From contig SVPE01000012.1 in assembly GCA_015066015.1 (NCBI GenBank), forward strand, positions 1-64,000: a DNA stretch of 64,000 nucleotides, written 5' to 3'. Position numbers and translations under genes: made by a program. Below, in pieces: positions 1 through 64,000 of the stretch; position 1 is the stretch's first letter; each line of letters starts with the position of its first letter. Under the pieces are notes generated by a model. That model was not told the DNA's origin, did no database searches, and worked only from the letters and a program-made list of their open reading frames with translations. The stretch comes from Oscillospiraceae bacterium (GTDB taxonomy: Bacteria > Bacillota > Clostridia > Oscillospirales > Acutalibacteraceae).

Positions 1-128
1 CTCCTTTTTATTATTTTTGTTGCAGTTGACAGACCGCAATTCAATTATAATATAAGGAGGTTTTTCTGTTCAACTATTTAATTCTTACCGAACCACGCGT
101 CTAACGCGTGGTTTTACATTACAAAAAG
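1..128. repeat. IS200/PATE-like hairpin repeat, copy 1 (cut by window edge)
   Basis: A gene-free stretch that aligns along its whole length, with gaps, to 6925-7048. Both begin CTCCTTTT, carry an internal AAGGAG arm, and end with a GC-rich hairpin (here 91-112, ACGCGT arms) followed by GGTTTT, a short variable stretch, then ATTACAAAAAG. The hairpin-plus-tail organisation resembles ends of IS200/IS605-type elements or their non-autonomous derivatives. No transposase is visible; the left part may lie outside the window. Identity as an IS remnant is inference; the repeat itself is seen directly. Confidence 0.55.
91..115 (+). terminator. Hairpin that could terminate an upstream + strand gene
   Basis: Perfect stem ACCACGCGT/ACGCGTGGT with a 3-nt loop and a short TTTT tail. 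It may equally be the terminal palindrome of the repeat described at 1-128. Confidence 0.45.
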
Positions 129-167
129 GCTCTCCTACCGCAACGGTAAGAGAGCTTTTGTTTTTCA
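125..167 (-). terminator. Intrinsic terminator of the small secreted protein gene
   Basis: On the minus strand an 11-bp stem (CTCTCTTACCG pairing with CGGTAGGAGAG, one wobble) is followed by CTTTTTG. It directly follows the stop codon at 175. Confidence 0.75.
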
Positions 168-174
168 GAATAAA

Positions 175-594
175 TTATGCAGCATTCTCAGCAGCAGTTG
201 TTGATTCGGGAACTTCAGTGCCTTCTTCAGGAGCTGTTCCGCCATTTTCAGTCTGTGAAATGAGGTTCATGATAGCATCAATGATCATATCATCCATATC
301 CTGCTCAACAAGGCCGAAAATCTTAGCAACCTTGAGGTATACTGCAACGAGCTTAACTGCAACCTTTGCAAACTTGAGACCTGACTTTACTGTCCAGAAA
401 GGAAGGTCCATAATCCACTGAAGATCGCCGAAATCTGTTGCGCCCTCTTCGCCGTCGGGAGTCTCTTCACCGTCGGGTGTTGCGGGTGCTGTTGTTGCTG
501 TTTCGTCTTCTGCAGTTTCGCCTTCAGCAAATGATACTGTTACAAATGAGAAAGCCATAAGTACTGCAAGAAGGAGAGAAATAATTTTTTTCAT
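175..594 (-). CDS. Small secreted acidic protein of unknown function
   Basis: This 139-residue protein starts with a clear Sec signal peptide: MKK, a hydrophobic core (about residues 4-20) and a likely cleavage after VSFA near residue 23. Residues 24-55 are rich in Glu, Asp, Thr and Pro, including a short TPDGEE-type repeat. A moderately hydrophobic, Lys/Val-rich segment follows (about 60-100) and the tail is again acidic and Thr-rich. I do not recognise a family. It is monocistronic, with its own promoter (625-653), a GGAGG site just upstream and a terminator. The signal peptide resembles that of the BspA-like protein at 38176. It is probably exported; the function is unknown. Confidence 0.7.
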   Translation of the reverse strand: MKKIISLLLAVLMAFSFVTVSFAEGETAEDETATTAPATPDGEETPDGEEGATDFGDLQWIMDLPFWTVKSGLKFAKVAVKLVAVYLKVAKIFGLVEQDMDDMIIDAIMNLISQTENGGTAPEEGTEVPESTTAAENAA

Positions 595-624
595 TTTAAT
601 TTACCTCCAATATTTAGTAATTTC

Positions 625-653
625 AGTATATAGAAAATATTCCTGTTTGTCAA
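625..653 (-). promoter_or_regulatory. Sigma-A promoter of the small secreted protein gene
   Basis: On the minus strand: TTGACA (648-653), 17-nt spacer, TATACT (625-630), about 30 nt ahead of the start codon. Confidence 0.75.
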
Positions 654-687
654 GAATTTTTTAACTAATTATACAGTTGTCACTTAT

Positions 688-1077
688 TTAAAAATCGTCC
701 GTTTCGTTTTCCTTGTGAATTCTTTCAACGGCATCAATAATCTGCTTTTTTTCTTCTTCACTTGCAAGACGGTAATACATAAGAACAAGCTGCTCATCAC
801 GGTCTAAAAGTGCAATAGGGTCAACACCGCTTGCTACACTGCCGATTTTAACCTTTGTAACCTCATCCTTTTCCTCTCTGCCGACGATACTGTCAAGAGA
901 TATATTATAAATATCTGCAAGGGCACAGAGTTTTTTTACGGAAATTCTTGTTCTGCCTGTTTCATAGCAGCTATAGGCACTTCTGTCAAGTCCGAAAACT
1001 CTTGCAATGTCCTCCTGCTTGAGATTATGCTCTATTCTTATCGACCTGAGTCTTTCTGCAATTATTTTTTCATCCAT
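688..1077 (-). CDS. XRE-family helix-turn-helix transcriptional regulator
   Basis: This 129-residue protein has an N-terminal Cro/C1-type HTH (about residues 8-62), with the typical LKQEDIARVFGLDRSAYSCYE arrangement of helices 2 and 3. The C-terminal half is a short helical region (about 75-125) with a polar, Lys/Glu-rich end and no recognisable sensor domain. It is a DNA-binding repressor or activator of unknown targets. It has a good GGAGGT site and its own promoter (1102-1130). The neighbours uvrC and a secreted protein do not suggest a target, although autoregulation is common in this family. Confidence 0.85.
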   Translation of the reverse strand: MDEKIIAERLRSIRIEHNLKQEDIARVFGLDRSAYSCYETGRTRISVKKLCALADIYNISLDSIVGREEKDEVTKVKIGSVASGVDPIALLDRDEQLVLMYYRLASEEEKKQIIDAVERIHKENETDDF

Positions 1078-1101
1078 AGCTTTACCTCCGATATGCTTCT
1101 A

Positions 1102-1130
1102 ATAATATCACAAATTCTGACAAAAATCAA
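1102..1130 (-). promoter_or_regulatory. Promoter of the XRE regulator
   Basis: Minus strand TTGATT (1125-1130), 17-nt spacer, TATTAT (1102-1107). Confidence 0.6.
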
Positions 1131-1141
1131 CATCTTATATA

Positions 1142-2980
1142 TTATTGCTGCTTATGGAAATGATTATAGACCGCGTCAGCATCTCTTGAGGATATACCCT
1201 TTACTGCACTGATATCACCGACACTCGCCTCTCCTATGGCTTTCAGTGAACGGAAATGTTTGAGCAAAACAGCAGCTTTTTTCTCGCCTATGCCTTCAAT
1301 AGCAGTAAGTGTTGTCGAAACGCTGCGTCCGATGTGCTTGCTTTTATGATAAGAAATTGCGAACCGGTGTACCTCCTCCTGAATCTGAGAAACAAGAGTA
1401 AACACCCTTCTTTGAGAGTTGATGGCAATTTCTCCGCCGTCGTGAGCAATTGCACGGGTACGATGCTTACTGTCCTTCACCATACCGAAAACAGGAATAT
1501 CAAAACCGAAGGCTTCAATAACCGGTTTGACTGCATTGACCTGCCCCTGTCCGCCGTCAAGCAAAATAAGGTCAGGGAGTATTCCGAAGCCCTCGCCGCT
1601 GTCCTTTTCTTCTACATATCGGTTAAGCCTTCGGGAAATAACCTCACGCATTGACCCGTAGTCATCCTGACCGTCAAAGCCTTTTACGGCAAAGCGGCGG
1701 TAGGCCTTCTTATATGGTGTGCCGTTACGGAAGACCACCATGCCGGCAACATTGTCACTGCCTGCAGTATGTGAAATATCATATGATTCGATATATTCAG
1801 GTGTATGGGAAAGTCCGAGAATTTTCGCAAGCTCGTCAAGCACTGCAGTCTCCTTCCCACTTCTGCCGAGATACTCACCGAGCTTCTGTGCAGCATTATT
1901 GAGACACATTGCACTAACCTTTGCTTTTTCACCGCGCTGAGGTACAAGAACTGTTGCTTTTTTCCCCCTCTTTTCCGTAAGCCATTCGGAAAGAAGCTCA
2001 CTGTCATTGATTTCACCGTCAAGTACAATAAGCGGCGGTATCTGTCTTTCCATTGAATAGAAGGAAGAAAGAAGCTCACTGCGTAATTCGGAAAGGTTTT
2101 CACTGTTATCAATTATAAAGTGCTCCGTAGAGGACAGTAAACCGTCACGAAAAGACAATACGGCAAGACACGCCTTTTCACCGCGCTGAGCTATAGCAAA
2201 AACATCCTCGTTTGTACTGCCGTCAATAACAACCTTCTGTCTTGACATTATCCTCTCAACAGACCTGATTTTGTCTCTGATTTTTGCAGCCTTTTCAAAC
2301 TCAAGGTTTTCAGCGCAAAGCTCCATCTGTTTTTTCAGTGAGCTGATTACCGCAGAGCTTCCTCCTATGAGAAATTCCACTGCCTGGCTGAGATTTTCTT
2401 CGTATTCCTTTTTGCTGATTTTTCCTGCACACACACCTGCACAACGGTTTATATGAAAGTTAAGGCAGGGTCTGTCCTTGCCGATGTCACGCGGAAACAC
2501 CTTGTTACAGGTGGGCAGACGGAAAATCTCCGACGCCTGAGAAACCGCATTAGTAACGGAAAAATTCCCCGTATAAGGTCCGAGATAGTCGGCGTTTTCA
2601 TCATCCTTACGGAAACAGGCAGAGATTCTGCCGTAGTCTCCCCGAGTTATTTTCACATAACTGTAGCCCTTATCATCCTTAAGCAGAATGTTATATTTAG
2701 GCATATTCTGCTTTATGAGGCTGCACTCAAGCACAAGGGCCTCAAATTCACTGTCAGTAAGAATATAATCAAAATCACGGACATTTTCCACCATTTTTCT
2801 AACCTTGGTGCTGTGTCCGTTCTGTGAGCCGAAATACTGGCTGACACGGTTTTTGAGTTTTTTTGCTTTGCCGATATAGATGATTTCATTATGCTTGTTT
2901 TTCATAATGTAAACACCCGGAGTAAGAGGCAGCTTCATTGCTTTTTCACGAAGCTCCCTGAGTTTTTCATTATCTGCCAT
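1142..2980 (-). CDS. uvrC: UvrABC excinuclease subunit C
   Basis: At 612 residues this is the normal length for UvrC, which makes both incisions around bulky DNA lesions during nucleotide excision repair. Domains appear in the expected order. A GIY-YIG nuclease domain spans about 14-95 (PGVYIMKN, then IIYIGKAK, making the 3' cut). A Cys-rich stretch containing CNKVF and CLNFHINRCAGVC follows at about 155-185. Next come a UVR motif for UvrB contact (about 200-235), the RNase H-like C-terminal nuclease (about 375-535, with SYDISHTAG and LLDGGQGQV) and a tandem helix-hairpin-helix (about 555-610). It appears monocistronic; uvrA and uvrB are not in the window. Confidence 0.97.
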   Translation of the reverse strand: MADNEKLRELREKAMKLPLTPGVYIMKNKHNEIIYIGKAKKLKNRVSQYFGSQNGHSTKVRKMVENVRDFDYILTDSEFEALVLECSLIKQNMPKYNILLKDDKGYSYVKITRGDYGRISACFRKDDENADYLGPYTGNFSVTNAVSQASEIFRLPTCNKVFPRDIGKDRPCLNFHINRCAGVCAGKISKKEYEENLSQAVEFLIGGSSAVISSLKKQMELCAENLEFEKAAKIRDKIRSVERIMSRQKVVIDGSTNEDVFAIAQRGEKACLAVLSFRDGLLSSTEHFIIDNSENLSELRSELLSSFYSMERQIPPLIVLDGEINDSELLSEWLTEKRGKKATVLVPQRGEKAKVSAMCLNNAAQKLGEYLGRSGKETAVLDELAKILGLSHTPEYIESYDISHTAGSDNVAGMVVFRNGTPYKKAYRRFAVKGFDGQDDYGSMREVISRRLNRYVEEKDSGEGFGILPDLILLDGGQGQVNAVKPVIEAFGFDIPVFGMVKDSKHRTRAIAHDGGEIAINSQRRVFTLVSQIQEEVHRFAISYHKSKHIGRSVSTTLTAIEGIGEKKAAVLLKHFRSLKAIGEASVGDISAVKGISSRDADAVYNHFHKQQ

Positions 2981-3175
2981 ACGGTCTCACCTACCCTTAT
3001 TTTAACAGTATATCAGAGGTTTTTATATCATTGATTTAATTATATCATAGTGTTTTTAAAAATCAAAGATATTATCCACAAATAAATAATATTTTATTTG
3101 TTTAAAGTATGAATTGAAAAGTTCACAAAGTAGTGTTATTATTATCCTATATTTATCAAAAGGAGAAATATAACT

Positions 3176-4717
3176 ATGGGTAACAAAACAAAGGCAGCAG
3201 CTCAGAATCCTGCAAAAGTCAAACACGTAGGCAATGCCGAGCTTATTGTGTTCATCTTTGCAGTTTTCTTCTACACAATGATGACCGGCATGATTAACGG
3301 TTACAGAAGTGACTATATGGTCAACATTCTGTCTATGCCCGAAGGACACGTGGCAACCTTCAATGCCGTTACAGGTATTGCCGGATACGTCCTTTCATTC
3401 ATCTACGCCCTCATACTTGACAACAAAAAAATCAAAAACAACGAAAAGTTCAAGCCCCTCGGCTTTGCCGCTGCAATCCCTTGCGGTATTATCACCGTGC
3501 TTATTTTCCTTGTTCCCGATTTTCTCAGAAGTAACCCCTCCGTACTTCTTGCTTACATGATTTTCCTGGCACTTGTTCAGGGCGCCTGCTTCTACTTTGG
3601 TAACACCATCAACATGGTTGCAATGGTTATGACTCCCGACCTCAAGGAAAGAGAAAACGTGCTTTCCTACAGAGGTATTTCCTCAGCAATCGGCAACTCC
3701 GCACCTATGGTTGTTGTTCTTGTTATCGGTTTGATTATCAAAGCAATTCAAGGCGAAGAAAATCCCGAGCTCAATTACATAATTTCCTCAATTCTTTGCG
3801 GTGTCGTCGGTACCGTAACAATGCTTCTTGCAATGAGAATGATTAAAGAGCGTACCGTCTACAGCGAGAAAAAGCAGAATCCCCTTATAGGCTTCAGAGA
3901 TATTCTCAAAAGCCCCCACGCACGTACAATAATCTTAAGTGAAACCCTCAAGTCCTTCAGAGGTATTGCAACCTATATGGAAACATTTATGGCAATTGCA
4001 GTTCTCGGTACGGCAAGTAAAAAAATTATCTTCGTTCTTCCTGTAGGTGTCGGCACATTTGTAGGCATGATTGTTGTCAAGATGCTTCTTAAGAAATTCA
4101 ACTCAAGACAGCTTTACATTGCCTCAGGCTGTTACTCACTTCTTATTAACTGCGTATCATTTGCAATCGGTTATACTCAGTTCACCATGGAGCATAACGG
4201 TCAGGACCCCGGAATCCTTCAGTACATATTCGTTGTATGCCTTTTCCTTACCGGTATCCAGTTCGGTGCATCCAATCTTCTGCCCACGATGTTCCAGGCT
4301 GACGCTCTTGACGACCTTGAGCTGAAGACAGGTAAACGTCTTGATGCTTCACTTCCCTTTGCAATCGGTCTTGGCACTGTAATCAGCGGCACAATTGCAA
4401 GCACCCTTGCTCCCCTTATTCTCTACGGTGAAAACTCAATCATCCAGTATGTTCAGGGTACTGCAGCAGACCCCTACCCCGTACAGAGCTACGATACAAA
4501 AATCAAGCTTCTTTTCTTCTACACTATTTTCCACGGTATAATGATGCTTCTTGCAGGACTACCCTTTATCACATACAAGCTTACAGGCAAGGCAAAGGAA
4601 GATATGCACGACAGTCTTATCGCTTACCGCGAAGCACTTGCAGCTGAACAGAATGTAACATCACCCGTAAACACAACAGAAGATAACAGCAAAAACAATG
4701 TACCTTGGGAGGAATAA
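3176..4717 (+). CDS. MFS permease (sugar/glycoside-type)
   Basis: This 513-residue integral membrane protein has about 12 hydrophobic segments, starting near residue 22. The layout resembles MFS and glycoside-pentoside-hexuronide:cation symporters: a basic cytoplasmic loop between segments 2 and 3 (DNKKIKNNEKFKP) and a central loop near residues 215-235. It is followed after 3 nt by a GtaA/DUF4965-like enzyme with its own GGAGGA site, so the pair is an operon. The permease therefore probably imports the substrate or product of that enzyme. The substrate cannot be read from the sequence. The ribosome binding site is AAGGAGA. Confidence 0.8.
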   Translation: MGNKTKAAAQNPAKVKHVGNAELIVFIFAVFFYTMMTGMINGYRSDYMVNILSMPEGHVATFNAVTGIAGYVLSFIYALILDNKKIKNNEKFKPLGFAAAIPCGIITVLIFLVPDFLRSNPSVLLAYMIFLALVQGACFYFGNTINMVAMVMTPDLKERENVLSYRGISSAIGNSAPMVVVLVIGLIIKAIQGEENPELNYIISSILCGVVGTVTMLLAMRMIKERTVYSEKKQNPLIGFRDILKSPHARTIILSETLKSFRGIATYMETFMAIAVLGTASKKIIFVLPVGVGTFVGMIVVKMLLKKFNSRQLYIASGCYSLLINCVSFAIGYTQFTMEHNGQDPGILQYIFVVCLFLTGIQFGASNLLPTMFQADALDDLELKTGKRLDASLPFAIGLGTVISGTIASTLAPLILYGENSIIQYVQGTAADPYPVQSYDTKIKLLFFYTIFHGIMMLLAGLPFITYKLTGKAKEDMHDSLIAYREALAAEQNVTSPVNTTEDNSKNNVPWEE

Positions 4718-4720
4718 AAA

Positions 4721-6643
4721 ATGAAATTACCTTCATATCCTATTGCAACAATTGATCCCCATTTCAGCATCTGGTCAAAAGCCGATTCCATCAACGGCGG
4801 CGACACCTATCTCTGGTGCGGCATAAAAAAAAGAATAGAAGGCACTCTCACCGTTGACGGTGAAAGCTATACCTTCCTTGGAAAAAACAAAAATGCCTCT
4901 ATTCCCCAGACAGACTGTATAATCACTCCCTATGTAAGTGATTATATCTTCGAAAACGAAAAGGTTAAGCTTCGTTTCCGCACCTGGACTCCCTTCCTTT
5001 TTGATGATTTCAACCTCTTTTCATTGCCTGTTTCATTCTTTGAAACATCCGTCACATCCCTTGACGGTGAAAAGCACAACATTGAGGTGGGTTTCACCTG
5101 CTTTGATGAACTTTGCACGGGCAGAAAAAAGAAAACAATAAACAAATACTCAGAAAAAATCGAAAGCAGCTCCCTTATCAAAATGGGTCTTATGGACCAG
5201 GTGCCTCTTAACGATTCCGGTGATACCTATGCTGCCGACTGGGGCTATGTATGTCTTATGGGTGGCAACGTAAAGGCCGTAAAGGAGGGTATCAGCACAT
5301 CAGACGGAAAATATGCAGTCAAGCGCTTCGATTTCAGCTGCATTCTGGCTTACGATGATGTGTACTCAATCAACTACTTCGGCGAAAAATTAAAGGGTCT
5401 CTGGACCGAAGGCTTCAGCTCAATTGCAGAAGGTATGAAATACTGCCTTGACAATAAAAAAGAGCTTTTAGACAGAATAAGAGCCCAGGAAAAAATGATT
5501 ATATCCGACGGCAAAAAATTCGGCAAGGCTTACACAGATATGCTTTCAGCCGCCGCAAGACAGGTGCTTGCAGGTCACAAGCTTGTAAGAAGTGAAAAGG
5601 AAGGTCTTCTCTACCTTTCAAAGGAATGCCACTCCAACGGCTGCATCAACACAGTTGACGTCTCATACCCCGCTGTGCCGATGTATCTTATCTACACTCC
5701 CGAGCTTGTAAAAGCTATGCTTGTGGGTATCTTCCGTTTTGCAAACAGTGACCTCTGGCAGGCAGATTATGCTCCCCATGATATCGGCAGATATCCTATT
5801 GCCTGCGGTCAGGTTTATGCACTTGCAAATCCCCTTTACCTTGCAGATACAAAGCACTCATACCCCAACATTTACAAAAGCAAATCCTTCGGCATCTACA
5901 CTCCCCTTTTCCAGATGCCTGTTGAGGAGTGCGGTAATATGCTGATTCTTTCATGGGCATACTACACCGCATCAAAGGACAAGGATTTCCTTCGTGATAA
6001 CTATTACACCCTTACGACCTGGGCGAAATATCTTATAAATAAGGGCGTTATCCTTGATAATCAACTGTGCACAGACGACTTTGCCGGTCATAGCAAAAAG
6101 AATGTCAACCTTGCAATCAAGGGCATTATGGGTATTGCATGCTTTGCAAAAATCTCCGACACTCTTCAGATAAAGAACGATGCAATGGCAACTGCAAAGA
6201 CTTATGCTGACAAGCTCGTTTCTCTTTGCGGTGACGGCGACTATCTCCCCTTCAGCCTTGAAAAGCCCGATAGCTGGAGCCTCAAGTACAATCTTGTATG
6301 GGATGAAATCTTCGGCTTTAATCTCTTTGATAAAAAGTTTTATAAGGGCGAAAGCGAGAAATATCTCAAGGAGCTTAACGCCTACGGTGTACCCCTTGAC
6401 CACCGTAAAACCTTCACAAAAACAGACTGGATGCTCTGGGCAGCCTGCCTTGACGAAACAGGCAAGAATGTAGGCCTCTTCTCAGAAAAGATTCTCGCTT
6501 ACCTTGCTATGACAAATGACAGAAACTGCTTCAGCGACTGGATTGACACCAAGGAAGCAAAGCAGTGCGGCTTTGACCACAGAACCGTACAGGCGGGACT
6601 CTGGATGCCGGTGCTTAAAGATAAAATGAAGGGTGCAGAATAA
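4721..6643 (+). CDS. GtaA/DUF4965-family glycoside hydrolase-like enzyme
   Basis: This 640-residue protein has no signal peptide, so it is probably cytoplasmic. The N-terminal part (about 1-230) is beta-rich; the C-terminal part matches the helical DUF4965/DUF1793 region of the glutaminase-A (GtaA) family. Family hallmarks are visible: APHDIGRYP, MPVEECGNMLILSWAYY, DDFAGHSKKNVNLAIKGI, YNLVWDEIFGFNLF and YGVPLDHRKTF. Fungal members are called glutaminases. Bacterial members have an (alpha/alpha)6-barrel look and are often near sugar transporters, as here. I infer a glycan-related hydrolase working on a substrate imported by the preceding permease; a true glutaminase is possible but less likely. 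Confidence 0.75.
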   Translation: MKLPSYPIATIDPHFSIWSKADSINGGDTYLWCGIKKRIEGTLTVDGESYTFLGKNKNASIPQTDCIITPYVSDYIFENEKVKLRFRTWTPFLFDDFNLFSLPVSFFETSVTSLDGEKHNIEVGFTCFDELCTGRKKKTINKYSEKIESSSLIKMGLMDQVPLNDSGDTYAADWGYVCLMGGNVKAVKEGISTSDGKYAVKRFDFSCILAYDDVYSINYFGEKLKGLWTEGFSSIAEGMKYCLDNKKELLDRIRAQEKMIISDGKKFGKAYTDMLSAAARQVLAGHKLVRSEKEGLLYLSKECHSNGCINTVDVSYPAVPMYLIYTPELVKAMLVGIFRFANSDLWQADYAPHDIGRYPIACGQVYALANPLYLADTKHSYPNIYKSKSFGIYTPLFQMPVEECGNMLILSWAYYTASKDKDFLRDNYYTLTTWAKYLINKGVILDNQLCTDDFAGHSKKNVNLAIKGIMGIACFAKISDTLQIKNDAMATAKTYADKLVSLCGDGDYLPFSLEKPDSWSLKYNLVWDEIFGFNLFDKKFYKGESEKYLKELNAYGVPLDHRKTFTKTDWMLWAACLDETGKNVGLFSEKILAYLAMTNDRNCFSDWIDTKEAKQCGFDHRTVQAGLWMPVLKDKMKGAE

Positions 6644-6682
6644 TAAGTGTGCAACACACAGAACAAAAGCTGATAAATGCTT

Positions 6683-6715
6683 ACACCGTCGCGGATTTCC
6701 GTGACGGTGTTTTTT
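6683..6715 (+). terminator. Terminator of the permease/DUF4965 operon
   Basis: Stem ACACCGTCGCGG / CCGTGACGGTGT (one mismatch), loop ATTT, followed by six T residues. Confidence 0.85.
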
Positions 6716-6725
6716 CACATAATAG

Positions 6726-7048
6726 TAACCCCCCGGCTAAGCCGGGGGTTCTTCATATGCGGGCTAAGCCCTATATTACCAGCAACTCCTTAAGGAGTAT
6801 CCTTTTTCTTCTTTTGCATAGTTTAATTATTAGTTGCCACTAAATTTATTTCAAATTAATTATTCAACTATTTGAATTTTGAAACATAATATGTTATATT
6901 TTTTTAGTTATCACTTTTGATAATCTCCTTTTGTTATTATTGCTGTTGGTAGCCGCTTTGCTTTCAAAAGGAGCTTTTCTTTATTCTCCTGAACGCTAAA
7001 GCTTTTTTTGAACTCCCCGGCACAGCCGGGGGTTTTCAATTACAAAAA
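6726..7048. repeat. IS200/PATE-like non-autonomous element, copy 2
   Basis: The 443-bp gap between the DUF4965 gene and pheT holds no gene. It contains one palindrome near each end: CCCCGGCTAAGCCGGGG at 6730-6748 (with a second small GGGCTAAGCCC at 6760-6770) and CCCCGGCACAGCCGGGG at 7015-7032. A long-range CTCCTTTTG/CAAAAGGAG stem lies at 6925-6974. Its last 124 nt align with 1-128. The layout suggests a transposase-less IS200/IS605-type element of about 320 bp. No ORF of note is inside. Confidence 0.5.
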
Positions 7049-7078
7049 GTAAGGAACACGCCTCGGCGCATTCCTTAC
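7044..7078 (-). terminator. Terminator of pheST
   Basis: Minus strand stem GTAAGGAATGCGCC / GGCGTGTTCCTTAC with a short loop, followed by TTTTT. The T-tract is the boundary with the IS-like repeat. Confidence 0.85.
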
Positions 7079-7086
7079 AGATTAAA

Positions 7087-9447
7087 TTATTTCTTCATCT
7101 CAATACCCTTTGATGAAAGGTCGTCGATAATGCCGTTTACAACATCCATAACTTCATCCTTGGTGAGAGTCTTTTCGGGATGTGCAAAGTAGATTCTTAC
7201 GGTGATTGACTGTCCGTTTTCGTCACGGTAGGTGTCAACAACCTCCATTCCCTTGATGAGTGCGCACTCTGAAGCCTTGATTGCTTCACCGATGGGAGCA
7301 AACTTATCACTTACAAAAGAAATATCAATATCAATTCCGGGGAATTTTGAGGGCACATCATACTTGATTGCATCAGCCTCAACACCCGAGAATGCCTTTA
7401 CGTCAATTTCAGCATAAACGATGATACCCTTCTTATCAACCTTCTTTGAAATAACGGGATGAATCATACACATTTCACCGATTGCGGTACCCTTACAGGA
7501 AATTCTGTTAAGATTCTTCGGATGCTGATAGGAGTGTGTTGCCTCGATTGTTTCATATGAAAGGTCGCAGTGCTTGATGTCGCCGACAACAGTTGCAATA
7601 ATGTCGCGAAGCTCAAAATAAAGCTGCTCTGCTGACTTTGTCTTTGAGAAGAGGGTAACTGCAAGCTTCTTCTGCTCATTGCACATACCGTCTGCCTTGT
7701 AGCCGTCAACTACTCTGCCCACCTCAAAAATGCCGAAGTCCGGAGCGTAATTAGTATTGGTTTTAAGCTGACAAAGCTGTGTGGGAATAATTGATTTACG
7801 GATAACCTCAATATTGGGGTTAGTAGCATTGACAAGCTTAACATTGTCCTCGATTTCGATACCGAGAGCCTTGCACTCGTCATAATACATCCATACATAG
7901 GAGTGTGACTCGTGAAGTGAGAAACGCTTTACGAGAATATCCTTGATTTTATCCTCAGTTGTCTTTTCAACATCGGGGCGGATGGGATAAACGGGGCTTT
8001 GTGTTGTGTGAACATCAAAGTTGTCGTAGCCATAAATTCTTGTAATTTCCTCGATGATGTCCGCCTTGATGGTAACGTCCTTTGTTGCTCTCCACGAGGG
8101 AACATCAACTGTGAACTCACTTCCTTCAAGCTTAACGCCGAAGCCGAGTGATTCAAGAGTTTTAACGATGGTTTCATTGTCGATTTTAATACCTGTATAA
8201 CGGTCAACAAAATTCTTATCAAAGCTGAGACTTACATCGTCATACTTTTCAGCATATTCATCAGTAAGTGAGGACACTACTGTCACACCACCGTCAATAT
8301 CCTGAAGGAGCTTTACAAAGCGTGCAATTGCAGGCACGGTCATTTCGGGGTCAAGGCACTTTTCATAGCGTTGCGAAGCGTCTGTTCTGTGTGCAAGACG
8401 TACTGTTGACTTACGGATTGAAACTGCGTTAAAGGTAGCACTTTCAAGGGTAAGACGGGTGGTATCCTCAACGATTTCACTGTCAAGACCGCCCATAATA
8501 CCTGCGATTGCAACAGGTGTATCGCCGTTACAGATCATAAGGGTATTTTCGTCGATATCTCTTTCCGTACCGTCAAGAGTTGTGAAGGTAAAGGGAGCAT
8601 CAAAGCGCTTGATACGGAGCTTTTCAACCTTACGCGAGTCAAAAGCATGCATAGGCTGACCCATTTCGAGCATAAGGTAGTTTGTAAGGTCAGCAAGAAG
8701 GTTTATACCTCTCATTCCGCAATAGAAAAGACGGATTCTCATATTTACGGGGCTGACATTCTTTGTGATATTTTCAACCTGAAGGCAGGAATAACGCTGA
8801 CAAAGCTTGTCTTCAATCTTCATATCAATTGAGGGAAGATTGTTGTACTGTGAAAGATCAACTGTGTCAAGTGCCTTGAGAGGTCTGCCGCAAAGTGCAG
8901 CAAATTCTCTTGCAATGCCGTAGTGACCCCAGAGATCAGGGCGGTTTGTAAGTGACTTATTATCAACCTCGAAAACGATATCATCGATTTCATAAACATC
9001 CTTGATGTCGGTACCGTTTGCAACGTTCTCAGTAATATCCATAATACCCGAGTTATCGTCGCTGATACCGACTTCCTTTTCACTACAGCACATACCGTAG
9101 GAGGTATAGCCTGCAAGAGCTCTGGGAGTGATTTCTATCTCGCCGATTTTTGCACCGATTTTTGCAAAAGCAGTCTTCATACCTACTCTTACATTGGGTG
9201 CACCGCAGACAACGTCTGTGAGCTTACCGTCACCTGCATCGACCTTGAGAAGGTGGAGCTTTTTTGATTCGGGATGGTCAGCAATTTCCTTAATTTCAGC
9301 AACAACGATACCGCTGATGTCACTGCCCTTGAAGAAAATTTCATTTTCTACTTCAGCTGTTGAAAGAGAAAAACGGTGGATAAGATCGAGCTTATCAATA
9401 CCCTCAAAATCAACAAAATCTGAAATCCAATTCATTGATAAAAACAT
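7087..9447 (-). CDS. pheT: Phenylalanine--tRNA ligase beta subunit
   Basis: The beta chain of the (alpha beta)2 class II synthetase that charges tRNA-Phe; 786 residues is normal. A tRNA-binding OB domain lies at about 40-150 (HPESKKLHLLKVDAG, VVCGAPN). The B3/B4 editing-type domain is at about 200-390 (NSLTNRPDLWGHYGIAREF, MEMGQPMHAFD-like). The B5 DNA-binding-like domain is at about 400-475, the pseudo-catalytic core at 480-680, and a C-terminal ferredoxin-fold anticodon-binding domain at about 690-784 (KFPGIDIDISF). It starts 20 nt after pheS and is co-transcribed from the T-box-controlled promoter. Confidence 0.97.
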   Translation of the reverse strand: MFLSMNWISDFVDFEGIDKLDLIHRFSLSTAEVENEIFFKGSDISGIVVAEIKEIADHPESKKLHLLKVDAGDGKLTDVVCGAPNVRVGMKTAFAKIGAKIGEIEITPRALAGYTSYGMCCSEKEVGISDDNSGIMDITENVANGTDIKDVYEIDDIVFEVDNKSLTNRPDLWGHYGIAREFAALCGRPLKALDTVDLSQYNNLPSIDMKIEDKLCQRYSCLQVENITKNVSPVNMRIRLFYCGMRGINLLADLTNYLMLEMGQPMHAFDSRKVEKLRIKRFDAPFTFTTLDGTERDIDENTLMICNGDTPVAIAGIMGGLDSEIVEDTTRLTLESATFNAVSIRKSTVRLAHRTDASQRYEKCLDPEMTVPAIARFVKLLQDIDGGVTVVSSLTDEYAEKYDDVSLSFDKNFVDRYTGIKIDNETIVKTLESLGFGVKLEGSEFTVDVPSWRATKDVTIKADIIEEITRIYGYDNFDVHTTQSPVYPIRPDVEKTTEDKIKDILVKRFSLHESHSYVWMYYDECKALGIEIEDNVKLVNATNPNIEVIRKSIIPTQLCQLKTNTNYAPDFGIFEVGRVVDGYKADGMCNEQKKLAVTLFSKTKSAEQLYFELRDIIATVVGDIKHCDLSYETIEATHSYQHPKNLNRISCKGTAIGEMCMIHPVISKKVDKKGIIVYAEIDVKAFSGVEADAIKYDVPSKFPGIDIDISFVSDKFAPIGEAIKASECALIKGMEVVDTYRDENGQSITVRIYFAHPEKTLTKDEVMDVVNGIIDDLSSKGIEMKK

Positions 9448-9466
9448 AATTTACTCTCCTCCTTTC

Positions 9467-10516
9467 TTATTCGTCGATAAACTGTGTAAGTGTTTTAAGG
9501 CTACCGGAGTTAAGGTCACGGATATCCTTGATGCCGTATTTCATCATAACAAGACGTGTAAGACCGAGACCGAAAGCAAAGCCTGTGTATTCTTCAGGAT
9601 CAATGCCGCCTGCTTTGAGCACTTCGGGATGAATCATACCGCAGGGGCAAAGCTCAAGCCAGCCGCTGTGCTTACAGGAGGGACAACCCTCACCGCCACA
9701 GATAAGGCAGCTGATGTCAAGCTCAAAGCCGGGTTCAACAAAGGGGAAGAAGCCCGGACGGAGTCTTACCTTGAGGTCCTTCTGGAAAACCTCAGAGAGC
9801 ATTGTTTTCATAAAATAGATAAGATTTGAAATTGAGATATCCTTGTCAACCATAACGCCTTCCATCTGGAAGAAGGTGTTTTCGTGGCAGGCATCTGTCG
9901 CCTCGTTTCTGAAGCAACGGCCCGGAAAAATAGCCTTGATGGGTACACCGTCATTGATAAGTGCATCCTTATACTTTTTGTAGATAGCGTTCTGTGCAGC
10001 TGAGGTGTGGCTCTTGAGAAGCTGACCGTTTTCAAGATAATAGGTATCCTGCATATCTCTTGCGGGATGATGCTTGGGGATATTGAGAGCCTCAAAGCAT
10101 TCATAGTCGGTTACTATTTCGGAATAATCCTCAACGGCAAAGCCCATTGAGCGAAAAATTCTCTCGCACTGACGCTGCACAAGGGTTACGGGATGATAAG
10201 AGCCTTCATTCATTGAAGGAGGCATAGAAACATCAAAGTCGGGAATACTGTTGATTTCCTTTTCGATTTCCTGCTTTTTGAGCTCCTCCGTACGCTGTGC
10301 AAGACTGTCCGCAGCAAAGCTCTTAAGCCGGTTAACCTCCTGTCCGAAGGATTTCTTTTCCTCGGGAGTAAGATCCTTCATTTCCTTCATAAGCTCGGTA
10401 ATTGAGCCTTTTTTGCCAAGATAGGCAACTCTGAGAGCTTCAAGGTCAGCGGTTGTGGAAGCCTTTGCGACTTCAGCTTCAAACTGAATCTTAAGCTCAG
10501 CAATTTTACTGTTCAT
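9467..10516 (-). CDS. pheS: Phenylalanine--tRNA ligase alpha subunit
   Basis: The catalytic alpha subunit of PheRS (349 residues). The start is placed at the ATG preceding NSKIAELK because GGAGGTT lies 4-11 nt upstream; an in-frame upstream ATG at 10570 falls inside the T-box terminator. An N-terminal coiled-coil (about 1-85) is followed by the class II core: MPPSMNEGSYHPVT, the phenylalanine pocket region LKSHTSAAQN, motif 2 (GRCFRNEATDACHENTFFQ) and motif 3 (GFAFGLGLTRL). Four Cys (CLICGGEGCPSC) near residue 270 form a zinc-knuckle-like insertion, which is common in Clostridia. It is transcribed with pheT. Confidence 0.97.
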   Translation of the reverse strand: MNSKIAELKIQFEAEVAKASTTADLEALRVAYLGKKGSITELMKEMKDLTPEEKKSFGQEVNRLKSFAADSLAQRTEELKKQEIEKEINSIPDFDVSMPPSMNEGSYHPVTLVQRQCERIFRSMGFAVEDYSEIVTDYECFEALNIPKHHPARDMQDTYYLENGQLLKSHTSAAQNAIYKKYKDALINDGVPIKAIFPGRCFRNEATDACHENTFFQMEGVMVDKDISISNLIYFMKTMLSEVFQKDLKVRLRPGFFPFVEPGFELDISCLICGGEGCPSCKHSGWLELCPCGMIHPEVLKAGGIDPEEYTGFAFGLGLTRLVMMKYGIKDIRDLNSGSLKTLTQFIDE

Positions 10517-10549
10517 AATTAACCTCCGTAAGAAGTATTTTTTACAAAA

Positions 10550-10812
10550 TAAAAACCGCCTCAAAAACATGAGACGGAAATAACCGTGGTACCACTCAAA
10601 TTGCAGAGAAAATTCTCTGCCACTTTAATGCATCTTAATGCGATGCCCACAGTCTGCTTTTCACAGACAGCTCGTGAGTCGAATTTCGGCAACAGACAGA
10701 AATGCTTTCATTTCCGCTTCCAGGGTTTACTGCGGCTTCACACCGACTGCCGCTCTCTTTGAGTAAAATATCCCTTGCTTACTTATTTCTCAGTCATTGC
10801 TTTTAAACATAT
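10550..10812 (-). promoter_or_regulatory. T-box leader of pheST
   Basis: The minus-strand leader contains the conserved T-box core AGTGGTACCACGG (plus-strand 10584-10596). The intrinsic terminator CCGTCTC/GAGGCGG plus TTTTT (10551-10577) comes next, as expected for a tRNA-sensing transcription antitermination switch. A candidate Phe UUC specifier is at 10681-10683, in the context AAATTCGACTC on the 3' side of a long stem I. Uncharged tRNA-Phe would stabilise the antiterminator and turn on pheST. Confidence 0.88.
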
Positions 10813-10819
10813 TGAAAGA

Positions 10820-10848
10820 ATTATACCCCATAACTCTGAATAAGTCAA
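10820..10848 (-). promoter_or_regulatory. Sigma-A promoter of pheST
   Basis: Minus strand TTGACT (10843-10848), 17-nt spacer, TATAAT (10820-10825). Confidence 0.8.
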
Positions 10849-10868
10849 GGGGTATTTTTTTATTTAAA

Positions 10869-11615
10869 TCAGATAACTGCCTTTGCAAAAAGTGCAAAGA
10901 GAACAACTGCAGCTACACCTGCAGCACCTGCGATTGCAGCAAATTTCTTGTTTGTGCCGCCAACCTTGAAAATATGCTCTAATCTGAGGTTTTCGGGTAC
11001 ATCAAGAGCTTCCTTTGCAAGAACTCTGATACGCTCCATATAAATACCGTCTGCACAAAGTCCGCAGCCAACCATAACAAGAAGGAAAAGAGGAACTGTT
11101 ATGAAACGGAAGGCAGGCAAAAGCACTGCCGATGCGCCGAAGAGGGCAAGGAGAAGCAGGAATACAATTCCCTGTGCGTACATTTTACGGAAGATAAACC
11201 AAAAGCCTGTAAAAAAGAATGCAGGAAGATTCCATGAAAGCTTATTTTTGGTTTTGTTGAGCTTTGCAAAGCGCTTAAGAATTTTTTCACTGTTTTTACC
11301 GACAAGAAGCACTGCGGTATCTGCCTCGGTATCAGGCACGTGGAATTCACTGCCCTGCGGATAAGTCACAACATTCATAAGAGGATTTGTGGGTCTGCCG
11401 CACTTCTTACAGTAAACGTATTCCTTTTTAGTAGGAGTATGACAGTAAGCACACATACTCATAGGTCTGCGGTTATACTCGCAGCCCTCGGTAACGCAGC
11501 CGTTATTTGCAAGCCAGCAATCCTTATGATAGTCAGCATGGCAAGAGGGACAGTATACTCTGTAGTCCTCTTTTTTAATCTCCTGTCCGCAATAAGCGCA
11601 AATCATAGTTTCCAT
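10869..11615 (-). CDS. Zinc-ribbon/RING-like membrane protein
   Basis: This 248-residue protein has an N-terminal double metal-binding module. CAYCGQE...CPSCHADYHKDCW (about 6-35) looks like a prokaryotic RING/zinc-finger with an extra His-Cys pair, and CAYCHTP...CKKCGRP (about 54-76) is a zinc ribbon. A linker follows, then two or three hydrophobic segments (about 128-190) and a final one at the C-terminus (228-246). The middle region resembles DUF2628-type small membrane proteins. The function is unknown. It has its own strong promoter (11646-11674) and sits upstream of, but apparently separate from, pheST. Similar zinc-ribbon-plus-membrane architecture recurs at 26881 and 34356. Confidence 0.65.
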   Translation of the reverse strand: METMICAYCGQEIKKEDYRVYCPSCHADYHKDCWLANNGCVTEGCEYNRRPMSMCAYCHTPTKKEYVYCKKCGRPTNPLMNVVTYPQGSEFHVPDTEADTAVLLVGKNSEKILKRFAKLNKTKNKLSWNLPAFFFTGFWFIFRKMYAQGIVFLLLLALFGASAVLLPAFRFITVPLFLLVMVGCGLCADGIYMERIRVLAKEALDVPENLRLEHIFKVGGTNKKFAAIAGAAGVAAVVLFALFAKAVI

Positions 11616-11645
11616 AAATCTATCTCCCTATAATAATCTCAATAT

Positions 11646-11674
11646 ATTATAATACAAATTATTATTTGTGTCAA
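11646..11674 (-). promoter_or_regulatory. Promoter of the RING-like membrane protein
   Basis: Minus strand TTGACA (11669-11674), 17-nt spacer, TATAAT (11646-11651). Confidence 0.75.
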
Positions 11675-11689
11675 GGAATTATGTAAAAA

Positions 11690-11718
11690 AGGAAAAGCAC
11701 ACCGCTATGCGATGTGCT
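11690..11718 (-). terminator. Terminator of rplU-prp-rpmA
   Basis: Minus strand stem AAGCACA / TGTGCTT around an 11-nt loop, followed by TTCCTTTTTT. Confidence 0.65.
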
Positions 11719-11743
11719 TATGCGCAATTTACTTATAAACTGA

Positions 11744-12028
11744 TTACTGCTCAACAGCGTAAACGCTTACCTTCTTGCGATCCTTGCCGTAACGCTCGAA
11801 CTTAACCTTACCGTCGATAAGTGCGAAGAGAGAGTCGTCTGAGCCTCTGCCTACGTTGTTACCGGGATGGATGTGAGTACCGCGCTGCTTAACAAGAATG
11901 TTACCTGCAAGAACGAACTGACCGTCTGCGCGCTTAACACCGAGTCTCTTTGATTCTGAGTCACGGCCGTTACGGGTTGAACCCATACCTTTCTTGTGAG
12001 CGAATAATTGAATGTTTATCTTAAGCAT
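11744..12028 (-). CDS. rpmA: 50S ribosomal protein L27 with Prp-cleaved N-terminal extension
   Basis: This 94-residue L27 of the large ribosomal subunit has a tail that reaches the peptidyl-transferase centre. It carries the Firmicutes-type extension [10 protein letters not shown] directly before [13 protein letters not shown]; established work shows such extensions are removed by the cysteine protease Prp after the LFA-like motif. The protease gene lies immediately upstream in the same operon (rplU-prp-rpmA), 16 nt away. The core [24 protein letters not shown] is typical. Confidence 0.97.
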
Positions 12029-12044
12029 TTGTTACACCTCCGTA

Positions 12045-12365
12045 TTATTCTTTAAACAGTTTTTCTTTGCAGAGTATGTACTCGTCATACTGCTCTGCCA
12101 GGGCATTCAAATGAAGGGCTAAACCTTTGTAAACTGACTGTACCGTCAGGCTACAGTCTGAGGAAACGAATTTCAGGTAGCCGTCGTCAAGCTCAATATC
12201 AGCTGTTATACCGACGATTTCCGTGAGAGTGTTCGCTGTCATATAAGCCGCTGAAGAAACTGCACTGCAGACTACGTCCGCACCTTCCTCGGCAAAGCCG
12301 CTGTGACCGCTTATCTCAAAGCCTGTAAAGCTCTCCCCTTTTTTAAAAAAGGTAACCTTAATCAT
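12045..12365 (-). CDS. prp: Ribosomal-processing cysteine protease Prp
   Basis: A 106-residue protease that trims the N-terminal extension of L27. The catalytic pair is visible in GHSGFAEEGADVVCSAVS: His21 and Cys33, separated as in the known family. Its ATG follows the rplU stop directly (TAA-ATG) and rpmA follows after 16 nt, so the protease and its substrate are translated from one message. The length is normal. Confidence 0.93.
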   Translation of the reverse strand: MIKVTFFKKGESFTGFEISGHSGFAEEGADVVCSAVSSAAYMTANTLTEIVGITADIELDDGYLKFVSSDCSLTVQSVYKGLALHLNALAEQYDEYILCKEKLFKE

Positions 12366-12677
12366 TTAAGCGTTGATTGATGAAATTTCAACCTTTGTGT
12401 AGGGCTGTCTGTGACCCATCTTACGCTTTGCGTTCTTCTTGGGCTTGTAAGTCATTACAACGATCTTCTTGCCCTTACCGTTCTTGATTGCCTTTGCGCT
12501 TACTGTTGCGCCGTCAACGTAGGGAGCACCAACCTTGATGCCGTCGTCTGCGCCAACTGCGATAACCTTGTCAAAGGTAACCTCGGAGTCTGCTTCAACG
12601 TCAAGCTTTTCGATGAAGAGAACGTCGCCTGCTTCAACCTTATACTGCTTGCCGCCTGTTTCGATAATTGCGTACAT
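12366..12677 (-). CDS. rplU: 50S ribosomal protein L21
   Basis: The 103-residue L21 starts [18 protein letters not shown] and ends with the basic [11 protein letters not shown] motif; it binds 23S rRNA. It is the first gene of the rplU-prp-rpmA operon. The promoter (12777-12805) and a structured leader precede it. Confidence 0.97.
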
Positions 12678-12689
12678 AGTTTCTTTCCT

Positions 12690-12775
12690 TCCTTTATTAT
12701 GGACTCGCTACTTTGAGGCGGATAAATATCCTTATGGCATGACGAAACACGCCGCCTTTAATATGCGGTATGAAT
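12690..12775 (-). promoter_or_regulatory. L21-type structured leader RNA
   Basis: The region between the promoter and rplU holds paired segments: GGCGGCGTGTTTCGTCATGCC, the stem GGATA/TATCC, and CCGCC pairing back to GGCGG, then AAAGTAGCGAGTCC. This arrangement is what I recall of the Firmicutes L21 leader, a proposed autoregulatory element where L21 represses its own operon. The match is from memory and should be treated as probable. Confidence 0.6.
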
Positions 12776-12776
12776 G

Positions 12777-12805
12777 AGTATAGCATAAGTGATTATGTTT
12801 GTCAA
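12777..12805 (-). promoter_or_regulatory. Promoter of rplU-prp-rpmA
   Basis: Minus strand TTGACA (12800-12805), 17-nt spacer, TATACT (12777-12782). Confidence 0.8.
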
Positions 12806-12838
12806 GAAAAAACTAACAAAAAAATAAAGTTTTTTTCG

Positions 12839-12867
12839 TTGATTTTCACATATCAAAACTGTATAAT
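12839..12867 (+). promoter_or_regulatory. Promoter of mtaB
   Basis: TTGATT (12839-12844), 17-nt spacer, TATAAT (12862-12867); divergent from the rplU promoter. Confidence 0.7.
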
Positions 12868-12897
12868 TAAAGCATCTTATTTTAAGGAAAAAATGCG

Positions 12898-14190
12898 ATG
12901 AAAGTTAAATTCTACACCCTCGGCTGCAAGGTAAACCAATATGAAAGCCAGGCAATAAGCGAAGCACTTATCAGAAAAGGCTTTGAAATCACATCGGATA
13001 AAAACGCCGATGTGATAATCGTCAACTCCTGCACCGTAACTGCCTCTGCCGACCAGAAAACCAGACAGGCAGTACACCGGTTCAGGAGAAATAATCCTGA
13101 CTCGGTAATCGTGCTTACAGGCTGTATGCCTCAGGCTTATCCCGAAAAATCAGAGGAGCTTACCGATGCCGATATTATTCTCGGAAACAAAAACAACGAC
13201 ACCCTGCCCGATCTTCTATGCGAATTTATCAAAAGCAGAGACCGCATACTGTCCGTCTGCGAGCACAAGAAGGGCGACCCCTTCAGAGGCGACACCATAA
13301 GCGGTTTTGATGAGCGCACAAGAGCCAGTGTTAAAATTCAGGACGGATGCAACCGTTTCTGCTCATACTGTGTTATACCTTATTCAAGAGGCAGAGTACG
13401 CTCAAAGCCCCTCGATATACTCAAAAAGGAAGTTGAGACGCTTGCAAAAAAGGGTTACAGTGAGGTTGTGCTTGTAGGCATCAACCTCTCCTCCTACGGT
13501 CAGGACATAAACGAAAGCTTTCCTGCTGCAGTAAAAACTGCCTGCGACGTAGAAGGCATAGAAAGAGTACGTCTCGGCTCCCTTGAGCCTGACCACCTTA
13601 CAGATGAGGTAATCGAAAAGCTGAGCAGCTGTGAAAAGCTCTGCCCTCAGTTTCATCTTTCGCTGCAAAGCGGCTGCGACAGGACACTAAGAAGCATGAA
13701 CAGACACTACACCTCTGATGATTTCAGAAAAATCGCCCTTAAGCTCAGAAGCACATTCAATGACTGCACACTTACAACAGATGTTATGGTCGGCTTTGCA
13801 GGTGAAAGCGAGGAGGATTTCAGTGAAAGCCTCGCCTTTGTAAAGGAAATCGGCTTTGAAAAGGTACACGTATTCCCCTACTCTGTAAGAAAAGGCACAA
13901 AGGCCGAAAAGCTGCCGGGTCATCTTGAAAAAAGTGTCAAGGAAAAGCGCTGCAAAATCATGATCGAAGAAACGGAAAAGCTCCGTCGGGAATTTTTCCG
14001 CAGGCAGAAAGGCCGGATTTACACTGTAATACCCGAAGTAACAGGTAAAGACGGACTTACAACCGGCTATACACCGAATTATATTCCCGTGAAATTTGAA
14101 ATGTCCGACAGGCACCCGAGAGAATGTATCAGAGTTGAAATTACCGGCACAGGAGACGGAGACTTCTGTACCGGCAAAATAATTGACTGA
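12898..14190 (+). CDS. mtaB: tRNA (N6-threonylcarbamoyladenosine(37)-C2)-methylthiotransferase
   Basis: A 430-residue radical-SAM methylthiotransferase that converts t6A37 to ms2t6A37 in ANN-decoding tRNAs. The N-terminal MTTase domain (about 1-125) carries auxiliary cluster cysteines (LGCKVNQYES, NSCTVT, TGCMPQ). The radical SAM domain has the CxxxCxxC motif in DGCNRFCSYCVIPYSRGR (near residues 148-165). A short C-terminal region replaces part of the usual TRAM domain. The opening sequence KFYTLGCKVNQYE is diagnostic of MtaB rather than MiaB. Its stop is one base from the stop of the convergent tmcAL. Confidence 0.94.
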   Translation: MKVKFYTLGCKVNQYESQAISEALIRKGFEITSDKNADVIIVNSCTVTASADQKTRQAVHRFRRNNPDSVIVLTGCMPQAYPEKSEELTDADIILGNKNNDTLPDLLCEFIKSRDRILSVCEHKKGDPFRGDTISGFDERTRASVKIQDGCNRFCSYCVIPYSRGRVRSKPLDILKKEVETLAKKGYSEVVLVGINLSSYGQDINESFPAAVKTACDVEGIERVRLGSLEPDHLTDEVIEKLSSCEKLCPQFHLSLQSGCDRTLRSMNRHYTSDDFRKIALKLRSTFNDCTLTTDVMVGFAGESEEDFSESLAFVKEIGFEKVHVFPYSVRKGTKAEKLPGHLEKSVKEKRCKIMIEETEKLRREFFRRQKGRIYTVIPEVTGKDGLTTGYTPNYIPVKFEMSDRHPRECIRVEITGTGDGDFCTGKIID

Positions 14191-14191
14191 G

Positions 14192-15382
14192 TTATTTTAT
14201 AATCAGCATTGAGTTTTTCTGCTCAAGTCCGCAAGGTCTTACTGCAGGAGAAAACAAGGCGAAGGCATCGCTTGAAGAGCACTGCAAGTCGTATATTTCT
14301 TTTGAAAAGCTGTCAAGATTCTGCATTTCCCCATGTTTTGTGACAATGGGAATTGCAGAATTTTTCTTTGCCGAAGAAAGTAATGTCAGTCCCTTTTCAC
14401 TTACAGCAAGAATTCTCATATAAGGCGGAGTGCGTGTTGCAATGTCTTTTTTTATCCCGAGGAAAGCACTCAGCACCTCTCTGCGCACCCTGGAATGGGT
14501 ATAGTTTTTACTTCTTGCCTCATTATAAAGCTCAACAAGTCCCGAAGAGGTTTTTGCGGCATCATATATTCTTGATACAAGTCCCTGCTCATCACTGATA
14601 TACTTCTCAAGCCCAACTTTGTCAAGCCTTCTCAAAGCCGAAAGCACTGCTCTTTCGTTGTATCTCATCATACAGGGAGCAAAACCTGCTCTTACCTGTC
14701 CGTCGATTATTTCAAGAGAGACTTCATCGATATATTCACCGACTCCTTTTATTCCCTTGTCTGCTATGCGGCCGCGCAGCTCTGAAGCACAAAGAATATA
14801 ACCGTCCGCATCACTGGTGTCGTGACCTGCGCCCTTTCTGAGCACGGGAAGAAAGTTTTTCATACCTGATTTTTTCATCTGTCTTATATATTCTACGGCA
14901 AGAGTACTGTTGGGCGAGGCAATAATTCCGGCTACATCATCATCGTAAATCTCTCTCACCGCTGAAAAAAGCGCATAAGGGTAATGAACACCGGAAGACA
15001 TTCTGTCTCTTACGAACTCTATAACCCTTTCATTTTCCGTGCATTCAGCAGCAAGAATAAGTTTTTCACGGTCATCGGTCTCACTGCCGAAAGAAAGCAC
15101 ATCCACACCGAACTGACTGAGCAGATATATGCTTCCCCTTGCAAAATTTTCCGCAGAGGAGACTGCCCAGGGAACAGGGAGGTCAATAACAACATCGGCT
15201 CCGTTTCTTATCGCAATCTCGGCTCTTTTCCACTTGTCAAGGAAAGCACACTCCCCACGCTGAACAAAGTTTCCGCTCATTACACATACAATTGCATCTG
15301 CACCTGCTTGCGCGGTTTTTTCAAGCTGATAAAGATGCCCCTTGTGAAAGGGATTGTATTCGCAAACTACACCTGCTGTCAT
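14192..15382 (-). CDS. tmcAL: tRNA(Met) cytidine acetate ligase
   Basis: This 396-residue enzyme of the TmcAL family uses ATP and acetate to make N4-acetylcytidine at the wobble position of elongator tRNA-Met. A nucleotidyltransferase-type start is seen: VVCEYNPFHKGHLYQLEKT with the HxGH-like HKGH, then CVMSGNFVQRGECAFLDKW and VIDLPVPWAVSSAENFARG. The length is usual. It is convergent with mtaB, another tRNA modification gene, with one base between the stop codons; no terminator fits there, so the transcripts must overlap. Confidence 0.93.
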   Translation of the reverse strand: MTAGVVCEYNPFHKGHLYQLEKTAQAGADAIVCVMSGNFVQRGECAFLDKWKRAEIAIRNGADVVIDLPVPWAVSSAENFARGSIYLLSQFGVDVLSFGSETDDREKLILAAECTENERVIEFVRDRMSSGVHYPYALFSAVREIYDDDVAGIIASPNSTLAVEYIRQMKKSGMKNFLPVLRKGAGHDTSDADGYILCASELRGRIADKGIKGVGEYIDEVSLEIIDGQVRAGFAPCMMRYNERAVLSALRRLDKVGLEKYISDEQGLVSRIYDAAKTSSGLVELYNEARSKNYTHSRVRREVLSAFLGIKKDIATRTPPYMRILAVSEKGLTLLSSAKKNSAIPIVTKHGEMQNLDSFSKEIYDLQCSSSDAFALFSPAVRPCGLEQKNSMLIIK

Positions 15383-15448
15383 AAGGTCTCTCCTTTCTGC
15401 CGTTTATATTACAATTATAATATTTTCCCCTTCTTTGTCAAGGATTCC

Positions 15449-15477
15449 TTGACTATTAAAGGGCCTTGGGATATAAT
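15449..15477 (+). promoter_or_regulatory. Promoter of rfbCD
   Basis: TTGACT (15449-15454), 17-nt spacer, TATAAT (15472-15477), leaving a leader of about 110 nt before rfbC. Confidence 0.8.
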
Positions 15478-15593
15478 AATAAAAAGCAAAAGCGTTAAAA
15501 GACCGTTTCTTAAACAAAAGATGATTTCATTCGGATAGGTCCTGATCATTACGTTTTTGCAGACCTACAAATAATTTCAAGTGAAGTGATAAT

Positions 15594-16139
15594 ATGAAAG
15601 TTATAGCTACAGACCTTCCTGAAGTAAAAATCGTCGAGCCTCAGGTTTTCGGCGACAACAGAGGTTGGTTTTACGAATCCTACAGCTACGAAAAGCTCAG
15701 AAATGAAGGCATAGATGTAAAATTCATCCAGGATAATCGCTCATACTCAAAGGAGAAGGGCACTCTCAGAGGGATTCATTTTCAGAAAAGCCCCATGGCA
15801 CAGTCAAAGCTCATCACCTGCACAAGAGGTAAGATTCTTGATGTTGCCGTTGACCTGAGAAAGGATTCGCCCGACTACCTCAGATGGGTAAGCGTGGAGC
15901 TGAGCGAAGAAAATAAGCTGATGCTCTTTATACCTAAAGGCTTCGGACACGGATTCCTTACTCTCAGCGAGGATGTTGAGGTGCTTTATAAGGTAGACGA
16001 ATATTACAGCAAAGAGCACGACAGAAGCATCCGCTTCGACGATAAGACAATCGGCATAAACTGGGGAATTGATGATCCCGTGCTATCCGAGAAGGACAGA
16101 AACGCTCCCCCTCTCTGTGACAGTGACGTGGATTTTTAA
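15594..16139 (+). CDS. rfbC: dTDP-4-dehydrorhamnose 3,5-epimerase
   Basis: A 181-residue cupin enzyme of dTDP-L-rhamnose synthesis. Hallmarks are DNRGWFYESYS, FIQDNRSYSKEKGTLRGIHFQ with the catalytic His, VAVDLRKDSP, and IPKGFGHGFLTLSEDVEVLYK. It is followed after 28 nt by rfbD. The rfbA and rfbB genes are not in this window, so the pathway is split. The product would feed rhamnose into cell-wall polysaccharide. Confidence 0.95.
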   Translation: MKVIATDLPEVKIVEPQVFGDNRGWFYESYSYEKLRNEGIDVKFIQDNRSYSKEKGTLRGIHFQKSPMAQSKLITCTRGKILDVAVDLRKDSPDYLRWVSVELSEENKLMLFIPKGFGHGFLTLSEDVEVLYKVDEYYSKEHDRSIRFDDKTIGINWGIDDPVLSEKDRNAPPLCDSDVDF

Positions 16140-16167
16140 ATCCGACCATAACCAACAAGGTGATATT

Positions 16168-17004
16168 ATGATTATAGTAACAGGTGCAAAGGGTCAGCTC
16201 GGCGGTGACGTGTGTGACCTTTTAGAAAAAAACGGCACACCCTTTCTCGGAATAGACAAGGATGATCTTGATATTACAGATGAGGATGCCGTAAAAGCTT
16301 TTTTTGAAAGCAACAAGGCTTCTGCCCTTATTCACTGTGCGGCCTATGTTGCAGTTGACAAGGCAGAAGACGAAAAAGAAATCTGCTTTCTCGTAAACGG
16401 AAAAGGCACGCGCAATCTTGCCGCGGAATGTAAAAAGCACGGTGTAAAAATGCTCTATGTTTCAACTGATTATGTTTTCCCGGGAAACGGTACAGAGCCT
16501 TTTGAAACAGACAGTAAAAAATCACCTCTCAACACCTACGGTGCAAGTAAGCTCAGAGGTGAAGAAGCGGTAAAGGAACTGCTTTCCGATTATTTCATTG
16601 TGCGCACATCCTGGGTCTTCGGTGAAAAAAACACGAACTTTATCGCGACAATGCTCCGCCTTTCCGAAACAAGAAAGGAACTGAATGTCGTAAACGATCA
16701 GGTAGGCTCTCCTACTTATTCAAAAGACCTTGCAAGGCTTCTTTGCGATATGATAAAAACCGACCGTTACGGCACCTATCACGGCACAAATGAAGGCTTC
16801 TGCTCATGGTATGACCTTGCGAAAAAGGCATTTGAATTTGCAGGTAAAGATGTAAAGGTAAATCCTGTCACAAGTGAAGGATTTCCAACAAAAGCTATAA
16901 GACCGAAGAATTCAAGGCTTTCAAAAAAATGCCTTGACGAAAACGGTTTTGACAGACTCCCTTTATGGGAGGATGCGGTAAAAAGATATCTGCAGAGTAT
17001 ATAA
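16168..17004 (+). CDS. rfbD: dTDP-4-dehydrorhamnose reductase
   Basis: A 278-residue short-chain reductase that performs the last step of dTDP-L-rhamnose synthesis. The N-terminal nucleotide-binding motif GAKGQLGGDV, the STDYVFPG segment, the catalytic YGASK (Tyr-x3-Lys) and the VNDQVGSPTY motif are visible. I chose the ATG at 16168 (MIIVTGAKG) because AAGGTG lies 6-11 nt upstream; an earlier in-frame ATG lies inside rfbC. It is the second gene of the rfbCD operon. Confidence 0.95.
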   Translation: MIIVTGAKGQLGGDVCDLLEKNGTPFLGIDKDDLDITDEDAVKAFFESNKASALIHCAAYVAVDKAEDEKEICFLVNGKGTRNLAAECKKHGVKMLYVSTDYVFPGNGTEPFETDSKKSPLNTYGASKLRGEEAVKELLSDYFIVRTSWVFGEKNTNFIATMLRLSETRKELNVVNDQVGSPTYSKDLARLLCDMIKTDRYGTYHGTNEGFCSWYDLAKKAFEFAGKDVKVNPVTSEGFPTKAIRPKNSRLSKKCLDENGFDRLPLWEDAVKRYLQSI

Positions 17005-17011
17005 AAAAACA

Positions 17012-17040
17012 GCGGTTGTTTTCACAACCGCCTTTTTTAT
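17012..17040. terminator. Bidirectional terminator between rfbD and ferredoxin
   Basis: Stem GCGGTTG / CAACCGC with TTTTTT on the plus strand and TTTTTTT on the minus strand, serving both convergent genes. Confidence 0.85.
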
Positions 17041-17048
17041 TTAGCTAA

Positions 17049-17219
17049 TCAGCCTTCTGCGATAGCACTTACGGGGCAACCGTCTGCACAAGCGCCGCAA
17101 TCGATGCAGCTATCTGCGTCGATTTCATACTTGCTGTCGCCTTCTGAAATAGCACTAACGGGACAACCGTCTGCACAAGCGCCGCAAGAAATGCAATCAT
17201 CATTAATTACATATGCCAT
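17049..17219 (-). CDS. Small 2[4Fe-4S] ferredoxin
   Basis: A 56-residue clostridial-type ferredoxin that I translated by eye. It has two CxxCxxCxxxCP motifs (CISCGACADGCP and CIDCGACADGCP), each followed by VSAI, which would bind two [4Fe-4S] clusters for low-potential electron transfer. The two halves are nearly identical at the DNA level as well (GCAACCGTCTGCACAAGCG versus the same run starting GACAACC), a visible tandem duplication. The start codon has GGGGAG about 8 nt upstream, and a promoter (17254-17281) precedes it. Confidence 0.95.
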   Translation of the reverse strand: MAYVINDDCISCGACADGCPVSAISEGDSKYEIDADSCIDCGACADGCPVSAIAEG

Positions 17220-17253
17220 GCCAATAACTCCCCTTTCTTTATTTTATAGTCCC

Positions 17254-17281
17254 ATTTTAACATATAAAATCAAAATATCAA
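17254..17281 (-). promoter_or_regulatory. Promoter of the ferredoxin gene
   Basis: Minus strand TTGATA (17276-17281), 16-nt spacer, TAAAAT (17254-17259). The rest of the 276-bp gap to the next gene is AT-rich and holds only the divergent promoter. Confidence 0.65.
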
Positions 17282-17402
17282 TAGTTTTTTGTAAGTTTTT
17301 TTGCTTTTTAATGATTTTTTTATCTTTTTTTCATTTTGGTAAATTTTATGCTCAGAAGCCGATGTTTTATTCACATTAAATGTAACAATTCCGTTCTTCC
17401 TG

Positions 17403-17431
17403 TTGACTTTTTCCTGTTCAGGTGTTAAGAT
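17403..17431 (+). promoter_or_regulatory. Promoter of the condensation-like gene
   Basis: TTGACT (17403-17408), 17-nt spacer, TAAGAT (17426-17431). Confidence 0.65.
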
Positions 17432-17495
17432 TTGTGGGATATTATGTGTTATATTGTCATAAAAATAACCAATAAAAACATATCAGGAGAGTATT

Positions 17496-18758
17496 ATGAA
17501 AAAATACCGTTGGATGAAAGTTGATACTGCGTCCATTATGTTTTCCAGCCTCAGCACAAAAAAATGGGGCAGAACATTCCGTATGGCAGTTATCATGAAA
17601 GACAAAGTTGACCCTGAAATTTTGAAAAAGGCTGCTGCAGATGTTATGCCTCGCTTTCCGAGTATGCACACATGCATCAAAAAGGGCTTCTTCTGGAATT
17701 ACCAGGAGTGCACAGAGCTTCTTCCAGAAATCAGAGAGGAATTCACAAGACAGCTTATGCCCATTACTATAAGAAATGACGGCAGACCCGACTTCCGTAT
17801 TGTATACTACAAAAACAGACTCGGTCTTGAAATTGCCCATTATCTTGGTGACGGTATAGGCACAAACACCTACTTTACGGCCTTGCTTGAAAGATACGTA
17901 GAGCTTAAAAACAACCCCGATGCACCATACAATCCCGAGCCTTTAAAGAAAGAGGAGCTCAACAACGCTTTCAACGACTATTATGAGGAAGGCGGAAGCA
18001 AGGATGTTGAAGAAGAGTTCCACGCCCATCAGATTGAAGGCAAAATAGAGCCCGGCTTTATACAGTTCATCTTTGCAATGATGGATGTTGACGAGCTTTA
18101 CGAGAAAGCAAAGGAGAAGGATCTCACTATTACCGAATATCTGGCTTCTGCGCTTATTCTCGGTACTATACGACGCGCAGAAAAACCGATAACAGAGCCT
18201 GTTGTAATTGCAATCCCCGTAAACCTCAGACGTTTTTTTCCCTCGGACACGGTCCGCAACTTCACAATTCAGAGCCGTATAGACTTTTTCCCTGAAGGCA
18301 GAACTGACTGGACATTTGACCAGATATGCGAAAGCGTAAAAGGTCAGCTTGCAAAAAGACTCACCGTACCCGAGCTTCAGAAAATCCTCAACAACTTCGG
18401 CTCAATGGCTAATAACAAAGTAATAAGATTTGTTCCTAACTTCATAAAGCTCCCCGTTGTCAGAATGCGTCAGGAAAAATCCCACGGCAACAACACCACC
18501 ATTCTCACCAACACAGGCAAAAGTGAACTTACACCTATTCTTGAGGGCGAAGTTTTACGTGCAGACGGTGTCAACGGTGACACAAGCGGCTACGGTCTTA
18601 TAAGCGCCTGCTCGGCACTCAGCTGTAACGGTGTGTTCAACCTCTGCTTTTCAATATGCGCTCATGACACCTCCTGGGCAAGAGAGTGTGTCAGGGTAAT
18701 CACACAACAGGGTGTAAAGGTAAGAATCGAAAGTACCCACGGAAATGGAGTGAAATAA
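17496..18758 (+). CDS. Condensation-domain-like acyltransferase
   Basis: A 420-residue protein of the chloramphenicol-acetyltransferase/condensation superfamily, often annotated alcohol acetyltransferase. The active-site motif HxxxDG is seen as AHYLGDGIGT (about residues 112-121). A second structural Asp-containing region, PVVIAIPVNLRRFFPSDTVRNF, lies near 240-260. No signal peptide or membrane span is seen. It would transfer an acyl group to a hydroxyl or amine; the acceptor is unknown. A zinc-ribbon miniprotein follows after 1 nt, so the two are translationally coupled and probably work together. Confidence 0.65.
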   Translation: MKKYRWMKVDTASIMFSSLSTKKWGRTFRMAVIMKDKVDPEILKKAAADVMPRFPSMHTCIKKGFFWNYQECTELLPEIREEFTRQLMPITIRNDGRPDFRIVYYKNRLGLEIAHYLGDGIGTNTYFTALLERYVELKNNPDAPYNPEPLKKEELNNAFNDYYEEGGSKDVEEEFHAHQIEGKIEPGFIQFIFAMMDVDELYEKAKEKDLTITEYLASALILGTIRRAEKPITEPVVIAIPVNLRRFFPSDTVRNFTIQSRIDFFPEGRTDWTFDQICESVKGQLAKRLTVPELQKILNNFGSMANNKVIRFVPNFIKLPVVRMRQEKSHGNNTTILTNTGKSELTPILEGEVLRADGVNGDTSGYGLISACSALSCNGVFNLCFSICAHDTSWARECVRVITQQGVKVRIESTHGNGVK

Positions 18759-18759
18759 T

Positions 18760-18969
18760 ATGAGATGTGTAAAATGTAATGTCGACCTCGCAGAGACATA
18801 CACGCTCTGCCCGCTTTGCGGCGAAAAAGCCGTTTCTGACGAGCCGCTTCTCAAAGGCTTTAACGTTGCGCCCTATCCGCCCGACTCCCCCATAAAGCCC
18901 ATCCCCGAAGAAAAAAAGCCTTCCTACGGTCTTTCTGCAGAAAGACTCAGAGCATTCTTCAATTTATAA
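18760..18969 (+). CDS. Zinc-ribbon miniprotein, possible short DUF6320 homologue
   Basis: A 69-residue protein with one zinc ribbon, CVKCNVDLAETYTLCPLCGEK (about residues 3-23). A Pro-rich tail follows (NVAPYPPDSPIKPIPEEKKP). From memory, longer proteins with this same start and several membrane spans sit next to condensation-like acyltransferases in Clostridia; this one stops before any membrane span, so it may be a shortened version. No frameshift is evident downstream, where a terminator follows. Function unknown. Confidence 0.55.
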   Translation: MRCVKCNVDLAETYTLCPLCGEKAVSDEPLLKGFNVAPYPPDSPIKPIPEEKKPSYGLSAERLRAFFNL

Positions 18970-18975
18970 GCACTT

Positions 18976-19011
18976 CCGCAAACCGCTTCGACAGGTTTGC
19001 GGATTTTTTTA
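18976..19011 (+). terminator. Terminator after the zinc-ribbon miniprotein
   Basis: Stem CCGCAAACC / GGTTTGCGG with an 8-nt loop, then A and seven T residues. Confidence 0.85.
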
Positions 19012-19021
19012 ATATAAACAC

Positions 19022-19050
19022 TTGTAAAAATGCAGGTTATAATGTATAAT
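19022..19050 (+). promoter_or_regulatory. Promoter of holB-ricT
   Basis: TTGTAA (19022-19027), 17-nt spacer, TATAAT (19045-19050). Confidence 0.7.
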
Positions 19051-19083
19051 GATTGAGATTGTATCAGGAAAGGAATGTTGGCT

Positions 19084-19965
19084 GTGTTTGAAAAGCTGCA
19101 GGTTTCGGCAATGTTTAAAAATTCAATCACTGCCGCTTTGCAGACAGGCAGACTTTCTCACGCGCTCATACTCGAAGAGGGCGATGCCGCTACAAGGCTT
19201 CAGGCAGCAAAGGAAATTGCCTGTGCTGTACTTTGCGATGGTGAAAGCAAGCCCTGCGGAGTATGCAGCAAATGCCGCAAAGTCCTCAACGGCAGCCACC
19301 CTGACCTTCACATACTTTCAAAAGACGAAAAAAGCTCAATGATAAAGGTCGACTCCGTAAGAGAGCTGAAGAAAAAAGCTCTGATCTATCCCAATGACGG
19401 CAACAAAAGTGTATTCATAATCGACGGTGCAGAATATATGAACCCACAGGCACAGAATGCTCTTTTGAAAATTTTCGAAGAGCCTGCAAGACATCTGCTT
19501 TTCATCCTCTGCTGCAAGTCAAAATCCTCACTGCTTGACACCGTAATTTCAAGAGCAACACTCTATTCCCTCGGACAGAAAAGCTCAAAGGAATGTGACA
19601 GTGAAAAAGAGGAAAAAGCAGTAAATCTCGCCGACGGACTTCTCAGCTGTCTTGCAGAGGAAAACGAAATCGCTTTTCTCAGAAAAATCTCCGTTATGCA
19701 AAAGGATAAAGAGCTTTTCCGACTCACGCTTAACAATCTTATTCTGATTCTCAGAGATGCAATTGTACTCAAAAGTTCCGGAAACGATATGCTCACGGAC
19801 TGCTTTGACACGGCAAAAAAGCTCAGCACCCGTCTTACGGCATCAAAAATTCTCAGGCTCATAAATGCAGTTGAAGAGCTTGAAGAAAACAGTAAGCTTA
19901 ATGCAAACCACAATCTGACTCTCACAAGGCTGTCAGCACTGTTTTACAGTATAAAATCAACTTAA
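19084..19965 (+). CDS. holB: DNA polymerase III delta-prime subunit
   Basis: A clamp-loader subunit of about 293 residues. An AAA+ fold is visible, with a zinc-binding CGVCSKCRKVLNGSHPDL insertion and the conserved NALLKIFEEPA motif before sensor 1. The Walker A lysine motif is absent, as expected for delta-prime. I prefer the GTG at 19084 because AGGAAAGGA ends 9 nt upstream of it; the in-frame ATG at 19075 touches that site. It is followed after 19 nt by ricT, the same order as holB-yaaT in Bacillus. Confidence 0.9.
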   Translation: MFEKLQVSAMFKNSITAALQTGRLSHALILEEGDAATRLQAAKEIACAVLCDGESKPCGVCSKCRKVLNGSHPDLHILSKDEKSSMIKVDSVRELKKKALIYPNDGNKSVFIIDGAEYMNPQAQNALLKIFEEPARHLLFILCCKSKSSLLDTVISRATLYSLGQKSSKECDSEKEEKAVNLADGLLSCLAEENEIAFLRKISVMQKDKELFRLTLNNLILILRDAIVLKSSGNDMLTDCFDTAKKLSTRLTASKILRLINAVEELEENSKLNANHNLTLTRLSALFYSIKST

Positions 19966-19984
19966 AAGAAAGGATGGCTTCCAT

Positions 19985-20848
19985 ATGGCAGAAGTAATCT
20001 CAGTAAGATTCAAGGAAGTGGGCAAGAACTATTACTTCGACCCCTGCAATAAAGAATATAAAAAAGGTGACAATGTTATCGTTGAAACCGCACGAGGCCT
20101 TGAATTCGGCACAGTCACAATCGCAAACAGAGAGATTGACGATGAAGAAATCACTTCCCCTCTCAAGCCCGTTGTAAGACTCGCTAACGAAAAGGACATT
20201 GAAACAGTAAACGAAAACAAAGAAAAGGAAAAGAGTGCTTTTGAAATCTGCAGTAAAAAAATTGCAGCCCACAAGCTCGAAATGAAGCTCGTTGATGTTG
20301 AGTACACCTTTGACAGAAACAAGATTCTTTTCTATTTTACCGCTGACGGACGTGTTGACTTCCGTGACCTTGTAAAAGACCTCGCATCTGTCTTCCGCAC
20401 CCGTATTGAGCTTCGTCAGATCGGTGTAAGAGACGAAAGCAAAAAGGTCGGAGGTCTCGGAATCTGCGGCAGACCATTCTGCTGCAACACCTTCCTCGGT
20501 GATTTTCAGCCCGTTTCAATCAAAATGGCAAAAGAACAGAATCTTTCACTCAGCCCCGTAAAAATCAGCGGCACCTGCGGCAGACTCATGTGCTGCCTGA
20601 AATATGAGCAGGATGCATATGAGCATCTGCTCAGAGTTACTCCCAAGCACGGTGCTATTGTTGAGACCAAAGACGGCAAGGGTACTGTTGTAGACAACAA
20701 TCTTCTCACCGGTATGCTCAAGGTTTCACTCGAAAGAAATCCTGACGGTGCCCCCATTCTCGTTCACAGAAAAGAAGTAAAAACCATCAAGGATTCACAA
20801 ATCAAGGTTAACAAAAAGGAGCTTGAGGCTCTCAAGGGAATTGAATAA
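19985..20848 (+). CDS. ricT: PSP1-domain protein RicT (YaaT)
   Basis: A 287-residue protein of the RicT/YaaT family. In Bacillus it forms the RicAFT complex that carries Fe-S clusters and affects RNase Y processing, competence and sporulation. The PSP1 domain spans about 60-145. The conserved cysteine cluster is clear: GGLGICGRPFCCNTF and GTCGRLMCCLKYE, suited to Fe-S binding. It lies downstream of holB, as in other Firmicutes, and has an AGAAAGGATGG site. Confidence 0.92.
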   Translation: MAEVISVRFKEVGKNYYFDPCNKEYKKGDNVIVETARGLEFGTVTIANREIDDEEITSPLKPVVRLANEKDIETVNENKEKEKSAFEICSKKIAAHKLEMKLVDVEYTFDRNKILFYFTADGRVDFRDLVKDLASVFRTRIELRQIGVRDESKKVGGLGICGRPFCCNTFLGDFQPVSIKMAKEQNLSLSPVKISGTCGRLMCCLKYEQDAYEHLLRVTPKHGAIVETKDGKGTVVDNNLLTGMLKVSLERNPDGAPILVHRKEVKTIKDSQIKVNKKELEALKGIE

Positions 20849-20864
20849 CGATCAGTTATATAAA

Positions 20865-20896
20865 AATCATCGGGACATCGAATCCCGATGATTTTC
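20865..20896 (+). terminator. Terminator of holB-ricT with a conserved loop
   Basis: Stem ATCATCGGGA / TCCCGATGAT around loop CATCGAA, then TTTTCTTTG. The core GGACATCGAATCCCGA recurs in a hairpin at 34152-34180. Confidence 0.75.
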
Positions 20897-20939
20897 TTTG
20901 TGTAAGGCTTTCTGCTGAAGATGAAAGGAAACGGCTGCA

Positions 20940-21101
20940 CGCGGGGAGCGCAGGCGCCCCGCAGGGGCGCCTGCGTCAGAGAGCTATGTTCCAAAATAAA
21001 AAAAGCACCGGACGAAAGCTGTATCCTGTGCGGAAAACGGATATTGTCGGGAGCTCTCTGAGACGCCGGCTTTTCGAAGAAAAGCCGGCGTACTCCCCGC
21101 G
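20940..21101. repeat. Four-way-junction repeat, copy A
   Basis: Gene-free region between convergent ricT and an MFS gene. The outer stem 20940-20948/21093-21101 (9 bp, CGCGGGGAG) encloses three arms almost without unpaired bases. Arm 1 is 20949-20975 (12 bp, CGCAGGCGCCCC, loop GCA). Arm 2 is 20976-21061 (10-bp base TCAGAGAGCT/AGCTCTCTGA). Arm 3 is 21063-21091 (12 bp, ACGCCGGCTTTT). Related copies are at 28369, 43905 and 55780. Its reverse complement aligns with the flank and arm-2 base of copy B. Confidence 0.8.
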
Positions 21102-21122
21102 CTTGTAGGGATAACCCCTTTT

Positions 21123-22304
21123 TTATTTAGTCTTATTTTTAAAATATCTGTGTGTGATAATAAGAAGGAAAAATCCGGCAATAGGAAAAAGAGATGCGGT
21201 CAGCATACCGTTTTTAAGTCCCGACATATCAGCAACAATGCCAACCAACTGAGGCGAAAGCGAAGCACCGAGATCACCTCCGGCGGCAAGAAGAGCGTAA
21301 ATTCCCACGCCGCAGGAAAGGTAGTTACTGTTAGTGTAGATAATCGTACCCGGCCACAGCATAGATGTACAAAGCCCTGCAAAAGCACAGGCAAGAAGTC
21401 CGATAACTGCATTTTGTGAAAGAGCCGCAACTACATAACATATTGCCGCTGAGCCCATACCGAAAAGGAGTACGGGATAGATGCTTTTACCTTTCTTCGA
21501 GTAGAGAGTACGGCCTATTCCGAGCATAAGGGCAAAAAAAGCCATACCGAAAATATCTCCGTAGGTTTTCTGTATGTTCAGTGCATTTTCTGCAAAGCCT
21601 GACACCCACTGCATCATGGTACACTCTGCAGCACCGCCAAAGAATATACAAGCAGTGCAAAGAATTATGCCAAAGTCTTTTTTATTTTCCTTCCCGGACT
21701 CATCGTGAAGGTTAAGCTCAGGGATTTGGCTTTTTGCAAAAAGAACATAGCAGACAAACGGTATAATACACCACAAAAGCACAAGATACATCCAGTTTTC
21801 TCTGCCTGCAAGCTTCAGAAAAGCCGTGCTTACAATAACAACGAATACTGTTCCCCATGCATATGCAGAATGAAGCTTACTCATTTCACCTTCAGGATTG
21901 TCCGAAGGAATAGCGGCAACGATAGGACTTGTAAGCACCTCACCCAGACCGGCACCCACAGAGAAGATAGCTGTACCGATAAGAAGTCCCGCATAAGCAA
22001 ATTCAGGAATAAAAGAAGGTATAACTATGTAAACCGCAAGTCCCGCAAGTACAAGTAAAGGAATATTTTTTATTGTACGCTCAAGATTGAACTTATCTGA
22101 GAAAAAGGTAAATACCAGATCTATTCCAAGCTGAGTACAAAAATTTACCAGTACAAGAAATCCGAGTGCAGTAAAGGATATACCGTAAAGGTCATGAAAG
22201 GTGATAAAAAGCAGGGCAGATATGTTTGATGCCGCCGACATTGAAAAGCCTGCAAAATAACAGGCGAGCTTTGTGCTTTTGTATTTTTTGTCAATTCCTT
22301 TCAT
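21123..22304 (-). CDS. MFS transporter
   Basis: A 393-residue protein with about 12 hydrophobic segments in two six-helix halves, separated by a charged loop near residue 200 (LNLHDESGKENKK). The overall look is the major facilitator superfamily. Weak resemblance to sugar-type permeases is seen (AGLCTSMLWPGTIIYTNSNYL near 300-325). The substrate is unknown. It is the last gene of a run of three transporters on the minus strand (AGCS, MATE, MFS), 6 nt after the MATE stop codon, so it is likely co-transcribed. Confidence 0.8.
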   Translation of the reverse strand: MKGIDKKYKSTKLACYFAGFSMSAASNISALLFITFHDLYGISFTALGFLVLVNFCTQLGIDLVFTFFSDKFNLERTIKNIPLLVLAGLAVYIVIPSFIPEFAYAGLLIGTAIFSVGAGLGEVLTSPIVAAIPSDNPEGEMSKLHSAYAWGTVFVVIVSTAFLKLAGRENWMYLVLLWCIIPFVCYVLFAKSQIPELNLHDESGKENKKDFGIILCTACIFFGGAAECTMMQWVSGFAENALNIQKTYGDIFGMAFFALMLGIGRTLYSKKGKSIYPVLLFGMGSAAICYVVAALSQNAVIGLLACAFAGLCTSMLWPGTIIYTNSNYLSCGVGIYALLAAGGDLGASLSPQLVGIVADMSGLKNGMLTASLFPIAGFFLLIITHRYFKNKTK

Positions 22305-22310
22305 TCAGAT

Positions 22311-23687
22311 TTAATCCCCTTTCTTGGATAAAGAAAGCTTTTTCATTGCCTTTGTAAACATTATTCCGAAAAGCACAGCCGTAAATGATACTGCAATAAC
22401 ATCGGCAACAGGCTCAGCAAGATAAACACCCATTGTCTTATTTTGTGTAAAGCGCGGAACAATATATATCAGCGGCAAGAGTAATACAAATTTACGCACA
22501 ACGGCAACAATAATTGAGCACACCGCGTTTCCGATTGAAACAAACGTCATCTGACATGCGGTCTGTATACCGAAGAGGCAGAGCACTGCACAGTAGATTC
22601 TCAAAGCCGATGCCGTAAAATCGATAAGCTGTGCATCAGAGGTGAATATACCCGCAAAGCCGCGTGGGAAAAGCATTATAACACCCCAGAGAACAAACGA
22701 ATAGCAAAGGCACACTGTAAGCAGAAGCCTGAAGGTTTTCTTTACCCTTTTCACGTTACCTGCACCGTAGTTATATCCCGTTATCGGCTGTGCTCCCTGT
22801 GCTATACCCATCATCGGCAGCATTGCAAACTGCATTACACTTGTAAGCACTGTCATTGCCCCTACGGCAATATCTCCTCCATACGAAAGCAGTGACGAAT
22901 TGAAGCAGACAGAAATCACACTTTCACTGCTTTGCATAACGAAGGTTGCAAGACCGAGTGCAACACAGGGAAGGACTAATCTGAAATCTATTTTAAGGTT
23001 TTCCTTTCTGATTCTCAGGTATGTTTTCTTTCCGCTTAAAAACGAAATGACCCACATACAGGACGCAGCCTGAGAAAGCACCGTAGCAAGAGCCGCACCC
23101 TTTACGCCCATAGAAAAGCCGAAAATAAAAATCGGGTCAAGAACTATATTGCAAAGTGCTCCTATAAGCACTGTTGCCATACCATATTTAGCAAATCCCT
23201 GCGCAGTTATAAAAGCTCCCGTACCGAGAGTAAGCTGGACAAAAACCGTACCTGCTGCATATATGCTCAGATAATCCCAGGCATAGCTAATTGTGTTTTC
23301 ACTGGCGCCGAAGGCAAGAAGTAATCTTTCACCGAAAACATAAAGCAAAAAGGTCAGCACAAGGGAAATCACTATCTGCAGACTCAGGCAACCGCCAAGA
23401 ATTTTTTCGGCGCTTTTTTTATCTCCCTTGCCCATAAAAATCGATGCTCTCGGTGCACCGCCCGTACCGATAAGTGCCGCAAAAGCGGAAACTATCATAA
23501 TAATCGGCATACTCACGCCTACGCCTGTAAGTGCAAGACTTCCATCTCCGGGAATATGCCCTATGTAAATGCGGTCAACAATATTATAAAGCATATTGAC
23601 CACCTGAGCTATAACCGTAGGTATCGCAAGCTTCAGAAGAAGCTTTCCTATCGGTTCTGTTGCAAGAAATTCTTTACTGTCGTTCAT
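22311..23687 (-). CDS. MATE family efflux transporter
   Basis: A protein of about 458 residues with 12 hydrophobic segments in two repeats. It opens with the family-type segment PIGKLLLKLAIPTVIAQVVNMLYNIVDR, followed by YIGHIPGDG and LTGVGVSMPI. Such transporters export cationic compounds in exchange for Na+ or H+. I set the start at 23687 (MNDSKEF), which has GAGGT at a good distance; the ORF could extend 10 residues further, but that ATG lacks a site. It sits between the AGCS and MFS genes. Confidence 0.88.
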   Translation of the reverse strand: MNDSKEFLATEPIGKLLLKLAIPTVIAQVVNMLYNIVDRIYIGHIPGDGSLALTGVGVSMPIIMIVSAFAALIGTGGAPRASIFMGKGDKKSAEKILGGCLSLQIVISLVLTFLLYVFGERLLLAFGASENTISYAWDYLSIYAAGTVFVQLTLGTGAFITAQGFAKYGMATVLIGALCNIVLDPIFIFGFSMGVKGAALATVLSQAASCMWVISFLSGKKTYLRIRKENLKIDFRLVLPCVALGLATFVMQSSESVISVCFNSSLLSYGGDIAVGAMTVLTSVMQFAMLPMMGIAQGAQPITGYNYGAGNVKRVKKTFRLLLTVCLCYSFVLWGVIMLFPRGFAGIFTSDAQLIDFTASALRIYCAVLCLFGIQTACQMTFVSIGNAVCSIIVAVVRKFVLLLPLIYIVPRFTQNKTMGVYLAEPVADVIAVSFTAVLFGIMFTKAMKKLSLSKKGD

Positions 23688-23707
23688 TTTATACCTCATT
23701 TTTTCTC

Positions 23708-25141
23708 TTATTTCCAATAATCTGTATTATAGGGCAGTCTGATATCTTCTGCTCTGAAAACGGGGTTGTTTCCAAGTCTTTTTTGTCTGCCGTAATCCTT
23801 CAGCGCAAGGATTACATACCTGCCGAGAAATGCAATTGCAGGGACATTTATAAGAATCATAAATCCCATAGTGACATCTGCAATATTCCACAGAAGGTCT
23901 GCACTCAGAATACATCCTGCAAAAACCAGCGCCGCCTCTCCTACCTTAAGTAAAGAAAGCAGTAGCTTACCCGGCTTTCTTGCGAGAATATAAATAGCAC
24001 AGCCCTCAACATAAAACATATTTCCCACAAGCGTTGTAAATGCAAAAAGCACCATTGCCAGAGTAATAAACACGGGGCCGAAAACTCCCAATGTGTTTTC
24101 TACAGAAAGCTGAACATATTTTGCTCCCGAAATTTCAGCTGACGGCTCAACTCCTGAACACATACACATAAATGCAGTTGCCGAGCAGATAAGGAGTGTA
24201 TCGATGGACACGGAAAGTAGCTGCACAAGCCCCTGCTTGACAGGATGGGAAACCTGAGCAGCAGCCGATGCATTAGGAGCAGAGCCTACGCCCGCCTCGT
24301 TGCTGAGAAGACCTCTTTTTATACCGTACATTACACAAGATGATGAAAAGCCTCCGAAAATGGCCCTCAGATCCGTCGCTTCAGTGAAAATTCTTACAAA
24401 GATTCCCGGCAAGGCTTTAAAGTTAAGAATTACAATAAGGAGTGAAACTCCGATATATGCAATACCCATAAAAGGTACCATAAGGGAGGTCACCTTTATA
24501 ATTGCTTTGCCGCCGCCAAAATAACAAACCGCAACAAGAAGAGCAGTAATAATACCTATAACTCCCGGAGAAACCTCTGCATCATAAAAATCAAACTGTG
24601 AGAAGGCTGACTGCAGATTGTAGGATGTCAGCATATTGAAGCCTACACCGTAAGTAAGTATAAGCAAAACAGAAAATATTATTCCCGGAAGCCTTTTCCC
24701 TGTAAGAGCCTCAATATAGTAGGCAGGTCCGCCGTAGCACCCCGACTCCCCTCTTTTTTTGAAAATCTGCGCCAGAGTGCTTTCAGCAAAAGCCAGAGCA
24801 CTCCCCACAACCGCAACAACCCACATCCAGAATACCGACCCGAAGCCACCAAGGCAAAGTGCCGTTGAAACACCGATTATGTTACCGGTGCCGACCCTTG
24901 ATGCAGTTGACACCATGAGCGCCTGAAAGGAAGAAACCTCCTTTTTACTGTCAGGTCTTTCTGTTACACACCTGAGCTGCTCAAAAAAATAACGAAACTG
25001 TACAAAGCCTGTTTTAAAAGTAAAGTATATTCCAAAAAAAAGCAGGAGAATAATAAGTACATATGTGTAAAAGTAATCGTTGAAGCTGCTGAGAAACCTC
25101 TCTGCCGCGGACACTGCGATGCTAAAAAATTCAAAGGGCAT
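23708..25141 (-). CDS. Alanine/sodium symporter family (AGCS) amino acid carrier
   Basis: A 477-residue membrane protein of the alanine or glycine:cation symporter family. Hallmarks are TASRVGTGNIIGVSTAL near residue 80 and GLLSNEAGVGSAPNASAAAQ near 270, both characteristic of AGCS. It would import small neutral amino acids with Na+. It is the first gene of the AGCS-MATE-MFS run and has a very good promoter (25166-25194). Confidence 0.93.
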   Translation of the reverse strand: MPFEFFSIAVSAAERFLSSFNDYFYTYVLIILLLFFGIYFTFKTGFVQFRYFFEQLRCVTERPDSKKEVSSFQALMVSTASRVGTGNIIGVSTALCLGGFGSVFWMWVVAVVGSALAFAESTLAQIFKKRGESGCYGGPAYYIEALTGKRLPGIIFSVLLILTYGVGFNMLTSYNLQSAFSQFDFYDAEVSPGVIGIITALLVAVCYFGGGKAIIKVTSLMVPFMGIAYIGVSLLIVILNFKALPGIFVRIFTEATDLRAIFGGFSSSCVMYGIKRGLLSNEAGVGSAPNASAAAQVSHPVKQGLVQLLSVSIDTLLICSATAFMCMCSGVEPSAEISGAKYVQLSVENTLGVFGPVFITLAMVLFAFTTLVGNMFYVEGCAIYILARKPGKLLLSLLKVGEAALVFAGCILSADLLWNIADVTMGFMILINVPAIAFLGRYVILALKDYGRQKRLGNNPVFRAEDIRLPYNTDYWK

Positions 25142-25165
25142 AGAATAGCTCCTTGCTAAAAATAA

Positions 25166-25194
25166 ATTATAGTATCATTAAAAAGAAATGTCAA
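25166..25194 (-). promoter_or_regulatory. Promoter of the AGCS-MATE-MFS run
   Basis: Minus strand TTGACA (25189-25194), 17-nt spacer, TATAAT (25166-25171). The rest of the 385-bp gap up to spoIVB (25195-25497) is AT-rich and I see no gene or strong structure in it. Confidence 0.8.
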
Positions 25195-25490
25195 TAAATA
25201 TTACCTTAGTATATATTTATAGTATGCCAACAAGTCTGCCGATTATTAAATTACGCTTACAAAAAAATGTCACAAAAAATAAAGTACTTCTTCGGAATAT
25301 TGATCCAAAGAAACCCTTTAGTACCGACAAAACAATGTTTTTAAGCATAAGAGACGTCCCGCTACAGACACTATTCGGAAAAACCTTTGTTATATCTCTG
25401 CTACTACTCTGCCGGAAATACCTGTTACACCTGAAAAATTCATAGGATACGTTCTTAAAGTATTTATTAAAGTATTTATTATAATTATAA

Positions 25491-25520
25491 CAAAAAAGAC
25501 AAGAGCAAATCGCCCTTGTC
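25491..25520 (-). terminator. Terminator of spoIVB
   Basis: Minus strand stem GACAAGGGC / GCTCTTGTC around GATTT, then TTTTTTG. Confidence 0.8.
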
Positions 25521-25526
25521 TGCCTT

Positions 25527-26717
25527 TTATCCCGCTGCATCAAGCATTGTCTCAGCAAAAATCCCGTACCCCTTTGTGGGGTCATTGATAAAAACATGAG
25601 TCACTGCGCCTACAATGTAACCGTTCTGCAAAACGGGACTTCCGCTCATACCCTGAACGATTCCTCCTGTTTTCTCTATAAGCTTACTATCCGTAATTTT
25701 TATTATCATATTTTTACCGTCCTGACCGTCACGGTTGAGCTTTTCAATTTCAACATCATAATAAGCCTTACTTTCACCCTCAACGGTGGAAATAATCTGC
25801 GCTTTACCTTCCTTTATCTCGCTTTCTGCCGCAACAGGTAATGCCTCTGCAGTTTTATCGGCATTTTCAAGATATCCGAAAACCCCGTTTTCGCAATTGA
25901 GAACAAGAGAGCCCTCGCATTCACTTTTAAAGCTTCCGCAAAGCTCACCTGCAGATCCCATTCTACCCTTGACACACCCGTTTATTGTTGCATCAACAAT
26001 ATCACCGTCAGAAAGCGGCAAGATTTCTCCTGTATCAACATCACACACAGCGTGACCGAGAGAGGCAAAAAATCCGCTTTCCCTGTCATAAAACGTCATT
26101 GTGCCTATACCTGCTGCACTGTCTCTTATCCACAGTCCGGTCTTGTATGTGCCTTCGCTGACGCTCATAACCGGTGTAAGAACGGTTGTTCTTATCTCGC
26201 CGTTACGCTTGTAACTGACTTCAAGAGCTTTACCGCCACTTTCTTTTATAACAGACTCAACCTCTGCACTTGAAGTGACGTTTTTCCCGTCCAGACTTAT
26301 AATAACGTCGCCCTTTTCAAGATGTGCCTGCTTTGACGGTGCAACTGTACCTTTTGCAGTTTCTACCGATTCTGTACCGACAATCATCACACCCTCGGTA
26401 AATATCCTCAGCCCTATTATATCACCTGACGGGACAAGATAGGGTCTGCTGTTTATCTTAAGGTTGAAGTTTTTTACGGGAATTTTTCCCAGCAACTTCA
26501 GGTTTAACCTATACTCACCCTCAGCAACAAGACTTTTTGAAACGGATTTCTCCCTTTCTTTAATATCGCAGCTGAAAAACCTGCCGAGATATATTTCCTC
26601 ATCACTCATAAAGCTTACATCATCAGGCACTGCGTAAAACCCGTAAACCACCGCCGACATAAGAAACACGGTCACAGTCATAAACAAAAGGCAAAGCGCT
26701 TTTACCGACTTTTTCAT
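25527..26717 (-). CDS. spoIVB: SpoIVB peptidase
   Basis: A secreted serine peptidase of family S55 that, in sporulating Firmicutes, is made in the forespore and cleaves SpoIVFA to activate pro-sigma-K processing. The start is the ATG at 26717 with GGAGGT 5-10 nt upstream, giving 396 residues. An N-terminal signal anchor (about 5-26) is followed by a PDZ domain (about 100-190, EKGDVIISLDGKNV) and the S55 domain with its catalytic His in SLGHAVCD and Ser in GMSGSPV. The genome therefore belongs to an endospore-forming lineage. spoIIGA- or spo0A-type neighbours are not seen. Confidence 0.93.
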   Translation of the reverse strand: MKKSVKALCLLFMTVTVFLMSAVVYGFYAVPDDVSFMSDEEIYLGRFFSCDIKEREKSVSKSLVAEGEYRLNLKLLGKIPVKNFNLKINSRPYLVPSGDIIGLRIFTEGVMIVGTESVETAKGTVAPSKQAHLEKGDVIISLDGKNVTSSAEVESVIKESGGKALEVSYKRNGEIRTTVLTPVMSVSEGTYKTGLWIRDSAAGIGTMTFYDRESGFFASLGHAVCDVDTGEILPLSDGDIVDATINGCVKGRMGSAGELCGSFKSECEGSLVLNCENGVFGYLENADKTAEALPVAAESEIKEGKAQIISTVEGESKAYYDVEIEKLNRDGQDGKNMIIKITDSKLIEKTGGIVQGMSGSPVLQNGYIVGAVTHVFINDPTKGYGIFAETMLDAAG

Positions 26718-26827
26718 TTTTCCACCTCCCAGCGACAAAATAAAGTTGCCCGATAAAAAGCAACCTGTTTTAAGTCGCTATAATAATTTGTGTATTTCCG
26801 TGTAAAAATATAAACGGAAAAATGAGG

Positions 26828-26862
26828 CGAAAAAAAGAAGCCCTTACAACAGTAAAGGCTTC
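26828..26862 (-). terminator. Terminator of the zinc-ribbon gene at 26881
   Basis: Minus strand stem GAAGCC / GGGCTTC with imperfect inner pairing, followed by TTTTTTTC. Confidence 0.65.
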
Positions 26863-26880
26863 AGAAATTTTTATGAAATT

Positions 26881-27468
26881 TTATTTGATTACAAAGTTGA
26901 TTACAAGGAAGAGTACTGCAACGCCCAAACCTACGCAAAGACCGATCATACCTGTGTTGAGGATTTCGAGAGCCTTTTCTTCGTAGCCGCCGTCGATCGC
27001 CTTCTTATACTGCTTGTAATAGATACATGCAACAACGCCTGTAGCAATTGCACCGATTACAAGAGGAAGAATGCTTGTTGAGCTGAGGATACCTGTAACT
27101 GCAAGGAAAATTGCAGCAAAAAGACCCATAAAGAACTTAGCTGCCTTTGAAAGCTCACTTGTTGTTGCCTTTTCCTTCTTAGCCTTCTTAGCCTTCTTGG
27201 CCTTCTTACCCTTTTTACCTTCAGCTGCTTCGGGGACAACGGGAGGTGCATAAACAGGAACTTCGGGAGAAACAGGAATTTCGGAAGCTACGGGTGCAAC
27301 GGGAGCTACGGGTGCTGCCGCATAAACAGGTTGTGCAGGTGCGCCCTGAGGCTGCTGTGAATAAACTTCAGCTGCATAAGCAGGAGCTTCTGAAACTACC
27401 TTCTGACCGCAGATAAAGCAAAAATCGGAATTATCTTCAATAACATTTCCACAGAATTTACAAATCAT
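26881..27468 (-). CDS. Zinc-ribbon membrane protein with Lys-rich repeat linker
   Basis: A 195-residue protein. The N-terminal zinc ribbon CKFCGNV...CFICGQKV (about 3-24) is followed by a low-complexity stretch of Ala, Pro and Val with PVAP repeats (about 35-78), then a strongly basic GKKAKKAKKAKKEK block (about 83-98). Two or three hydrophobic segments follow (about 108-130, 130-150 and 173-193). Family unknown; the architecture matches that at 34356 and 10869. The repeat block could vary in length between strains. It has its own promoter (27498-27526). Confidence 0.65.
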   Translation of the reverse strand: MICKFCGNVIEDNSDFCFICGQKVVSEAPAYAAEVYSQQPQGAPAQPVYAAAPVAPVAPVASEIPVSPEVPVYAPPVVPEAAEGKKGKKAKKAKKAKKEKATTSELSKAAKFFMGLFAAIFLAVTGILSSTSILPLVIGAIATGVVACIYYKQYKKAIDGGYEEKALEILNTGMIGLCVGLGVAVLFLVINFVIK

Positions 27469-27497
27469 ATTTTAATCCTCCTAAAATTTATGTATAG

Positions 27498-27526
27498 ATT
27501 ATATCACTTTAATTTTATATTTACAA
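27498..27526 (-). promoter_or_regulatory. Promoter of the 26881 zinc-ribbon gene
   Basis: Minus strand TTGTAA (27521-27526), 17-nt spacer, TATAAT (27498-27503). Confidence 0.7.
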
Positions 27527-27627
27527 TAGTAAAAGCAAATAATTTCTTTAAAAAATCAATAGTTATAGCACATTTTTTCTTTTTTTGGTAACAAAAAGAC
27601 TATTTCTTACAATCAGGAGTTTATTTT

Positions 27628-27978
27628 ATGAAACATCTTCTGTTTTTTTCTTCAGCTTTTTTATCAGGAATGACAAACGGCCTTTTTGGTGCCGGCGGTG
27701 GAATCCTTGCCGTAAAAAGCCTTTCGTTAAAAGGACTTGAACAGAAAAAAGCTCAGGCAACGGCTCTCACGGCAACCTTTATGATGTCAGTTATAAGCTG
27801 CGGAGTTTATCTTTATAAAGGATACTTCAATCCCCTGTCCGCAGTTTACTACCTTCCTTTCGGTATTATCGGTGCAATAGCCGGAGCCTGCCTTCTAAAA
27901 AAAATACCCGACAAAATTCTCAGGAAGGTGTTTGCAATTTTCATAATCTGGTCGGGAATGAGGATGATATTCAGATAA
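27628..27978 (+). CDS. TSUP (TauE/SafE) half-transporter, first subunit
   Basis: A 116-residue membrane protein with about four hydrophobic segments and the TauE/SafE motif GMTNGLFGAGGGILAVKSL near residue 15. It is half the usual TSUP length of about 250. The second half is a separate gene that starts in its stop codon (TAATG). Each half keeps the GGG-type motif, so the pair probably forms a heterodimer equivalent to one full transporter of sulfite-like anions or organosulfonates. Confidence 0.8.
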   Translation: MKHLLFFSSAFLSGMTNGLFGAGGGILAVKSLSLKGLEQKKAQATALTATFMMSVISCGVYLYKGYFNPLSAVYYLPFGIIGAIAGACLLKKIPDKILRKVFAIFIIWSGMRMIFR

Positions 27979-28352
27979 TGAATGCCGCAATAATAATTTC
28001 ATCTTTTTTATCGGGGCTTCTCGGGGCCATGGGCTTTGGAGGCGGCTCGGTGCTGATAATTTACCTTACAACCTTTCTTTCACTTGAGCAGAAGGAGGCA
28101 CAAGGAATAAATCTGCTTTTCTTTGTACTTACAGGCTTTGCTTCTGTTTTAATCAACACAAAAAACCGTCTTACAGATAAAAGAGCTCTTTTTTCGCTAT
28201 TGCCCGCCGCCATCATCGGTATGACTGCAGGCTTTATGCTTTTACCCGTAATCAAGGCAGAGCTTCTGAGAAAGCTCTTCGGAGGAATGCTGGTGTTGTT
28301 GGGTTTTAAGGAGCTTTTTACTAAAAAAGACAATAAAAAGGAAGCACTGTAA
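27978..28352 (+). CDS. TSUP (TauE/SafE) half-transporter, second subunit
   Basis: A 124-residue partner of the previous gene, overlapping it by one base (TAATG). It has about four hydrophobic segments and its own copy of the family motif, GLLGAMGFGGGSVLIIYL, near residue 15. A frameshifted single gene is unlikely, because each half opens with a complete N-terminal motif copy. It would export or import small sulfur-containing anions; substrate unknown. Confidence 0.8.
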   Translation: MNAAIIISSFLSGLLGAMGFGGGSVLIIYLTTFLSLEQKEAQGINLLFFVLTGFASVLINTKNRLTDKRALFSLLPAAIIGMTAGFMLLPVIKAELLRKLFGGMLVLLGFKELFTKKDNKKEAL

Positions 28353-28368
28353 AAAAGGGGTAAACACA

Positions 28369-28526
28369 GCGCGGTGAGAAGCAACGCCACAGGCGTTGCT
28401 TCAGAGAGCCCGATGTCGAGGTCGGGTAAATAAAAATTGCAACTTAATGCAGAATGCAGGGTAAAGGAAAGTATGCGGGGCTCTCTGCTTTCCGGCTTTC
28501 GGAGAAGGCCGGAAAGCTCACCGCGC
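28369..28526. repeat. Four-way-junction repeat, copy B
   Basis: This lies between convergent genes. It is a perfect four-way junction with no unpaired base between helices. The outer stem is 28369-28378/28517-28526 (GCGCGGTGAG). Arm 1 is 28379-28401 (10 bp). Arm 2 is 28402-28487, with base CAGAGAGCCC/GGGCTCTCTG. Arm 3 is 28488-28516 (13 bp with one G-U). Arm 2 contains a TAATGCAGAATGCAG stretch that recurs at 45834-45860. See copies at 20940, 43905 and 55780. Confidence 0.85.
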
Positions 28527-28554
28527 GTTCGTATTAAGCGCCTTTAATATAAAA

Positions 28555-28587
28555 TAAAACTGCGGAATACCCTTACGGGCACTCCGC
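28555..28587 (-). terminator. Terminator of the flavoprotein operon
   Basis: Minus strand stem GCGGAGTGCCC / GGGTATTCCGC with loop GTAA, followed by AGTTTTATTTT. Confidence 0.75.
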
Positions 28588-28602
28588 TGATTCAACCTTT
28601 AT

Positions 28603-29805
28603 TTATTTTGCCACGGGAACATTTATTTCTATATCAGTAAGCGGGAATGAGCAGCAAGGATGAATACAACCGAACTTATAGTCCGCGAGACGGCGGTATT
28701 CAAGCGCCTTGGGTACATAAACCTTACCTGAAATAAGGTGTGAATGACAGAAGCCGCATTCTCCGCTTCGGCAACGCGCGGGCACTGCAAGTCCGAATTT
28801 TTCAATTGTCTGCATAACGGAATCATTTGATGAACCCTTGAGAATATAGGTCTTATCCTGAATTGTAACTGTAATTTTCACAGTTTCGGGCACACCCTCG
28901 GGATAATCGTCCTGAGTTGATGGGTTGTGGAATTCGCCGAACATTTCGTGACGGATGTACTTTTTTTCAAGCCCGAGCTTTTCAAGCTCTTTGTCTACAA
29001 AGGCATACATCTGCTGAGGACCGCAAAGGAAAATCGAGTACTTTTCATTTTCGGGAGCGTACTTTTTAATAAGCTCAGCTGTGATAAATCCCTTTTCAGT
29101 GCCCTTGGGAAGCTTTGATTTCTGCTCGCTCAGAACATGAATAACCTTGATTTTGTCACACTTCTTCTCGAGCTCATCAAGCTCACTTTTGAAAAGGATG
29201 CTCTTTGTGTCGCGGCTGCCGTAAAGAAGAGTCATCTCGAAATCCTCGTCACCGTCTACAATAGCATTGGCCATAGAAATAAAGGGTGTGATGCCGCTGC
29301 CGCCTGCAAGACATATTACCTTTTTAGCATCACGCAGCTGCTGATATTCAAAGTTACCTGACGGAGCTGAAACCTCGACGCTTCTGCCCTCTTCCCAGGT
29401 GTCAAAGATGTACTGTGACATAAGCCCACCCTCAACGAGCTTGATTGTAAGCACATATCTGCCTTCAAGGGAATCCTTGGGAGAGGACGAAATTGAGTAA
29501 GCTCTTGTAATTGGCATACCTTCAATTGTTTCAAAAACGGTGAGATATTTACCTGCACCGAAGTATGCAAGTGACTTTGTGCCCTTTTCTTCATCGGGTA
29601 CAAGGGTGTAGCTTCTGCAATCCTCTGCTCTTTCTTCGACCTTTGCAATTTTAAGATACTGGCGCTTAGGATGAAGTGCCTTTGCAAGCACCATTGCCTG
29701 ATCGGAAAAATCGGGAAGCTCCGCTTTACCGCTTTCAAGTCTCTTACTGCGGTATGAAAGCATTGAAAGGAACTTTTTAGCCTTTAATGATTTAAGATCT
29801 GCCAT
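28603..29805 (-). CDS. Ferredoxin--NAD(P)H reductase-like protein with C-terminal [2Fe-2S] domain
   Basis: A 400-residue electron-transfer protein. It has an FAD-binding FNR barrel (about 55-155, ITRAYSISSSP as the flavin motif) and an NAD(P)-binding domain (about 160-290, CLAGGSGITPFISM and the C-terminal CGPQQMY). A plant-type [2Fe-2S] domain follows (about 305-400), with ligands in RCRSGECGFCHSH and a final Cys near 383. It resembles reductases that feed electrons to a partner oxidoreductase. It starts 2 nt after the flavoprotein gene at 29808, so it very probably serves that enzyme. Confidence 0.85.
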   Translation of the reverse strand: MADLKSLKAKKFLSMLSYRSKRLESGKAELPDFSDQAMVLAKALHPKRQYLKIAKVEERAEDCRSYTLVPDEEKGTKSLAYFGAGKYLTVFETIEGMPITRAYSISSSPKDSLEGRYVLTIKLVEGGLMSQYIFDTWEEGRSVEVSAPSGNFEYQQLRDAKKVICLAGGSGITPFISMANAIVDGDEDFEMTLLYGSRDTKSILFKSELDELEKKCDKIKVIHVLSEQKSKLPKGTEKGFITAELIKKYAPENEKYSIFLCGPQQMYAFVDKELEKLGLEKKYIRHEMFGEFHNPSTQDDYPEGVPETVKITVTIQDKTYILKGSSNDSVMQTIEKFGLAVPARCRSGECGFCHSHLISGKVYVPKALEYRRLADYKFGCIHPCCSFPLTDIEINVPVAK

Positions 29806-29807
29806 AA

Positions 29808-31364
29808 TTATTTACCCTCCTTCTTTAACGCTTTTACGGCAAGGCCGCCGGCTTTTTCACCCGTATAATATGCGCAGCCGTAGCCGTCGCCTCTTTCCTG
29901 ACTTGCACCGCAGAAAAGGAAGTTATCGAAGGGCTGATCCTGCATATACTGAACAGTTCTCGGAATCATACTGTCCCACTTTTCAAGCATATAACCGTAG
30001 GGAGTGCCGAAGGGAGTGTTGAGATAACGTGCAAAGGTGGGAGGAAGTGCAATTTCTATTTCCTCAATATAGGGCATAATGGAAATGTTGAGAGCCTTTT
30101 CGCAGGTCTCGATCATATCCTTTGCAACCTTCGTCTTGAACTTTTTGTAATCCTGAGGCTTAACATCCTTCATAACATCACCGAATGTCATAGTTGTAAG
30201 GAAGAGCTGACATGTGCCCTCAGGTGTGCAATCTGGAATAATCTCATTAAGGCAATTAATGATACAGAAGCCGCCACCGAAATCCTGAGCAGAATCATAC
30301 TGCTTATCGGAGTCGGAATCAGGAGCGATAAACGTGGAGTAGTCCTTAATACCAAGCTGCTCCTTTGTAACATTCATACCGAGATAAACCGTTGTAAGAC
30401 TGCAGGCAACCTTACGTGAATTGAGCATGCGAAGCTGTCTTTCAGGGATGTCCTTTTTATCAAAGAGGTCATTCCATACGGCATTAGGCGAGGAGTTACA
30501 GATAATATACTTACCGTAAACCTCTTTTTCACCGTTGATAACAACACCTGCAGGCTTGCCGTTTTTCATAATAACCCTTGTAACCTCGGAATTATACCAT
30601 ATATCTCCGCCGTGATCGCGGATAACCTTATCAAGAGCAAGGCTCATTTCGTGGCTTCTGTACTTGGGAACACCCGTACCATATTCTACATAGCTGTGAA
30701 CCATCGCCATATAGTAGAGGAAGTCAAGCTGTGATGCGGGAGAACCGAGATAACACCAATATGTATTGAAAATATCCTGAGCCTTTTTGGGCATACCGAG
30801 AGCATCAAGGCTTTCCTTCATTGTATGGGAAACCATACGCATTATGTCGGGTATATCCTTGATTGAAGCAGGCAGCTTTGACAGGTCAGCGGTAGCATCA
30901 AGTGCCTTGAACAATCTCGCAGAAAGGTCAAATGCCGCCATACAGCTGTCATATGAGCCCGGAACAAGGTCGTCGAGCTTTCTTGCAAAAGCTTCAAAGC
31001 CTACGGGCATTCTTGCATCAACGGCAACCTCTACTCCGTCCTCGTTGATAAATGTGTCCTTGTCACCCTCCTTTGCGGGTACAACAAGACGGAAGGTTGA
31101 ATCATGCTGACACCACTCAACATCGCCGCCCATACGCAGAAACATATCCTCAATCTGTCCGCTTTTGTCCGGTGCGCCTACACCTGCAAGCTCATGAAGT
31201 GACGGCTCAAACTCGAATCTGCCTCTGACAAAGGATGATGCCGAGCCGCCGGGAATGTTGTGTCTTTCCAGCAAAAGAGTGGAAAGACCCTCTCTTGCAC
31301 AGGTTGCAGCCGCAGCAAGGCCTCCGTTACCTGCGCCGATTACGATTACGTCATAAGATTTCAT
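29808..31364 (-). CDS. Phytoene-desaturase/carotenoid-isomerase-like FAD oxidoreductase
   Basis: A 518-residue flavoprotein of the CrtI/CrtISO/RetSat group. The N-terminal Rossmann motif is GAGNGGLAAAATCAREG with ERHNIPGGSASSF. The C-terminal FAD motif is FCGASQERGDGYGCAYYTGEKAGG. No carotenoid synthesis genes (phytoene synthase) are in the window, so the substrate may be a dietary or membrane polyene, retinoid or fatty acid rather than a self-made carotenoid. The dedicated reductase gene follows after 2 nt, which suggests an enzyme that needs electrons (a reductase or saturase) rather than a desaturase; this is inference. Confidence 0.75.
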   Translation of the reverse strand: MKSYDVIVIGAGNGGLAAAATCAREGLSTLLLERHNIPGGSASSFVRGRFEFEPSLHELAGVGAPDKSGQIEDMFLRMGGDVEWCQHDSTFRLVVPAKEGDKDTFINEDGVEVAVDARMPVGFEAFARKLDDLVPGSYDSCMAAFDLSARLFKALDATADLSKLPASIKDIPDIMRMVSHTMKESLDALGMPKKAQDIFNTYWCYLGSPASQLDFLYYMAMVHSYVEYGTGVPKYRSHEMSLALDKVIRDHGGDIWYNSEVTRVIMKNGKPAGVVINGEKEVYGKYIICNSSPNAVWNDLFDKKDIPERQLRMLNSRKVACSLTTVYLGMNVTKEQLGIKDYSTFIAPDSDSDKQYDSAQDFGGGFCIINCLNEIIPDCTPEGTCQLFLTTMTFGDVMKDVKPQDYKKFKTKVAKDMIETCEKALNISIMPYIEEIEIALPPTFARYLNTPFGTPYGYMLEKWDSMIPRTVQYMQDQPFDNFLFCGASQERGDGYGCAYYTGEKAGGLAVKALKKEGK

Positions 31365-31396
31365 CAGTTTGTCTCCTTTTTTTAATGTATGAGACT

Positions 31397-31425
31397 ATTT
31401 TATCAGCATAGAACGCGATTGTCAA
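31397..31425 (-). promoter_or_regulatory. Promoter of the flavoprotein operon
   Basis: Minus strand TTGACA (31420-31425), 17-nt spacer, TAAAAT (31397-31402). A plus-strand TATAAT at 31463-31468 probably serves the divergent TIR gene; its -35 is weak. Confidence 0.75.
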
Positions 31426-31502
31426 TTTATTTCTTAATGATTTACTTTTTTAAATTTTATGCTATAATTAAATGGAAATATTTTCTCTTGAAGGTGTTCA
31501 TT

Positions 31503-34028
31503 ATGGAAAAACGTGTTTTTATAAGTCACTCATCAAAAGACAGTGAGACTGCAAATCAGATATGTGAGCTTCTTGAATCAAGCGGCCTTAAGTGCTGGAT
31601 TGCCCCCAGAGATATCCCCTTCAGTTCTGTGTGGGCAGGCGAAATCTCGAAGGCTATAAGTGAATCCTCGGCCTTTCTCTTTTTGTCAAGTCAGGCATCA
31701 AATCAGTCCCCTCACGTAAGCCGCGAAATTCAGCTTGCCGTTGAAAGCATGGTACCCATTATTCCTATCCATCTTGACGACACACCATACAGTGATGCAA
31801 ACAAATACTACCTTGCAACTATTCACTGTATGGTTGAATACAATGCCAATAAAATACATAAGCTTGCCGCAGACATTATAAAGCTTATTCCTAAGCAGGA
31901 AGCTGCTAACAAAAATGAAGTTAATGAAGAAATCACGATAAAAAAAGAAAAGCCTCAGAAAAAGAAAAATCCCACGCTCTATATGCTTTTGCACTGCATA
32001 GGCTGTGCTATAGCTTCATTTATCGGCACCTGTGTTTTCTTTTTAACCGACCTTCCTGAAATAATAAAGATTGCTCTTGCGGTCATTATTATAATTGCCG
32101 CCTTTGTGCCCGTTTTTATTTCCAGAGGCAAGGCTTTAAAGAAAATTTACACAAACAGGAACTCCGTCAACCTTATCACTTTACTTGCCTTTGTGCTTGT
32201 GATAGCGATTGCTGCCGGCGGTTATTTAATTGATTATAACTCCTGGTATAACAATATGGATGATAAGTATCACATCACTATATCTGCACCGGAAAATATG
32301 TCTGCAACAGATTTCTCCGAGGCATCGGAAACCGTGCTTAAAAGACTTGAGATTTTCGCAGGCGATACTCGATATACCGCAAAGACCAGTGGTGACAGTA
32401 TCGACGTAATTATACCCCGTGAGCTATTTATGGGCGAAAATCCTGAAAACGTGATGAAACTCTACATAACAAGAGCTATGAAGCATTACATCTGCACATC
32501 GGATTTTCACTGGAATGAATCCGCTGAAGATTCTCCCCAGCACATTCCTTTTTCCCCTGATGATATTGAAAGTGCACAGATTAAATACGGTTCGCTCGAC
32601 GGTGTTGACCCTGCCGTTGTCGGCACTGATGAGGAAAACTACGAATACATCGAGGTTGTGCTGAAGAAAGATTTCTACGACAAAAACAGTAAAGCCATTG
32701 AAAGTTACGGCGACAAAATTGCCGTTGCTCTCGACAAAAAGGATTTCACCTCCTACTGGTATTTCAACGCAAAGCAGTACAAAGACAGTAATGTTATCTA
32801 CATACTCAACGATGATTCCTTTGAAAACGCCAACGAAACGGCACTTTACAATCTGACACACTCCCCGCTTAAGACTTCACTTTACTTTAACATTGATATT
32901 GCTCCTGTCTTCGAAACTGTCGAAGACAACGACAAGGCGGGAGTGCTTCAGTGTAATGCTGACACATTCAAAAAGGACTATGTCACCTTTGTTCTCAAAT
33001 CCACATTCACCGATATAACTGACGGTGAATGGCAGGACACCGAAAAAGAAATCAAAAACAGACTTGATACTATCGGCTTACCTTATGCCTACGGTAAAAC
33101 AGAATTCAACCCCTTCTCAGCGGTAATAAGAACAACCACAGACCGTATGGGTATTCCCATAATGCAACTTATTGCAGCAAAAAGCCTTAAGTTAAGCACT
33201 GACTTTACCGAAACAAGCCTGTACTCCTACAGCGATAAGCTTATGCCCGGTGCAGACGATTCAGGTAATCCCTGTTTTACTTTAAATTCTGACGAAAAAG
33301 AAAGCATAGAAAGATATAAGGGACTCGCATCGATTGCTGAAAAGAGCAAAACTAAGAAGCTATACATTTCAACCAACAACGGCGTTAAGATTTTAGCAAC
33401 TGACTGCAACATTGATGAAAACAACCCTGAAATTACATTTAAAGAGGTTGTTCTTACACAAAACAGTGAAATTGACAGAAGTACTTCGTGGATTCCGCTG
33501 CTTGCATATACTATATACAAATCAAAAAAACTCATCAACCTTGATTTTGATTCTTTCGAATTCAGCAGTGATGAAATGTCCGAAAAGGATTTCGGTATAA
33601 ACCTGGGTCTTGATGAGCTTGAAAAAACAGTCAAAGAAATAAATCCTGATGCAGAAATCAGCTATACAGGCACACAACTTAATATAAATCTTTTCCTCCC
33701 CGTTGACGATAAGCTTCCCGAGAACCTCCTTGAAGCCGGAAAGAAAATCTATCAGAGCTATGACTTTGAAGGCAGTATTTTCCAGACAATCGGAATTTAT
33801 GCAATAGACGAAGTCGAACAGGAGCGTTCAAGGATTTTCTTCTCGAAATACACCTCAGGGTACTACGGATATGAAAATCATACAGACGGCTACACCTATG
33901 TGTACGGCATTTTTTCCGGCGGAAGGATACAGCGTGACCACGACCGATTTATAGAGCTTGTCTATGCAGATGAATTCTACAAGCCCTTCATACACGAGGA
34001 TGAAGGCAGTTCAAAATCATTTACATAA
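31503..34028 (+). CDS. Membrane TIR-domain protein with large SecD-like ectodomain
   Basis: This 841-residue protein starts at the ATG with GAAGGTG upstream. Residues 1-130 are a bacterial TIR domain: VFISHSSKD, CWIAPRDIPF, WAGEISKAI, and SREIQLAVE with Glu75 where NADase TIRs often place the catalytic Glu. A Lys/Glu linker (131-155) leads to three membrane spans (about 160-181, 188-207, 224-244), which put the remaining 600 residues outside. The ectodomain looks like SecD P1: EASETVLKRLEIF plus SIDVIIPRE near 270-305, then PDDIESAQIKYGS and DKIAVALDK. A second, similar copy may start near 510. It is a single gene; a membrane sensor with a cytoplasmic TIR effector is inferred. Confidence 0.75.
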   Translation: MEKRVFISHSSKDSETANQICELLESSGLKCWIAPRDIPFSSVWAGEISKAISESSAFLFLSSQASNQSPHVSREIQLAVESMVPIIPIHLDDTPYSDANKYYLATIHCMVEYNANKIHKLAADIIKLIPKQEAANKNEVNEEITIKKEKPQKKKNPTLYMLLHCIGCAIASFIGTCVFFLTDLPEIIKIALAVIIIIAAFVPVFISRGKALKKIYTNRNSVNLITLLAFVLVIAIAAGGYLIDYNSWYNNMDDKYHITISAPENMSATDFSEASETVLKRLEIFAGDTRYTAKTSGDSIDVIIPRELFMGENPENVMKLYITRAMKHYICTSDFHWNESAEDSPQHIPFSPDDIESAQIKYGSLDGVDPAVVGTDEENYEYIEVVLKKDFYDKNSKAIESYGDKIAVALDKKDFTSYWYFNAKQYKDSNVIYILNDDSFENANETALYNLTHSPLKTSLYFNIDIAPVFETVEDNDKAGVLQCNADTFKKDYVTFVLKSTFTDITDGEWQDTEKEIKNRLDTIGLPYAYGKTEFNPFSAVIRTTTDRMGIPIMQLIAAKSLKLSTDFTETSLYSYSDKLMPGADDSGNPCFTLNSDEKESIERYKGLASIAEKSKTKKLYISTNNGVKILATDCNIDENNPEITFKEVVLTQNSEIDRSTSWIPLLAYTIYKSKKLINLDFDSFEFSSDEMSEKDFGINLGLDELEKTVKEINPDAEISYTGTQLNINLFLPVDDKLPENLLEAGKKIYQSYDFEGSIFQTIGIYAIDEVEQERSRIFFSKYTSGYYGYENHTDGYTYVYGIFSGGRIQRDHDRFIELVYADEFYKPFIHEDEGSSKSFT

Positions 34029-34037
34029 AAACTTAAA

Positions 34038-34331
34038 CCGTTCACGAAAAATCGTGAACGGTCAGACTGTCGATAAAGTCACAAGAACAACAATGCACAG
34101 AAACACTTAAAGAACGTCGATAAAAAATTAAAAACAAAACTACAAAGAAAAATGGTCAGGACATCGAATCCCGACCATTTTTGCATTGTTTTGTCATTTT
34201 TTCGCCCTCTCGGAGTACCACTGTACGCCTTCGGGGCGAAGAAAAAGGCATCTTGCACCTTTCTCAACAGTCCGACAGCTTGTCGAAAATACTTTTCGAC
34301 AAGCTGTCCGTTCACGAAAAATCGTGAACGG
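34038..34331. repeat. Hairpin-bounded intergenic element with identical terminal palindromes
   Basis: The 327-bp gap between the convergent TIR gene and a zinc-ribbon gene has no ORF of note. An identical 24-bp palindrome (CCGTTCACGA AAAA TCGTGAACGG) lies at both ends, 34038-34061 and 34308-34331. Between them are the hairpin 34152-34180 with loop CATCGAA, a TTCGCCC/GGGCGAA stem near 34199-34242, and a 16-bp stem, 34273-34307 (GACAGCTTGTCGAAAA). The terminal palindromes can fold on themselves or pair with each other. The last one, followed by TTTTT, would also terminate the TIR transcript. Confidence 0.7.
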
Positions 34332-34355
34332 TTTTTATGTTGACTTCAATCAGCT

Positions 34356-34886
34356 TTAAAAATAGTAAGCAATTTCATCCAAAAGGTCGCCGCCTGTAAT
34401 AAGAACAAGCACACCGAAAACAGCACCTAAAATAAGCGCAAGTGCAAACCAGCACCAGAATGAACGTGCATAGTTTCTTCTGTTGATATTATCTGAACTG
34501 AGAGAAAAAATAATCAGACAGATAAAACCGACAAGAGGAATTGAAAACAGCAGATTATAACCGAAATAACCCCATGCAGAAATAGGTCTGCACTGTGGTG
34601 AATACTGATTCTGAGGAATCTGATTGAGAATTATCTGAGGCTGGGGCTCCTGATAATTAGGCGCATTGAAATTATTCTGCTGAGCAGGTGCACCGTAGTT
34701 GTTTTCAGGTGCACTGTAATTAGGCTGAAAATTCGGGAAAGGATCATTGCTTTCAGCCTTATTGGGTACAGTTACCGGCTCAGGCTTAACAACATATGAA
34801 ACCTCCTCGTATTCAACTCTGGTGCCGCACTTCTTACAGAATTTAACACCTTCATCCAATGAACATCCGCAATTTTTACAAAACAT
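34356..34886 (-). CDS. Zinc-ribbon membrane protein with Gln/Asn/Pro-rich linker
   Basis: A 176-residue protein. The N-terminal zinc ribbon CKNCGCSLDEGVKFCKKCGTR (about 3-23) is followed by a disordered linker rich in Asn, Gln and Pro (about 35-100). Two hydrophobic segments follow (about 108-128 and 142-165). The region around NRRNYARSFWCWFALALILG resembles small membrane proteins that follow zinc ribbons in many Clostridia. Function unknown. It has its own promoter (34918-34946). The start has no strong Shine-Dalgarno apart from GAGGG. Confidence 0.65.
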   Translation of the reverse strand: MFCKNCGCSLDEGVKFCKKCGTRVEYEEVSYVVKPEPVTVPNKAESNDPFPNFQPNYSAPENNYGAPAQQNNFNAPNYQEPQPQIILNQIPQNQYSPQCRPISAWGYFGYNLLFSIPLVGFICLIIFSLSSDNINRRNYARSFWCWFALALILGAVFGVLVLITGGDLLDEIAYYF

Positions 34887-34917
34887 ATTTTTACCCTCTT
34901 TTCAATATTGTAAAAAT

Positions 34918-34946
34918 ATTTTATCAAAGCAATAATAAATTGTCAA
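34918..34946 (-). promoter_or_regulatory. Promoter of the 34356 zinc-ribbon gene
   Basis: Minus strand TTGACA (34941-34946), 17-nt spacer, TAAAAT (34918-34923). Confidence 0.75.
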
Positions 34947-35040
34947 CTTCATATTCTTAGTCGATATAACCATACTTTTTGGAAAATTTTTGTATTCTGT
35001 GCCTAATCATACATACCGACACGCCGACAAAACCAACAGT

Positions 35041-35073
35041 GTACGCCGACACCACAATCGGATGCCGGCGTAA
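35041..35073 (-). terminator. Weak hairpin downstream of the GNAT gene
   Basis: Stem TACGCCGGCA / TGTCGGCGTA (imperfect) around an 11-nt loop. It lacks a long T-tract, so termination is uncertain. Confidence 0.35.
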
Positions 35074-35098
35074 ATGCACACTGCTTTTGTTTATTCGT

Positions 35099-35728
35099 TT
35101 ATGAGAAAATCTGACCCGGAAGCCTCAGCTTTTCTTTTGGCGGGAACTGTCTGTCAAACGCCTCGGCTTCTGCCTCGTCTACAAAGTATCCGTCGGGAGG
35201 TGCATACTCACCTGTAACGCCTTCAAGATAGCCCGGCACAAGCTCTTTACAAAGAAAAAATGAAGCATCAGCGCCCTCAGGCAAGCCGTGATAACGGATA
35301 CCGAATTCACTTGCGTAAGTAAATCCGCTTTTACCGTAAAACCCGATATTACCCTCAAAGCAAATCGCGCCAAAGCCCATTTCAGCTGCCTTCTCAAGGG
35401 AATAATCAAGCAACATCTTGCCGTAGCCCTGTCTTTTAAGCTCATCAGCAACGCATATAGGTCCCATTGTAGCAATCGGGATATCCCGTCCGTCGTCAGC
35501 CTTTACAGTAGCATTCATAAACATATTCTGTCCTATAATTCTGCCGTCTTTTTCCATAACAAAATTAAGTTCGGGTACAAATGCCCTGTCATTTCTTAGC
35601 TGATTGAGCACATAATGCTCAAGACATCCGGGACGGTACACATTCCAGAACGAATCTCTTACAAGAGCTTCTGTTTCACTTTGTTCTTCTTTTCTTTCCA
35701 AACGAATTATAATGTCATTTTTATTCAT
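35099..35728 (-). CDS. GNAT family N-acetyltransferase
   Basis: A 209-residue acetyltransferase. The acetyl-CoA-binding core is seen in MGPICVADELKRQGYGKMLL (about 95-114; the RQGYGK loop is the pyrophosphate-binding R/QxxGxG/A), followed by FYGKSGFTYASEFG. The C-terminal extension of about 70 residues is common in the YjcF/predicted N-acetyltransferase group. The substrate is not predictable. It appears monocistronic. Confidence 0.85.
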   Translation of the reverse strand: MNKNDIIIRLERKEEQSETEALVRDSFWNVYRPGCLEHYVLNQLRNDRAFVPELNFVMEKDGRIIGQNMFMNATVKADDGRDIPIATMGPICVADELKRQGYGKMLLDYSLEKAAEMGFGAICFEGNIGFYGKSGFTYASEFGIRYHGLPEGADASFFLCKELVPGYLEGVTGEYAPPDGYFVDEAEAEAFDRQFPPKEKLRLPGQIFS

Positions 35729-35914
35729 TGTTTATCCTCCTGAAAATTGTTGACTTCAATAAGGGAGGTCTGTCGACTGTATTTACAAACCTCCCGGTCA
35801 GAATACAATCTCCAATGTTCTGATTGTCTTTCTCAAAAAGCAATCTCCTTTAATAATTTTTTTATAATCAAGCCCGAAGGCAGGATTAAAGAGATAAAAA
35901 GAACTCTACTGATT

Positions 35915-36445
35915 TCACTTCATAAGCTTCGCTTTTTCAAGAAGTGCAATTATCAGCGGTATGAGCACAAGCTGAATTATAATACCCGGAACAGCATCAG
36001 CAACAGCGCCTGCCCAGAATGCCGAAAAACCGAACCTTGTCGGGTCAAGCCCTATGCAGCAGAACTGCACTGCACCCCACACAAGTCTGCCCGTAATCAT
36101 TGACAAAACGAGTGAAACATAGAGGTTCAGTTTGTTCTTTGGCAATACGCGGTACAAAAGTCCCGACATAAATCCGTAGCAGGCAAGCTCAAAAGCCATT
36201 GCAAAGGCCTTAGGGAACAAAGTCGGCATTCCGAATATAACAGAACGAAGCAACGGCGCTGCAAAGCCTACAACAAGTCCCCATGGACCGCCGCAGACAT
36301 ATCCGCAAAGAATCACGGGAAAATGCATCGGGCAAAGCATTTTACCTATCTGAGGAATCTGTCCTGTAAAAAAGGGCAGCACAAAGGCCATCGCAAGAAA
36401 CATTGCCGCCAATGAAAGATTAAATACGGGATTTTGTTTTTTCAT
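35915..36445 (-). CDS. ECF transporter S component (substrate-binding membrane subunit)
   Basis: A 176-residue membrane protein with about six hydrophobic segments. The start is the ATG at 36445 (MKKQNPVF) with AAGGAC upstream; the open frame extends much further but runs through the leader hairpins. Sequence features AAMFLAMAFVLPFFTGQIP, LCPMHFPVILCGYVCGGPWG and MAFELACYGFMSGLLY are those of energy-coupling-factor S components of unassigned vitamin specificity. The energising module (EcfAAT) is not in the window. It has its own promoter and an attenuator-like leader; the upstream neighbour is DUF3842. Confidence 0.8.
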   Translation of the reverse strand: MKKQNPVFNLSLAAMFLAMAFVLPFFTGQIPQIGKMLCPMHFPVILCGYVCGGPWGLVVGFAAPLLRSVIFGMPTLFPKAFAMAFELACYGFMSGLLYRVLPKNKLNLYVSLVLSMITGRLVWGAVQFCCIGLDPTRFGFSAFWAGAVADAVPGIIIQLVLIPLIIALLEKAKLMK

Positions 36446-36590
36446 AAGAAGTCCTTTCTTTTTTGCAGATGATAAACAAAAAGGTGCGGTTATCCCCTCT
36501 GGGAAAACAACACCTTCATAGCATCGCAATAAATTTAAATGTCTGAATAGAAAAAGAACTTCTGTTCCTGCAGCTTCCTTCTGGATAACT
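36446..36590 (-). promoter_or_regulatory. Candidate orphan riboswitch/attenuator of the ECF S gene
   Basis: The leader RNA starts with a CTGCAG/CTGCAG stem (36568-36594) that exposes GTTATCC. It ends with an intrinsic terminator, AAGGTGTTGTTTTCCC / GGGGATAACCGCACCTT plus TTTTTG (about 36477-36517). The exposed GTTATCC (36583-36589) is the exact complement of GGATAAC (36489-36495) in the terminator 3' arm, so an alternative antiterminator is possible. I do not recognise a known class. Confidence 0.6.
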
Positions 36591-36596
36591 GCAGAT

Positions 36597-36625
36597 ATTA
36601 TATCACAGCTTAAGACACTTTTCAA
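36597..36625 (-). promoter_or_regulatory. Promoter of the ECF S gene
   Basis: Minus strand TTGAAA (36620-36625, inside the DUF3842 stop region), 17-nt spacer, TATAAT (36597-36602). Confidence 0.7.
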
Positions 36626-37038
36626 GAGTTTTTGTCAATAATTGTCTGAAGCTTTGAAAGTGCATCCTCGATAAGCGCCGATACAGTCAGATTCGGAACT
36701 CCTGCAACAAGATTCTCGCATTTATTTACAGGTATGAGAATTTTTGTAGCATCGCTCTGACCTATGGCAACAGACATTGCCGGTGTAATTTCACCGTACA
36801 GAGAATCGGCAATCACAATACCGATAGGGCCTATGATAACATCCGCCTTACGGCAGGCAACAACGACAGGATTTTCACCTGTTGCGGCTTTTTTAGCCCC
36901 CGCCTTTACCATTGCGGTTGTAGCCGTTGCATTTGTACCTATTGCAGTCAGTTCTGCATCGGGACAACTGTTTGTAACGGCTTTGATTATCTGACTTCCG
37001 AGCTGACCGCCCTGGCCGTCAATTATAAGTATGTTCAT
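36622..37038 (-). CDS. DUF3842 family protein
   Basis: A 138-residue protein with a Rossmann-like opening, ILIIDGQGGQLGSQIIKAV, then GTNATATTAMVKAGAKKAATGEN and VIIGPIGIVIADSLYGEITPAM. These match my memory of the DUF3842 family of Clostridia. Function unknown; the GQGGQLG loop suggests nucleotide or cofactor binding. It lies upstream of an ECF S component on the same strand, which hints at a link to cofactor uptake. It has a good promoter (37080-37108). Confidence 0.8.
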   Translation of the reverse strand: MNILIIDGQGGQLGSQIIKAVTNSCPDAELTAIGTNATATTAMVKAGAKKAATGENPVVVACRKADVIIGPIGIVIADSLYGEITPAMSVAIGQSDATKILIPVNKCENLVAGVPNLTVSALIEDALSKLQTIIDKNS

Positions 37039-37079
37039 ATATTTCTCTCCTGACCTCAGACTGATTTATTCCGAGTATG

Positions 37080-37108
37080 ATTATATCACATAAAATGATA
37101 ATTTACAA
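37080..37108 (-). promoter_or_regulatory. Promoter of the DUF3842 gene
   Basis: Minus strand TTGTAA (37103-37108), 17-nt spacer, TATAAT (37080-37085). Confidence 0.7.
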
Positions 37109-37181
37109 TCCGGGAAAACGTATCTGTATTTTGTTTCAGATTATGCCTTACAGCAAGTTAAAGTCCCCCGGAGAATACTCA

Positions 37182-37751
37182 TTATTTTTTTGAATAAACC
37201 CGCATACCTACTCCGTGATCCCTAACTAAAATATCATCAGGAAAACGTAAAAACTTCACTGTAACAAAAAAGTCGCCTGCCGCACCCGAAATATTCATTA
37301 TCTGCACAATATAAATTATCCAGAACCATTCTTCGGGTACCATTGAATTTACAACTGCAAGAACAACTCCCCACAGTACAACAGGTGACAAGGCAATGAA
37401 AATGTAGGCTTTTTTCGGATAATAGTCATCACTTCCCGCAAAAGCATAAGCGCCCGTAAAGCCGTATTTTATCTTCTTTGTGCCGCAAAGCTTCATAGAT
37501 ATACCGTGAACTGCTTCGTGTAAAATAATATATGCAATCAGCAGTACAATCATCGACAGCATTCTCATTACAATGCCTTCTTCGCTTTCATAAAGAGTAG
37601 ATACGGGCACAATCCGGTGCATCGGCAAGGCCATAGCTGCAGCGATGACAACTGCAATTATGTTTACAACAACAGCCGTTTTTTTATCCTTCTGCAAATC
37701 TACAGAGTAAAACTCCTTGTATCCTTCAGGTAAAACATTATATGCTTTCAT
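37182..37751 (-). CDS. DUF3267 putative zinc metalloprotease
   Basis: A 189-residue membrane protein with about five hydrophobic segments. A zincin motif, HEAVH, is present at about residue 82 in a hydrophobic context (LIAYIILHEAVHGISMKL), typical of DUF3267 and M50-like intramembrane proteases. A possible third ligand, Asp or Asn, may lie in the NISGAAGDFF region near 155. I start at the ATG 37751 because GAGGTG lies at the right distance. Substrate unknown. Monocistronic, with a promoter at 37771-37799. Confidence 0.75.
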   Translation of the reverse strand: MKAYNVLPEGYKEFYSVDLQKDKKTAVVVNIIAVVIAAAMALPMHRIVPVSTLYESEEGIVMRMLSMIVLLIAYIILHEAVHGISMKLCGTKKIKYGFTGAYAFAGSDDYYPKKAYIFIALSPVVLWGVVLAVVNSMVPEEWFWIIYIVQIMNISGAAGDFFVTVKFLRFPDDILVRDHGVGMRVYSKK

Positions 37752-37770
37752 ACAAATCACCTCAGGAAAG

Positions 37771-37799
37771 ATTATATCAATTCACAGGTTAAAAATCAA
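37771..37799 (-). promoter_or_regulatory. Promoter of the DUF3267 gene
   Basis: Minus strand TTGATT (37794-37799), 17-nt spacer, TATAAT (37771-37776). Confidence 0.7.
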
Positions 37800-37859
37800 G
37801 GGAATGGTCAGCGAAGAATCGATAAGTAAAATGGCAACATTTAATTTTACAAGTTTTAA

Positions 37860-38031
37860 GTGATATTCTGACCTTGCGGTCAGAGTGATATTTTCACTAT
37901 CATGAAAGTGTTATTGAAACCTGCGGTATCAGTGTTATTTTATTCGCAATAAACGCGCGAAGCGAATATCACTGTGCGAAGCACAATAAAACTGCAAGGC
38001 AATTTAACTCGTCGCAAGGCGAATAAAACTG
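37860..38031. repeat. Nested hairpin array with AGTGATATT / AATATCACT boxes
   Basis: The gap 37752-38175 has no gene. It holds a row of small hairpins: CTGACC-TTGC-GGTCAG, TTCA-CTATCA-TGAA, GAAAC-CTGCG-GTATC, ATTCGC...GCGAAT, GTGC-GAA-GCAC, and GC-AA-GGC-type units. They are separated by a 9-nt box. The left half uses AGTGATATT (variant AGTGTTATT). The right half uses its reverse complement AATATCACT and decayed forms (AATAAAACT, AATTTAACT). The boxes can therefore pair concentrically around the central ATTCGC hairpin. Confidence 0.7.
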
Positions 38032-38033
38032 AA

Positions 38034-38066
38034 AACGACAAGTTTCTGTCGAAGATTGTCGATTTT
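38034..38066 (+). terminator. Terminator-like hairpin after the array
   Basis: Stem CGACAA / TTGTCG with internal TTCTGTCGAA, followed by ATTTTTG. The same inner sequence is found in the hairpin after tRNA-Arg at 40874-40907. Confidence 0.55.
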
Positions 38067-38128
38067 TGAGATTACAGCCCAATTTAGCAACAAGCTAAAA
38101 CTGCATTTCAAAATTAAAGGTAATTGCA

Positions 38129-38158
38129 ACCGCCGAGGATTTTCACATCCCCGGCGAT
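38129..38158 (-). terminator. Hairpin downstream of the BspA-like gene
   Basis: Stem CGCCGGGGAT / ATCCTCGGCG (one mismatch) around GTGAAA, close to the stop at 38176. The T-tract is poor, so it may not be a true terminator. Confidence 0.4.
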
Positions 38159-38175
38159 TGTTTATTGTATTGATC

Positions 38176-40506
38176 TTATGCGCCTAATGAACGAACTAAG
38201 TCTACAATAAGCTTTACAAAAGTGATAAGCAGACAGATGTACTCGTTAATCTCGCCCTCGTGAACAGGTCTGCCGCAGTCGGAGCAAAGCATTTCAGCGC
38301 CGCAACCGTCGCAGTAGTTGTCAGCATCCTCGTCAACATGAGGAAGTTTTTCAATTTCCTGCTGTGCAACAAGTGTTTCACCGCAACGGCCGCAGTGTGA
38401 GCCTTCCTCGAGACCGACCTCTGTACAGGTGGGAGCCTTGTATTCGTCTGTAACGGAATTATGTGCATCCGGGTCAATAGGTAACTCTGCATAGGTTGTA
38501 TAAGGACAAGCAGTACAGTATTCGTATGCCTCCCAACCGATTTCTGTGCAAGTGGGAGCCTGTGCTTCAACTTTAACTATATCGTGGTCAAGAGCTTCTT
38601 TTTTTACATAAGTTGTATAAGTACAAGCTGTACAGTATTCATAAGCATCCCAACCGATTTCAGTGCAAGTGGGAGCCTGTGCTTCAACTTTAACTATATC
38701 GTGTTTACCTTTTATTTCTACGTCAAAATACTGTTTATAGTAATCGTCATTATAATCGCCTGTTGAGCCTACATCAGCCTCGCAACAATCCGTAATCAAA
38801 TCAGAAAGCTCAAATTCACCAACTATAACAATTTCTTTATAGGAACCGTCATAAATGGTAATTGGAGATTGTAAATACAGAACTGCTCCCATATAACCTC
38901 CGCCTACCGAGTCCATAATCTTGATATCGGAGGATATTGATAATGATTGAAAATCAGGTTTCCATGTATGACCGTTAAGGTCGATAACTACATCTTTACC
39001 TGAAAAACCTACATATGAAAAACGCCTATCGAAGCAATCCTTTATTAATCTGATTACGCTTCCGTCTTCAAATCCGTTATTAAAATCATCAATTGCGTCG
39101 TCAAAAACGCTGTAGTATTTCACAGAATCGCCTGTTATAACTTCAAAAGACATTTCACTCTCGCAAACAGTACAGATAAGATTCTTATCTAAGTCATGGC
39201 TGCATTTAACTCCACATATATCACATATACCAAGAGACCATTTATGAGCACACTCCATGTCCTCAGGGAAATATGAATTGCAGGTATAACAATATCCGCG
39301 ATTCCACGAATGAGCTGTATCGTCCGGTTCACCGAAATAATTTCTACAGGAAGAACAATAATATCCTGCGCAAGTCTGTACCCCATCAGTTATATGAAGA
39401 CTTTCATCTCCTTCTCCGAAGTAGCACCAACAAACATCGCATAAATATCCCATACAGGTTTGTATACCATCTGTATTTTCGTGAAAATGCAGATCACTAC
39501 CGATAGCTTTCCCATTAAGATAAACATCAAAATTAATATCATTATCCCCAAATAATGCGTATTTGAAATCAATAACTGCACCCTCCGGACGGGTTATATT
39601 TACTGTAATCCCGGTTTTCGCCTCATACGAAATGCAGTTCATAACGGTATAATCAGTTACTGAAAAGCTACCTTCGCACAGTATATTGAGAACAATCGGA
39701 GAATTATCATCTATAACAATAGGATCAAACTCGGGGTCAATAAGCAAATTTCTGAATACAAGATCAAAGGTTTTTTCTACGTCGGAATTATTGATAATTT
39801 TTATTGCGTTCTCCGAACCCGTACTGACACCTGTAATAATATAGCCCTCGGGATCAACATCAATGTCTTCTCCGTTTAGGGTTACATACGTATCTGCAAT
39901 GACAATGTCACCCTTTGAAATATCAAGAACTGTTTTACTCTCGTCTTCAATAATGTTCACATAACCGCATTTGCTGCACAAAGGATCACTGAGATGAAAA
40001 TGGTTGCAAAGATAATTACAATTCTCACAATAAACATTACCGCCCTTGTGAATCCATTTGTGTTCCGGCATATTCAATTCAACAGTTGAATCGAAGCTAT
40101 ACAGCATTTCTTCATTCCATGTACAAGGAACATTTACAGTTGCATTTTCAGCTATATCTGAAAACACACCGTCACTGATACTGGTTACACTTTCCGGTAT
40201 AGTTACTTCAACGAGTTCTGCGCAGTTAAAAAACGGATTCCCGTCAATATTAGTAACCCCTTCTTCAATAACTACTTTCCTGATAACAATACCGGAATAG
40301 TACCAACCGTAAATTCCCGTTTGATACGCATTCCTCATATCACCCGTACCGCTGATGGTCAATAATCCGTCTGAATCAAGTGTCCATGTGAGGTTGTCAT
40401 ATTCAGCACCGAATGTTCCGCTATCCACGATATCCGCTGCAAATGCCATAGGAATTGCTGTCACAATCATTAAGATTGCAAGGATGATTGATAAAATCTT
40501 TTTCAT
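38176..40506 (-). CDS. Secreted BspA-like surface protein with Cys-rich repeats
   Basis: A 776-residue exported protein. A signal peptide (1-23, ending MAFA) precedes a BspA/leucine-rich region (about 25-135: DSDGLLTISGTGDM, TIPESVTSISDGVFSD). The middle is beta-rich, with several CxxC pairs. The C-terminal third carries two near-identical repeats (HDIVKVEAQAPTCTEIGW and EAYEYCTAC-type units) and a diverged third, then a short hydrophobic end. No LPXTG sorting motif is seen. Such proteins are abundant surface or secreted proteins of gut Ruminococcaceae; the role is unknown, possibly adhesion. Confidence 0.75.
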   Translation of the reverse strand: MKKILSIILAILMIVTAIPMAFAADIVDSGTFGAEYDNLTWTLDSDGLLTISGTGDMRNAYQTGIYGWYYSGIVIRKVVIEEGVTNIDGNPFFNCAELVEVTIPESVTSISDGVFSDIAENATVNVPCTWNEEMLYSFDSTVELNMPEHKWIHKGGNVYCENCNYLCNHFHLSDPLCSKCGYVNIIEDESKTVLDISKGDIVIADTYVTLNGEDIDVDPEGYIITGVSTGSENAIKIINNSDVEKTFDLVFRNLLIDPEFDPIVIDDNSPIVLNILCEGSFSVTDYTVMNCISYEAKTGITVNITRPEGAVIDFKYALFGDNDINFDVYLNGKAIGSDLHFHENTDGIQTCMGYLCDVCWCYFGEGDESLHITDGVQTCAGYYCSSCRNYFGEPDDTAHSWNRGYCYTCNSYFPEDMECAHKWSLGICDICGVKCSHDLDKNLICTVCESEMSFEVITGDSVKYYSVFDDAIDDFNNGFEDGSVIRLIKDCFDRRFSYVGFSGKDVVIDLNGHTWKPDFQSLSISSDIKIMDSVGGGYMGAVLYLQSPITIYDGSYKEIVIVGEFELSDLITDCCEADVGSTGDYNDDYYKQYFDVEIKGKHDIVKVEAQAPTCTEIGWDAYEYCTACTYTTYVKKEALDHDIVKVEAQAPTCTEIGWEAYEYCTACPYTTYAELPIDPDAHNSVTDEYKAPTCTEVGLEEGSHCGRCGETLVAQQEIEKLPHVDEDADNYCDGCGAEMLCSDCGRPVHEGEINEYICLLITFVKLIVDLVRSLGA

Positions 40507-40649
40507 TGTTTTTCTCCTTTCGGGATTCGTATTTTTTTAATATAAAAAACCATATAAGTCCGCCATTAAAGCGAACCTGAACGGTTAATCACTAAATATT
40601 AAATTACGCACGGAAATCACAGGAGGGTTATACCCTGTCTGTCTGATAA

Positions 40650-40678
40650 ATTGTCGCAAACATTGTTTAAACAGTCAA
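40650..40678 (-). promoter_or_regulatory. Possible promoter of the BspA-like gene
   Basis: Minus strand TTGACT (40673-40678), 17-nt spacer, GACAAT (40650-40655), giving a leader of about 140 nt with a small ACAGG/CCTGT hairpin near 40620-40642. The remaining part of the 40507-40907 gap (40679-40870) holds only AT-rich sequence and a GTGAAGAGTGAATAGTGAAG-type simple repeat (40841-40862). Confidence 0.4.
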
Positions 40679-40871
40679 CCCTTTCCGCTGAAAATTTACA
40701 AACATATTATAGCAGAAAGAGTGGCATTTGTAAATAATTTATGAAAAAATTGTATTATTTATCAGGTGCGGGTGTACCGACCAAACTTATTCACTATTCC
40801 TTCTTACCTATTACTTCGCCAAAAATCGACCCGAAGATTAGTGAAGAGTGAATAGTGAAGAAGTAAAAAGT

Positions 40872-40907
40872 AAAATCGACGAACTTCTGTCGAAATTCGT
40901 CGATTTT
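40872..40907 (-). terminator. Terminator of tRNA-Arg
   Basis: Minus strand stem AAAATCGACGAA / TTCGTCGATTTT around a short loop, directly after the CCA end. Confidence 0.75.
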
Positions 40908-40984
40908 TGGCCCGCCCAGAGGGATTCGAACCCCCGTTCTTCAGAATCGGAATCTGCTGCGTTATCCAGCTGCGCCATGAGCGG
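40908..40984 (-). tRNA. tRNA-Arg(CCG), CCA encoded
   Basis: A 77-nt tRNA decoding CGG. The acceptor stem CCGCTCA / TGGGCGG has one G-U pair. The D arm is GCG-CAGCTGGATAA-CGC. The anticodon arm is GCAGA TTCCGAT TCTGA with anticodon CCG (the outermost G-A pair is mismatched). The variable loop is AGAAC and the T arm is GGGGG TTCGAAT CCCTC (one G-U). The discriminator is G and the CCA end is encoded. It sits downstream of ireB and a small conserved gene, with its own terminator. Confidence 0.9.
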
Positions 40985-41033
40985 TTATACTGCAAAGTGA
41001 GGCGGTAAACCTACCGCCTCATATCTTTAGTTA

Positions 41034-41327
41034 TTACTGAGCAAGTGCTCTTTCAAGCCAGATCTTGCCGATATCCATTGCATTGTAAAGACCCTTCTTT
41101 TCTGTCTTCTGTGCAATTCTGTCATGAGGTCTGACATCAGGATCAGTATTGATAAGCTGAACGGAAACACGGTCTGCAACCTGAAGTCCGTCTACATCCT
41201 TTGTGGAAAGGATCTGGAACATAATGACAAACTTGTCACTCATATTTCCGTAGTAAATTGTGTTGCCCTTTCTGACAAGGGGCTTATCCTTATATGTCAG
41301 AAACTCTGATTTCTTTTTTGCTGCCAT
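41034..41327 (-). CDS. Small conserved protein linked to ireB
   Basis: A 97-residue protein starting MAAKKKSEFLTYKDKPLVRKG, with a beta-rich body (NTIYYGNMSDKFVIMFQIL) and no membrane span. I do not recognise a named family; its position directly after ireB (18 nt) suggests a conserved clostridial gene pair. It has an AATTTGGAGG-like site. A GAGGCGGTA/TACCGCCTC hairpin (40997-41018) follows, with few T residues. Confidence 0.65.
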   Translation of the reverse strand: MAAKKKSEFLTYKDKPLVRKGNTIYYGNMSDKFVIMFQILSTKDVDGLQVADRVSVQLINTDPDVRPHDRIAQKTEKKGLYNAMDIGKIWLERALAQ

Positions 41328-41345
41328 GGTAAATTTTCCTCCAAA

Positions 41346-41588
41346 TTATCTGAGATAGCTCTTTACAATTTCCTGTAAAAGCTCATCACGGTCAATTCTT
41401 CTGATAAGACTGCGTGCGTTTTTATGTGTTGTAATATAAGTCGGATCCTCGGAAAGAATGTAGCCGACTATCTGATTTATGGGGTTATAGCCCTTTTCTG
41501 TAAGTGCTTCATATACCTGAGTGAGAACTTCCTTCATATCCTCGGGTGTTTCAGCCTTAAGGCTGAATTGAATGGTCTGATCGCTCAT
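41346..41588 (-). CDS. ireB: IreB family regulatory phosphoprotein
   Basis: An 80-residue protein of the DUF965/IreB family. In Enterococcus, IreB is a small substrate of the PASTA kinase IreK, with phosphorylated Thr residues near the N-terminus, and it tunes intrinsic cephalosporin resistance. Matching features are [46 protein letters not shown] and [18 protein letters not shown]. The start at 41588 has GGAGG upstream; 6 extra residues of open frame lie before it. Confidence 0.92.
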
Positions 41589-41625
41589 AACGAAACCTCC
41601 GATCATAAAATAAAATTACAGGTTA

Positions 41626-41654
41626 ATTATATATCATTTTTTTTAATAAAACAA
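41626..41654 (-). promoter_or_regulatory. Promoter of ireB
   Basis: Minus strand TTGTTT (41649-41654), 17-nt spacer, TATAAT (41626-41631). Confidence 0.6.
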
Positions 41655-41682
41655 TGGTATTTATAATTTTTTTATAAAGTTT

Positions 41683-42591
41683 TTACTTATTTTTTCCCTG
41701 TTTTTCCGACATTTCCGTTAATGAATTTGCATTTTTCAGTGAAAACTTCATTGTAAGACTACCCGTCGGACAGTTTTTCACACACTTGCCGCAGCGGATA
41801 CACTCAGGCGAATTAAGATTACTCAGTACATCTATATTCATATCGCATGACTTCTCACATTTTTTGCAGCTGATGCACCTTTCTGTATCGTTTCTGATCC
41901 TCAGCACAGAGACCTTATTAAAAAGAGAATATATCGCTCCGAGGGGGCAGATGTATTTGCAGAAGGGTCTGTAAACCATAACTGACAAAATCACCGTAAA
42001 AGCAAGTATCACACCCTTATATGTGAAAAGAAAACCTACCGAGCCGCGTATGGCTTCATTCGCCGCAGCAAGAGGTATTCCGCCAAAAAGCATACCCGAT
42101 GGGCACACATACTTACAAAACCACGGTGAGCTTATACCATACTCATCAAGCGCAAAAAGAGGAAGAATTATAACAAAAACAAGCAAAATCAGGTACTTTA
42201 GATATCTCAGCAGCCTGTCTCCCCTGAATTTTCCCAATTTTTTCGGAAAAGGAATTTTATAAAGCAGATCCTGCACAAGGCCGAAAGGACAAAGCCATCC
42301 GCAGACAAATCTGCCCGTAAGTGCACCGATGAAAATGAGAAAGCCGGAAACATAAAGGGTGATTTTATGCTCTGAGCCTATAACCGATTGCAAAGCCCCC
42401 ACAGGACAGCTTCCCAGCGCACCCGGGCAGGAATAACAGTTAAGACCCGGAAGGCACACGCTCTTAAGCTTTCCGGTATAGATACTGCCTTTTGCAAAGC
42501 CTGTAAGAAAGCTGTTTGTTATTACAGTCCAGAAAAGCTGAACGGCATTCCGTATACCGTCACCTTTTAAAAAATTCTTCAGCTTATCCAA
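41683..42591 (-). CDS. Polytopic 4Fe-4S membrane protein (NapH-like)
   Basis: A 302-residue protein with about five hydrophobic segments and two kinds of cysteine motifs. CVCGWLCPFGLVQDLLYKI and PFCKYICPLGAIYSLFNKV are the Cx3CP motifs of NapH/NosR/YccM-type membrane proteins. The C-terminal CISCKKCEKSC and CIRCGKCVKNCPTGS form a 2[4Fe-4S] ferredoxin. It would move electrons across or along the membrane. The start is TTG (42591), overlapping the end of the CxxC miniprotein gene, so the two are translationally coupled. The partner redox enzyme is unknown. Confidence 0.82.
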   Translation of the reverse strand: MDKLKNFLKGDGIRNAVQLFWTVITNSFLTGFAKGSIYTGKLKSVCLPGLNCYSCPGALGSCPVGALQSVIGSEHKITLYVSGFLIFIGALTGRFVCGWLCPFGLVQDLLYKIPFPKKLGKFRGDRLLRYLKYLILLVFVIILPLFALDEYGISSPWFCKYVCPSGMLFGGIPLAAANEAIRGSVGFLFTYKGVILAFTVILSVMVYRPFCKYICPLGAIYSLFNKVSVLRIRNDTERCISCKKCEKSCDMNIDVLSNLNSPECIRCGKCVKNCPTGSLTMKFSLKNANSLTEMSEKQGKNK

Positions 42592-42730
42592 TGCCGATAC
42601 ACTCCAGACATATATTTATTGCTTTGGTAAGCACTGTTGACACCTCGCCGCGGAAATAGCCTGCCGCCATAAGCACTGCTCCGATAATTGCAAGCAGAAC
42701 TCCCGACTTCGGTGAAAAATCTTTTTTCAT
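42584..42730 (-). CDS. CD1871A-type CxxC miniprotein
   Basis: A 48-residue peptide too short for ORF listings, translated by eye: one hydrophobic helix (about 10-24), FRGEVSTVLTKAINIC, and a C-terminal CLECIGIG with the CxxC pair. This matches my memory of the CD1871A family, which sits beside 4Fe-4S membrane proteins in Clostridia. Its stop overlaps the TTG start of the next gene (TTGGATAA). A canonical promoter (42748-42776) and a GGGTGAT site precede it. The role is probably as a redox or assembly partner of the membrane ferredoxin. Confidence 0.85.
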   Translation of the reverse strand: MKKDFSPKSGVLLAIIGAVLMAAGYFRGEVSTVLTKAINICLECIGIG

Positions 42731-42747
42731 TTTTATCACCCAAAGTA

Positions 42748-42776
42748 ATTATAACATAAAGCCATGTGATTTACAA
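42748..42776 (-). promoter_or_regulatory. Promoter of the CxxC miniprotein operon
   Basis: Minus strand TTGTAA (42771-42776), 17-nt spacer, TATAAT (42748-42753). Confidence 0.7.
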
Positions 42777-42841
42777 TGCAAAAGCTGATTTTTCAGTTTT
42801 ATTTTCATCCCGGCTGTCAACACTAAAAAGAGGTGATTTTT

Positions 42842-43519
42842 TTGATTAACATTCTGCTTCGCGGCATCATCGTTTACATCATTGTTATTGTAAGTGTGCG
42901 CCTTATGGGCAAAAGACAAATAGGCGAGCTTCAGCCGACAGAGCTTGTTACAACATTCCTCCTGTCAGAAATTGCATCAATGCCTTTGCAGAACAAAGAC
43001 ATTTCCCTTGCAACCTGTGTTGTGCTGATTTTCATGATAGTCGGTCTGGAAATTATTTTTTCCGTTCTTTCAATGAAATCAAGACTTTTCCGCACGGTAA
43101 CTCAAGGCTCAGGTGCACTTATAATCAAAGACGGCAAGCTATTACAGAACAAGCTTTCACAGATACGCTACAGCATCGACGACCTGCTTGAAGCCCTCCG
43201 GCTCAAGGATGTATTTGACATTTCCGAAGTGAAATATGCCTATGTGGAAACTAACGGCTCACTCAGTGTTATGCTAAAGGACAGTGCTAAACCCGTTACA
43301 AAAGCCGACCTTAAATTACCGCAGAAAAGCACTCCCCTGACCTGCCTTGTTATAAGCGACGGAAAGATAACCGACAAGGATTTTGATCTTTGCGCCTTAA
43401 CTGAAGAAAAGCTTCTCAAAGAGCTCAGTAAAAAGAATATATCCGCCGCCGATGTATTCCTCATGACTGCTGACAAAAACGGCAGATTCAATATCATACG
43501 TAAGGAGCAAATCAAATGA
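42842..43519 (+). CDS. DUF421 (YetF-type) membrane protein
   Basis: A protein of about 225 residues with three N-terminal membrane helices and a soluble DUF421/YetF domain. Hallmarks are MGKRQIGELQPTELVTTFLLSEIASMPLQNKDI and, in the C-terminal part, KDGKLLQNKLSQIRYSIDDLLEALR. I prefer the TTG start at 42842 because GAGGTG lies just upstream. In Bacillus, relatives are inner spore membrane or general membrane proteins. It overlaps the next gene by 4 nt (ATGA), so the pair is coupled. Confidence 0.85.
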   Translation: MINILLRGIIVYIIVIVSVRLMGKRQIGELQPTELVTTFLLSEIASMPLQNKDISLATCVVLIFMIVGLEIIFSVLSMKSRLFRTVTQGSGALIIKDGKLLQNKLSQIRYSIDDLLEALRLKDVFDISEVKYAYVETNGSLSVMLKDSAKPVTKADLKLPQKSTPLTCLVISDGKITDKDFDLCALTEEKLLKELSKKNISAADVFLMTADKNGRFNIIRKEQIK

Positions 43520-43896
43520 AACGACTTTATGTAGCCTTCACTCTGATAGCCTTATCACTTACTTTATGTCTCTTGAGTAATTCTAAGGTTGAAAAATCTG
43601 CAACCGAAATGCAAAAGCAGCTGACAGTGATAGGCGATGAAATAAAAAAAGAGCAAAGCAGCAATGTAAAGCAGCTTCTTGATGAAGCAGAAAAAAGCTG
43701 GGAACGAACTGAAAAGCTTTACAGCTTCATAGTTGATGCAGACAAAATTGAGGAAATGAACATTGGCTTTATGATGATAAAAAGACACCTTGAGGACGGC
43801 AACAAGGAGCATGCCCTTGAAAGGCTTCATGAATGTGAGCTGATGCTCTCAGAAATATCGGAAAATGAAAAGCTGAATGTGAAAAATATTTTGTAA
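43516..43896 (+). CDS. DUF4363 family protein
   Basis: A 126-residue protein with one N-terminal membrane segment (about 5-21), possibly a signal anchor, and a helical, charged domain (SVEKSATEMQKQL-like, RLHECELMLSEIS). I recognise it as DUF4363, which commonly follows DUF421 in Clostridia. Its start overlaps the DUF421 stop by ATGA. The two probably act as one membrane unit of unknown role. Confidence 0.75.
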   Translation: MKRLYVAFTLIALSLTLCLLSNSKVEKSATEMQKQLTVIGDEIKKEQSSNVKQLLDEAEKSWERTEKLYSFIVDADKIEEMNIGFMMIKRHLEDGNKEHALERLHECELMLSEISENEKLNVKNIL

Positions 43897-43904
43897 AAAG
43901 GATT

Positions 43905-44018
43905 ATGGGGAGGCGGAACGCGCTGTGCGCGTTCACACAGAGATAATTCGTTTTTGAAACGGGAAATCGAATTTTCTCTGTGACTCCGGCTTTTTCAAAA
44001 GCCGGAGCGCCTCCCCGT
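43905..44018. repeat. Four-way-junction repeat, copy C
   Basis: This lies between convergent genes. The outer stem is 43905-43915/44008-44018 (core GGGGAGGCG). Arm 1 is 43916-43934 (GAACGCGC, loop TGT). Arm 2 is 43936-43982 (CACAGAGA base, then ATTCG, with apical GAAACGGGAAA). Arm 3 is 43984-44007 (CTCCGGCTTT). At most one unpaired base separates the helices. The apical AACGGGAAA is shared with copy D. Confidence 0.8.
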
Positions 44019-44090
44019 ATGTCCCTTTAAATGAGATGTAAATACAAAAAGGCAGAAGCACAAGCTCCTGCCAGATCCACTTTTCGAATT

Positions 44091-45206
44091 TTATTTGAAA
44101 TACATATAAAGCTGACATTTAATCATACCGTTGTAAAGCTTGCGACGTTTATCAGCTTTTCTGCCGAAGAAAATTTCGAAATCCTCCGAAGGGCAGATTA
44201 CATTATATGCCCAGCCTCTCTGCTGAGTAAATACCTTACCCATTGACTTATAAAGCTCTTCTGCTTCTTTTAGCTCGAGAAGGCGTTCACCGTAGGGCGG
44301 ATTACAGATAACGGTACCCTTTTCACTTTTGGGTGAGAAATTCCTGATATCAGCCTTTTCAAAGGTTATATATTTATCAACACCTGCCCTTTTTGCATTG
44401 GCAAGAGCAACATCAAGGCTCTTTCCGTCGATATCTGAGCCGTAGGCCACAAACTGTGAATCGGTAAGAGCAAGACTTCTGGCTCTGTCTCTTTCCTCGT
44501 TCCACACGCTCTCAGGGATAATATCCCATCTTTCGGCTGTGAAGTGTCTGTTCACACCGGGAGCAATATTGTTTACAAGCATTGCTCCTTCTATAAGGAT
44601 TGTACCACTGCCGCACATCGGGTCATAAAGCGTATGATAGGGTCTGAGTCGAGACAGACAGCAAAGCGATGCCGCAAGAGTTTCCTTGATAGGAGCACCG
44701 TTTGCTTCAAGACGGTAGCCTCTTTTATGAAGTCCGTATCCCGATGTATCAATAAGAAGGCTCACCTTGTCCTTCATAATCGAAAACTGTATCTGATGAA
44801 GTGGGCCGGTTTCCTCAAACCAGGAAATGTTGTATTTTGACTTAAGGCGTTCAACAACTGCTTTTTTTATAATTGACTGACAGTCGCTTACACTGAAAAG
44901 AGTTGAATTCAAGGAATAACCCTTTACGGGAAAAGCATCATATGCACCTATCCATTCTTCCCAGGGAAGTGCCTTTGTGCCCTGAAAAAGCTCCTCAAAG
45001 CTTCTTGCTTCAAAAGAGCCTACAAGAATCTGTATTCTCTCTGCATAACGGCAACAAATATTAGCTCTTGCAAGAATATACTCATCACCCGAGAAAAGAA
45101 CTCTGCCGTTTTCAGAAACAACGTTTTCTGCCCCGAGCTCCTTCAGCTCATCGGCAATAAGCTTTTCAAGTCCGAGAAGGCAGGGAATAACAAAATTTAT
45201 TCTCAT
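44091..45206 (-). CDS. THUMP-domain class I SAM-dependent RNA methyltransferase (RlmL/YpsC-like)
   Basis: A 371-residue enzyme of the RlmL-N/YpsC group. An N-terminal ferredoxin-like and THUMP region (about 1-155, IPCLLGLEKLIADELKEL) precedes a Rossmann methyltransferase. The SAM motif is YDPMCGSGTILIEGAM, and the catalytic motif NPPYGERL is the (N/D)PPY of N6-adenine or guanine-N2 methylases. It probably modifies 23S rRNA. The start at ATG 45206 has GAAAGTGAG upstream; its promoter (45259-45287) overlaps the hpf terminator. Confidence 0.88.
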   Translation of the reverse strand: MRINFVIPCLLGLEKLIADELKELGAENVVSENGRVLFSGDEYILARANICCRYAERIQILVGSFEARSFEELFQGTKALPWEEWIGAYDAFPVKGYSLNSTLFSVSDCQSIIKKAVVERLKSKYNISWFEETGPLHQIQFSIMKDKVSLLIDTSGYGLHKRGYRLEANGAPIKETLAASLCCLSRLRPYHTLYDPMCGSGTILIEGAMLVNNIAPGVNRHFTAERWDIIPESVWNEERDRARSLALTDSQFVAYGSDIDGKSLDVALANAKRAGVDKYITFEKADIRNFSPKSEKGTVICNPPYGERLLELKEAEELYKSMGKVFTQQRGWAYNVICPSEDFEIFFGRKADKRRKLYNGMIKCQLYMYFK

Positions 45207-45232
45207 AAAAAGTCTCACTTTCAATAAAAATC

Positions 45233-45254
45233 CCGTCAGCGTTAACTGACGGGT
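45233..45254 (-). terminator. Terminator of hpf
   Basis: Minus strand stem CCCGTCAG / CTGACGGG followed by ATTTTTATT. It sits between the -10 of the next promoter and the next gene, so the two signals are interleaved. Confidence 0.7.
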
Positions 45255-45258
45255 AGAA

Positions 45259-45287
45259 TTATATCACATCTTAAAAATTAAATCAAT
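45259..45287 (-). promoter_or_regulatory. Promoter of the RNA methyltransferase gene
   Basis: Minus strand TTGATT (45282-45287, inside the hpf stop region), 17-nt spacer, TATAAT (45259-45264). Confidence 0.6.
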
Positions 45288-45810
45288 CGGTATCAGGGAT
45301 AATAAGTCCGTATCCACCGTCTTTTCTTGCATAAACCACACAGATTTTTTCGTTTGCACTGTTAAGAAACACATAAAACTGATGGTCAAGAAGATTCATC
45401 TGCAATATTGCTTCCTCGACGCTCTGAGGCTTAAGGGCAATTTCCTTTGAACGGACAACGTCGTAATCATCCTCCGGCTCAAAACTGTCAATTGCATCAT
45501 ATGCCTCAAAGGCTCCCTTTTTGAGCTTCTTTTCCACCTTGGTCTTATTCTTGCGAATCTGACGGACAAGTGAATCGGCACAGCGGTCAAGGGCATCATT
45601 CATATTATGGGCTCGTTCTTGCGAACGGAAGATGTACCCGTCATAGAAAATCGTAACCTCAACAATCTGCTCATTCTTTTCAACCGTTGCAGTTATCTTT
45701 GCCTCGGCTTCGTCACCGAAGAATTTTTCGATTTTTGAAAGCCTTTTCTCTGCTCTTTCCCTGAACGAATCTCTTGGCGTACATTTTCTGCCGATAACTG
45801 TAATTTTCAT
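45283..45810 (-). CDS. hpf: Ribosome hibernation promoting factor, long form
   Basis: A 175-residue long HPF that dimerises 70S ribosomes into inactive 100S particles in slow growth. The N-terminal S30AE domain (about 1-100) contains EKRLSKIEKFFGDEAEAKITATVEKN and the basic KKNKTKVEKKL segment. The C-terminal dimerisation domain (about 115-175) contains VRSKEIALKPQSVEEAILQMNLLDHQFYVFLN. This is the standard Firmicutes form. Confidence 0.95.
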   Translation of the reverse strand: MKITVIGRKCTPRDSFRERAEKRLSKIEKFFGDEAEAKITATVEKNEQIVEVTIFYDGYIFRSQERAHNMNDALDRCADSLVRQIRKNKTKVEKKLKKGAFEAYDAIDSFEPEDDYDVVRSKEIALKPQSVEEAILQMNLLDHQFYVFLNSANEKICVVYARKDGGYGLIIPDTD

Positions 45811-45830
45811 ATCGTCAGCTCCCTTCTTTT

Positions 45831-46084
45831 ATTAATGCAGAGTGCAGAATGCAGAATTAATTTAATTTTCAGGTTGCATTTTGCATTTTACTCTTGCAAT
45901 TGTATTATAGCACAAAACAAAGAACAAATAAATGCTTTTAACAAAAAATGTGTAAATCACAGAAATTTTTTATTTATTTGTTACAAATTATTATAATATC
46001 GGGCATCCCTACCGCAATCACGGAATTTCCGCGGTGCAGACAAAAAAGAAGCCGCACCGGACGGCGCGACATTAATTCTGCATT
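45831..46084. repeat. GCAGAATGCAG stretch flanked by a 14-bp inverted repeat
   Basis: The gap upstream of hpf starts with a tandem-like TAATGCAGAGTGCAGAATGC stretch. AATGCAGAATTAAT at 45848-45861 is repeated in inverted orientation as ATTAATTCTGCATT at 46071-46084. The 210 bp in between hold the putative hpf -10 (TATAAT on the minus strand, near 45903-45908) and a CGGTGC/GCACCG hairpin near 46032-46059. No ORF is seen. Confidence 0.55.
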
Positions 46085-46085
46085 T

Positions 46086-46110
46086 AAAAAGCTCCTTTCG
46101 GAGCTTTTTT
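46086..46110 (-). terminator. Terminator of the alpha-galactosidase operon
   Basis: Minus strand AAAAAGCTCC / GGAGCTTTTT with loop GAAA, next to the stop codon at 46109. Confidence 0.85.
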
Positions 46111-47221
46111 ATGCATATTCTTTATAAATTCTGTCTACAATTTCGTTCATTTCGTCCATATGCTTTTCCATTTCCTCAACAAGCTTGAATTGATTTCTCG
46201 CCCTGATAAGATTGTGGTCATCATAACGGATTTTGAAATAAACGTCACCGTCAAGATAGTCTGTAAGGAAACGGATACCGCATTCATAGGTCATTATCTT
46301 TGCACCGAAGGCAAGATGCTTTACCTCAGCCTTTGTGAGTGCGGTTGCACAGGTTGACAAGAATCCCCTTGTAAAGCTTTCAAAAAGAGGAAGCGAAAGC
46401 TGTACCTTGTCAAGTTTTTTTTCATCCTCTGTTGCAGTGTTTGCACCGAAACGGATAGCATCTCCGAAATCATAAAGAGAAAAGCCCGGCATAATTGTAT
46501 CAAGATCAATAACACAGATGCTTTCTTTTGTGTTCTTGTCAAAAAGGATGTTGTTGAGCTTTGTGTCATTGTGGGTAACCCTGAGAGGAATAAGCCCGTC
46601 CCTGTAAAGTTTAAGAATTACCTTCGTATCAGCAGATCTTGCAAGAGCAAAGTCAATTTCAGGCTGAACCTCTGAGGCTCTGCCCTTAACATCGGCAGCA
46701 ACAGACGCCTTGAGATTTTCCAGACGCTTGGGAGTGTTGTGAAAATCTTTGATTGTTTCGTAAAGGCTTTCCATCGGATAACCGCTGAGATTTTTCTGGA
46801 AACGGCCGAAGCTTCTGCCCGCATTTTCAAAAACAGATGCATTCTTAATAATATTGATTGTATAGGCGTCGTCAATATAACGGTAAACCCTCCAACATTT
46901 GTCGTTGTAGAAGTAGTAATACTTACCGTCTGCTGCCGGTAAGAAGCTGAGAGTCTCACGGTCGGGATCTCCGCCGTTTTCCGCAATCTTCTCTCTCAGG
47001 AAGCTTGTTACACCGACAACATTATCCATAAGCCTGTCGGGATATTTGAAAACATGGGTGTTGATTCCCTGAACAAGATATTTCTTGAATACTCCGCCAT
47101 CATTTACAACTGCAACATTTGTAGTGTTGATATGGCCGTCACGAAGCGTTTCAACGCTTGTAAGGTCACCCTCGATACCGAATATATTACAGATATCCAT
47201 TATTTCTTTGATAAGTTCCAT
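46109..47221 (-). CDS. APH-fold sugar kinase (N-acetylhexosamine 1-kinase-like)
   Basis: A 370-residue kinase with an aminoglycoside-phosphotransferase fold. Visible are the N-terminal ETLRDGHINTTNVAV, the Brenner motif VTHNDTKLNNILFDK (HxDxxxxN) and the Mg-binding VIDLDTIMPGFSLYDFGDAIR. The LRDGHINTT and INTHVFKYPDRLMDN segments resemble NahK-type N-acetylhexosamine 1-kinases. It lies after an alpha-galactosidase and a CBM9-like gene, so I infer phosphorylation of the released hexose (galactose or GalNAc) at C1. The exact sugar is uncertain. Confidence 0.75.
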   Translation of the reverse strand: MELIKEIMDICNIFGIEGDLTSVETLRDGHINTTNVAVVNDGGVFKKYLVQGINTHVFKYPDRLMDNVVGVTSFLREKIAENGGDPDRETLSFLPAADGKYYYFYNDKCWRVYRYIDDAYTINIIKNASVFENAGRSFGRFQKNLSGYPMESLYETIKDFHNTPKRLENLKASVAADVKGRASEVQPEIDFALARSADTKVILKLYRDGLIPLRVTHNDTKLNNILFDKNTKESICVIDLDTIMPGFSLYDFGDAIRFGANTATEDEKKLDKVQLSLPLFESFTRGFLSTCATALTKAEVKHLAFGAKIMTYECGIRFLTDYLDGDVYFKIRYDDHNLIRARNQFKLVEEMEKHMDEMNEIVDRIYKEYA

Positions 47222-47227
47222 TTTTCT

Positions 47228-47842
47228 TTACCTTTCAGTTATTATTATCTGCGCAAAGCATTCCGGATTATGAAAGCCCGGCGGCAGAGTGCCCATTTTA
47301 TTAAAAGAATCATAATGAGGCTTTGAAGTGAGGTCGCCACACTTGTAAAAGTTGCCTCTGATACTGCAGGCTCCGGCGGTAAAAGTCTCACCGAAGGCCT
47401 CGGAAATAAGGCTTGCCGAAATAAAAAGCTCCAGATTCCAACCCTGAGGAGAAATTTCAGCTTTCACCGAAGCCGCCTCATCGGTAAGGCTTGCAAGAAA
47501 AACTCTGTCTTCCCTGCCCTTTCCGAACTGACAAAGGTAAGCTCCGACAGGATTCATCTCAAAGTTTAGATATTCCTCTCTGTGAGAAAAGGGACAAATG
47601 AAAAATTCCATGCAGCTGTCTTCCCAGATATTTTCGTCCCTTTTTGTGTTTACGAAGCGAAGGTCCGTTTCATCTGTTCTCATTTTAAGGAAGATACCCT
47701 TTTCTTTTACAAAGCACATTTTAAAGAAGGTATTATAATGAACCGAACTGTCCCAGTTTGAAAACTCAAGGCTACCCTCCTGAACCTTGTCCCATTGAGG
47801 CTCGTTTTCAAAAACATAGGTTTCGTACACCTTATTACTCAT
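47228..47842 (-). CDS. Carbohydrate-binding family 9-like protein
   Basis: A 204-residue protein without a signal peptide. The beta-rich sequence with DENIWEDSCMEFFICP, YLNFEMNPVGAYLCQFG and a C-terminal GNFYKCGDLTSKPHY segment is what I know as the CBM9-like family. It lies between the alpha-galactosidase (1 nt) and the kinase (6 nt), so all three genes are tightly coupled. A role in binding the sugar or glycan in the cytoplasm is inferred. Confidence 0.75.
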   Translation of the reverse strand: MSNKVYETYVFENEPQWDKVQEGSLEFSNWDSSVHYNTFFKMCFVKEKGIFLKMRTDETDLRFVNTKRDENIWEDSCMEFFICPFSHREEYLNFEMNPVGAYLCQFGKGREDRVFLASLTDEAASVKAEISPQGWNLELFISASLISEAFGETFTAGACSIRGNFYKCGDLTSKPHYDSFNKMGTLPPGFHNPECFAQIIITER

Positions 47843-47843
47843 T

Positions 47844-50180
47844 TCAGTTCTCTTTCTTTTTCAGATAGTACATTCTTGAATCGTTATCGAAAAGCATTCT
47901 TGCAGTAAGAGGATTGAAGCCCGGCTGAACAGGCTTGAAGCCCGATGACATAAGTGCGTCACCGCCTACAACATAATCTTCCTTTTCAATGGGAAGTCTT
48001 ACTATATCGCAGACTGCATCATAGAACTTACTGTCCTCTGTCTTGATATCGATGGGAAGAACATTGATGTGTGCACCGAAATTCTTCAGGCTGATAATCT
48101 GAGGACGGTTTGTAAGTCTGTAATCAAAGCTTTCCTCAATGCCTGAGAAACGTACGATATCGGATGTACTGTTTGGTGAAACACGGTTAATGAAGTAGCC
48201 GAGCATTGATTCGCTCTTATCCTTTGAAGTGATTTCCCAGATGCAGATGTTACCGTTTTTGAACACGTCACCGATTCTTGTATAATCACCGAACTGAAGA
48301 AGTGTACGGTGCTGCTTATAGTATTCAATCTGCTTTTTAACGGCTGCCTTTTCAAATTTTGTGAGCTTTGTAACGTCAAGCTCATATCCGAGAAGACCGA
48401 ATGCCGCAACATTGAAGCGCTGCTCAATATTTGAAGCACGGAAGTCGTTGAAGCTGACCTCGCAGGCAACGTGCATTGTCATAACCGACTGAGGATAGCC
48501 ATAGGACGTACCCGACTGAATGAACTGTCTGTCAAGAGCATCAGTATTGTCACTTGTCCAGCACTGAGGCATATAGCAGAAGGTGGCAAGGTCAAAACGG
48601 TTACCTCCTGATGAGCATGCTTCAAAGAGAATTTCGGGGAATCTTGATGTAAGTGTGTCCCAGATTCTGTAAAGACCTATAATATATCTGTGGAAGAATT
48701 CACCGCTTCTTGCACCCTTTCTTCTTGAGAAAATATCAGTGAAATGACGGTTGCAGTCCCACTTGATGTATTCGATGTTGCCGTAACGGAAAACATCGGT
48801 CATTGTATTGGTAATGTATTCAACAACATCATCTCTTGTAAGGTCAAGAATAAGCTGATTTCTGCCTTGTGAAGGCTCGTATTTATCTGTTGTAACCGCC
48901 CAGTCGGGATGTGCACGGTAAAGATCGGAGTCGGGATTAACCATTTCAGGCTCAACCCACAGACCGAACTTAAGACCCATATCATTGACCTTTTTGCTAA
49001 GGCCGTCGATACCGCTGGGAAGCTTCTTCTTGTTTACCACCCAGTCACCGAGACCTGCCTTATCGTTGTTACGCTTACCGAACCAACCGTCATCAAGAAC
49101 AAACATCTCTGCACCGATGTCCTTTGCAGCTGCGGCGATAGAAAGGATTTTCTTTTCGTTGAAATCCATAAAGGTTGCTTCCCAGTTATTTACAAGAATG
49201 GGACGTTCCTTATTCTTCCAATAGCCTCTTACTATATGTTCTTTTACAAAGTCGTGCATATTGTGGCTCATACCGTTAAGGCCCTCTGCACTGAAGGTCA
49301 TAACGCTTTCGGGTGCATCAAAGTAATCACCCTCGGAAAGAAGCCATTCAAATTCAAAGGGATTGATACCGTTGTGAATTCTTACGATACCGTGAGTACC
49401 GACTTCTGCCCTTGCAATGTGGTTGCCTGAATAAACAAGGTTGAAGCCGAAGCACTCTCCACTGTCCTCATTGCAGTCGTCACGTGTAACGGCAAAGAAG
49501 GGATTATGTCTGTTTGAAGAAAAGCCGATGATTGAGCCGACCTCACAGACTCCGCTGTTAAGCTCGTGCTCGTGCTTGTATCTTTCTCTTGTCCACGCAC
49601 CGTCAAAGGTGAGCATTTTATAGTTGCCCTTGGGGAGGTCAAGCTGCATACTCATAATTGAACGGATTTTGATGGGATGCTTGCTCTTATTGATAAGTCT
49701 TGCACTTCTTGTAATTACGTTACACTCTTCAAAAACAGTGTAAAGCAGGTGAAGCTCGGCACCAATGAACTCATCCTCAAGTACAACTGTGAGAGTTTCA
49801 CTGTCACCGTAGCTTGAAGGCAGCCCCTTAAGGTCAGGCTTTGCCTTTGTAACGCCGGCAACCTTGAATTTGAAATCTGTTGTATAAACATCGTCGTGGC
49901 TTAAAAGCTGCATTGCAGGCTTCTTGTAGTCGCCCTTTCCGTAGGTTGAATACTCAAGAGGAATGTGATCAAGTGAAAGACTTGTGTCTGCCTGACTGTA
50001 AGCAGTTGAATTGGGATAGCCCTGTGCGTGCTTATCGTACATATATGTGAAGGAAGCTGCGTTTCTGATTTTTTTGCCGTAGTAAAGGTTTTCAAGATGT
50101 CCGCTGGGAAGCACTCTGAAAAGATAACTGGTTTTTACCGTCTGAAGATGGAAAACATTGTCTTTGTTTGTAATAATCAT
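47844..50180 (-). CDS. GH36 alpha-galactosidase
   Basis: A 778-residue glycoside hydrolase of family GH36, with no signal peptide, so probably cytoplasmic. An N-terminal beta-sandwich (about 1-330) leads to the catalytic barrel. The nucleophile Asp is in YIKWDCNRHF, the acid/base Asp is in QCWTSDNTDALDR, and the strand motifs MFVLDDGWFG and LWVEPEMV are present. The conserved EACSSGGNRFD is also seen. It would cleave alpha-1,6 (or alpha-1,3) galactosides such as melibiose, raffinose or mucin-like glycans. It is the first gene of the operon, with a promoter at 50212-50240. Confidence 0.93.
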   Translation of the reverse strand: MIITNKDNVFHLQTVKTSYLFRVLPSGHLENLYYGKKIRNAASFTYMYDKHAQGYPNSTAYSQADTSLSLDHIPLEYSTYGKGDYKKPAMQLLSHDDVYTTDFKFKVAGVTKAKPDLKGLPSSYGDSETLTVVLEDEFIGAELHLLYTVFEECNVITRSARLINKSKHPIKIRSIMSMQLDLPKGNYKMLTFDGAWTRERYKHEHELNSGVCEVGSIIGFSSNRHNPFFAVTRDDCNEDSGECFGFNLVYSGNHIARAEVGTHGIVRIHNGINPFEFEWLLSEGDYFDAPESVMTFSAEGLNGMSHNMHDFVKEHIVRGYWKNKERPILVNNWEATFMDFNEKKILSIAAAAKDIGAEMFVLDDGWFGKRNNDKAGLGDWVVNKKKLPSGIDGLSKKVNDMGLKFGLWVEPEMVNPDSDLYRAHPDWAVTTDKYEPSQGRNQLILDLTRDDVVEYITNTMTDVFRYGNIEYIKWDCNRHFTDIFSRRKGARSGEFFHRYIIGLYRIWDTLTSRFPEILFEACSSGGNRFDLATFCYMPQCWTSDNTDALDRQFIQSGTSYGYPQSVMTMHVACEVSFNDFRASNIEQRFNVAAFGLLGYELDVTKLTKFEKAAVKKQIEYYKQHRTLLQFGDYTRIGDVFKNGNICIWEITSKDKSESMLGYFINRVSPNSTSDIVRFSGIEESFDYRLTNRPQIISLKNFGAHINVLPIDIKTEDSKFYDAVCDIVRLPIEKEDYVVGGDALMSSGFKPVQPGFNPLTARMLFDNDSRMYYLKKKEN

Positions 50181-50211
50181 AACATTTTCTCCCTATTTTA
50201 TATTATTATAT

Positions 50212-50240
50212 ATTTTATACCATTATCCCTTTTGTGTCAA
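50212..50240 (-). promoter_or_regulatory. Promoter of the alpha-galactosidase operon
   Basis: Minus strand TTGACA (50235-50240), 17-nt spacer, TAAAAT (50212-50217). The rest of the 312-bp gap to the response regulator gene contains no gene; near 50350-50390 there is an imperfect AGCTT.../AAGCT inverted repeat of unknown meaning. Confidence 0.7.
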
Positions 50241-50429
50241 TAGCTAAACCATACACGATGCACAATTGCAGGAAGAATAATTATAAGCATTTCACCTTTA
50301 TATGTTCATAGTTGACAACACATATTCCACCCTTTCGTTCAGCAGTCTCAGCTTCCTTCATGCGTTCTGAAGCTTAGCGTGAAGAGTAAAAGTAAAAATG
50401 TAAATTTTAACAAATTGTGTACAAACTTA

Positions 50430-50458
50430 TTGTAAAAGCCTTTTCTTTGTGCTATAAT
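50430..50458 (+). promoter_or_regulatory. Promoter of the two-component system
   Basis: TTGTAA (50430-50435), 17-nt spacer, TATAAT (50453-50458). Confidence 0.75.
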
Positions 50459-50492
50459 TAGCTTGTATACCTATAGTTACAGGAGGAAAATT

Positions 50493-51170
50493 ATGCAGAG
50501 AATACTTATTGCCGACGACGAAGCCAGAATACGAAAGCTTGTCAGCGATTTTCTGAAAAAGGACGGCTACGATGTTATTGAAGCAGAAGACGGAGACAGT
50601 GCACTTAGACTCTTTCTTAATATGCGCGAAAACATTGATCTTATAATTCTTGATATAATGATGCCCGGACTCAACGGTTGGGAGGTCTGCAGAAAAATCC
50701 GCGAAAGGTCAGATGTACCTGTGCTTATGCTTACTGCAAGAAGCGAAGAATTTGACGAGCTTACCGGATACGAAAGCGGCATAGACGATTATGTCACAAA
50801 GCCCTTCAGCCCTACAATTCTTGTAAAAAGAGTAGAGGCTCTGCTCAGACGGGTAAGCGGTGCAAAAGCAAACCGTGAGCGTCAGTTCAGCGAGTTGATT
50901 TTCAACGACGATGCCCACGAGGTACGCCTTGACGGAAAAGAAATTGAGCTTACCCTCAAGGAGTACAATATCCTCAAGAAGTTTCTCGATACTCCCGGCA
51001 GAGTTTTCAGCCGTGAACAGCTTCTCGACAGTATCTGGGGTTATGATTTTTCAGGGGACATCCGTACTGTTGACTCCCACGTTGCAAGGCTCAGAACAAA
51101 GCTTGGCGACTGGGGGAACAAGCATCTGAAAACAGTTTACGGTATCGGCTACAAAATTGAGGAGCTGTAA
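50493..51170 (+). CDS. OmpR/PhoB-family response regulator
   Basis: A 225-residue regulator. The receiver domain (1-115) has the acidic pocket IADDEARIRKLV, the phosphoacceptor Asp in LIILDIMMPGLNG, Thr in LTARS and Lys in DDYVTKPFSP. A winged-helix DNA-binding domain follows (about 130-223, REQLLDSIWGYDFSGDIRTVDSHVARLRTKLG). The start at 50493 has AGGAGG upstream. The kinase gene starts right after its stop codon (TAA-ATG). The signal is unknown. Confidence 0.94.
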   Translation: MQRILIADDEARIRKLVSDFLKKDGYDVIEAEDGDSALRLFLNMRENIDLIILDIMMPGLNGWEVCRKIRERSDVPVLMLTARSEEFDELTGYESGIDDYVTKPFSPTILVKRVEALLRRVSGAKANRERQFSELIFNDDAHEVRLDGKEIELTLKEYNILKKFLDTPGRVFSREQLLDSIWGYDFSGDIRTVDSHVARLRTKLGDWGNKHLKTVYGIGYKIEEL

Positions 51171-52649
51171 ATGAAAAAGAAAGAAAAACAAAACAACTCC
51201 TTAAGAAGGCGATTTTCCATAGTCGGCTTTGCAGCGGTAACTCTTTGCATTGCATTTTTTTCGGTGATACAGTTTTACCTGATGGACGACATATTCGCCC
51301 TTGCTGCAAAAGTCTCTATGATAGACGCCGCAACAGAAATTTCCGAAACTGACTTTGAAAGCCCCGACTTTCTTCCCGTAATCTCAGACTTTGAAACAAG
51401 CCGAGGCATTTATATCGAGGTCTATGACAATTCAGGAAAGCTCATATACACTACAGAAGGCAACGACTATGTCTATGACCCGGCAGAGAATCCGCAGACA
51501 AACCTCAAATCGCGAAATATGAAGGTTATCTCCCACTCACAGCGTAAAGACGGCAGCTACTTCGAGCTTCGTGAAGAGGTTTTTGCCACGGCACAGTACA
51601 TCGTTTACGGTGCTTCTCTCAAGGAAGACAGCTCACTGCAGATTTTCTATCCCGTTGACACCATAACAAAGAACGCAGAAACGGCAAGCATCACTCTTTT
51701 TGCACTGAGCGTTTTCGCCCTTATGCTTTACTACATCGCAACCTATTATCTGGGGGTTGCCTTTTCAAAGCCTGTTTACATCATTAACTCGGCTGCAAAA
51801 AAAATTGCCGACCTCGACTTCACTCAGAGCTGTCCCCGCTTCAGAATTACGGAGCTCGACGAACTCAGCAAAAGCATCAACACCCTTTCAAACTCACTGG
51901 AAAATGCTCTTAATGACCTGAAAAGCGAAAATCTCAAGCTTGAAAGCGACATTCTCAAAGAGCGTGCCCTTGAAAAAAGCCGACGCGATTTCGTTGCAAA
52001 CGCTTCCCACGAACTTAAAACTCCTATTTCTATTATTCAAGGCTATGCAGAGGGTATGAAATACGGCATAGGCTGCGACTCCACCGATGAGTTCTGCGAC
52101 ATAATAATCGACGAGGCTGAAAAGATGAACAGTCTTGTTGTAAAGCTTCTCGAATTCCTTCACATAGGCTCAGGTGAATATCCCGTTGCAATTCAGAGCT
52201 TTTATCTTGATGAGCTTCTGATAAGTCACCTGGACTCCCTTGAAAACATATTCCGTGAAAAAGGTATCACACTGAAATCTGAAATCGCCTCAAACCTTCA
52301 CGCTCTCGGTGATCCAACCCTTTTGAGAATTGTTTTCAACAACTACATTTCAAATGCAATAAGCCACAGTGATGCGGAAAAAACAATACTCGTCACCGTC
52401 AAGGAAGAAGAAAGTGTCTATAATGTCACGGTTTTCAACAGCGGAGAGCACATCTCTGACCAGGATATCGGCAACATATGGCAAAGCTTTTACCGTGCCG
52501 ACAAATCACATAGCCGTGCCGAAGGAAGATTCGGTCTCGGTCTTTCCATTGTATCTACAATTCAGGATGTACACGGAGAAAAATACGGCGTGAAAAATGT
52601 TGAGGGTGGCGTAGAATTCAACTTTACGGTGAGGAAAGCACAACACTGA
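51171..52649 (+). CDS. Sensor histidine kinase
   Basis: A 492-residue kinase partner of the preceding regulator. Two membrane spans (about 18-40 and 165-190) flank an extracellular sensor of about 125 residues with no recognised domain. A HAMP domain follows (about 190-245, FSKPVYIINSAAKKIADLDF). The HisKA motif is FVANASHELKTPISIIQGYAEGMKY. The HATPase domain (about 360-490) has the N box FNNYISNAISHS and G box RFGLGLSIVSTI. The layout resembles VanS/PhoR kinases. It is co-transcribed with the regulator. Confidence 0.94.
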   Translation: MKKKEKQNNSLRRRFSIVGFAAVTLCIAFFSVIQFYLMDDIFALAAKVSMIDAATEISETDFESPDFLPVISDFETSRGIYIEVYDNSGKLIYTTEGNDYVYDPAENPQTNLKSRNMKVISHSQRKDGSYFELREEVFATAQYIVYGASLKEDSSLQIFYPVDTITKNAETASITLFALSVFALMLYYIATYYLGVAFSKPVYIINSAAKKIADLDFTQSCPRFRITELDELSKSINTLSNSLENALNDLKSENLKLESDILKERALEKSRRDFVANASHELKTPISIIQGYAEGMKYGIGCDSTDEFCDIIIDEAEKMNSLVVKLLEFLHIGSGEYPVAIQSFYLDELLISHLDSLENIFREKGITLKSEIASNLHALGDPTLLRIVFNNYISNAISHSDAEKTILVTVKEEESVYNVTVFNSGEHISDQDIGNIWQSFYRADKSHSRAEGRFGLGLSIVSTIQDVHGEKYGVKNVEGGVEFNFTVRKAQH

Positions 52650-52710
52650 TAAAATTTACGATAGCGGAAAGCAAGTTGCCGACGATAACAATTAATATTT
52701 ATAAGTATCA

Positions 52711-52741
52711 AGCACCGTCACTTCGTTGACGGTGCTTGTCT
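52711..52741 (+). terminator. Terminator of the two-component system
   Basis: Stem AAGCACCGTCA / TGACGGTGCTT with loop CTTCGT, then GTCTTATTAT. A second small hairpin, GACGAC-CTTCGT-GTCGTC on the minus strand (52760-52777), followed by TCTTTTCTTTC, probably ends the panE-like gene. Confidence 0.7.
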
Positions 52742-52805
52742 TATTATGAAAGAAAAGAGACGACACGAAGGTCGTCCCCTAAAATTATTCTTTATATGAT
52801 ATAAA

Positions 52806-53810
52806 TCAGAACTCTGCGAGGTTGTCTGAGGTGAGCTTTCTTTCGCCACGCTCAATTTCGTGAATCATTTCAACAAGCTTTGTGTTAACGGGTGTGGGTA
52901 CGCCGTACTTTTTGCCGTTTGTTACAAAGAAGCCGTTGAGAATGTCAATTTCGGTCTTCTCGCCTGCCTCAATTGACTGGAGGGTTGAGGGCTTTACATC
53001 GCCGTAAAGCTTGCCTACCATGCCTACTACGAACTTGCAGATGCCGTTATAAATCTTGTTGTTGCCGAGTGCAAGCATTCTGTATTCGAGAACTGCGCCG
53101 TACTTGGGTACCTTGATGTTCATAGCCTTTGCAACAGCCATACCCTCTCTTGCAATATTGAGGAAAAGGTCCTTTGCTCTGTTGTCTGTAAGGATTTCAC
53201 CAAGCTTTTTACCTGTAATGCCTGCAACTGCATTGATGCAGGAGTTGATGATAAGCTTTGAGTACTGACGACCCTTGATATCCATTGTAACCTGTGCGGG
53301 AACAACATGGCTGAGCATTTCTGCAAACTTTTCAAGCATCGGTGTCTTTCTGCCATCAAGCATACCTACATAGTACTCACCAAGGCTTGTCATTGTAACA
53401 TCGTTGTCGGCATTTCTTGTTGCACCGAAACCGATCATACAGCCTACGGCCTTATCTCTGCCTACGATTTCAGCAAGCTCTTCGGTAAGAATACCGTTCT
53501 GCATACCTACAATAATGCCGCCATCGGCAATATAAGGAAGAATAAGCTTTGCACTTGCTGCCACATGAGCATACTTTGTTGCAATAATGATGATATCAAA
53601 CTTTTCGTCACCGAATTCAGAAACCTCGTGATAACATTTGAAATCAACATGGTGCTCACCTTTTGCGCCGTGAAGATAGAATCCTTCTTTTTCGATAAGT
53701 TCCTTGATTTCAGGAATATGACACTTTATTCTGATATCATATCCCTCTTTTTTGAGAAGCACTGCTACGGTACCGCCTATGGCACCTGCTCCGACTACAA
53801 GAACTTTCAT
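52806..53810 (-). CDS. Ketopantoate reductase (PanE/ApbA)-family dehydrogenase
   Basis: A 334-residue NAD(P)H oxidoreductase. The N-terminal Rossmann motif is VVGAGAIGGTVAVLLKKEGY. The Lys in GRQYSKLIINSCINAVAGITGKKLG (about 190-214) matches the catalytic Lys of 2-dehydropantoate 2-reductase. The length is slightly longer than PanE (about 300). Other pantothenate genes are absent nearby, and the neighbour is DUF2804, so it may act on another 2-oxoacid. The spacing of 33 nt to the DUF2804 gene suggests one operon. Confidence 0.8.
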   Translation of the reverse strand: MKVLVVGAGAIGGTVAVLLKKEGYDIRIKCHIPEIKELIEKEGFYLHGAKGEHHVDFKCYHEVSEFGDEKFDIIIIATKYAHVAASAKLILPYIADGGIIVGMQNGILTEELAEIVGRDKAVGCMIGFGATRNADNDVTMTSLGEYYVGMLDGRKTPMLEKFAEMLSHVVPAQVTMDIKGRQYSKLIINSCINAVAGITGKKLGEILTDNRAKDLFLNIAREGMAVAKAMNIKVPKYGAVLEYRMLALGNNKIYNGICKFVVGMVGKLYGDVKPSTLQSIEAGEKTEIDILNGFFVTNGKKYGVPTPVNTKLVEMIHEIERGERKLTSDNLAEF

Positions 53811-53843
53811 TTATGTATCCTCCATTATCTTTTATATTTTAAA

Positions 53844-54878
53844 TTAATATTTCATTCTTACTTTTTCTGCGAAGCACATTACATCCTTCAGCTCAAGCAC
53901 TGTGCCGTCATCAAGAATTGCCTTACCGCTCATTCTGCCGAAAACCTGATGCTGGTCAGTCTCGATAACACCAAGACTGATTCTTGCTGCACGGTCAATT
54001 ACAGGCACAAAGTCCATTTCAAAGCGTCCGTCACTTGATGTAAATGTCCATGGGTCTGTATAGCTTCCGTTTGCGGGAAGATTGAATGTAACATCGTCAA
54101 GCTTATGTGCAACTCCGTCGTAGAAAAGGATATTTTCCGAGGCGGCAGTTGTATCACCGAAGCCATAGCCGATATTGAAGCCGAAGGGCTTACCGTTTAC
54201 AACCGCATTGCCGCTGCCCCAATACCATGTGTTGTCGTATGTCCAGACTCCTCTGCCCCAGTCAAGTGTGCCGAAGTCAGTCTCAGGATTGAACTCATAT
54301 CTCACTCCGTCAAATTCAGCATAACCCGAAGCTCTCATACAGTTGATTTTCTGGTTATAATAGAATGCCTTCTTGTTCTCCTTCCAGGGGGTTGCAATAA
54401 CCATTGAATCCATAGGAGGCTGCGAAAGAGTTATATCAACCTTAAGACTCTTGCCGTCCTTGAACTGTCTGTATTCACCGACAATTCTTCTCTCGCCCGG
54501 CTTTACAAGGAATTCAAGATCGAGCTTCTTATCGTGATACTTTATATCACCTGCATCGGATGTACGGGGAAGCTTCATCTTGCCCATAGGGAAGAAATTG
54601 AGTATGGAGCTTGTCTGTTCCCAAGGATTTTTCTCGTCAAAAACGAGAAGTGAAGCTGACTGCATACCGATGTATCCGTCGTCGGAAAGAGTAAAGGCTA
54701 CTGCGTGCTTATCGGCAAGGATAAGATAATAGTCCCACTCCTTGATTCTGAACTTAGGTGCAGCAATATCCTCACGATTATATGTCTGGATAAGTGACTT
54801 AGACCAGCCAGGCTCTCTCAATGTGCCGTCGGCATTAAGAAGATTATTTCTTTGTGTAACTTCGTGATTTCTTGCCAT
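53844..54878 (-). CDS. DUF2804 family protein
   Basis: A 344-residue protein, beta-rich throughout, that I recognise as DUF2804. Features include HEVTQRNNLLNADGTLREPGWS at the start, KEWDYYLILADKHAVAFTLSDDGY, YNQKINCMRASGYAEF, DFGTLDWGRGVWTYDNTWYWGSG and RMSGKAILDDGTVLELKD at the end. Distant similarity to lipocalin/hydroxyneurosporene-synthase (CrtC)-like folds has been noted for such families; the activity is unknown. GGAGGA precedes the start. It is upstream of the panE-like gene on the same transcript. Confidence 0.8.
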   Translation of the reverse strand: MARNHEVTQRNNLLNADGTLREPGWSKSLIQTYNREDIAAPKFRIKEWDYYLILADKHAVAFTLSDDGYIGMQSASLLVFDEKNPWEQTSSILNFFPMGKMKLPRTSDAGDIKYHDKKLDLEFLVKPGERRIVGEYRQFKDGKSLKVDITLSQPPMDSMVIATPWKENKKAFYYNQKINCMRASGYAEFDGVRYEFNPETDFGTLDWGRGVWTYDNTWYWGSGNAVVNGKPFGFNIGYGFGDTTAASENILFYDGVAHKLDDVTFNLPANGSYTDPWTFTSSDGRFEMDFVPVIDRAARISLGVIETDQHQVFGRMSGKAILDDGTVLELKDVMCFAEKVRMKY

Positions 54879-55028
54879 ATCTGTTCCTCCTCATATTTTA
54901 TCCATTGTATTATACACTAATTTTTTCCATAAATAAATAGGATTCAATGAATTTTATGTTACATACAAAAACAGCTTTTTAAAATTGTGCAATTTTAATG
55001 ACAATTTTTTCATTATTCCCTTAACACA

Positions 55029-55057
55029 TTGACCTTTTTCTGCGAAACCCTTATAAT
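55029..55057 (+). promoter_or_regulatory. Promoter of the 55085 membrane protein gene
   Basis: TTGACC (55029-55034), 17-nt spacer, TATAAT (55052-55057). Confidence 0.75.
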
Positions 55058-55084
55058 TTAAAAAAATAATAGAAAGGATAAAAA

Positions 55085-55702
55085 ATGAAAAAGAATATTT
55101 TTTCTACAAAAGCATTCTGTCTGGGAATACTTATACCCGCCTTTATATATGGTCTTGCACTCCCCTTCTTCTGGGGCAACAACCCTGCTTCGGAGCTTGG
55201 CACGCTGTCACTTTTGTGCGAAGACCCCGACAAGAGGATTTTCTTCTGGCTGTGGGGCATTCTCACCTCGGGAAGTATCATTGCAAACACACAGTATCTC
55301 TACAGACGCTTCAACATCCGAAGCAAGTTTTACAACACACTTTGCGTTCTTGCATTCATAAGTGTCTGTCTTGTGGCTCTGACTCTCGGTCACAGCATAG
55401 CAGACTGGAACCCCAAGAGAATCGCTCACTGGGTTGCAACGGGATTTTTCATCGGATTCACCGTGGCTCCTTTGCTCCTCCCCTTCCTCAGATACAGAAA
55501 GAAGCACAAGCCCTTTTTAGCTTTTGCTGTTTGCACGGTGGGCATACTTATGACCTTCGTTGTTATTTTTGTCGTCGTGGGTAAAAGCTCTCTTATGGAA
55601 ATGATACCTATTGCACTGATTGAGATTTTCCTGTTTATTGTTAATTTTACAAACGTGGTAAAAGGCAGGGAATTAAAAGAAAAAACGGCAAGCAACAAAT
55701 AA
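55085..55702 (+). CDS. Six-span membrane protein of unknown family
   Basis: A 205-residue protein with about six hydrophobic segments (about 8-28, 52-72, 85-105, 118-138, 148-170 and 175-195). There is a charged loop, LGHSIADWNPKRIAHWVA, between segments 3 and 4, and a Lys-rich C-terminus. The spacing looks like a Frag1/DRAM- or DUF998-type topology, but I cannot assign it. Monocistronic, with its own promoter and terminator (55718-55760). Confidence 0.6.
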   Translation: MKKNIFSTKAFCLGILIPAFIYGLALPFFWGNNPASELGTLSLLCEDPDKRIFFWLWGILTSGSIIANTQYLYRRFNIRSKFYNTLCVLAFISVCLVALTLGHSIADWNPKRIAHWVATGFFIGFTVAPLLLPFLRYRKKHKPFLAFAVCTVGILMTFVVIFVVVGKSSLMEMIPIALIEIFLFIVNFTNVVKGRELKEKTASNK

Positions 55703-55717
55703 CACTGAAAAGTCAGC

Positions 55718-55760
55718 AGGTATTTTTACACTTGATGTGGAAATACCTGCTTGTTTTTGA
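55718..55760 (+). terminator. Terminator of the 55085 gene
   Basis: Stem AGCAGGTATTT / AAATACCTGCT around a 14-nt loop, followed by TGTTTTT. Confidence 0.8.
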
Positions 55761-55779
55761 GGTGTGGGGTAAAAAAAAG

Positions 55780-55897
55780 CGGCGAGGCGGAACGCACTAA
55801 GGTGCGTTTTCGCCAACAAAAATCGGTTTCGGGAACGGGAAAGCGATTTTTATTGGCGGTCCTGCCTTTTCCGCAGGAAAAGGCAGGCGCCTCGCCG
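55780..55897. repeat. Four-way-junction repeat, copy D
   Basis: This lies between convergent genes, beyond the + strand terminator. The outer stem is 55780-55789/55888-55897 (CGGCGAGGCG). Arm 1 is 55790-55809 (GAACGCAC, loop TAAG, one wobble). Arm 2 is 55811-55858 (CGCCAA, mismatch, AAAAATCG; apical GGAACGGGAAA). Arm 3 is 55861-55887 (12 bp, CCTGCCTTTTCC, loop GCA). Helices are separated by 0-2 bases. Confidence 0.85.
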
Positions 55898-55925
55898 TAT
55901 GTTCGGCAAAATCAGAATTACGTAT

Positions 55926-55953
55926 AAAAAAGGACACCTTGCGGTGTCCTTAA
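55926..55953 (-). terminator. Terminator of ispH-rpsA cluster
   Basis: Minus strand AAGGACACC / GGTGTCCTT with loop GCAA, followed by TTTTTTATAC. Confidence 0.9.
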
Positions 55954-55958
55954 TTTTA

Positions 55959-57974
55959 TTATTCACCTGCTTCTTCTGCTGCCTCTTCGATAACCTCTTC
56001 AGCAACTTCTTCAGTTGCTTCCTCAACTGCCTCGTCAGCAGCGGGCTCGATGAGTGCGCGGATTGAAAGGCTTACACGCTTCTTATCGAAGTCGATTTCA
56101 GTAATCTTAACTGTAACCTCTTCACCGATGGAAAGAACTTCCTTGGGAGAAGCAATGTGACGGTCAGCAATCTGTGAAATGTGAATAAGACCGTCAATAC
56201 CGTCGATAATTGTTGCAAATGCACCGAATGTTGTAAGACCTACAACCTTGGCTGTTACAACTGAACCTACGGGATAATCTCTCTTGAGGATTTCCCAGGG
56301 ATTGTCTTCGATTCTCTTGTAGCCGAGAGAAATCTTTCTCTTTTCAGCGTCGAGAGCCTTAACAAATACCTTAACGGTATCGCCTACGTTTACAACCTCT
56401 GAGGGGTGCTTGATACGCTTCCAGGAAAGCTCTGAGATATGTACCATACCGTCAACGCCGCCAAGGTCAACAAATGCACCGTAGTTTGTAAGTGACTTAA
56501 CTGTACCTGTGAACTCCTGACCTTCTGCGATGTCTGCCCAGAAAGCTTCTGTTGCAGCCTTACGCTCCTCACGGAGAACAGCACGGATTGAGCCTACAAC
56601 TCTCTTCTTCTGCTCGTCAAGGTCAATAAGTCTGAGCTTAACGGACTGCTTAACAAGCTGTGCAAGGTCTTCGTCCTTTGCAAGGCCTGTCTGTGAAGCG
56701 GGGATGAATACTCTTGCGCCCATGGGGTAGCAGATAACGCCGCCTCTTACTGCTTCTGCAACAACTGCCTCAACGATTTCGTCGTTTTCCTTTGCTGCAA
56801 CAATGTTTGACCATGAAGCTCTTCTGTCGTAAAGACGCTTTGAAAGCTTCATAGTGCCTTCATTATCATTTGTTTTCATGATAATGAGGTTGAGCTCATC
56901 GCCAATCTTAAGCTCCTTTGAAGGATCAGCAGTGGGATCGTTGCTGTATTCTTCAACGGGGATAAAACCGGCATACTTTCTTCCGATGTCAACCTGAATC
57001 TCGTTGGGGGCAATGCCAACAACTATGCCAACGACATTGGGGTTGTCACTTGTATCGTCAATGCTATCAACGGCTGCTAAAAACAGCTCCTGATCCTGCG
57101 TCTCCTTTGTAATTTTTGTGTCATTAAAGTTTTCGGTCATAATGACTTCAACCTCCTTTATTATACGTGCAGGTGTTGACGCACCCGCTGTTATACCAAT
57201 TTTTTCGCTACCCTCCAGATTAAGAGAATAAATTTCCTCAGGTCTTTCAATAAGATACGTTTTACAATTCTTTTCACAGACATTTTTCAGCTTTACCGTA
57301 TTCGAGCTGAAGTGACCGCCGATTACCAACATGACGTCATTTCTCTTGGAAAGAAGCTCTGCTTCGTCCTGTCTGTTTTGGGTAGCTTTACATATTGTAT
57401 CAAATGAAATCGAATTTGTACAGAGTTTTTCGAGAATTTTTCTACATTTTTTCCACTCTTTTACGGAAAAAGTTGTCTGCGCGACAATTATAATTTCTTT
57501 ATTAGAAAAATTATTGTTTTCGTATAAAATTTCAGACAATCTGTTCTCATTCGCAAAGACAAAAGACGCTCCCCTGCAGTGACTTCTGAAGCCGCATACC
57601 TCAGGATGAGACTCATCACCTGCTATAAGCACAATATTGTCCTCACGGGAATTTTCTTTGATTATTTTGTGAATTTTGATTACATAAGGGCAGGTAGCGT
57701 CCGTATAGGGTATACCATTTTCCTCAAGCTCGTTTATAACCTGCTTTGTAACGCCGTGAGCACGGATAACAACCTCATAGCCTTCAGGTGTATCTGACGG
57801 GGAATCTATTATTTTTGCTCCCCTGCTCTCCAGCTCCTCAATAACCTGCGGATTATGTATGATAGGCCCGAGGGTGCAGACAAGTCTGCCCTCATCGAGC
57901 TTTTCTTCAAGTATCTTTACGGCACGGTTTACACCAAAGCAGAAGCCCGCCGTTTTTGCAGTTTCAAATTTCAT
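55959..57974 (-). CDS. ispH-rpsA: Bifunctional IspH reductase / ribosomal protein S1 fusion
   Basis: This 671-residue protein joins two functions. Residues 1-281 are 4-hydroxy-3-methylbut-2-enyl diphosphate reductase (last MEP-pathway step), with cluster cysteines in AGFCFGVNRAV (Cys12), TDATCPYV and FDTICKATQNRQ. Residues about 300-630 hold four S1 RNA-binding domains (the last two start GQEFTGTVKSLTNYGAFVDL and GSVVTAKVVGLTTFGAF), followed by an acidic Glu/Ala tail. The fusion is known in Clostridia. An internal AAGGAGG (57152-57158) sits 11 nt before an in-frame ATG (57140, MTENFND) exactly at the domain border. Confidence 0.95.
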   Translation of the reverse strand: MKFETAKTAGFCFGVNRAVKILEEKLDEGRLVCTLGPIIHNPQVIEELESRGAKIIDSPSDTPEGYEVVIRAHGVTKQVINELEENGIPYTDATCPYVIKIHKIIKENSREDNIVLIAGDESHPEVCGFRSHCRGASFVFANENRLSEILYENNNFSNKEIIIVAQTTFSVKEWKKCRKILEKLCTNSISFDTICKATQNRQDEAELLSKRNDVMLVIGGHFSSNTVKLKNVCEKNCKTYLIERPEEIYSLNLEGSEKIGITAGASTPARIIKEVEVIMTENFNDTKITKETQDQELFLAAVDSIDDTSDNPNVVGIVVGIAPNEIQVDIGRKYAGFIPVEEYSNDPTADPSKELKIGDELNLIIMKTNDNEGTMKLSKRLYDRRASWSNIVAAKENDEIVEAVVAEAVRGGVICYPMGARVFIPASQTGLAKDEDLAQLVKQSVKLRLIDLDEQKKRVVGSIRAVLREERKAATEAFWADIAEGQEFTGTVKSLTNYGAFVDLGGVDGMVHISELSWKRIKHPSEVVNVGDTVKVFVKALDAEKRKISLGYKRIEDNPWEILKRDYPVGSVVTAKVVGLTTFGAFATIIDGIDGLIHISQIADRHIASPKEVLSIGEEVTVKITEIDFDKKRVSLSIRALIEPAADEAVEEATEEVAEEVIEEAAEEAGE
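57138..57158 (-). promoter_or_regulatory. Internal ribosome binding site at the IspH/S1 border
   Basis: Minus strand AAGGAGG, 11 nt, then ATG in frame. Translation from here would give a free S1-type protein of about 393 residues. The site is stronger than that of the full-length start, which lacks a clear GGAGG (AAAGGAGT lies 9-16 nt upstream). Confidence 0.6.
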
Positions 57975-57976
57975 TG

Positions 57977-58636
57977 CTACTCCTTTGAATAAAAGGAATC
58001 TGTATCAAGCCACAGCTTCCTTATCTCATTCATAATTTTTTCCGATGCAGCCTTCATTTCGCGTGATCTGTTCTCACCCTCAAAGCCAAGCTCACTGTTT
58101 TTTATCACTTTGCCGAACCGCACTATGATTACCGGTCTGAAACGGCTGCACCCGGGCTTTCTGTAAAGGCAGGCAGGAAGAATGTCTGCCCCCGAAACAC
58201 GGGCTAAATACCCCACACCCGTAAGTGCTTCAGTGGGTACAAGGCTTTCGTGCTGACGGACTCTTCTGCCTTCGGGAAAAATCCCCAGAACCTTTTCCTC
58301 CTCAAGCACCCTCAATGCATATCTCAGAGCTTTTCTGTCAGAAGAGCATCTTTTAACAGGGAAGGCGTTCATCAATGTAAAAAGCGTCGCAAGGTCTTTC
58401 CTTTGGAAAAGATCGCTTTTTGCCATATAGTGAATTTTTCTCGGGCAATTGGCAACAACAAATGCAGGGTCAGGCGTGCCTATATGGTTGCAGGCAATTA
58501 TAAGCCTCCCCGTTAACGGCACGTTTTCTCTTCCGATACACTCCGACGAATAAATAATGTGCGAAAGAATTTTTAGTATCGGCTTAACAAAAGTGTAGGT
58601 CTTATGATCCTTAAGACTACCGTAATCAAAGTACAA
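57977..58636 (-). CDS. plsC: 1-acyl-sn-glycerol-3-phosphate acyltransferase
   Basis: A 219-residue acyltransferase of phospholipid synthesis (phosphatidic acid formation). The catalytic HxxxxD motif is in ACNHIGTPDPAF. The acyl-acceptor motif is FPEGRR (usually FPEGTR), and a third motif, PTEALTGVGYLARVSGADILPA, is also seen. It starts 29 nt after cmk and ends 2 nt before ispH-rpsA, as in the conserved cmk-plsC-ispH cluster of Clostridia. The start ATG at 58636 has only a weak ribosome binding site. Confidence 0.9.
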   Translation of the reverse strand: MYFDYGSLKDHKTYTFVKPILKILSHIIYSSECIGRENVPLTGRLIIACNHIGTPDPAFVVANCPRKIHYMAKSDLFQRKDLATLFTLMNAFPVKRCSSDRKALRYALRVLEEEKVLGIFPEGRRVRQHESLVPTEALTGVGYLARVSGADILPACLYRKPGCSRFRPVIIVRFGKVIKNSELGFEGENRSREMKAASEKIMNEIRKLWLDTDSFYSKE

Positions 58637-58665
58637 TCAAATCAACTCTTTAAATCAAACTGTAC

Positions 58666-59337
58666 TTATATGTTGCCCTTGATTGTGTCAATTATAAGCC
58701 GAATTGACTCTTCAAGTCCGATATTGCTTGTGTCACATAAAATTGCATCATCTGCCTGCTTAAGCGGTGCAATTGCTCTGTGTGAGTCATCGTAATCACG
58801 CTTTATCATATCAGCAAGCACTTCCTCATAAGGTGTATTTATTCCCTTTTCCTGAAGCTCCTTGAAGCGTCTTTCTGCCCTGGCTTCAGGTGATGCCGTA
58901 AGAAAAATTTTAACATCGGCATCCGGAAGCACAACCGTACCTATATCTCTGCCGTCCATAATGCAGTTATTGGTTTTTGCAAGATTCTTCTGCAAATCAA
59001 AAAGATAAGCTCTGACCTTAGGTACTGCAGAAACCCTTGATGCCGCCATTGAGGCTTCAGGTGTACGGATATCGGAAGAAACATCCTCACCATTGAGGAA
59101 CATTCTCTGTTCACCGTCGATAAAACGAAGCTCTACACTGAGGTCATCGGTAAGTGTGGAGATAACCGCACTGTCATCCTGAATGTCAACGCCCATTCTT
59201 AAGGCGTTGAGTCCCACAGTCCTGTAAAGAGCGCCTGTATCAATATAGATGTAGCCGAGCTCTGCAGCTGCCTTTCTTGAAATTGTACTTTTTCCTGCAC
59301 CTGCAGGTCCGTCGATTGCTACGTTAATGAATTTCAT
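58666..59337 (-). CDS. cmk: Cytidylate kinase
   Basis: A 223-residue CMP kinase. The P-loop is GPAGAGKST, followed by YIDTGALYRTVGL. The CMP-binding DGRDIGTVVLPDAD and LID region ASPEARAERRFKEL are seen. I chose the ATG at 59337 (MKFINVAID), since AGGAGA lies 8 nt upstream. It is first in cmk-plsC-ispH/rpsA. Confidence 0.95.
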   Translation of the reverse strand: MKFINVAIDGPAGAGKSTISRKAAAELGYIYIDTGALYRTVGLNALRMGVDIQDDSAVISTLTDDLSVELRFIDGEQRMFLNGEDVSSDIRTPEASMAASRVSAVPKVRAYLFDLQKNLAKTNNCIMDGRDIGTVVLPDADVKIFLTASPEARAERRFKELQEKGINTPYEEVLADMIKRDYDDSHRAIAPLKQADDAILCDTSNIGLEESIRLIIDTIKGNI

Positions 59338-59523
59338 AATCATTTCTCCTGTAAGCGGCAATCCGGTTTATGGAATCAGATATTCCTCCGTAAAGCCTGA
59401 ATTTTTTTATTATTCCGTTTAATCTGCTTCGTTTCGCAGTGTCTGTAAAGCCTTCTGTTTTCAATTTCATCCTGAGCGGCAAAAGAAAGTACAGTACGCT
59501 TAACTCGCAGCTTTGTACCCGTA

Positions 59524-60771
59524 TTAATCCGGATTACTGACCGCGGATTCACCCGCTAATCTGCCTGTTGAAAAGGCTATCTGCAAATTATAACCACCGG
59601 TATATGCATCAACGTCGATAACCTCACCTGCAAAATAAAGTCCCCTACAGAGCTTTGATTCCATTGTTCTGGGATCAATTTCCCTTACGCTGACACCGCC
59701 GGAGGTAACAATTGCCTCCTCGATAGGTCTGAAGCCATTTACCGTTACCTTCAGATCCTTGAGAATATTCACAAGTGTGCCTCTCTGTTCACGGGTAATC
59801 TGATTTACCTTTGCAGAGGGTCTTATGCCCGAAAGTCTTACAATTACAGGGACAATTTTTTTCGGAAGAAGAGCGTCAAGAGCGTTGATGAAGTTTTTAT
59901 TTGCATTTTCAAGAAAATCTCTTTGTATACGCTTATCGAGCTGCTCATAGGTAAGACCGGGCTTAAGGTCAATGTGTATCTCATACTTTCTCGGCTTCAT
60001 ATTATTCATATGAGCACTGGCACTGAGAATAACGGGTCCCGATACACCAAAATGTGTAAAAAGCATTTCTCCGAAATCCTTATAAACTTCCTTGTAGCTC
60101 TCACTGTCAAGAACAGTGATTTCTATATTGCGCAGGGAAAGCCCCTGCAAATCCATACAAAAGCCCTCATGGCATACAAGAGGCACAAGAGAAGGCTTAA
60201 GCTCCGTTACGGTATGTCCTGCCTGCTTTGCAAGGGTGTAACCGTCACCGGTAGAGCCTGTAAGCGGATAGGATACTCCGCCCGTTGCAACAATAACAGC
60301 ATCTGCCATATGCTCTGCGCCGTCTTCGAGTCTTACACCCCTGACAGTACCGTCATCTATTATAAGCTCTGTTACTCTGCCTTTGATACGCTTTGCACCG
60401 CTATCCTGACTGAAGGCATTCAGAGCGTCAACAATGTCAACGGCCTTATCACTTTCAGGAAAGACTCTGTTACCCCTTTCAACCTTGAGAGGTACTCCCA
60501 TATCCTCAAAAAACTCAATGGTATCAGTGGGCATAAATTTTGAAAATGCACCGTAAAGGAATCTGCCGTTTGTGGGCACTGCAGAAATCAGCTCATTTAT
60601 AAGAGTACAGTTATTGGTCACGTTACAGCGACCCTTACCTGTTATCATAACCTTTCGTGCCACCTTGTCGTTACGCTCGATAACGAGGACCTCTGCGCCC
60701 GCTTCACCGGCAACACCAGATGCCATAAGACCCGCCGCACCTGCACCGACAACAATAATTTTTTTACTCAT
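59524..60771 (-). CDS. HI0933/YhiN-family NAD(P)/FAD-dependent oxidoreductase
   Basis: A 415-residue flavoprotein of the HI0933/YhiN (BaiN-like) family. The FAD motif is VVGAGAAGLMASGVAGEAGAE with ERNDKVARKVMITGKGRCNVTN; later motifs are ATGGVSYPLTGSTGDGYTLA and the C-terminal GLYFAGEVIDVDAYTGGYNLQ. Members are widely conserved; BaiN is proposed to act in bile acid 7-dehydroxylation, but the general role is unknown. It lies upstream of cmk on the same strand with 186 nt between them, containing nothing I recognise, and has its own promoter (60808-60836). Confidence 0.88.
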   Translation of the reverse strand: MSKKIIVVGAGAAGLMASGVAGEAGAEVLVIERNDKVARKVMITGKGRCNVTNNCTLINELISAVPTNGRFLYGAFSKFMPTDTIEFFEDMGVPLKVERGNRVFPESDKAVDIVDALNAFSQDSGAKRIKGRVTELIIDDGTVRGVRLEDGAEHMADAVIVATGGVSYPLTGSTGDGYTLAKQAGHTVTELKPSLVPLVCHEGFCMDLQGLSLRNIEITVLDSESYKEVYKDFGEMLFTHFGVSGPVILSASAHMNNMKPRKYEIHIDLKPGLTYEQLDKRIQRDFLENANKNFINALDALLPKKIVPVIVRLSGIRPSAKVNQITREQRGTLVNILKDLKVTVNGFRPIEEAIVTSGGVSVREIDPRTMESKLCRGLYFAGEVIDVDAYTGGYNLQIAFSTGRLAGESAVSNPD

Positions 60772-60807
60772 TTGTATTACTCCAAAAAATCAATAATCTA
60801 AAAAAAT

Positions 60808-60836
60808 ATTATACAGTAAATGCGTAATCTTTTCAA
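60808..60836 (-). promoter_or_regulatory. Promoter of the YhiN-like gene and possibly the cmk cluster
   Basis: Minus strand TTGAAA (60831-60836), 17-nt spacer, TATAAT (60808-60813). Confidence 0.65.
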
Positions 60837-60962
60837 GGGCAAACAAAAATAAAATGCAGAACACAGTGTGTAAAATGTACTCTTTATCGGTTGCATCCTG
60901 CTTTATTTTGTATAGCGTAACCTCTGAATCAAAAATATTTATCCCGCTATCAGAGTTTTACA

Positions 60963-60992
60963 AAAAAAAGTGCCTTGCCTGAGCAAAGCACC
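60963..60992 (-). terminator. Terminator of the AspT-like gene
   Basis: Minus strand stem GTGCTTTGC / GCAAGGCAC around a short loop, followed by eight T residues. Confidence 0.85.
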
Positions 60993-61000
60993 TTTGTTTA

Positions 61001-62263
61001 TTAAAGTAAAATTACGAGGAACTGTGAAACGAGTACAACGGCGATAAGTGCTATAGGATAGGTTGCTGCATAAGCTGCGGCAACATCCTCTGTACCTGCT
61101 GTTGAGATAAGAGTTCCGAGAGCAGGTGTTGAGGTCATACCGCCTGTAATTGAGCCGAGGTTGTTGAGAAGGCTGAGCTTGAGCACGTATCTTGCAAAAA
61201 GATAACCGATAATCAAAGGAACGAATGTCATAATAATGCCGTACACGAAATACATAACGTCAAAATTTTCAACAAACTCTGCACCGCCGGGAATACCTGC
61301 ACCTACAAGAAAAAGAACAAGTCCGAGTTCACGGAAAAGCTTAAGCGTGCTCTGAGCAGGCATAATGTTTACTCTGCCGATTCTGGAGAAGTGGCCGAGA
61401 ATAAGTGAAACAAGAAGACATCCGCCCGTTGTTGTAAGTGAGAAGCATGTACCTGAAAGGCCCTGTGAAGAAAGGGGAATCTTAATCTGACCGATTACTG
61501 TACCAAGGATTGCTGCAAGTGAGAATGCGGCGATACCCATATGGTCGATATCGAAAAGCTTACCCTTGAAGGCTTTCTTTTCGCCTTCTTCCTTGATAAC
61601 GAGCTTTGCTCTTTCTTCGTCCATATCAGCCTTTGTAAGCTTAGGAATAAGCTGCACGAAAAGAACAACACCGATAACACCGAAGATGTATGCAATGCCG
61701 TGACCTACGGAAACAAGTGACTGAAACTCAGGTGCAACCGTTGCCTTTGCCGCTGAGAAAGCGGGGGTTGATGTAAGTGAGCCTGAAAGAAGACCTACTA
61801 TCATAGCAACAAATCCATCCTGCTCTGTGATTGAGCCACCATAACCGATAACCTCACCAAGACCGATACAACCGGCAGCAGCAAGTCCGCCTGCAAGGAT
61901 AATGATAATTCCCAGAAGAACGTATGACTTGAAGTTTCTTTTAAAGTTACCGAAGAACTTAGGTCCTGCAATAAATCCGACCGATGTTACGAAAAGAACA
62001 AGGCCGAGGCTTTCAACAAGAGAAAGTCCGCTGTTAAAATCGTAGGGCTTGGATGAAAAGTCGAAAAGAAGCTCGCCGCTTTCATTTACACCGAAGAAAA
62101 GAGCGCCTACAACAAGTGCGATAATGAAAACACCTGCATCACCGAGTGAAATGCCTTTTATTGTGATTCTGCCGAGAAGGTATCCGAACATCAACACGGC
62201 AAACACTACAAAAAGCAAGGTTGAAAGGTTGCTGATGGAGATTACTCCGCCTAATAAACTCAT
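61001..62263 (-). CDS. AspT/YidE-family (AAEx) transporter
   Basis: A 420-residue protein with about 10-11 hydrophobic segments arranged as two Asp-Al_Ex repeats. Each repeat carries the family motif: GLLSGSLTSTPAFSAAKAT (about 160-180) and GSITGGMTSTPALGTLIST (about 380-400). The central cytoplasmic loop is charged but lacks the TrkA_C domains found in larger members. The family includes the aspartate:alanine exchanger; the substrate here is unknown. The promoter at 62313-62341 lies next to an inverted repeat. Confidence 0.85.
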   Translation of the reverse strand: MSLLGGVISISNLSTLLFVVFAVLMFGYLLGRITIKGISLGDAGVFIIALVVGALFFGVNESGELLFDFSSKPYDFNSGLSLVESLGLVLFVTSVGFIAGPKFFGNFKRNFKSYVLLGIIIILAGGLAAAGCIGLGEVIGYGGSITEQDGFVAMIVGLLSGSLTSTPAFSAAKATVAPEFQSLVSVGHGIAYIFGVIGVVLFVQLIPKLTKADMDEERAKLVIKEEGEKKAFKGKLFDIDHMGIAAFSLAAILGTVIGQIKIPLSSQGLSGTCFSLTTTGGCLLVSLILGHFSRIGRVNIMPAQSTLKLFRELGLVLFLVGAGIPGGAEFVENFDVMYFVYGIIMTFVPLIIGYLFARYVLKLSLLNNLGSITGGMTSTPALGTLISTAGTEDVAAAYAATYPIALIAVVLVSQFLVILL

Positions 62264-62312
62264 TTTTCTGTCCTCCGTTAGAGCTATTTATTTTTATATT
62301 TAAACCTTAAAA

Positions 62313-62341
62313 ATTCTACCATTGACAGCGCAAAATGTCAA
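62313..62341 (-). promoter_or_regulatory. Promoter and possible operator of the AspT-like gene
   Basis: Minus strand TTGACA (62336-62341), 17-nt spacer, TAGAAT (62313-62318). Just upstream, TGTCAAAG...CTTGACA (62336-62366) forms an inverted repeat overlapping the -35, a possible regulator site. Confidence 0.65.
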
Positions 62342-62449
62342 AGTCAAAAGTGGACAAACTTGACAAATAAAGATGCCCACTTTTGTGTATTGTTAACAGT
62401 TTTATTTTTTGCTATATATTACTGATATAGGGATATATCAGCCTTCATA

Positions 62450-63826
62450 TTACGCCCAGATAATCCAGAGAAGAACATAACCTGTAACAACAGCGGCTAT
62501 TGTAAAAGGAATACCGAATTTCATAAAGGTGGTAGCCTTGACCTCATAGCCCTCCTTACGGAGAATGCCGATACCTGTGATGTTTGCACTTGCACCGATA
62601 GGTGTAAGGTTTCCGCCAAGAGTCGCACCGCAAAGAAGTCCGTAATAAAGAATTGTAGGATTCTCAAGGCCTACGCTTGATGCAATTACGGGAACAATCG
62701 AAAGCATTGTTGCAGTATATGGTATGTTATCTATAAATGCTGAAAGAAGAACAGACATCCACACAATAACAGTATAAACAACAAATACCGAGCCCGAACC
62801 GAGTGATCCGATTGCCTGACCGATTACATCAATAACACCTGCATTCTTGATGCCGCCGATAACAATGAAAAGTGCAGTAAGAAGAATTATTGTGTAGTAG
62901 TCGATTTCCTTGAACGCATTTTTTACAACATCCTTGTTCCTTTTTATAAAAAACTCTCTTATAACTCCGACAATGAAAAATCCGATACAGATAACACCGT
63001 TAGTTATGTCAGGCTTATAAAACTGACCTTCTGCGGCATTAGCTTTGTAAGGAATGAATGAGACCGCAATCAAAGCAAGCACTGTGCCGACAAGAAGGTA
63101 TGTCGGGAATTTATCTTCAACCTTTGTTCTTCCGGAAAAATCAATTTTTGAGTTTTCCTTACGGAACATAAAGTAAATGATAAAGGCACTTGCAATTGCA
63201 CCTGCCTGAACAACAAAGAACATACCCACATGTCCGTCATCAACAAAGAAGTCGGAAAAATCAAGATTAGCCTGTTTTGCAAGAAGAATTGAGGTTGTGT
63301 CACCAACAAGAGTTGCAGCACCCTGAAGGTTTGAGGAAACCGCAATACATATTATTGAGGGAACAGGTGAAATACCGACCTTTTTACAGAAAGCAAGAGC
63401 GACGGGTGCAATCATAAGAACAGTTGCAACATTATCAACAAAAGCTGAAACTATACCCGCAAAAAGAGAAAGTGCGATAATCACCCACTTCATATCCGGC
63501 ATCTTGGAAATAAGAATGTCACTCATCAGCTGCGGCATCTTCGACTCGATAAACAGGAAAACCGTGCCCATTGTACCGGCAATCATCATTATGACATTCC
63601 AGTCAATTTCAGAAAGAGCCCGGCTGATGCCGTAAGAAAAGGTGCTGTCCCCGACTGTAAAGAAGCCTTCACCGAAAATTGCGGGATTGACCGTTGCAAT
63701 TGTACCAAGGACAATAAATATCAATGCTGAAGCAACTGTGATGTGAGGTCTGTATTTCTGGGAAACCAACATCAGAACGTAAGTTACCGCAAATACTGCC
63801 AACGCTGTAATTGTGATAGGACTCAT
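62450..63826 (-). CDS. SLC13/ArsB-type anion permease
   Basis: A 458-residue transporter of the ion transporter superfamily (CitMHS/NhaD/ArsB group), with about 12 hydrophobic segments. Each half has its signature: AFVDNVATVLMIAP and SAFIDNIPYTATMLSIVP, with GNLTPIGASANITG near the end. Such proteins move dicarboxylates, citrate, arsenite or Na+. The start is the ATG at 63826 with AAAGGAG upstream. A strong hairpin with a T-tract (63860-63905) lies in its leader. Confidence 0.87.
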   Translation of the reverse strand: MSPITITALAVFAVTYVLMLVSQKYRPHITVASALIFIVLGTIATVNPAIFGEGFFTVGDSTFSYGISRALSEIDWNVIMMIAGTMGTVFLFIESKMPQLMSDILISKMPDMKWVIIALSLFAGIVSAFVDNVATVLMIAPVALAFCKKVGISPVPSIICIAVSSNLQGAATLVGDTTSILLAKQANLDFSDFFVDDGHVGMFFVVQAGAIASAFIIYFMFRKENSKIDFSGRTKVEDKFPTYLLVGTVLALIAVSFIPYKANAAEGQFYKPDITNGVICIGFFIVGVIREFFIKRNKDVVKNAFKEIDYYTIILLTALFIVIGGIKNAGVIDVIGQAIGSLGSGSVFVVYTVIVWMSVLLSAFIDNIPYTATMLSIVPVIASSVGLENPTILYYGLLCGATLGGNLTPIGASANITGIGILRKEGYEVKATTFMKFGIPFTIAAVVTGYVLLWIIWA

Positions 63827-63859
63827 TTTGTAACTCCTTTTGGTATTATTAGTCTGCGC

Positions 63860-63905
63860 AAAAAAAGACAGAAAACCTGAGGCATATACCTTAGGTGTTC
63901 TGTCT
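63860..63905 (-). terminator. Terminator or attenuator upstream of the SLC13-type gene
   Basis: Minus strand stem of about 15 bp (AGACAGAACACCTAAGG / CCTCAGGTTTTCTGTCT, two mismatches) followed by seven T residues, 34 nt before the start codon. It could end an upstream gene outside the window or attenuate this gene. Confidence 0.7.
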
Positions 63906-64000
63906 GAATTTATCAGTCGTTTCCGTGCAAAATGCAAGCGATTTTCGGCATAATAAATTACAACCCTAAACAAATAACCTGTGTATTCACAAGCTATGAC

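Follow-up and report, generated by a model that had tools for sequence, protein, structure and literature searches.

Intergenic elements that keep a four-way-junction fold while their arm sequences change, placed beside terminator-like hairpins in an Oscillospiraceae bacterium

We analysed a 64,000-nt stretch of contig SVPE01000012.1 from an Oscillospiraceae bacterium, hereafter the window. A gene on the plus strand (55085-55702) and the lytB-S1 gene on the minus strand (55959-57974) enclose a gap that holds an element, E4 (55780-55897, plus strand), which folds into a closed four-way junction. Its outer stem of 10 bp pairs 55780-55789 with 55888-55897 and encloses three arms, arm 1 of 8 bp (55790-55809), arm 2 of 19 bp (55810-55859) and arm 3 of 12 bp (55861-55887). 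E4 is flanked by two converging terminator-like hairpins, that of the plus-strand gene (55715-55751, plus) ending 28 nt before the outer stem and that of lytB-S1 (55930-55951, minus) lying 31 nt from it.

Three further elements in the window, also given on the plus strand, fold in the same way. E3 (43900-44024) has an outer stem that reaches 16 bp if extended and arms of 8, 19 and 10 bp (43916-43934, 43936-43982 and 43984-44007); the terminator-like hairpin of the minus-strand gene 44091-45224 (44051-44072, minus) lies 32 nt away. E2 (28369-28526) has an outer stem of 9 bp and arms of 11, 24 and 14 bp, its arm 2 (28403-28486) having a long irregular outer part. E1 (20935-21108) has an outer stem of 14 bp and arms of 12, 28 and 13 bp (20949-20975, 20976-21061 and 21063-21091). 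E1 and E2 are a longer, more divergent subtype. The repeat word TGCATTCTGCATT lies inside arm 2 of E2 (28446, minus) and gives the impression of a second repeat having inserted there.

All four fold as closed four-way junctions, with energies of -75.5 (E4), -71.5 (E3), -82.2 (E2) and -97.6 kcal/mol (E1), shuffle z scores of -9.8, -10.8, -8.8 and -9.1 in the same order, and no equally stable sequence among 200 shuffles of each. They are also the four most stable 160-nt stretches when the window is folded in 160-nt steps. A structure-only scanner finds nine closed three-arm junction folds in the window and only E1-E4 fall below -0.5 kcal/nt. In each of three random sequences drawn from a first-order Markov model it finds three such folds, all far weaker per base. 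Folding, shuffles and window scan therefore confirm a sequence-only reading that had placed four elements of one closed four-way-junction geometry at these loci. The helix lengths given there stand for the outer stem (9-11 bp), for arm 1 (7-12 bp) and for the 0-2 unpaired bases at the junction, but arm 3 measures 10-14 rather than 10-13 bp, and the outer stem is longer than stated once E1 (14 bp) and E3 (16 bp) are extended.

The same reading had proposed a covariance-model search for further copies, and such copies were found. Using E3 as a blastn query against the genome of origin (2.38 Mb) we obtained 35 matches, among which some copies are counted on both strands. From 26 aligned copies we built the covariance model R1, which returned 108 matches at E up to 1 from this genome; they fall on both strands, since reverse complementation leaves the shape almost unchanged. 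These matches correspond to 59 distinct copies of the junction and a single weak place of 41 nt. E4, E3 and E1 score 92.6, 97.7 and 44.3 bits respectively; E2 is absent from the R1 list and was detected by the structure-only fold scan. The resulting catalogue of 60 copies (the 59 from R1 plus E2) defines family A, E1-E4 and their related copies in this genome, and there are at least 60, R1 having scored 150 of 1497 first-look candidates. A structure-only scan of loci from the same genome gave 56 folds in 206 kb, one of them atypical (L081, 1950-2127), and misses a few known copies. A further place, C41:44010, resembles an E1-type copy that has been truncated.

Family A copies have a median length of 120 bp and a GC content of 0.572, compared to 0.425 for the window. 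The typical outer stem is GCGGGGAGGC, with a length of 8-16 bp across the family. The arms follow the order 7-9, 18-22 and 10-13 bp in 44 of the 60 copies, with ranges over all copies of 5-12, 17-28 and 7-16 bp. Every copy forms the three-branch junction when its ends are picked for best energy, 54 of 60 with 0-2 unpaired junction bases, and three (E1, E2 and C8:38451) carry extra hairpins within a branch. Pairwise identity has a median of 0.66. By eye, the arm 2 loop in L047 and L043 looks inverted relative to other copies, as if the arm had been flipped. The copies are unevenly spread over the contigs, C33 (257 kb) holding 14 of the 60 and C5 (185 kb) 11, against one on C16 (143 kb) and two on C18 (137 kb).

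The pairing of the stems is kept while their letters change. In an alignment of the 47 best-scoring distinct copies (13 of the 60 fell below the score cut), which was fitted to R1 and is thus biased towards the model, 96.9 % of paired cells are paired. Double changes are seen at 32 of 42 pairs, amounting to 267 cells compared to 59.3 in shuffled alignments (none of 500 as high) and 24-37 with slid partners. The sequence-only reading had argued from four copies that stems differ, pairing is kept and the structure is what is conserved, and the larger set upholds this. Its further proposal, that the structure is conserved as cruciform DNA or RNA, can be narrowed. Across the 60 copies 2961 of 3022 pairs are Watson-Crick, and this favours DNA as the folded molecule. 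G-T makes up the other 61 (2 %), and RNA helices usually drift via G-U. Grouped by position and type, the double changes form 24 classes of transition type and 35 of transversion type, with 135 and 130 cells. This pattern points to DNA pairing or arm-to-arm copying better than to RNA. Taken with the terminators that precede the element on the side of the facing genes, the low G-T share and the near equality of transversion and transition compensations indicate that the folded molecule is likely DNA rather than RNA.

One alternative is a structured RNA, regulatory or catalytic, built on a four-stem junction. The very stable RNA folds and the covariation would suit it, as would an orientation bias in tandem gaps, where elements opposed to the direction of the genes outnumber the others 25:7 (p = 0.002), and an excess of G-T over A-C of 27:11 (p = 0.014) in a count that is biased by folding one strand. 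Folding the opposite strand gives 16 G-T and 19 A-C. A strand-symmetric count at Watson-Crick-flanked positions gives 2320 Watson-Crick, 27 G-T, 16 A-C and 20 other pairs, and the 27:16 ratio is not significant (p = 0.13). The RNA alternative is further weakened by the rarity of G-T, by the 23 of 60 copies that lie between converging genes, and by the facing genes, most of which have a terminator of their own before the element. In agreement with the earlier statement that no known Rfam-like class fits, the only Rfam match in the window is a tRNA, none falling at the elements, and in L068, which holds two copies and was searched at E up to 5, the elements come nowhere near a gathering score. 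We consider an RNA role improbable.

A stronger competitor is that these are dead or neutral repeats whose palindromes are perfected by hairpin template switching during replication (quasipalindrome correction), the cross itself being unselected. It would account for two-sided changes that greatly exceed one-sided ones in the 47 copies, for compensations spread over both classes of change as if one arm had been copied onto the other, and for the lack of a significant difference between G-T and A-C when both strands are counted alike. It does not predict the 0-2 unpaired junction bases of 54 copies, nor the terminator spacing and the architecture shared with a second family described below. We judge it unlikely, though well ahead of an RNA role.

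Fifty-eight of the 60 copies are intergenic and two overlap the end of an ORF called by a crude gene caller. Thirty-two lie in tandem, 23 in convergent and 5 in divergent gaps; compared to the 31 window gaps of at least 60 nt, neither the convergent excess (Fisher p = 0.096) nor the divergent deficit (p = 0.098) is significant. Seventy-eight gene 3' ends face an element, 69 of them at 20-450 nt, and a terminator-like hairpin stands between gene and element in 48 of these 69, compared to 2 of 69 after letter shuffling. Under a slightly stricter terminator rule, the distance from terminator to element is 26-40 nt in 26 of 46 cases. Random placement in the same gaps, with 8 nt kept clear and 50 nt reserved for the far terminator, gives an expectation of 7.0 +/- 2.25, and none of 5000 placements reaches the observed 26. 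The position at gene 3' ends might suggest that the elements are themselves large bidirectional transcription terminators. A T tract follows only 4 of 120 element ends, however, and the 48 genes with a terminator of their own before the element speak against this role as well; we regard it as very improbable.

The same arrangement could reflect a DNA structure that is resident, and now immobile, where transcription units end; its cruciform would serve as a binding platform or topological device, for example for a junction-binding protein. The set terminator distance, the strong pairing constraint on otherwise free sequence, a flank motif common to two families and the 23 convergent against only 5 divergent gaps would all be in keeping with it. 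Against it stand the lack of significance of that skew, a graded similarity between copies that reaches 97 %, the nearest relatives, which have no family A copy by R1, and five comparable sites that have no element. We hold this for the most serious of the rivals, although still unlikely.

The flanks of the elements carry a signal of their own. After 17 of the 120 flanks were dropped for shared 12-mers, the remaining 103 yield the outward-reading motif CCC[GCT]T[TC]A[AC] at a variable offset from the stem, with a log-likelihood of 80.1 compared to 16.6-20.8 for three shuffled sets and an estimated flank share of 0.79. Paired flanks outside the outer stem were considered and rejected, since swapped partners pair equally well: 76 of 100 partner swaps were as good for family A and 36 of 100 for the second family, family B. 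Pairing is slightly above letter-shuffled flanks, where 1 and 3 of 100 shuffles respectively were as good. About a dozen of the young copies, among them those of L037, L042, L045 and L048, are adjoined on one side or the other by another intergenic repeat (TTTATAATCAACCC ... CCGCGACCGCAATTCTGCATTC, about 110 bp), of which neither the opening nor the closing word is present in the window. A candidate protein-coding gene repeated beside copies was rejected, the shared "ORF" cluster consisting of translations of the element and the neighbouring repeat.

To see how far the family extends we turned to relatives, with one genome per species. No family A copy was found by R1 in 24 congeners, in searches of 23 same-genus and 15 other order genomes, or in G420, G014, G002 and G021. 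In an order sample of 394 genomes (own genome included) six others matched, all of them with hairpins at the matched places. These searches scored part of the first-look candidates (94, 9 or 150 per genome), and with the own genome as control R1 gave 93 matches from 94 candidates scored and 9 from 9. Weak R1 hits in G007 and G029 were set aside, their folds not being closed three-arm junctions. The copies of family A are species-specific as far as searched. A pattern for the outer stem gave 66 stretches in genome contigs and 8 in viral contigs. R1 run on these stretches plus the two weak congener hits returned four matches at E up to 1, and the new ones, L109 (20.5 bits) and L098 (16.5 bits), were not taken as family members. 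Outer-stem pattern matches in viral contigs were likewise set aside, a good junction being formed by 0 of 122 and 1 of 120 among the matches listed.

Scans by structure alone found no junction in 692 kb of G016 and G007 or in 89 kb of G010, and 236 kb of G017 gave only the known family B copy. The 352 kb of G420 stretches and congener loci gave only a copy in G021, and the 454 kb of G014 stretches and congener loci gave four irregular folds that we take as background. An energy-only filter had passed 17 irregular folds in 567 kb of mostly GC-rich, unrelated DNA; adding a limit on unpaired bases left 4 loose folds in 1.11 Mb.

For five of the 60 copies (E4, C33:121144, C33:132577, C8:34809 and C8:38451) both flanks were matched within 4 kb in one fetched stretch of a relative. 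Structure scans of the fetched stretches found no junction at any of these sites, and the intergenic DNA there has diverged so far that no insertion point can be located. The lytB-S1 gene of G420 and G014 is 86 % identical to that of the own genome. The genes flanking E4 lie 2.2 kb apart in G420 and on different contigs in G014, and E4 is no clean empty site in either. In G014, the counterpart of gene 55085-55702 and the lytB-S1 gene each keep a like terminator hairpin with no element after it, which suggests that the terminators flanking E4 are older than E4. The lytB-S1 terminator of G014 (L218) is followed by AGTAGTAAGTAGTGAGTAGTAAGTAGTAAGG and then by the next hairpin; AGTAGTAAGTAGTGAGTAGTAAGTAGTAAGG may be a repeat belonging to that genome.

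The junction that the structure scan revealed in the congener G021 has no blastn match in the own genome and belongs to family B. Its outer-stem pattern occurs in five copies in G021 and four in G017, with none in the control and none in the other 32 genus genomes (own included); a shorter-stem pattern adds two copies in each, giving 13, all of which fold as four-way junctions. G021 is 6 % contaminated and G017 is 73 % complete. In family B it is the outer stem that varies least. Arm identity has a median of 0.52 compared to 0.48 for shuffled arms, and 0.69 compared to 0.58 for the best pair, the observed values being biased upward because the better of two orientations is taken. Short motifs common to some of the arms can be made out by eye, and long and short arms do not keep a fixed order. 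Of the 26 flanks, 8 have a terminator at 24-37 nt, one has it at 73 nt, and in 17 none is seen within 120 nt. The flank motif of family A, applied unchanged, scores 3.98 on family B compared to 2.09 +/- 0.47 for shuffled flanks (none of 500 as high), 1.88 when read inward and 1.62 beyond 86 element-free terminator-like sites of the window. The enriched motif common to both families is CCCGTTA.

A relaxed family B pattern matches 18 of 34 genus genomes (own included), the folds of matches outside G017 and G021 having been examined in fetched loci only. Looser junction folds with a GCGCCGAC stem at L600:151-261 (G009) and L599:405-503 (G023) are possible decayed members. A 110-nt perfect palindrome at L598:967-1076 (G023) lies at a contig end and is probably an assembly end artefact. 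Across the order a family B pattern matched 5 of 394 genomes and none of the five matches is a junction.

Our preferred explanation, to which we assign a probability of roughly 45 %, is that the family consists of non-autonomous mobile DNA some 120 bp long, or possibly 160-180 bp if the flanks are counted, recognised as a cruciform and placed beside terminators. A putative recombinase or transposase supplied in trans would read the constant base, the flanks and the shape of the cruciform or of a folded single strand, the arm letters not being what it reads, and would insert the element beside terminators without target-site duplication. Selection on shape during movement, perhaps aided by hairpin-templated correction, would keep the arms palindromic. 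This reading draws on the 60 copies in both orientations (36 and 24 on the contigs) with nearest-neighbour identities of 0.58-0.97, on the lack of family A copies in congeners by R1 and of a junction at the five comparable sites, on the terminator spacing (26 of 46 against 7.0) and the flank motif that carries over to family B, and on the family B copies and the DNA-level pairing.

Several observations weigh against mobility. No target-site duplication is seen at any fixed offset: k-mers of 2-8 are not clearly above partner-swapped controls, the best being k = 4 with 4 copies compared to 3, although irregular ends could hide one. No partner enzyme was found; Y1 transposases, the single candidate family examined, do not track the elements in the three genomes compared: one partial match in the own genome, two in G021 and none in G017 (at its 73 % completeness). 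The insertion point is unreadable at the five comparable sites, with E4 not clean. About a dozen young copies have longer flanking repeats in common, so that some of them may have spread inside a larger unit. Mobility alone also leaves the perfect pairing of old copies unexplained.

Known systems offer partial parallels. Integron attC sites are folded DNA recognised by structure with largely free sequence; they are single imperfect hairpins with extrahelical bases and paired R boxes, whereas the present elements are four-way junctions with flanks that pair no better than swapped partners. The double-hairpin and GC-cluster elements of organelles are compact palindromic mobile DNA, hairpins rather than the closed four-way junction of these bacterial elements. 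REP/REPIN elements are mobilised by a RAYT transposase. REPs are 20-40 bp long with GTAG or CGTC tags, and REP/REPIN elements are palindromic and extragenic, may form cruciforms and are thought to move by an enzyme supplied in trans (PMC3733652). Our elements are likewise palindromic and extragenic; they differ in being junctions of about 120 bp and in having the flank motif CCC[GCT]TYA instead of a tag. MITEs and the small pneumococcal repeats BOX, RUP and SPRITE are described as repeats under about 200 bp, intergenic, present in many copies in few species and highly paired with terminal inverted repeats; MITEs are called AT-rich and some of these repeats are enriched at gene 3' ends (PMC10969869, PMC3049150). 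Our elements are similarly short, non-coding and intergenic with terminal inverted repeats (median 120 bp, stem 8-16 bp). They are unlike MITEs in their closed junction with three arms, in being GC-richer than their surroundings, in their fixed terminator spacing and in showing no target-site duplication at fixed offsets. No comparable four-way-junction family is described in the sections considered of the open-licence literature searched, preprints excluded (including PMC2267715 and PMC13155455).

A broader and more tentative hypothesis, to which we give less credence than to mobility of the family itself, is that these elements represent a shape-defined class of mobile or chromosomal DNA: a four-way junction with arms of almost any sequence, an unvarying base and an outward CCCGTTA in the flank, set down some 30 nt past intrinsic terminators by a putative junction-recognising recombinase, different species having families of different sequence built to the same plan.

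Small repeats of bacteria are usually hairpins recognised by sequence. Here the four-way junction persists as a whole while the letters that form it are exchanged, and two sequence versions occupy like places. This suggests small DNA elements of a little-known kind, mobile or structural, whose shape is what is recognised. If true, the family would supply a natural collection of possible in vivo cruciforms, would point to an enzyme that reads the shape of DNA, and would allow ideas on the upkeep of perfect palindromes to be tested.
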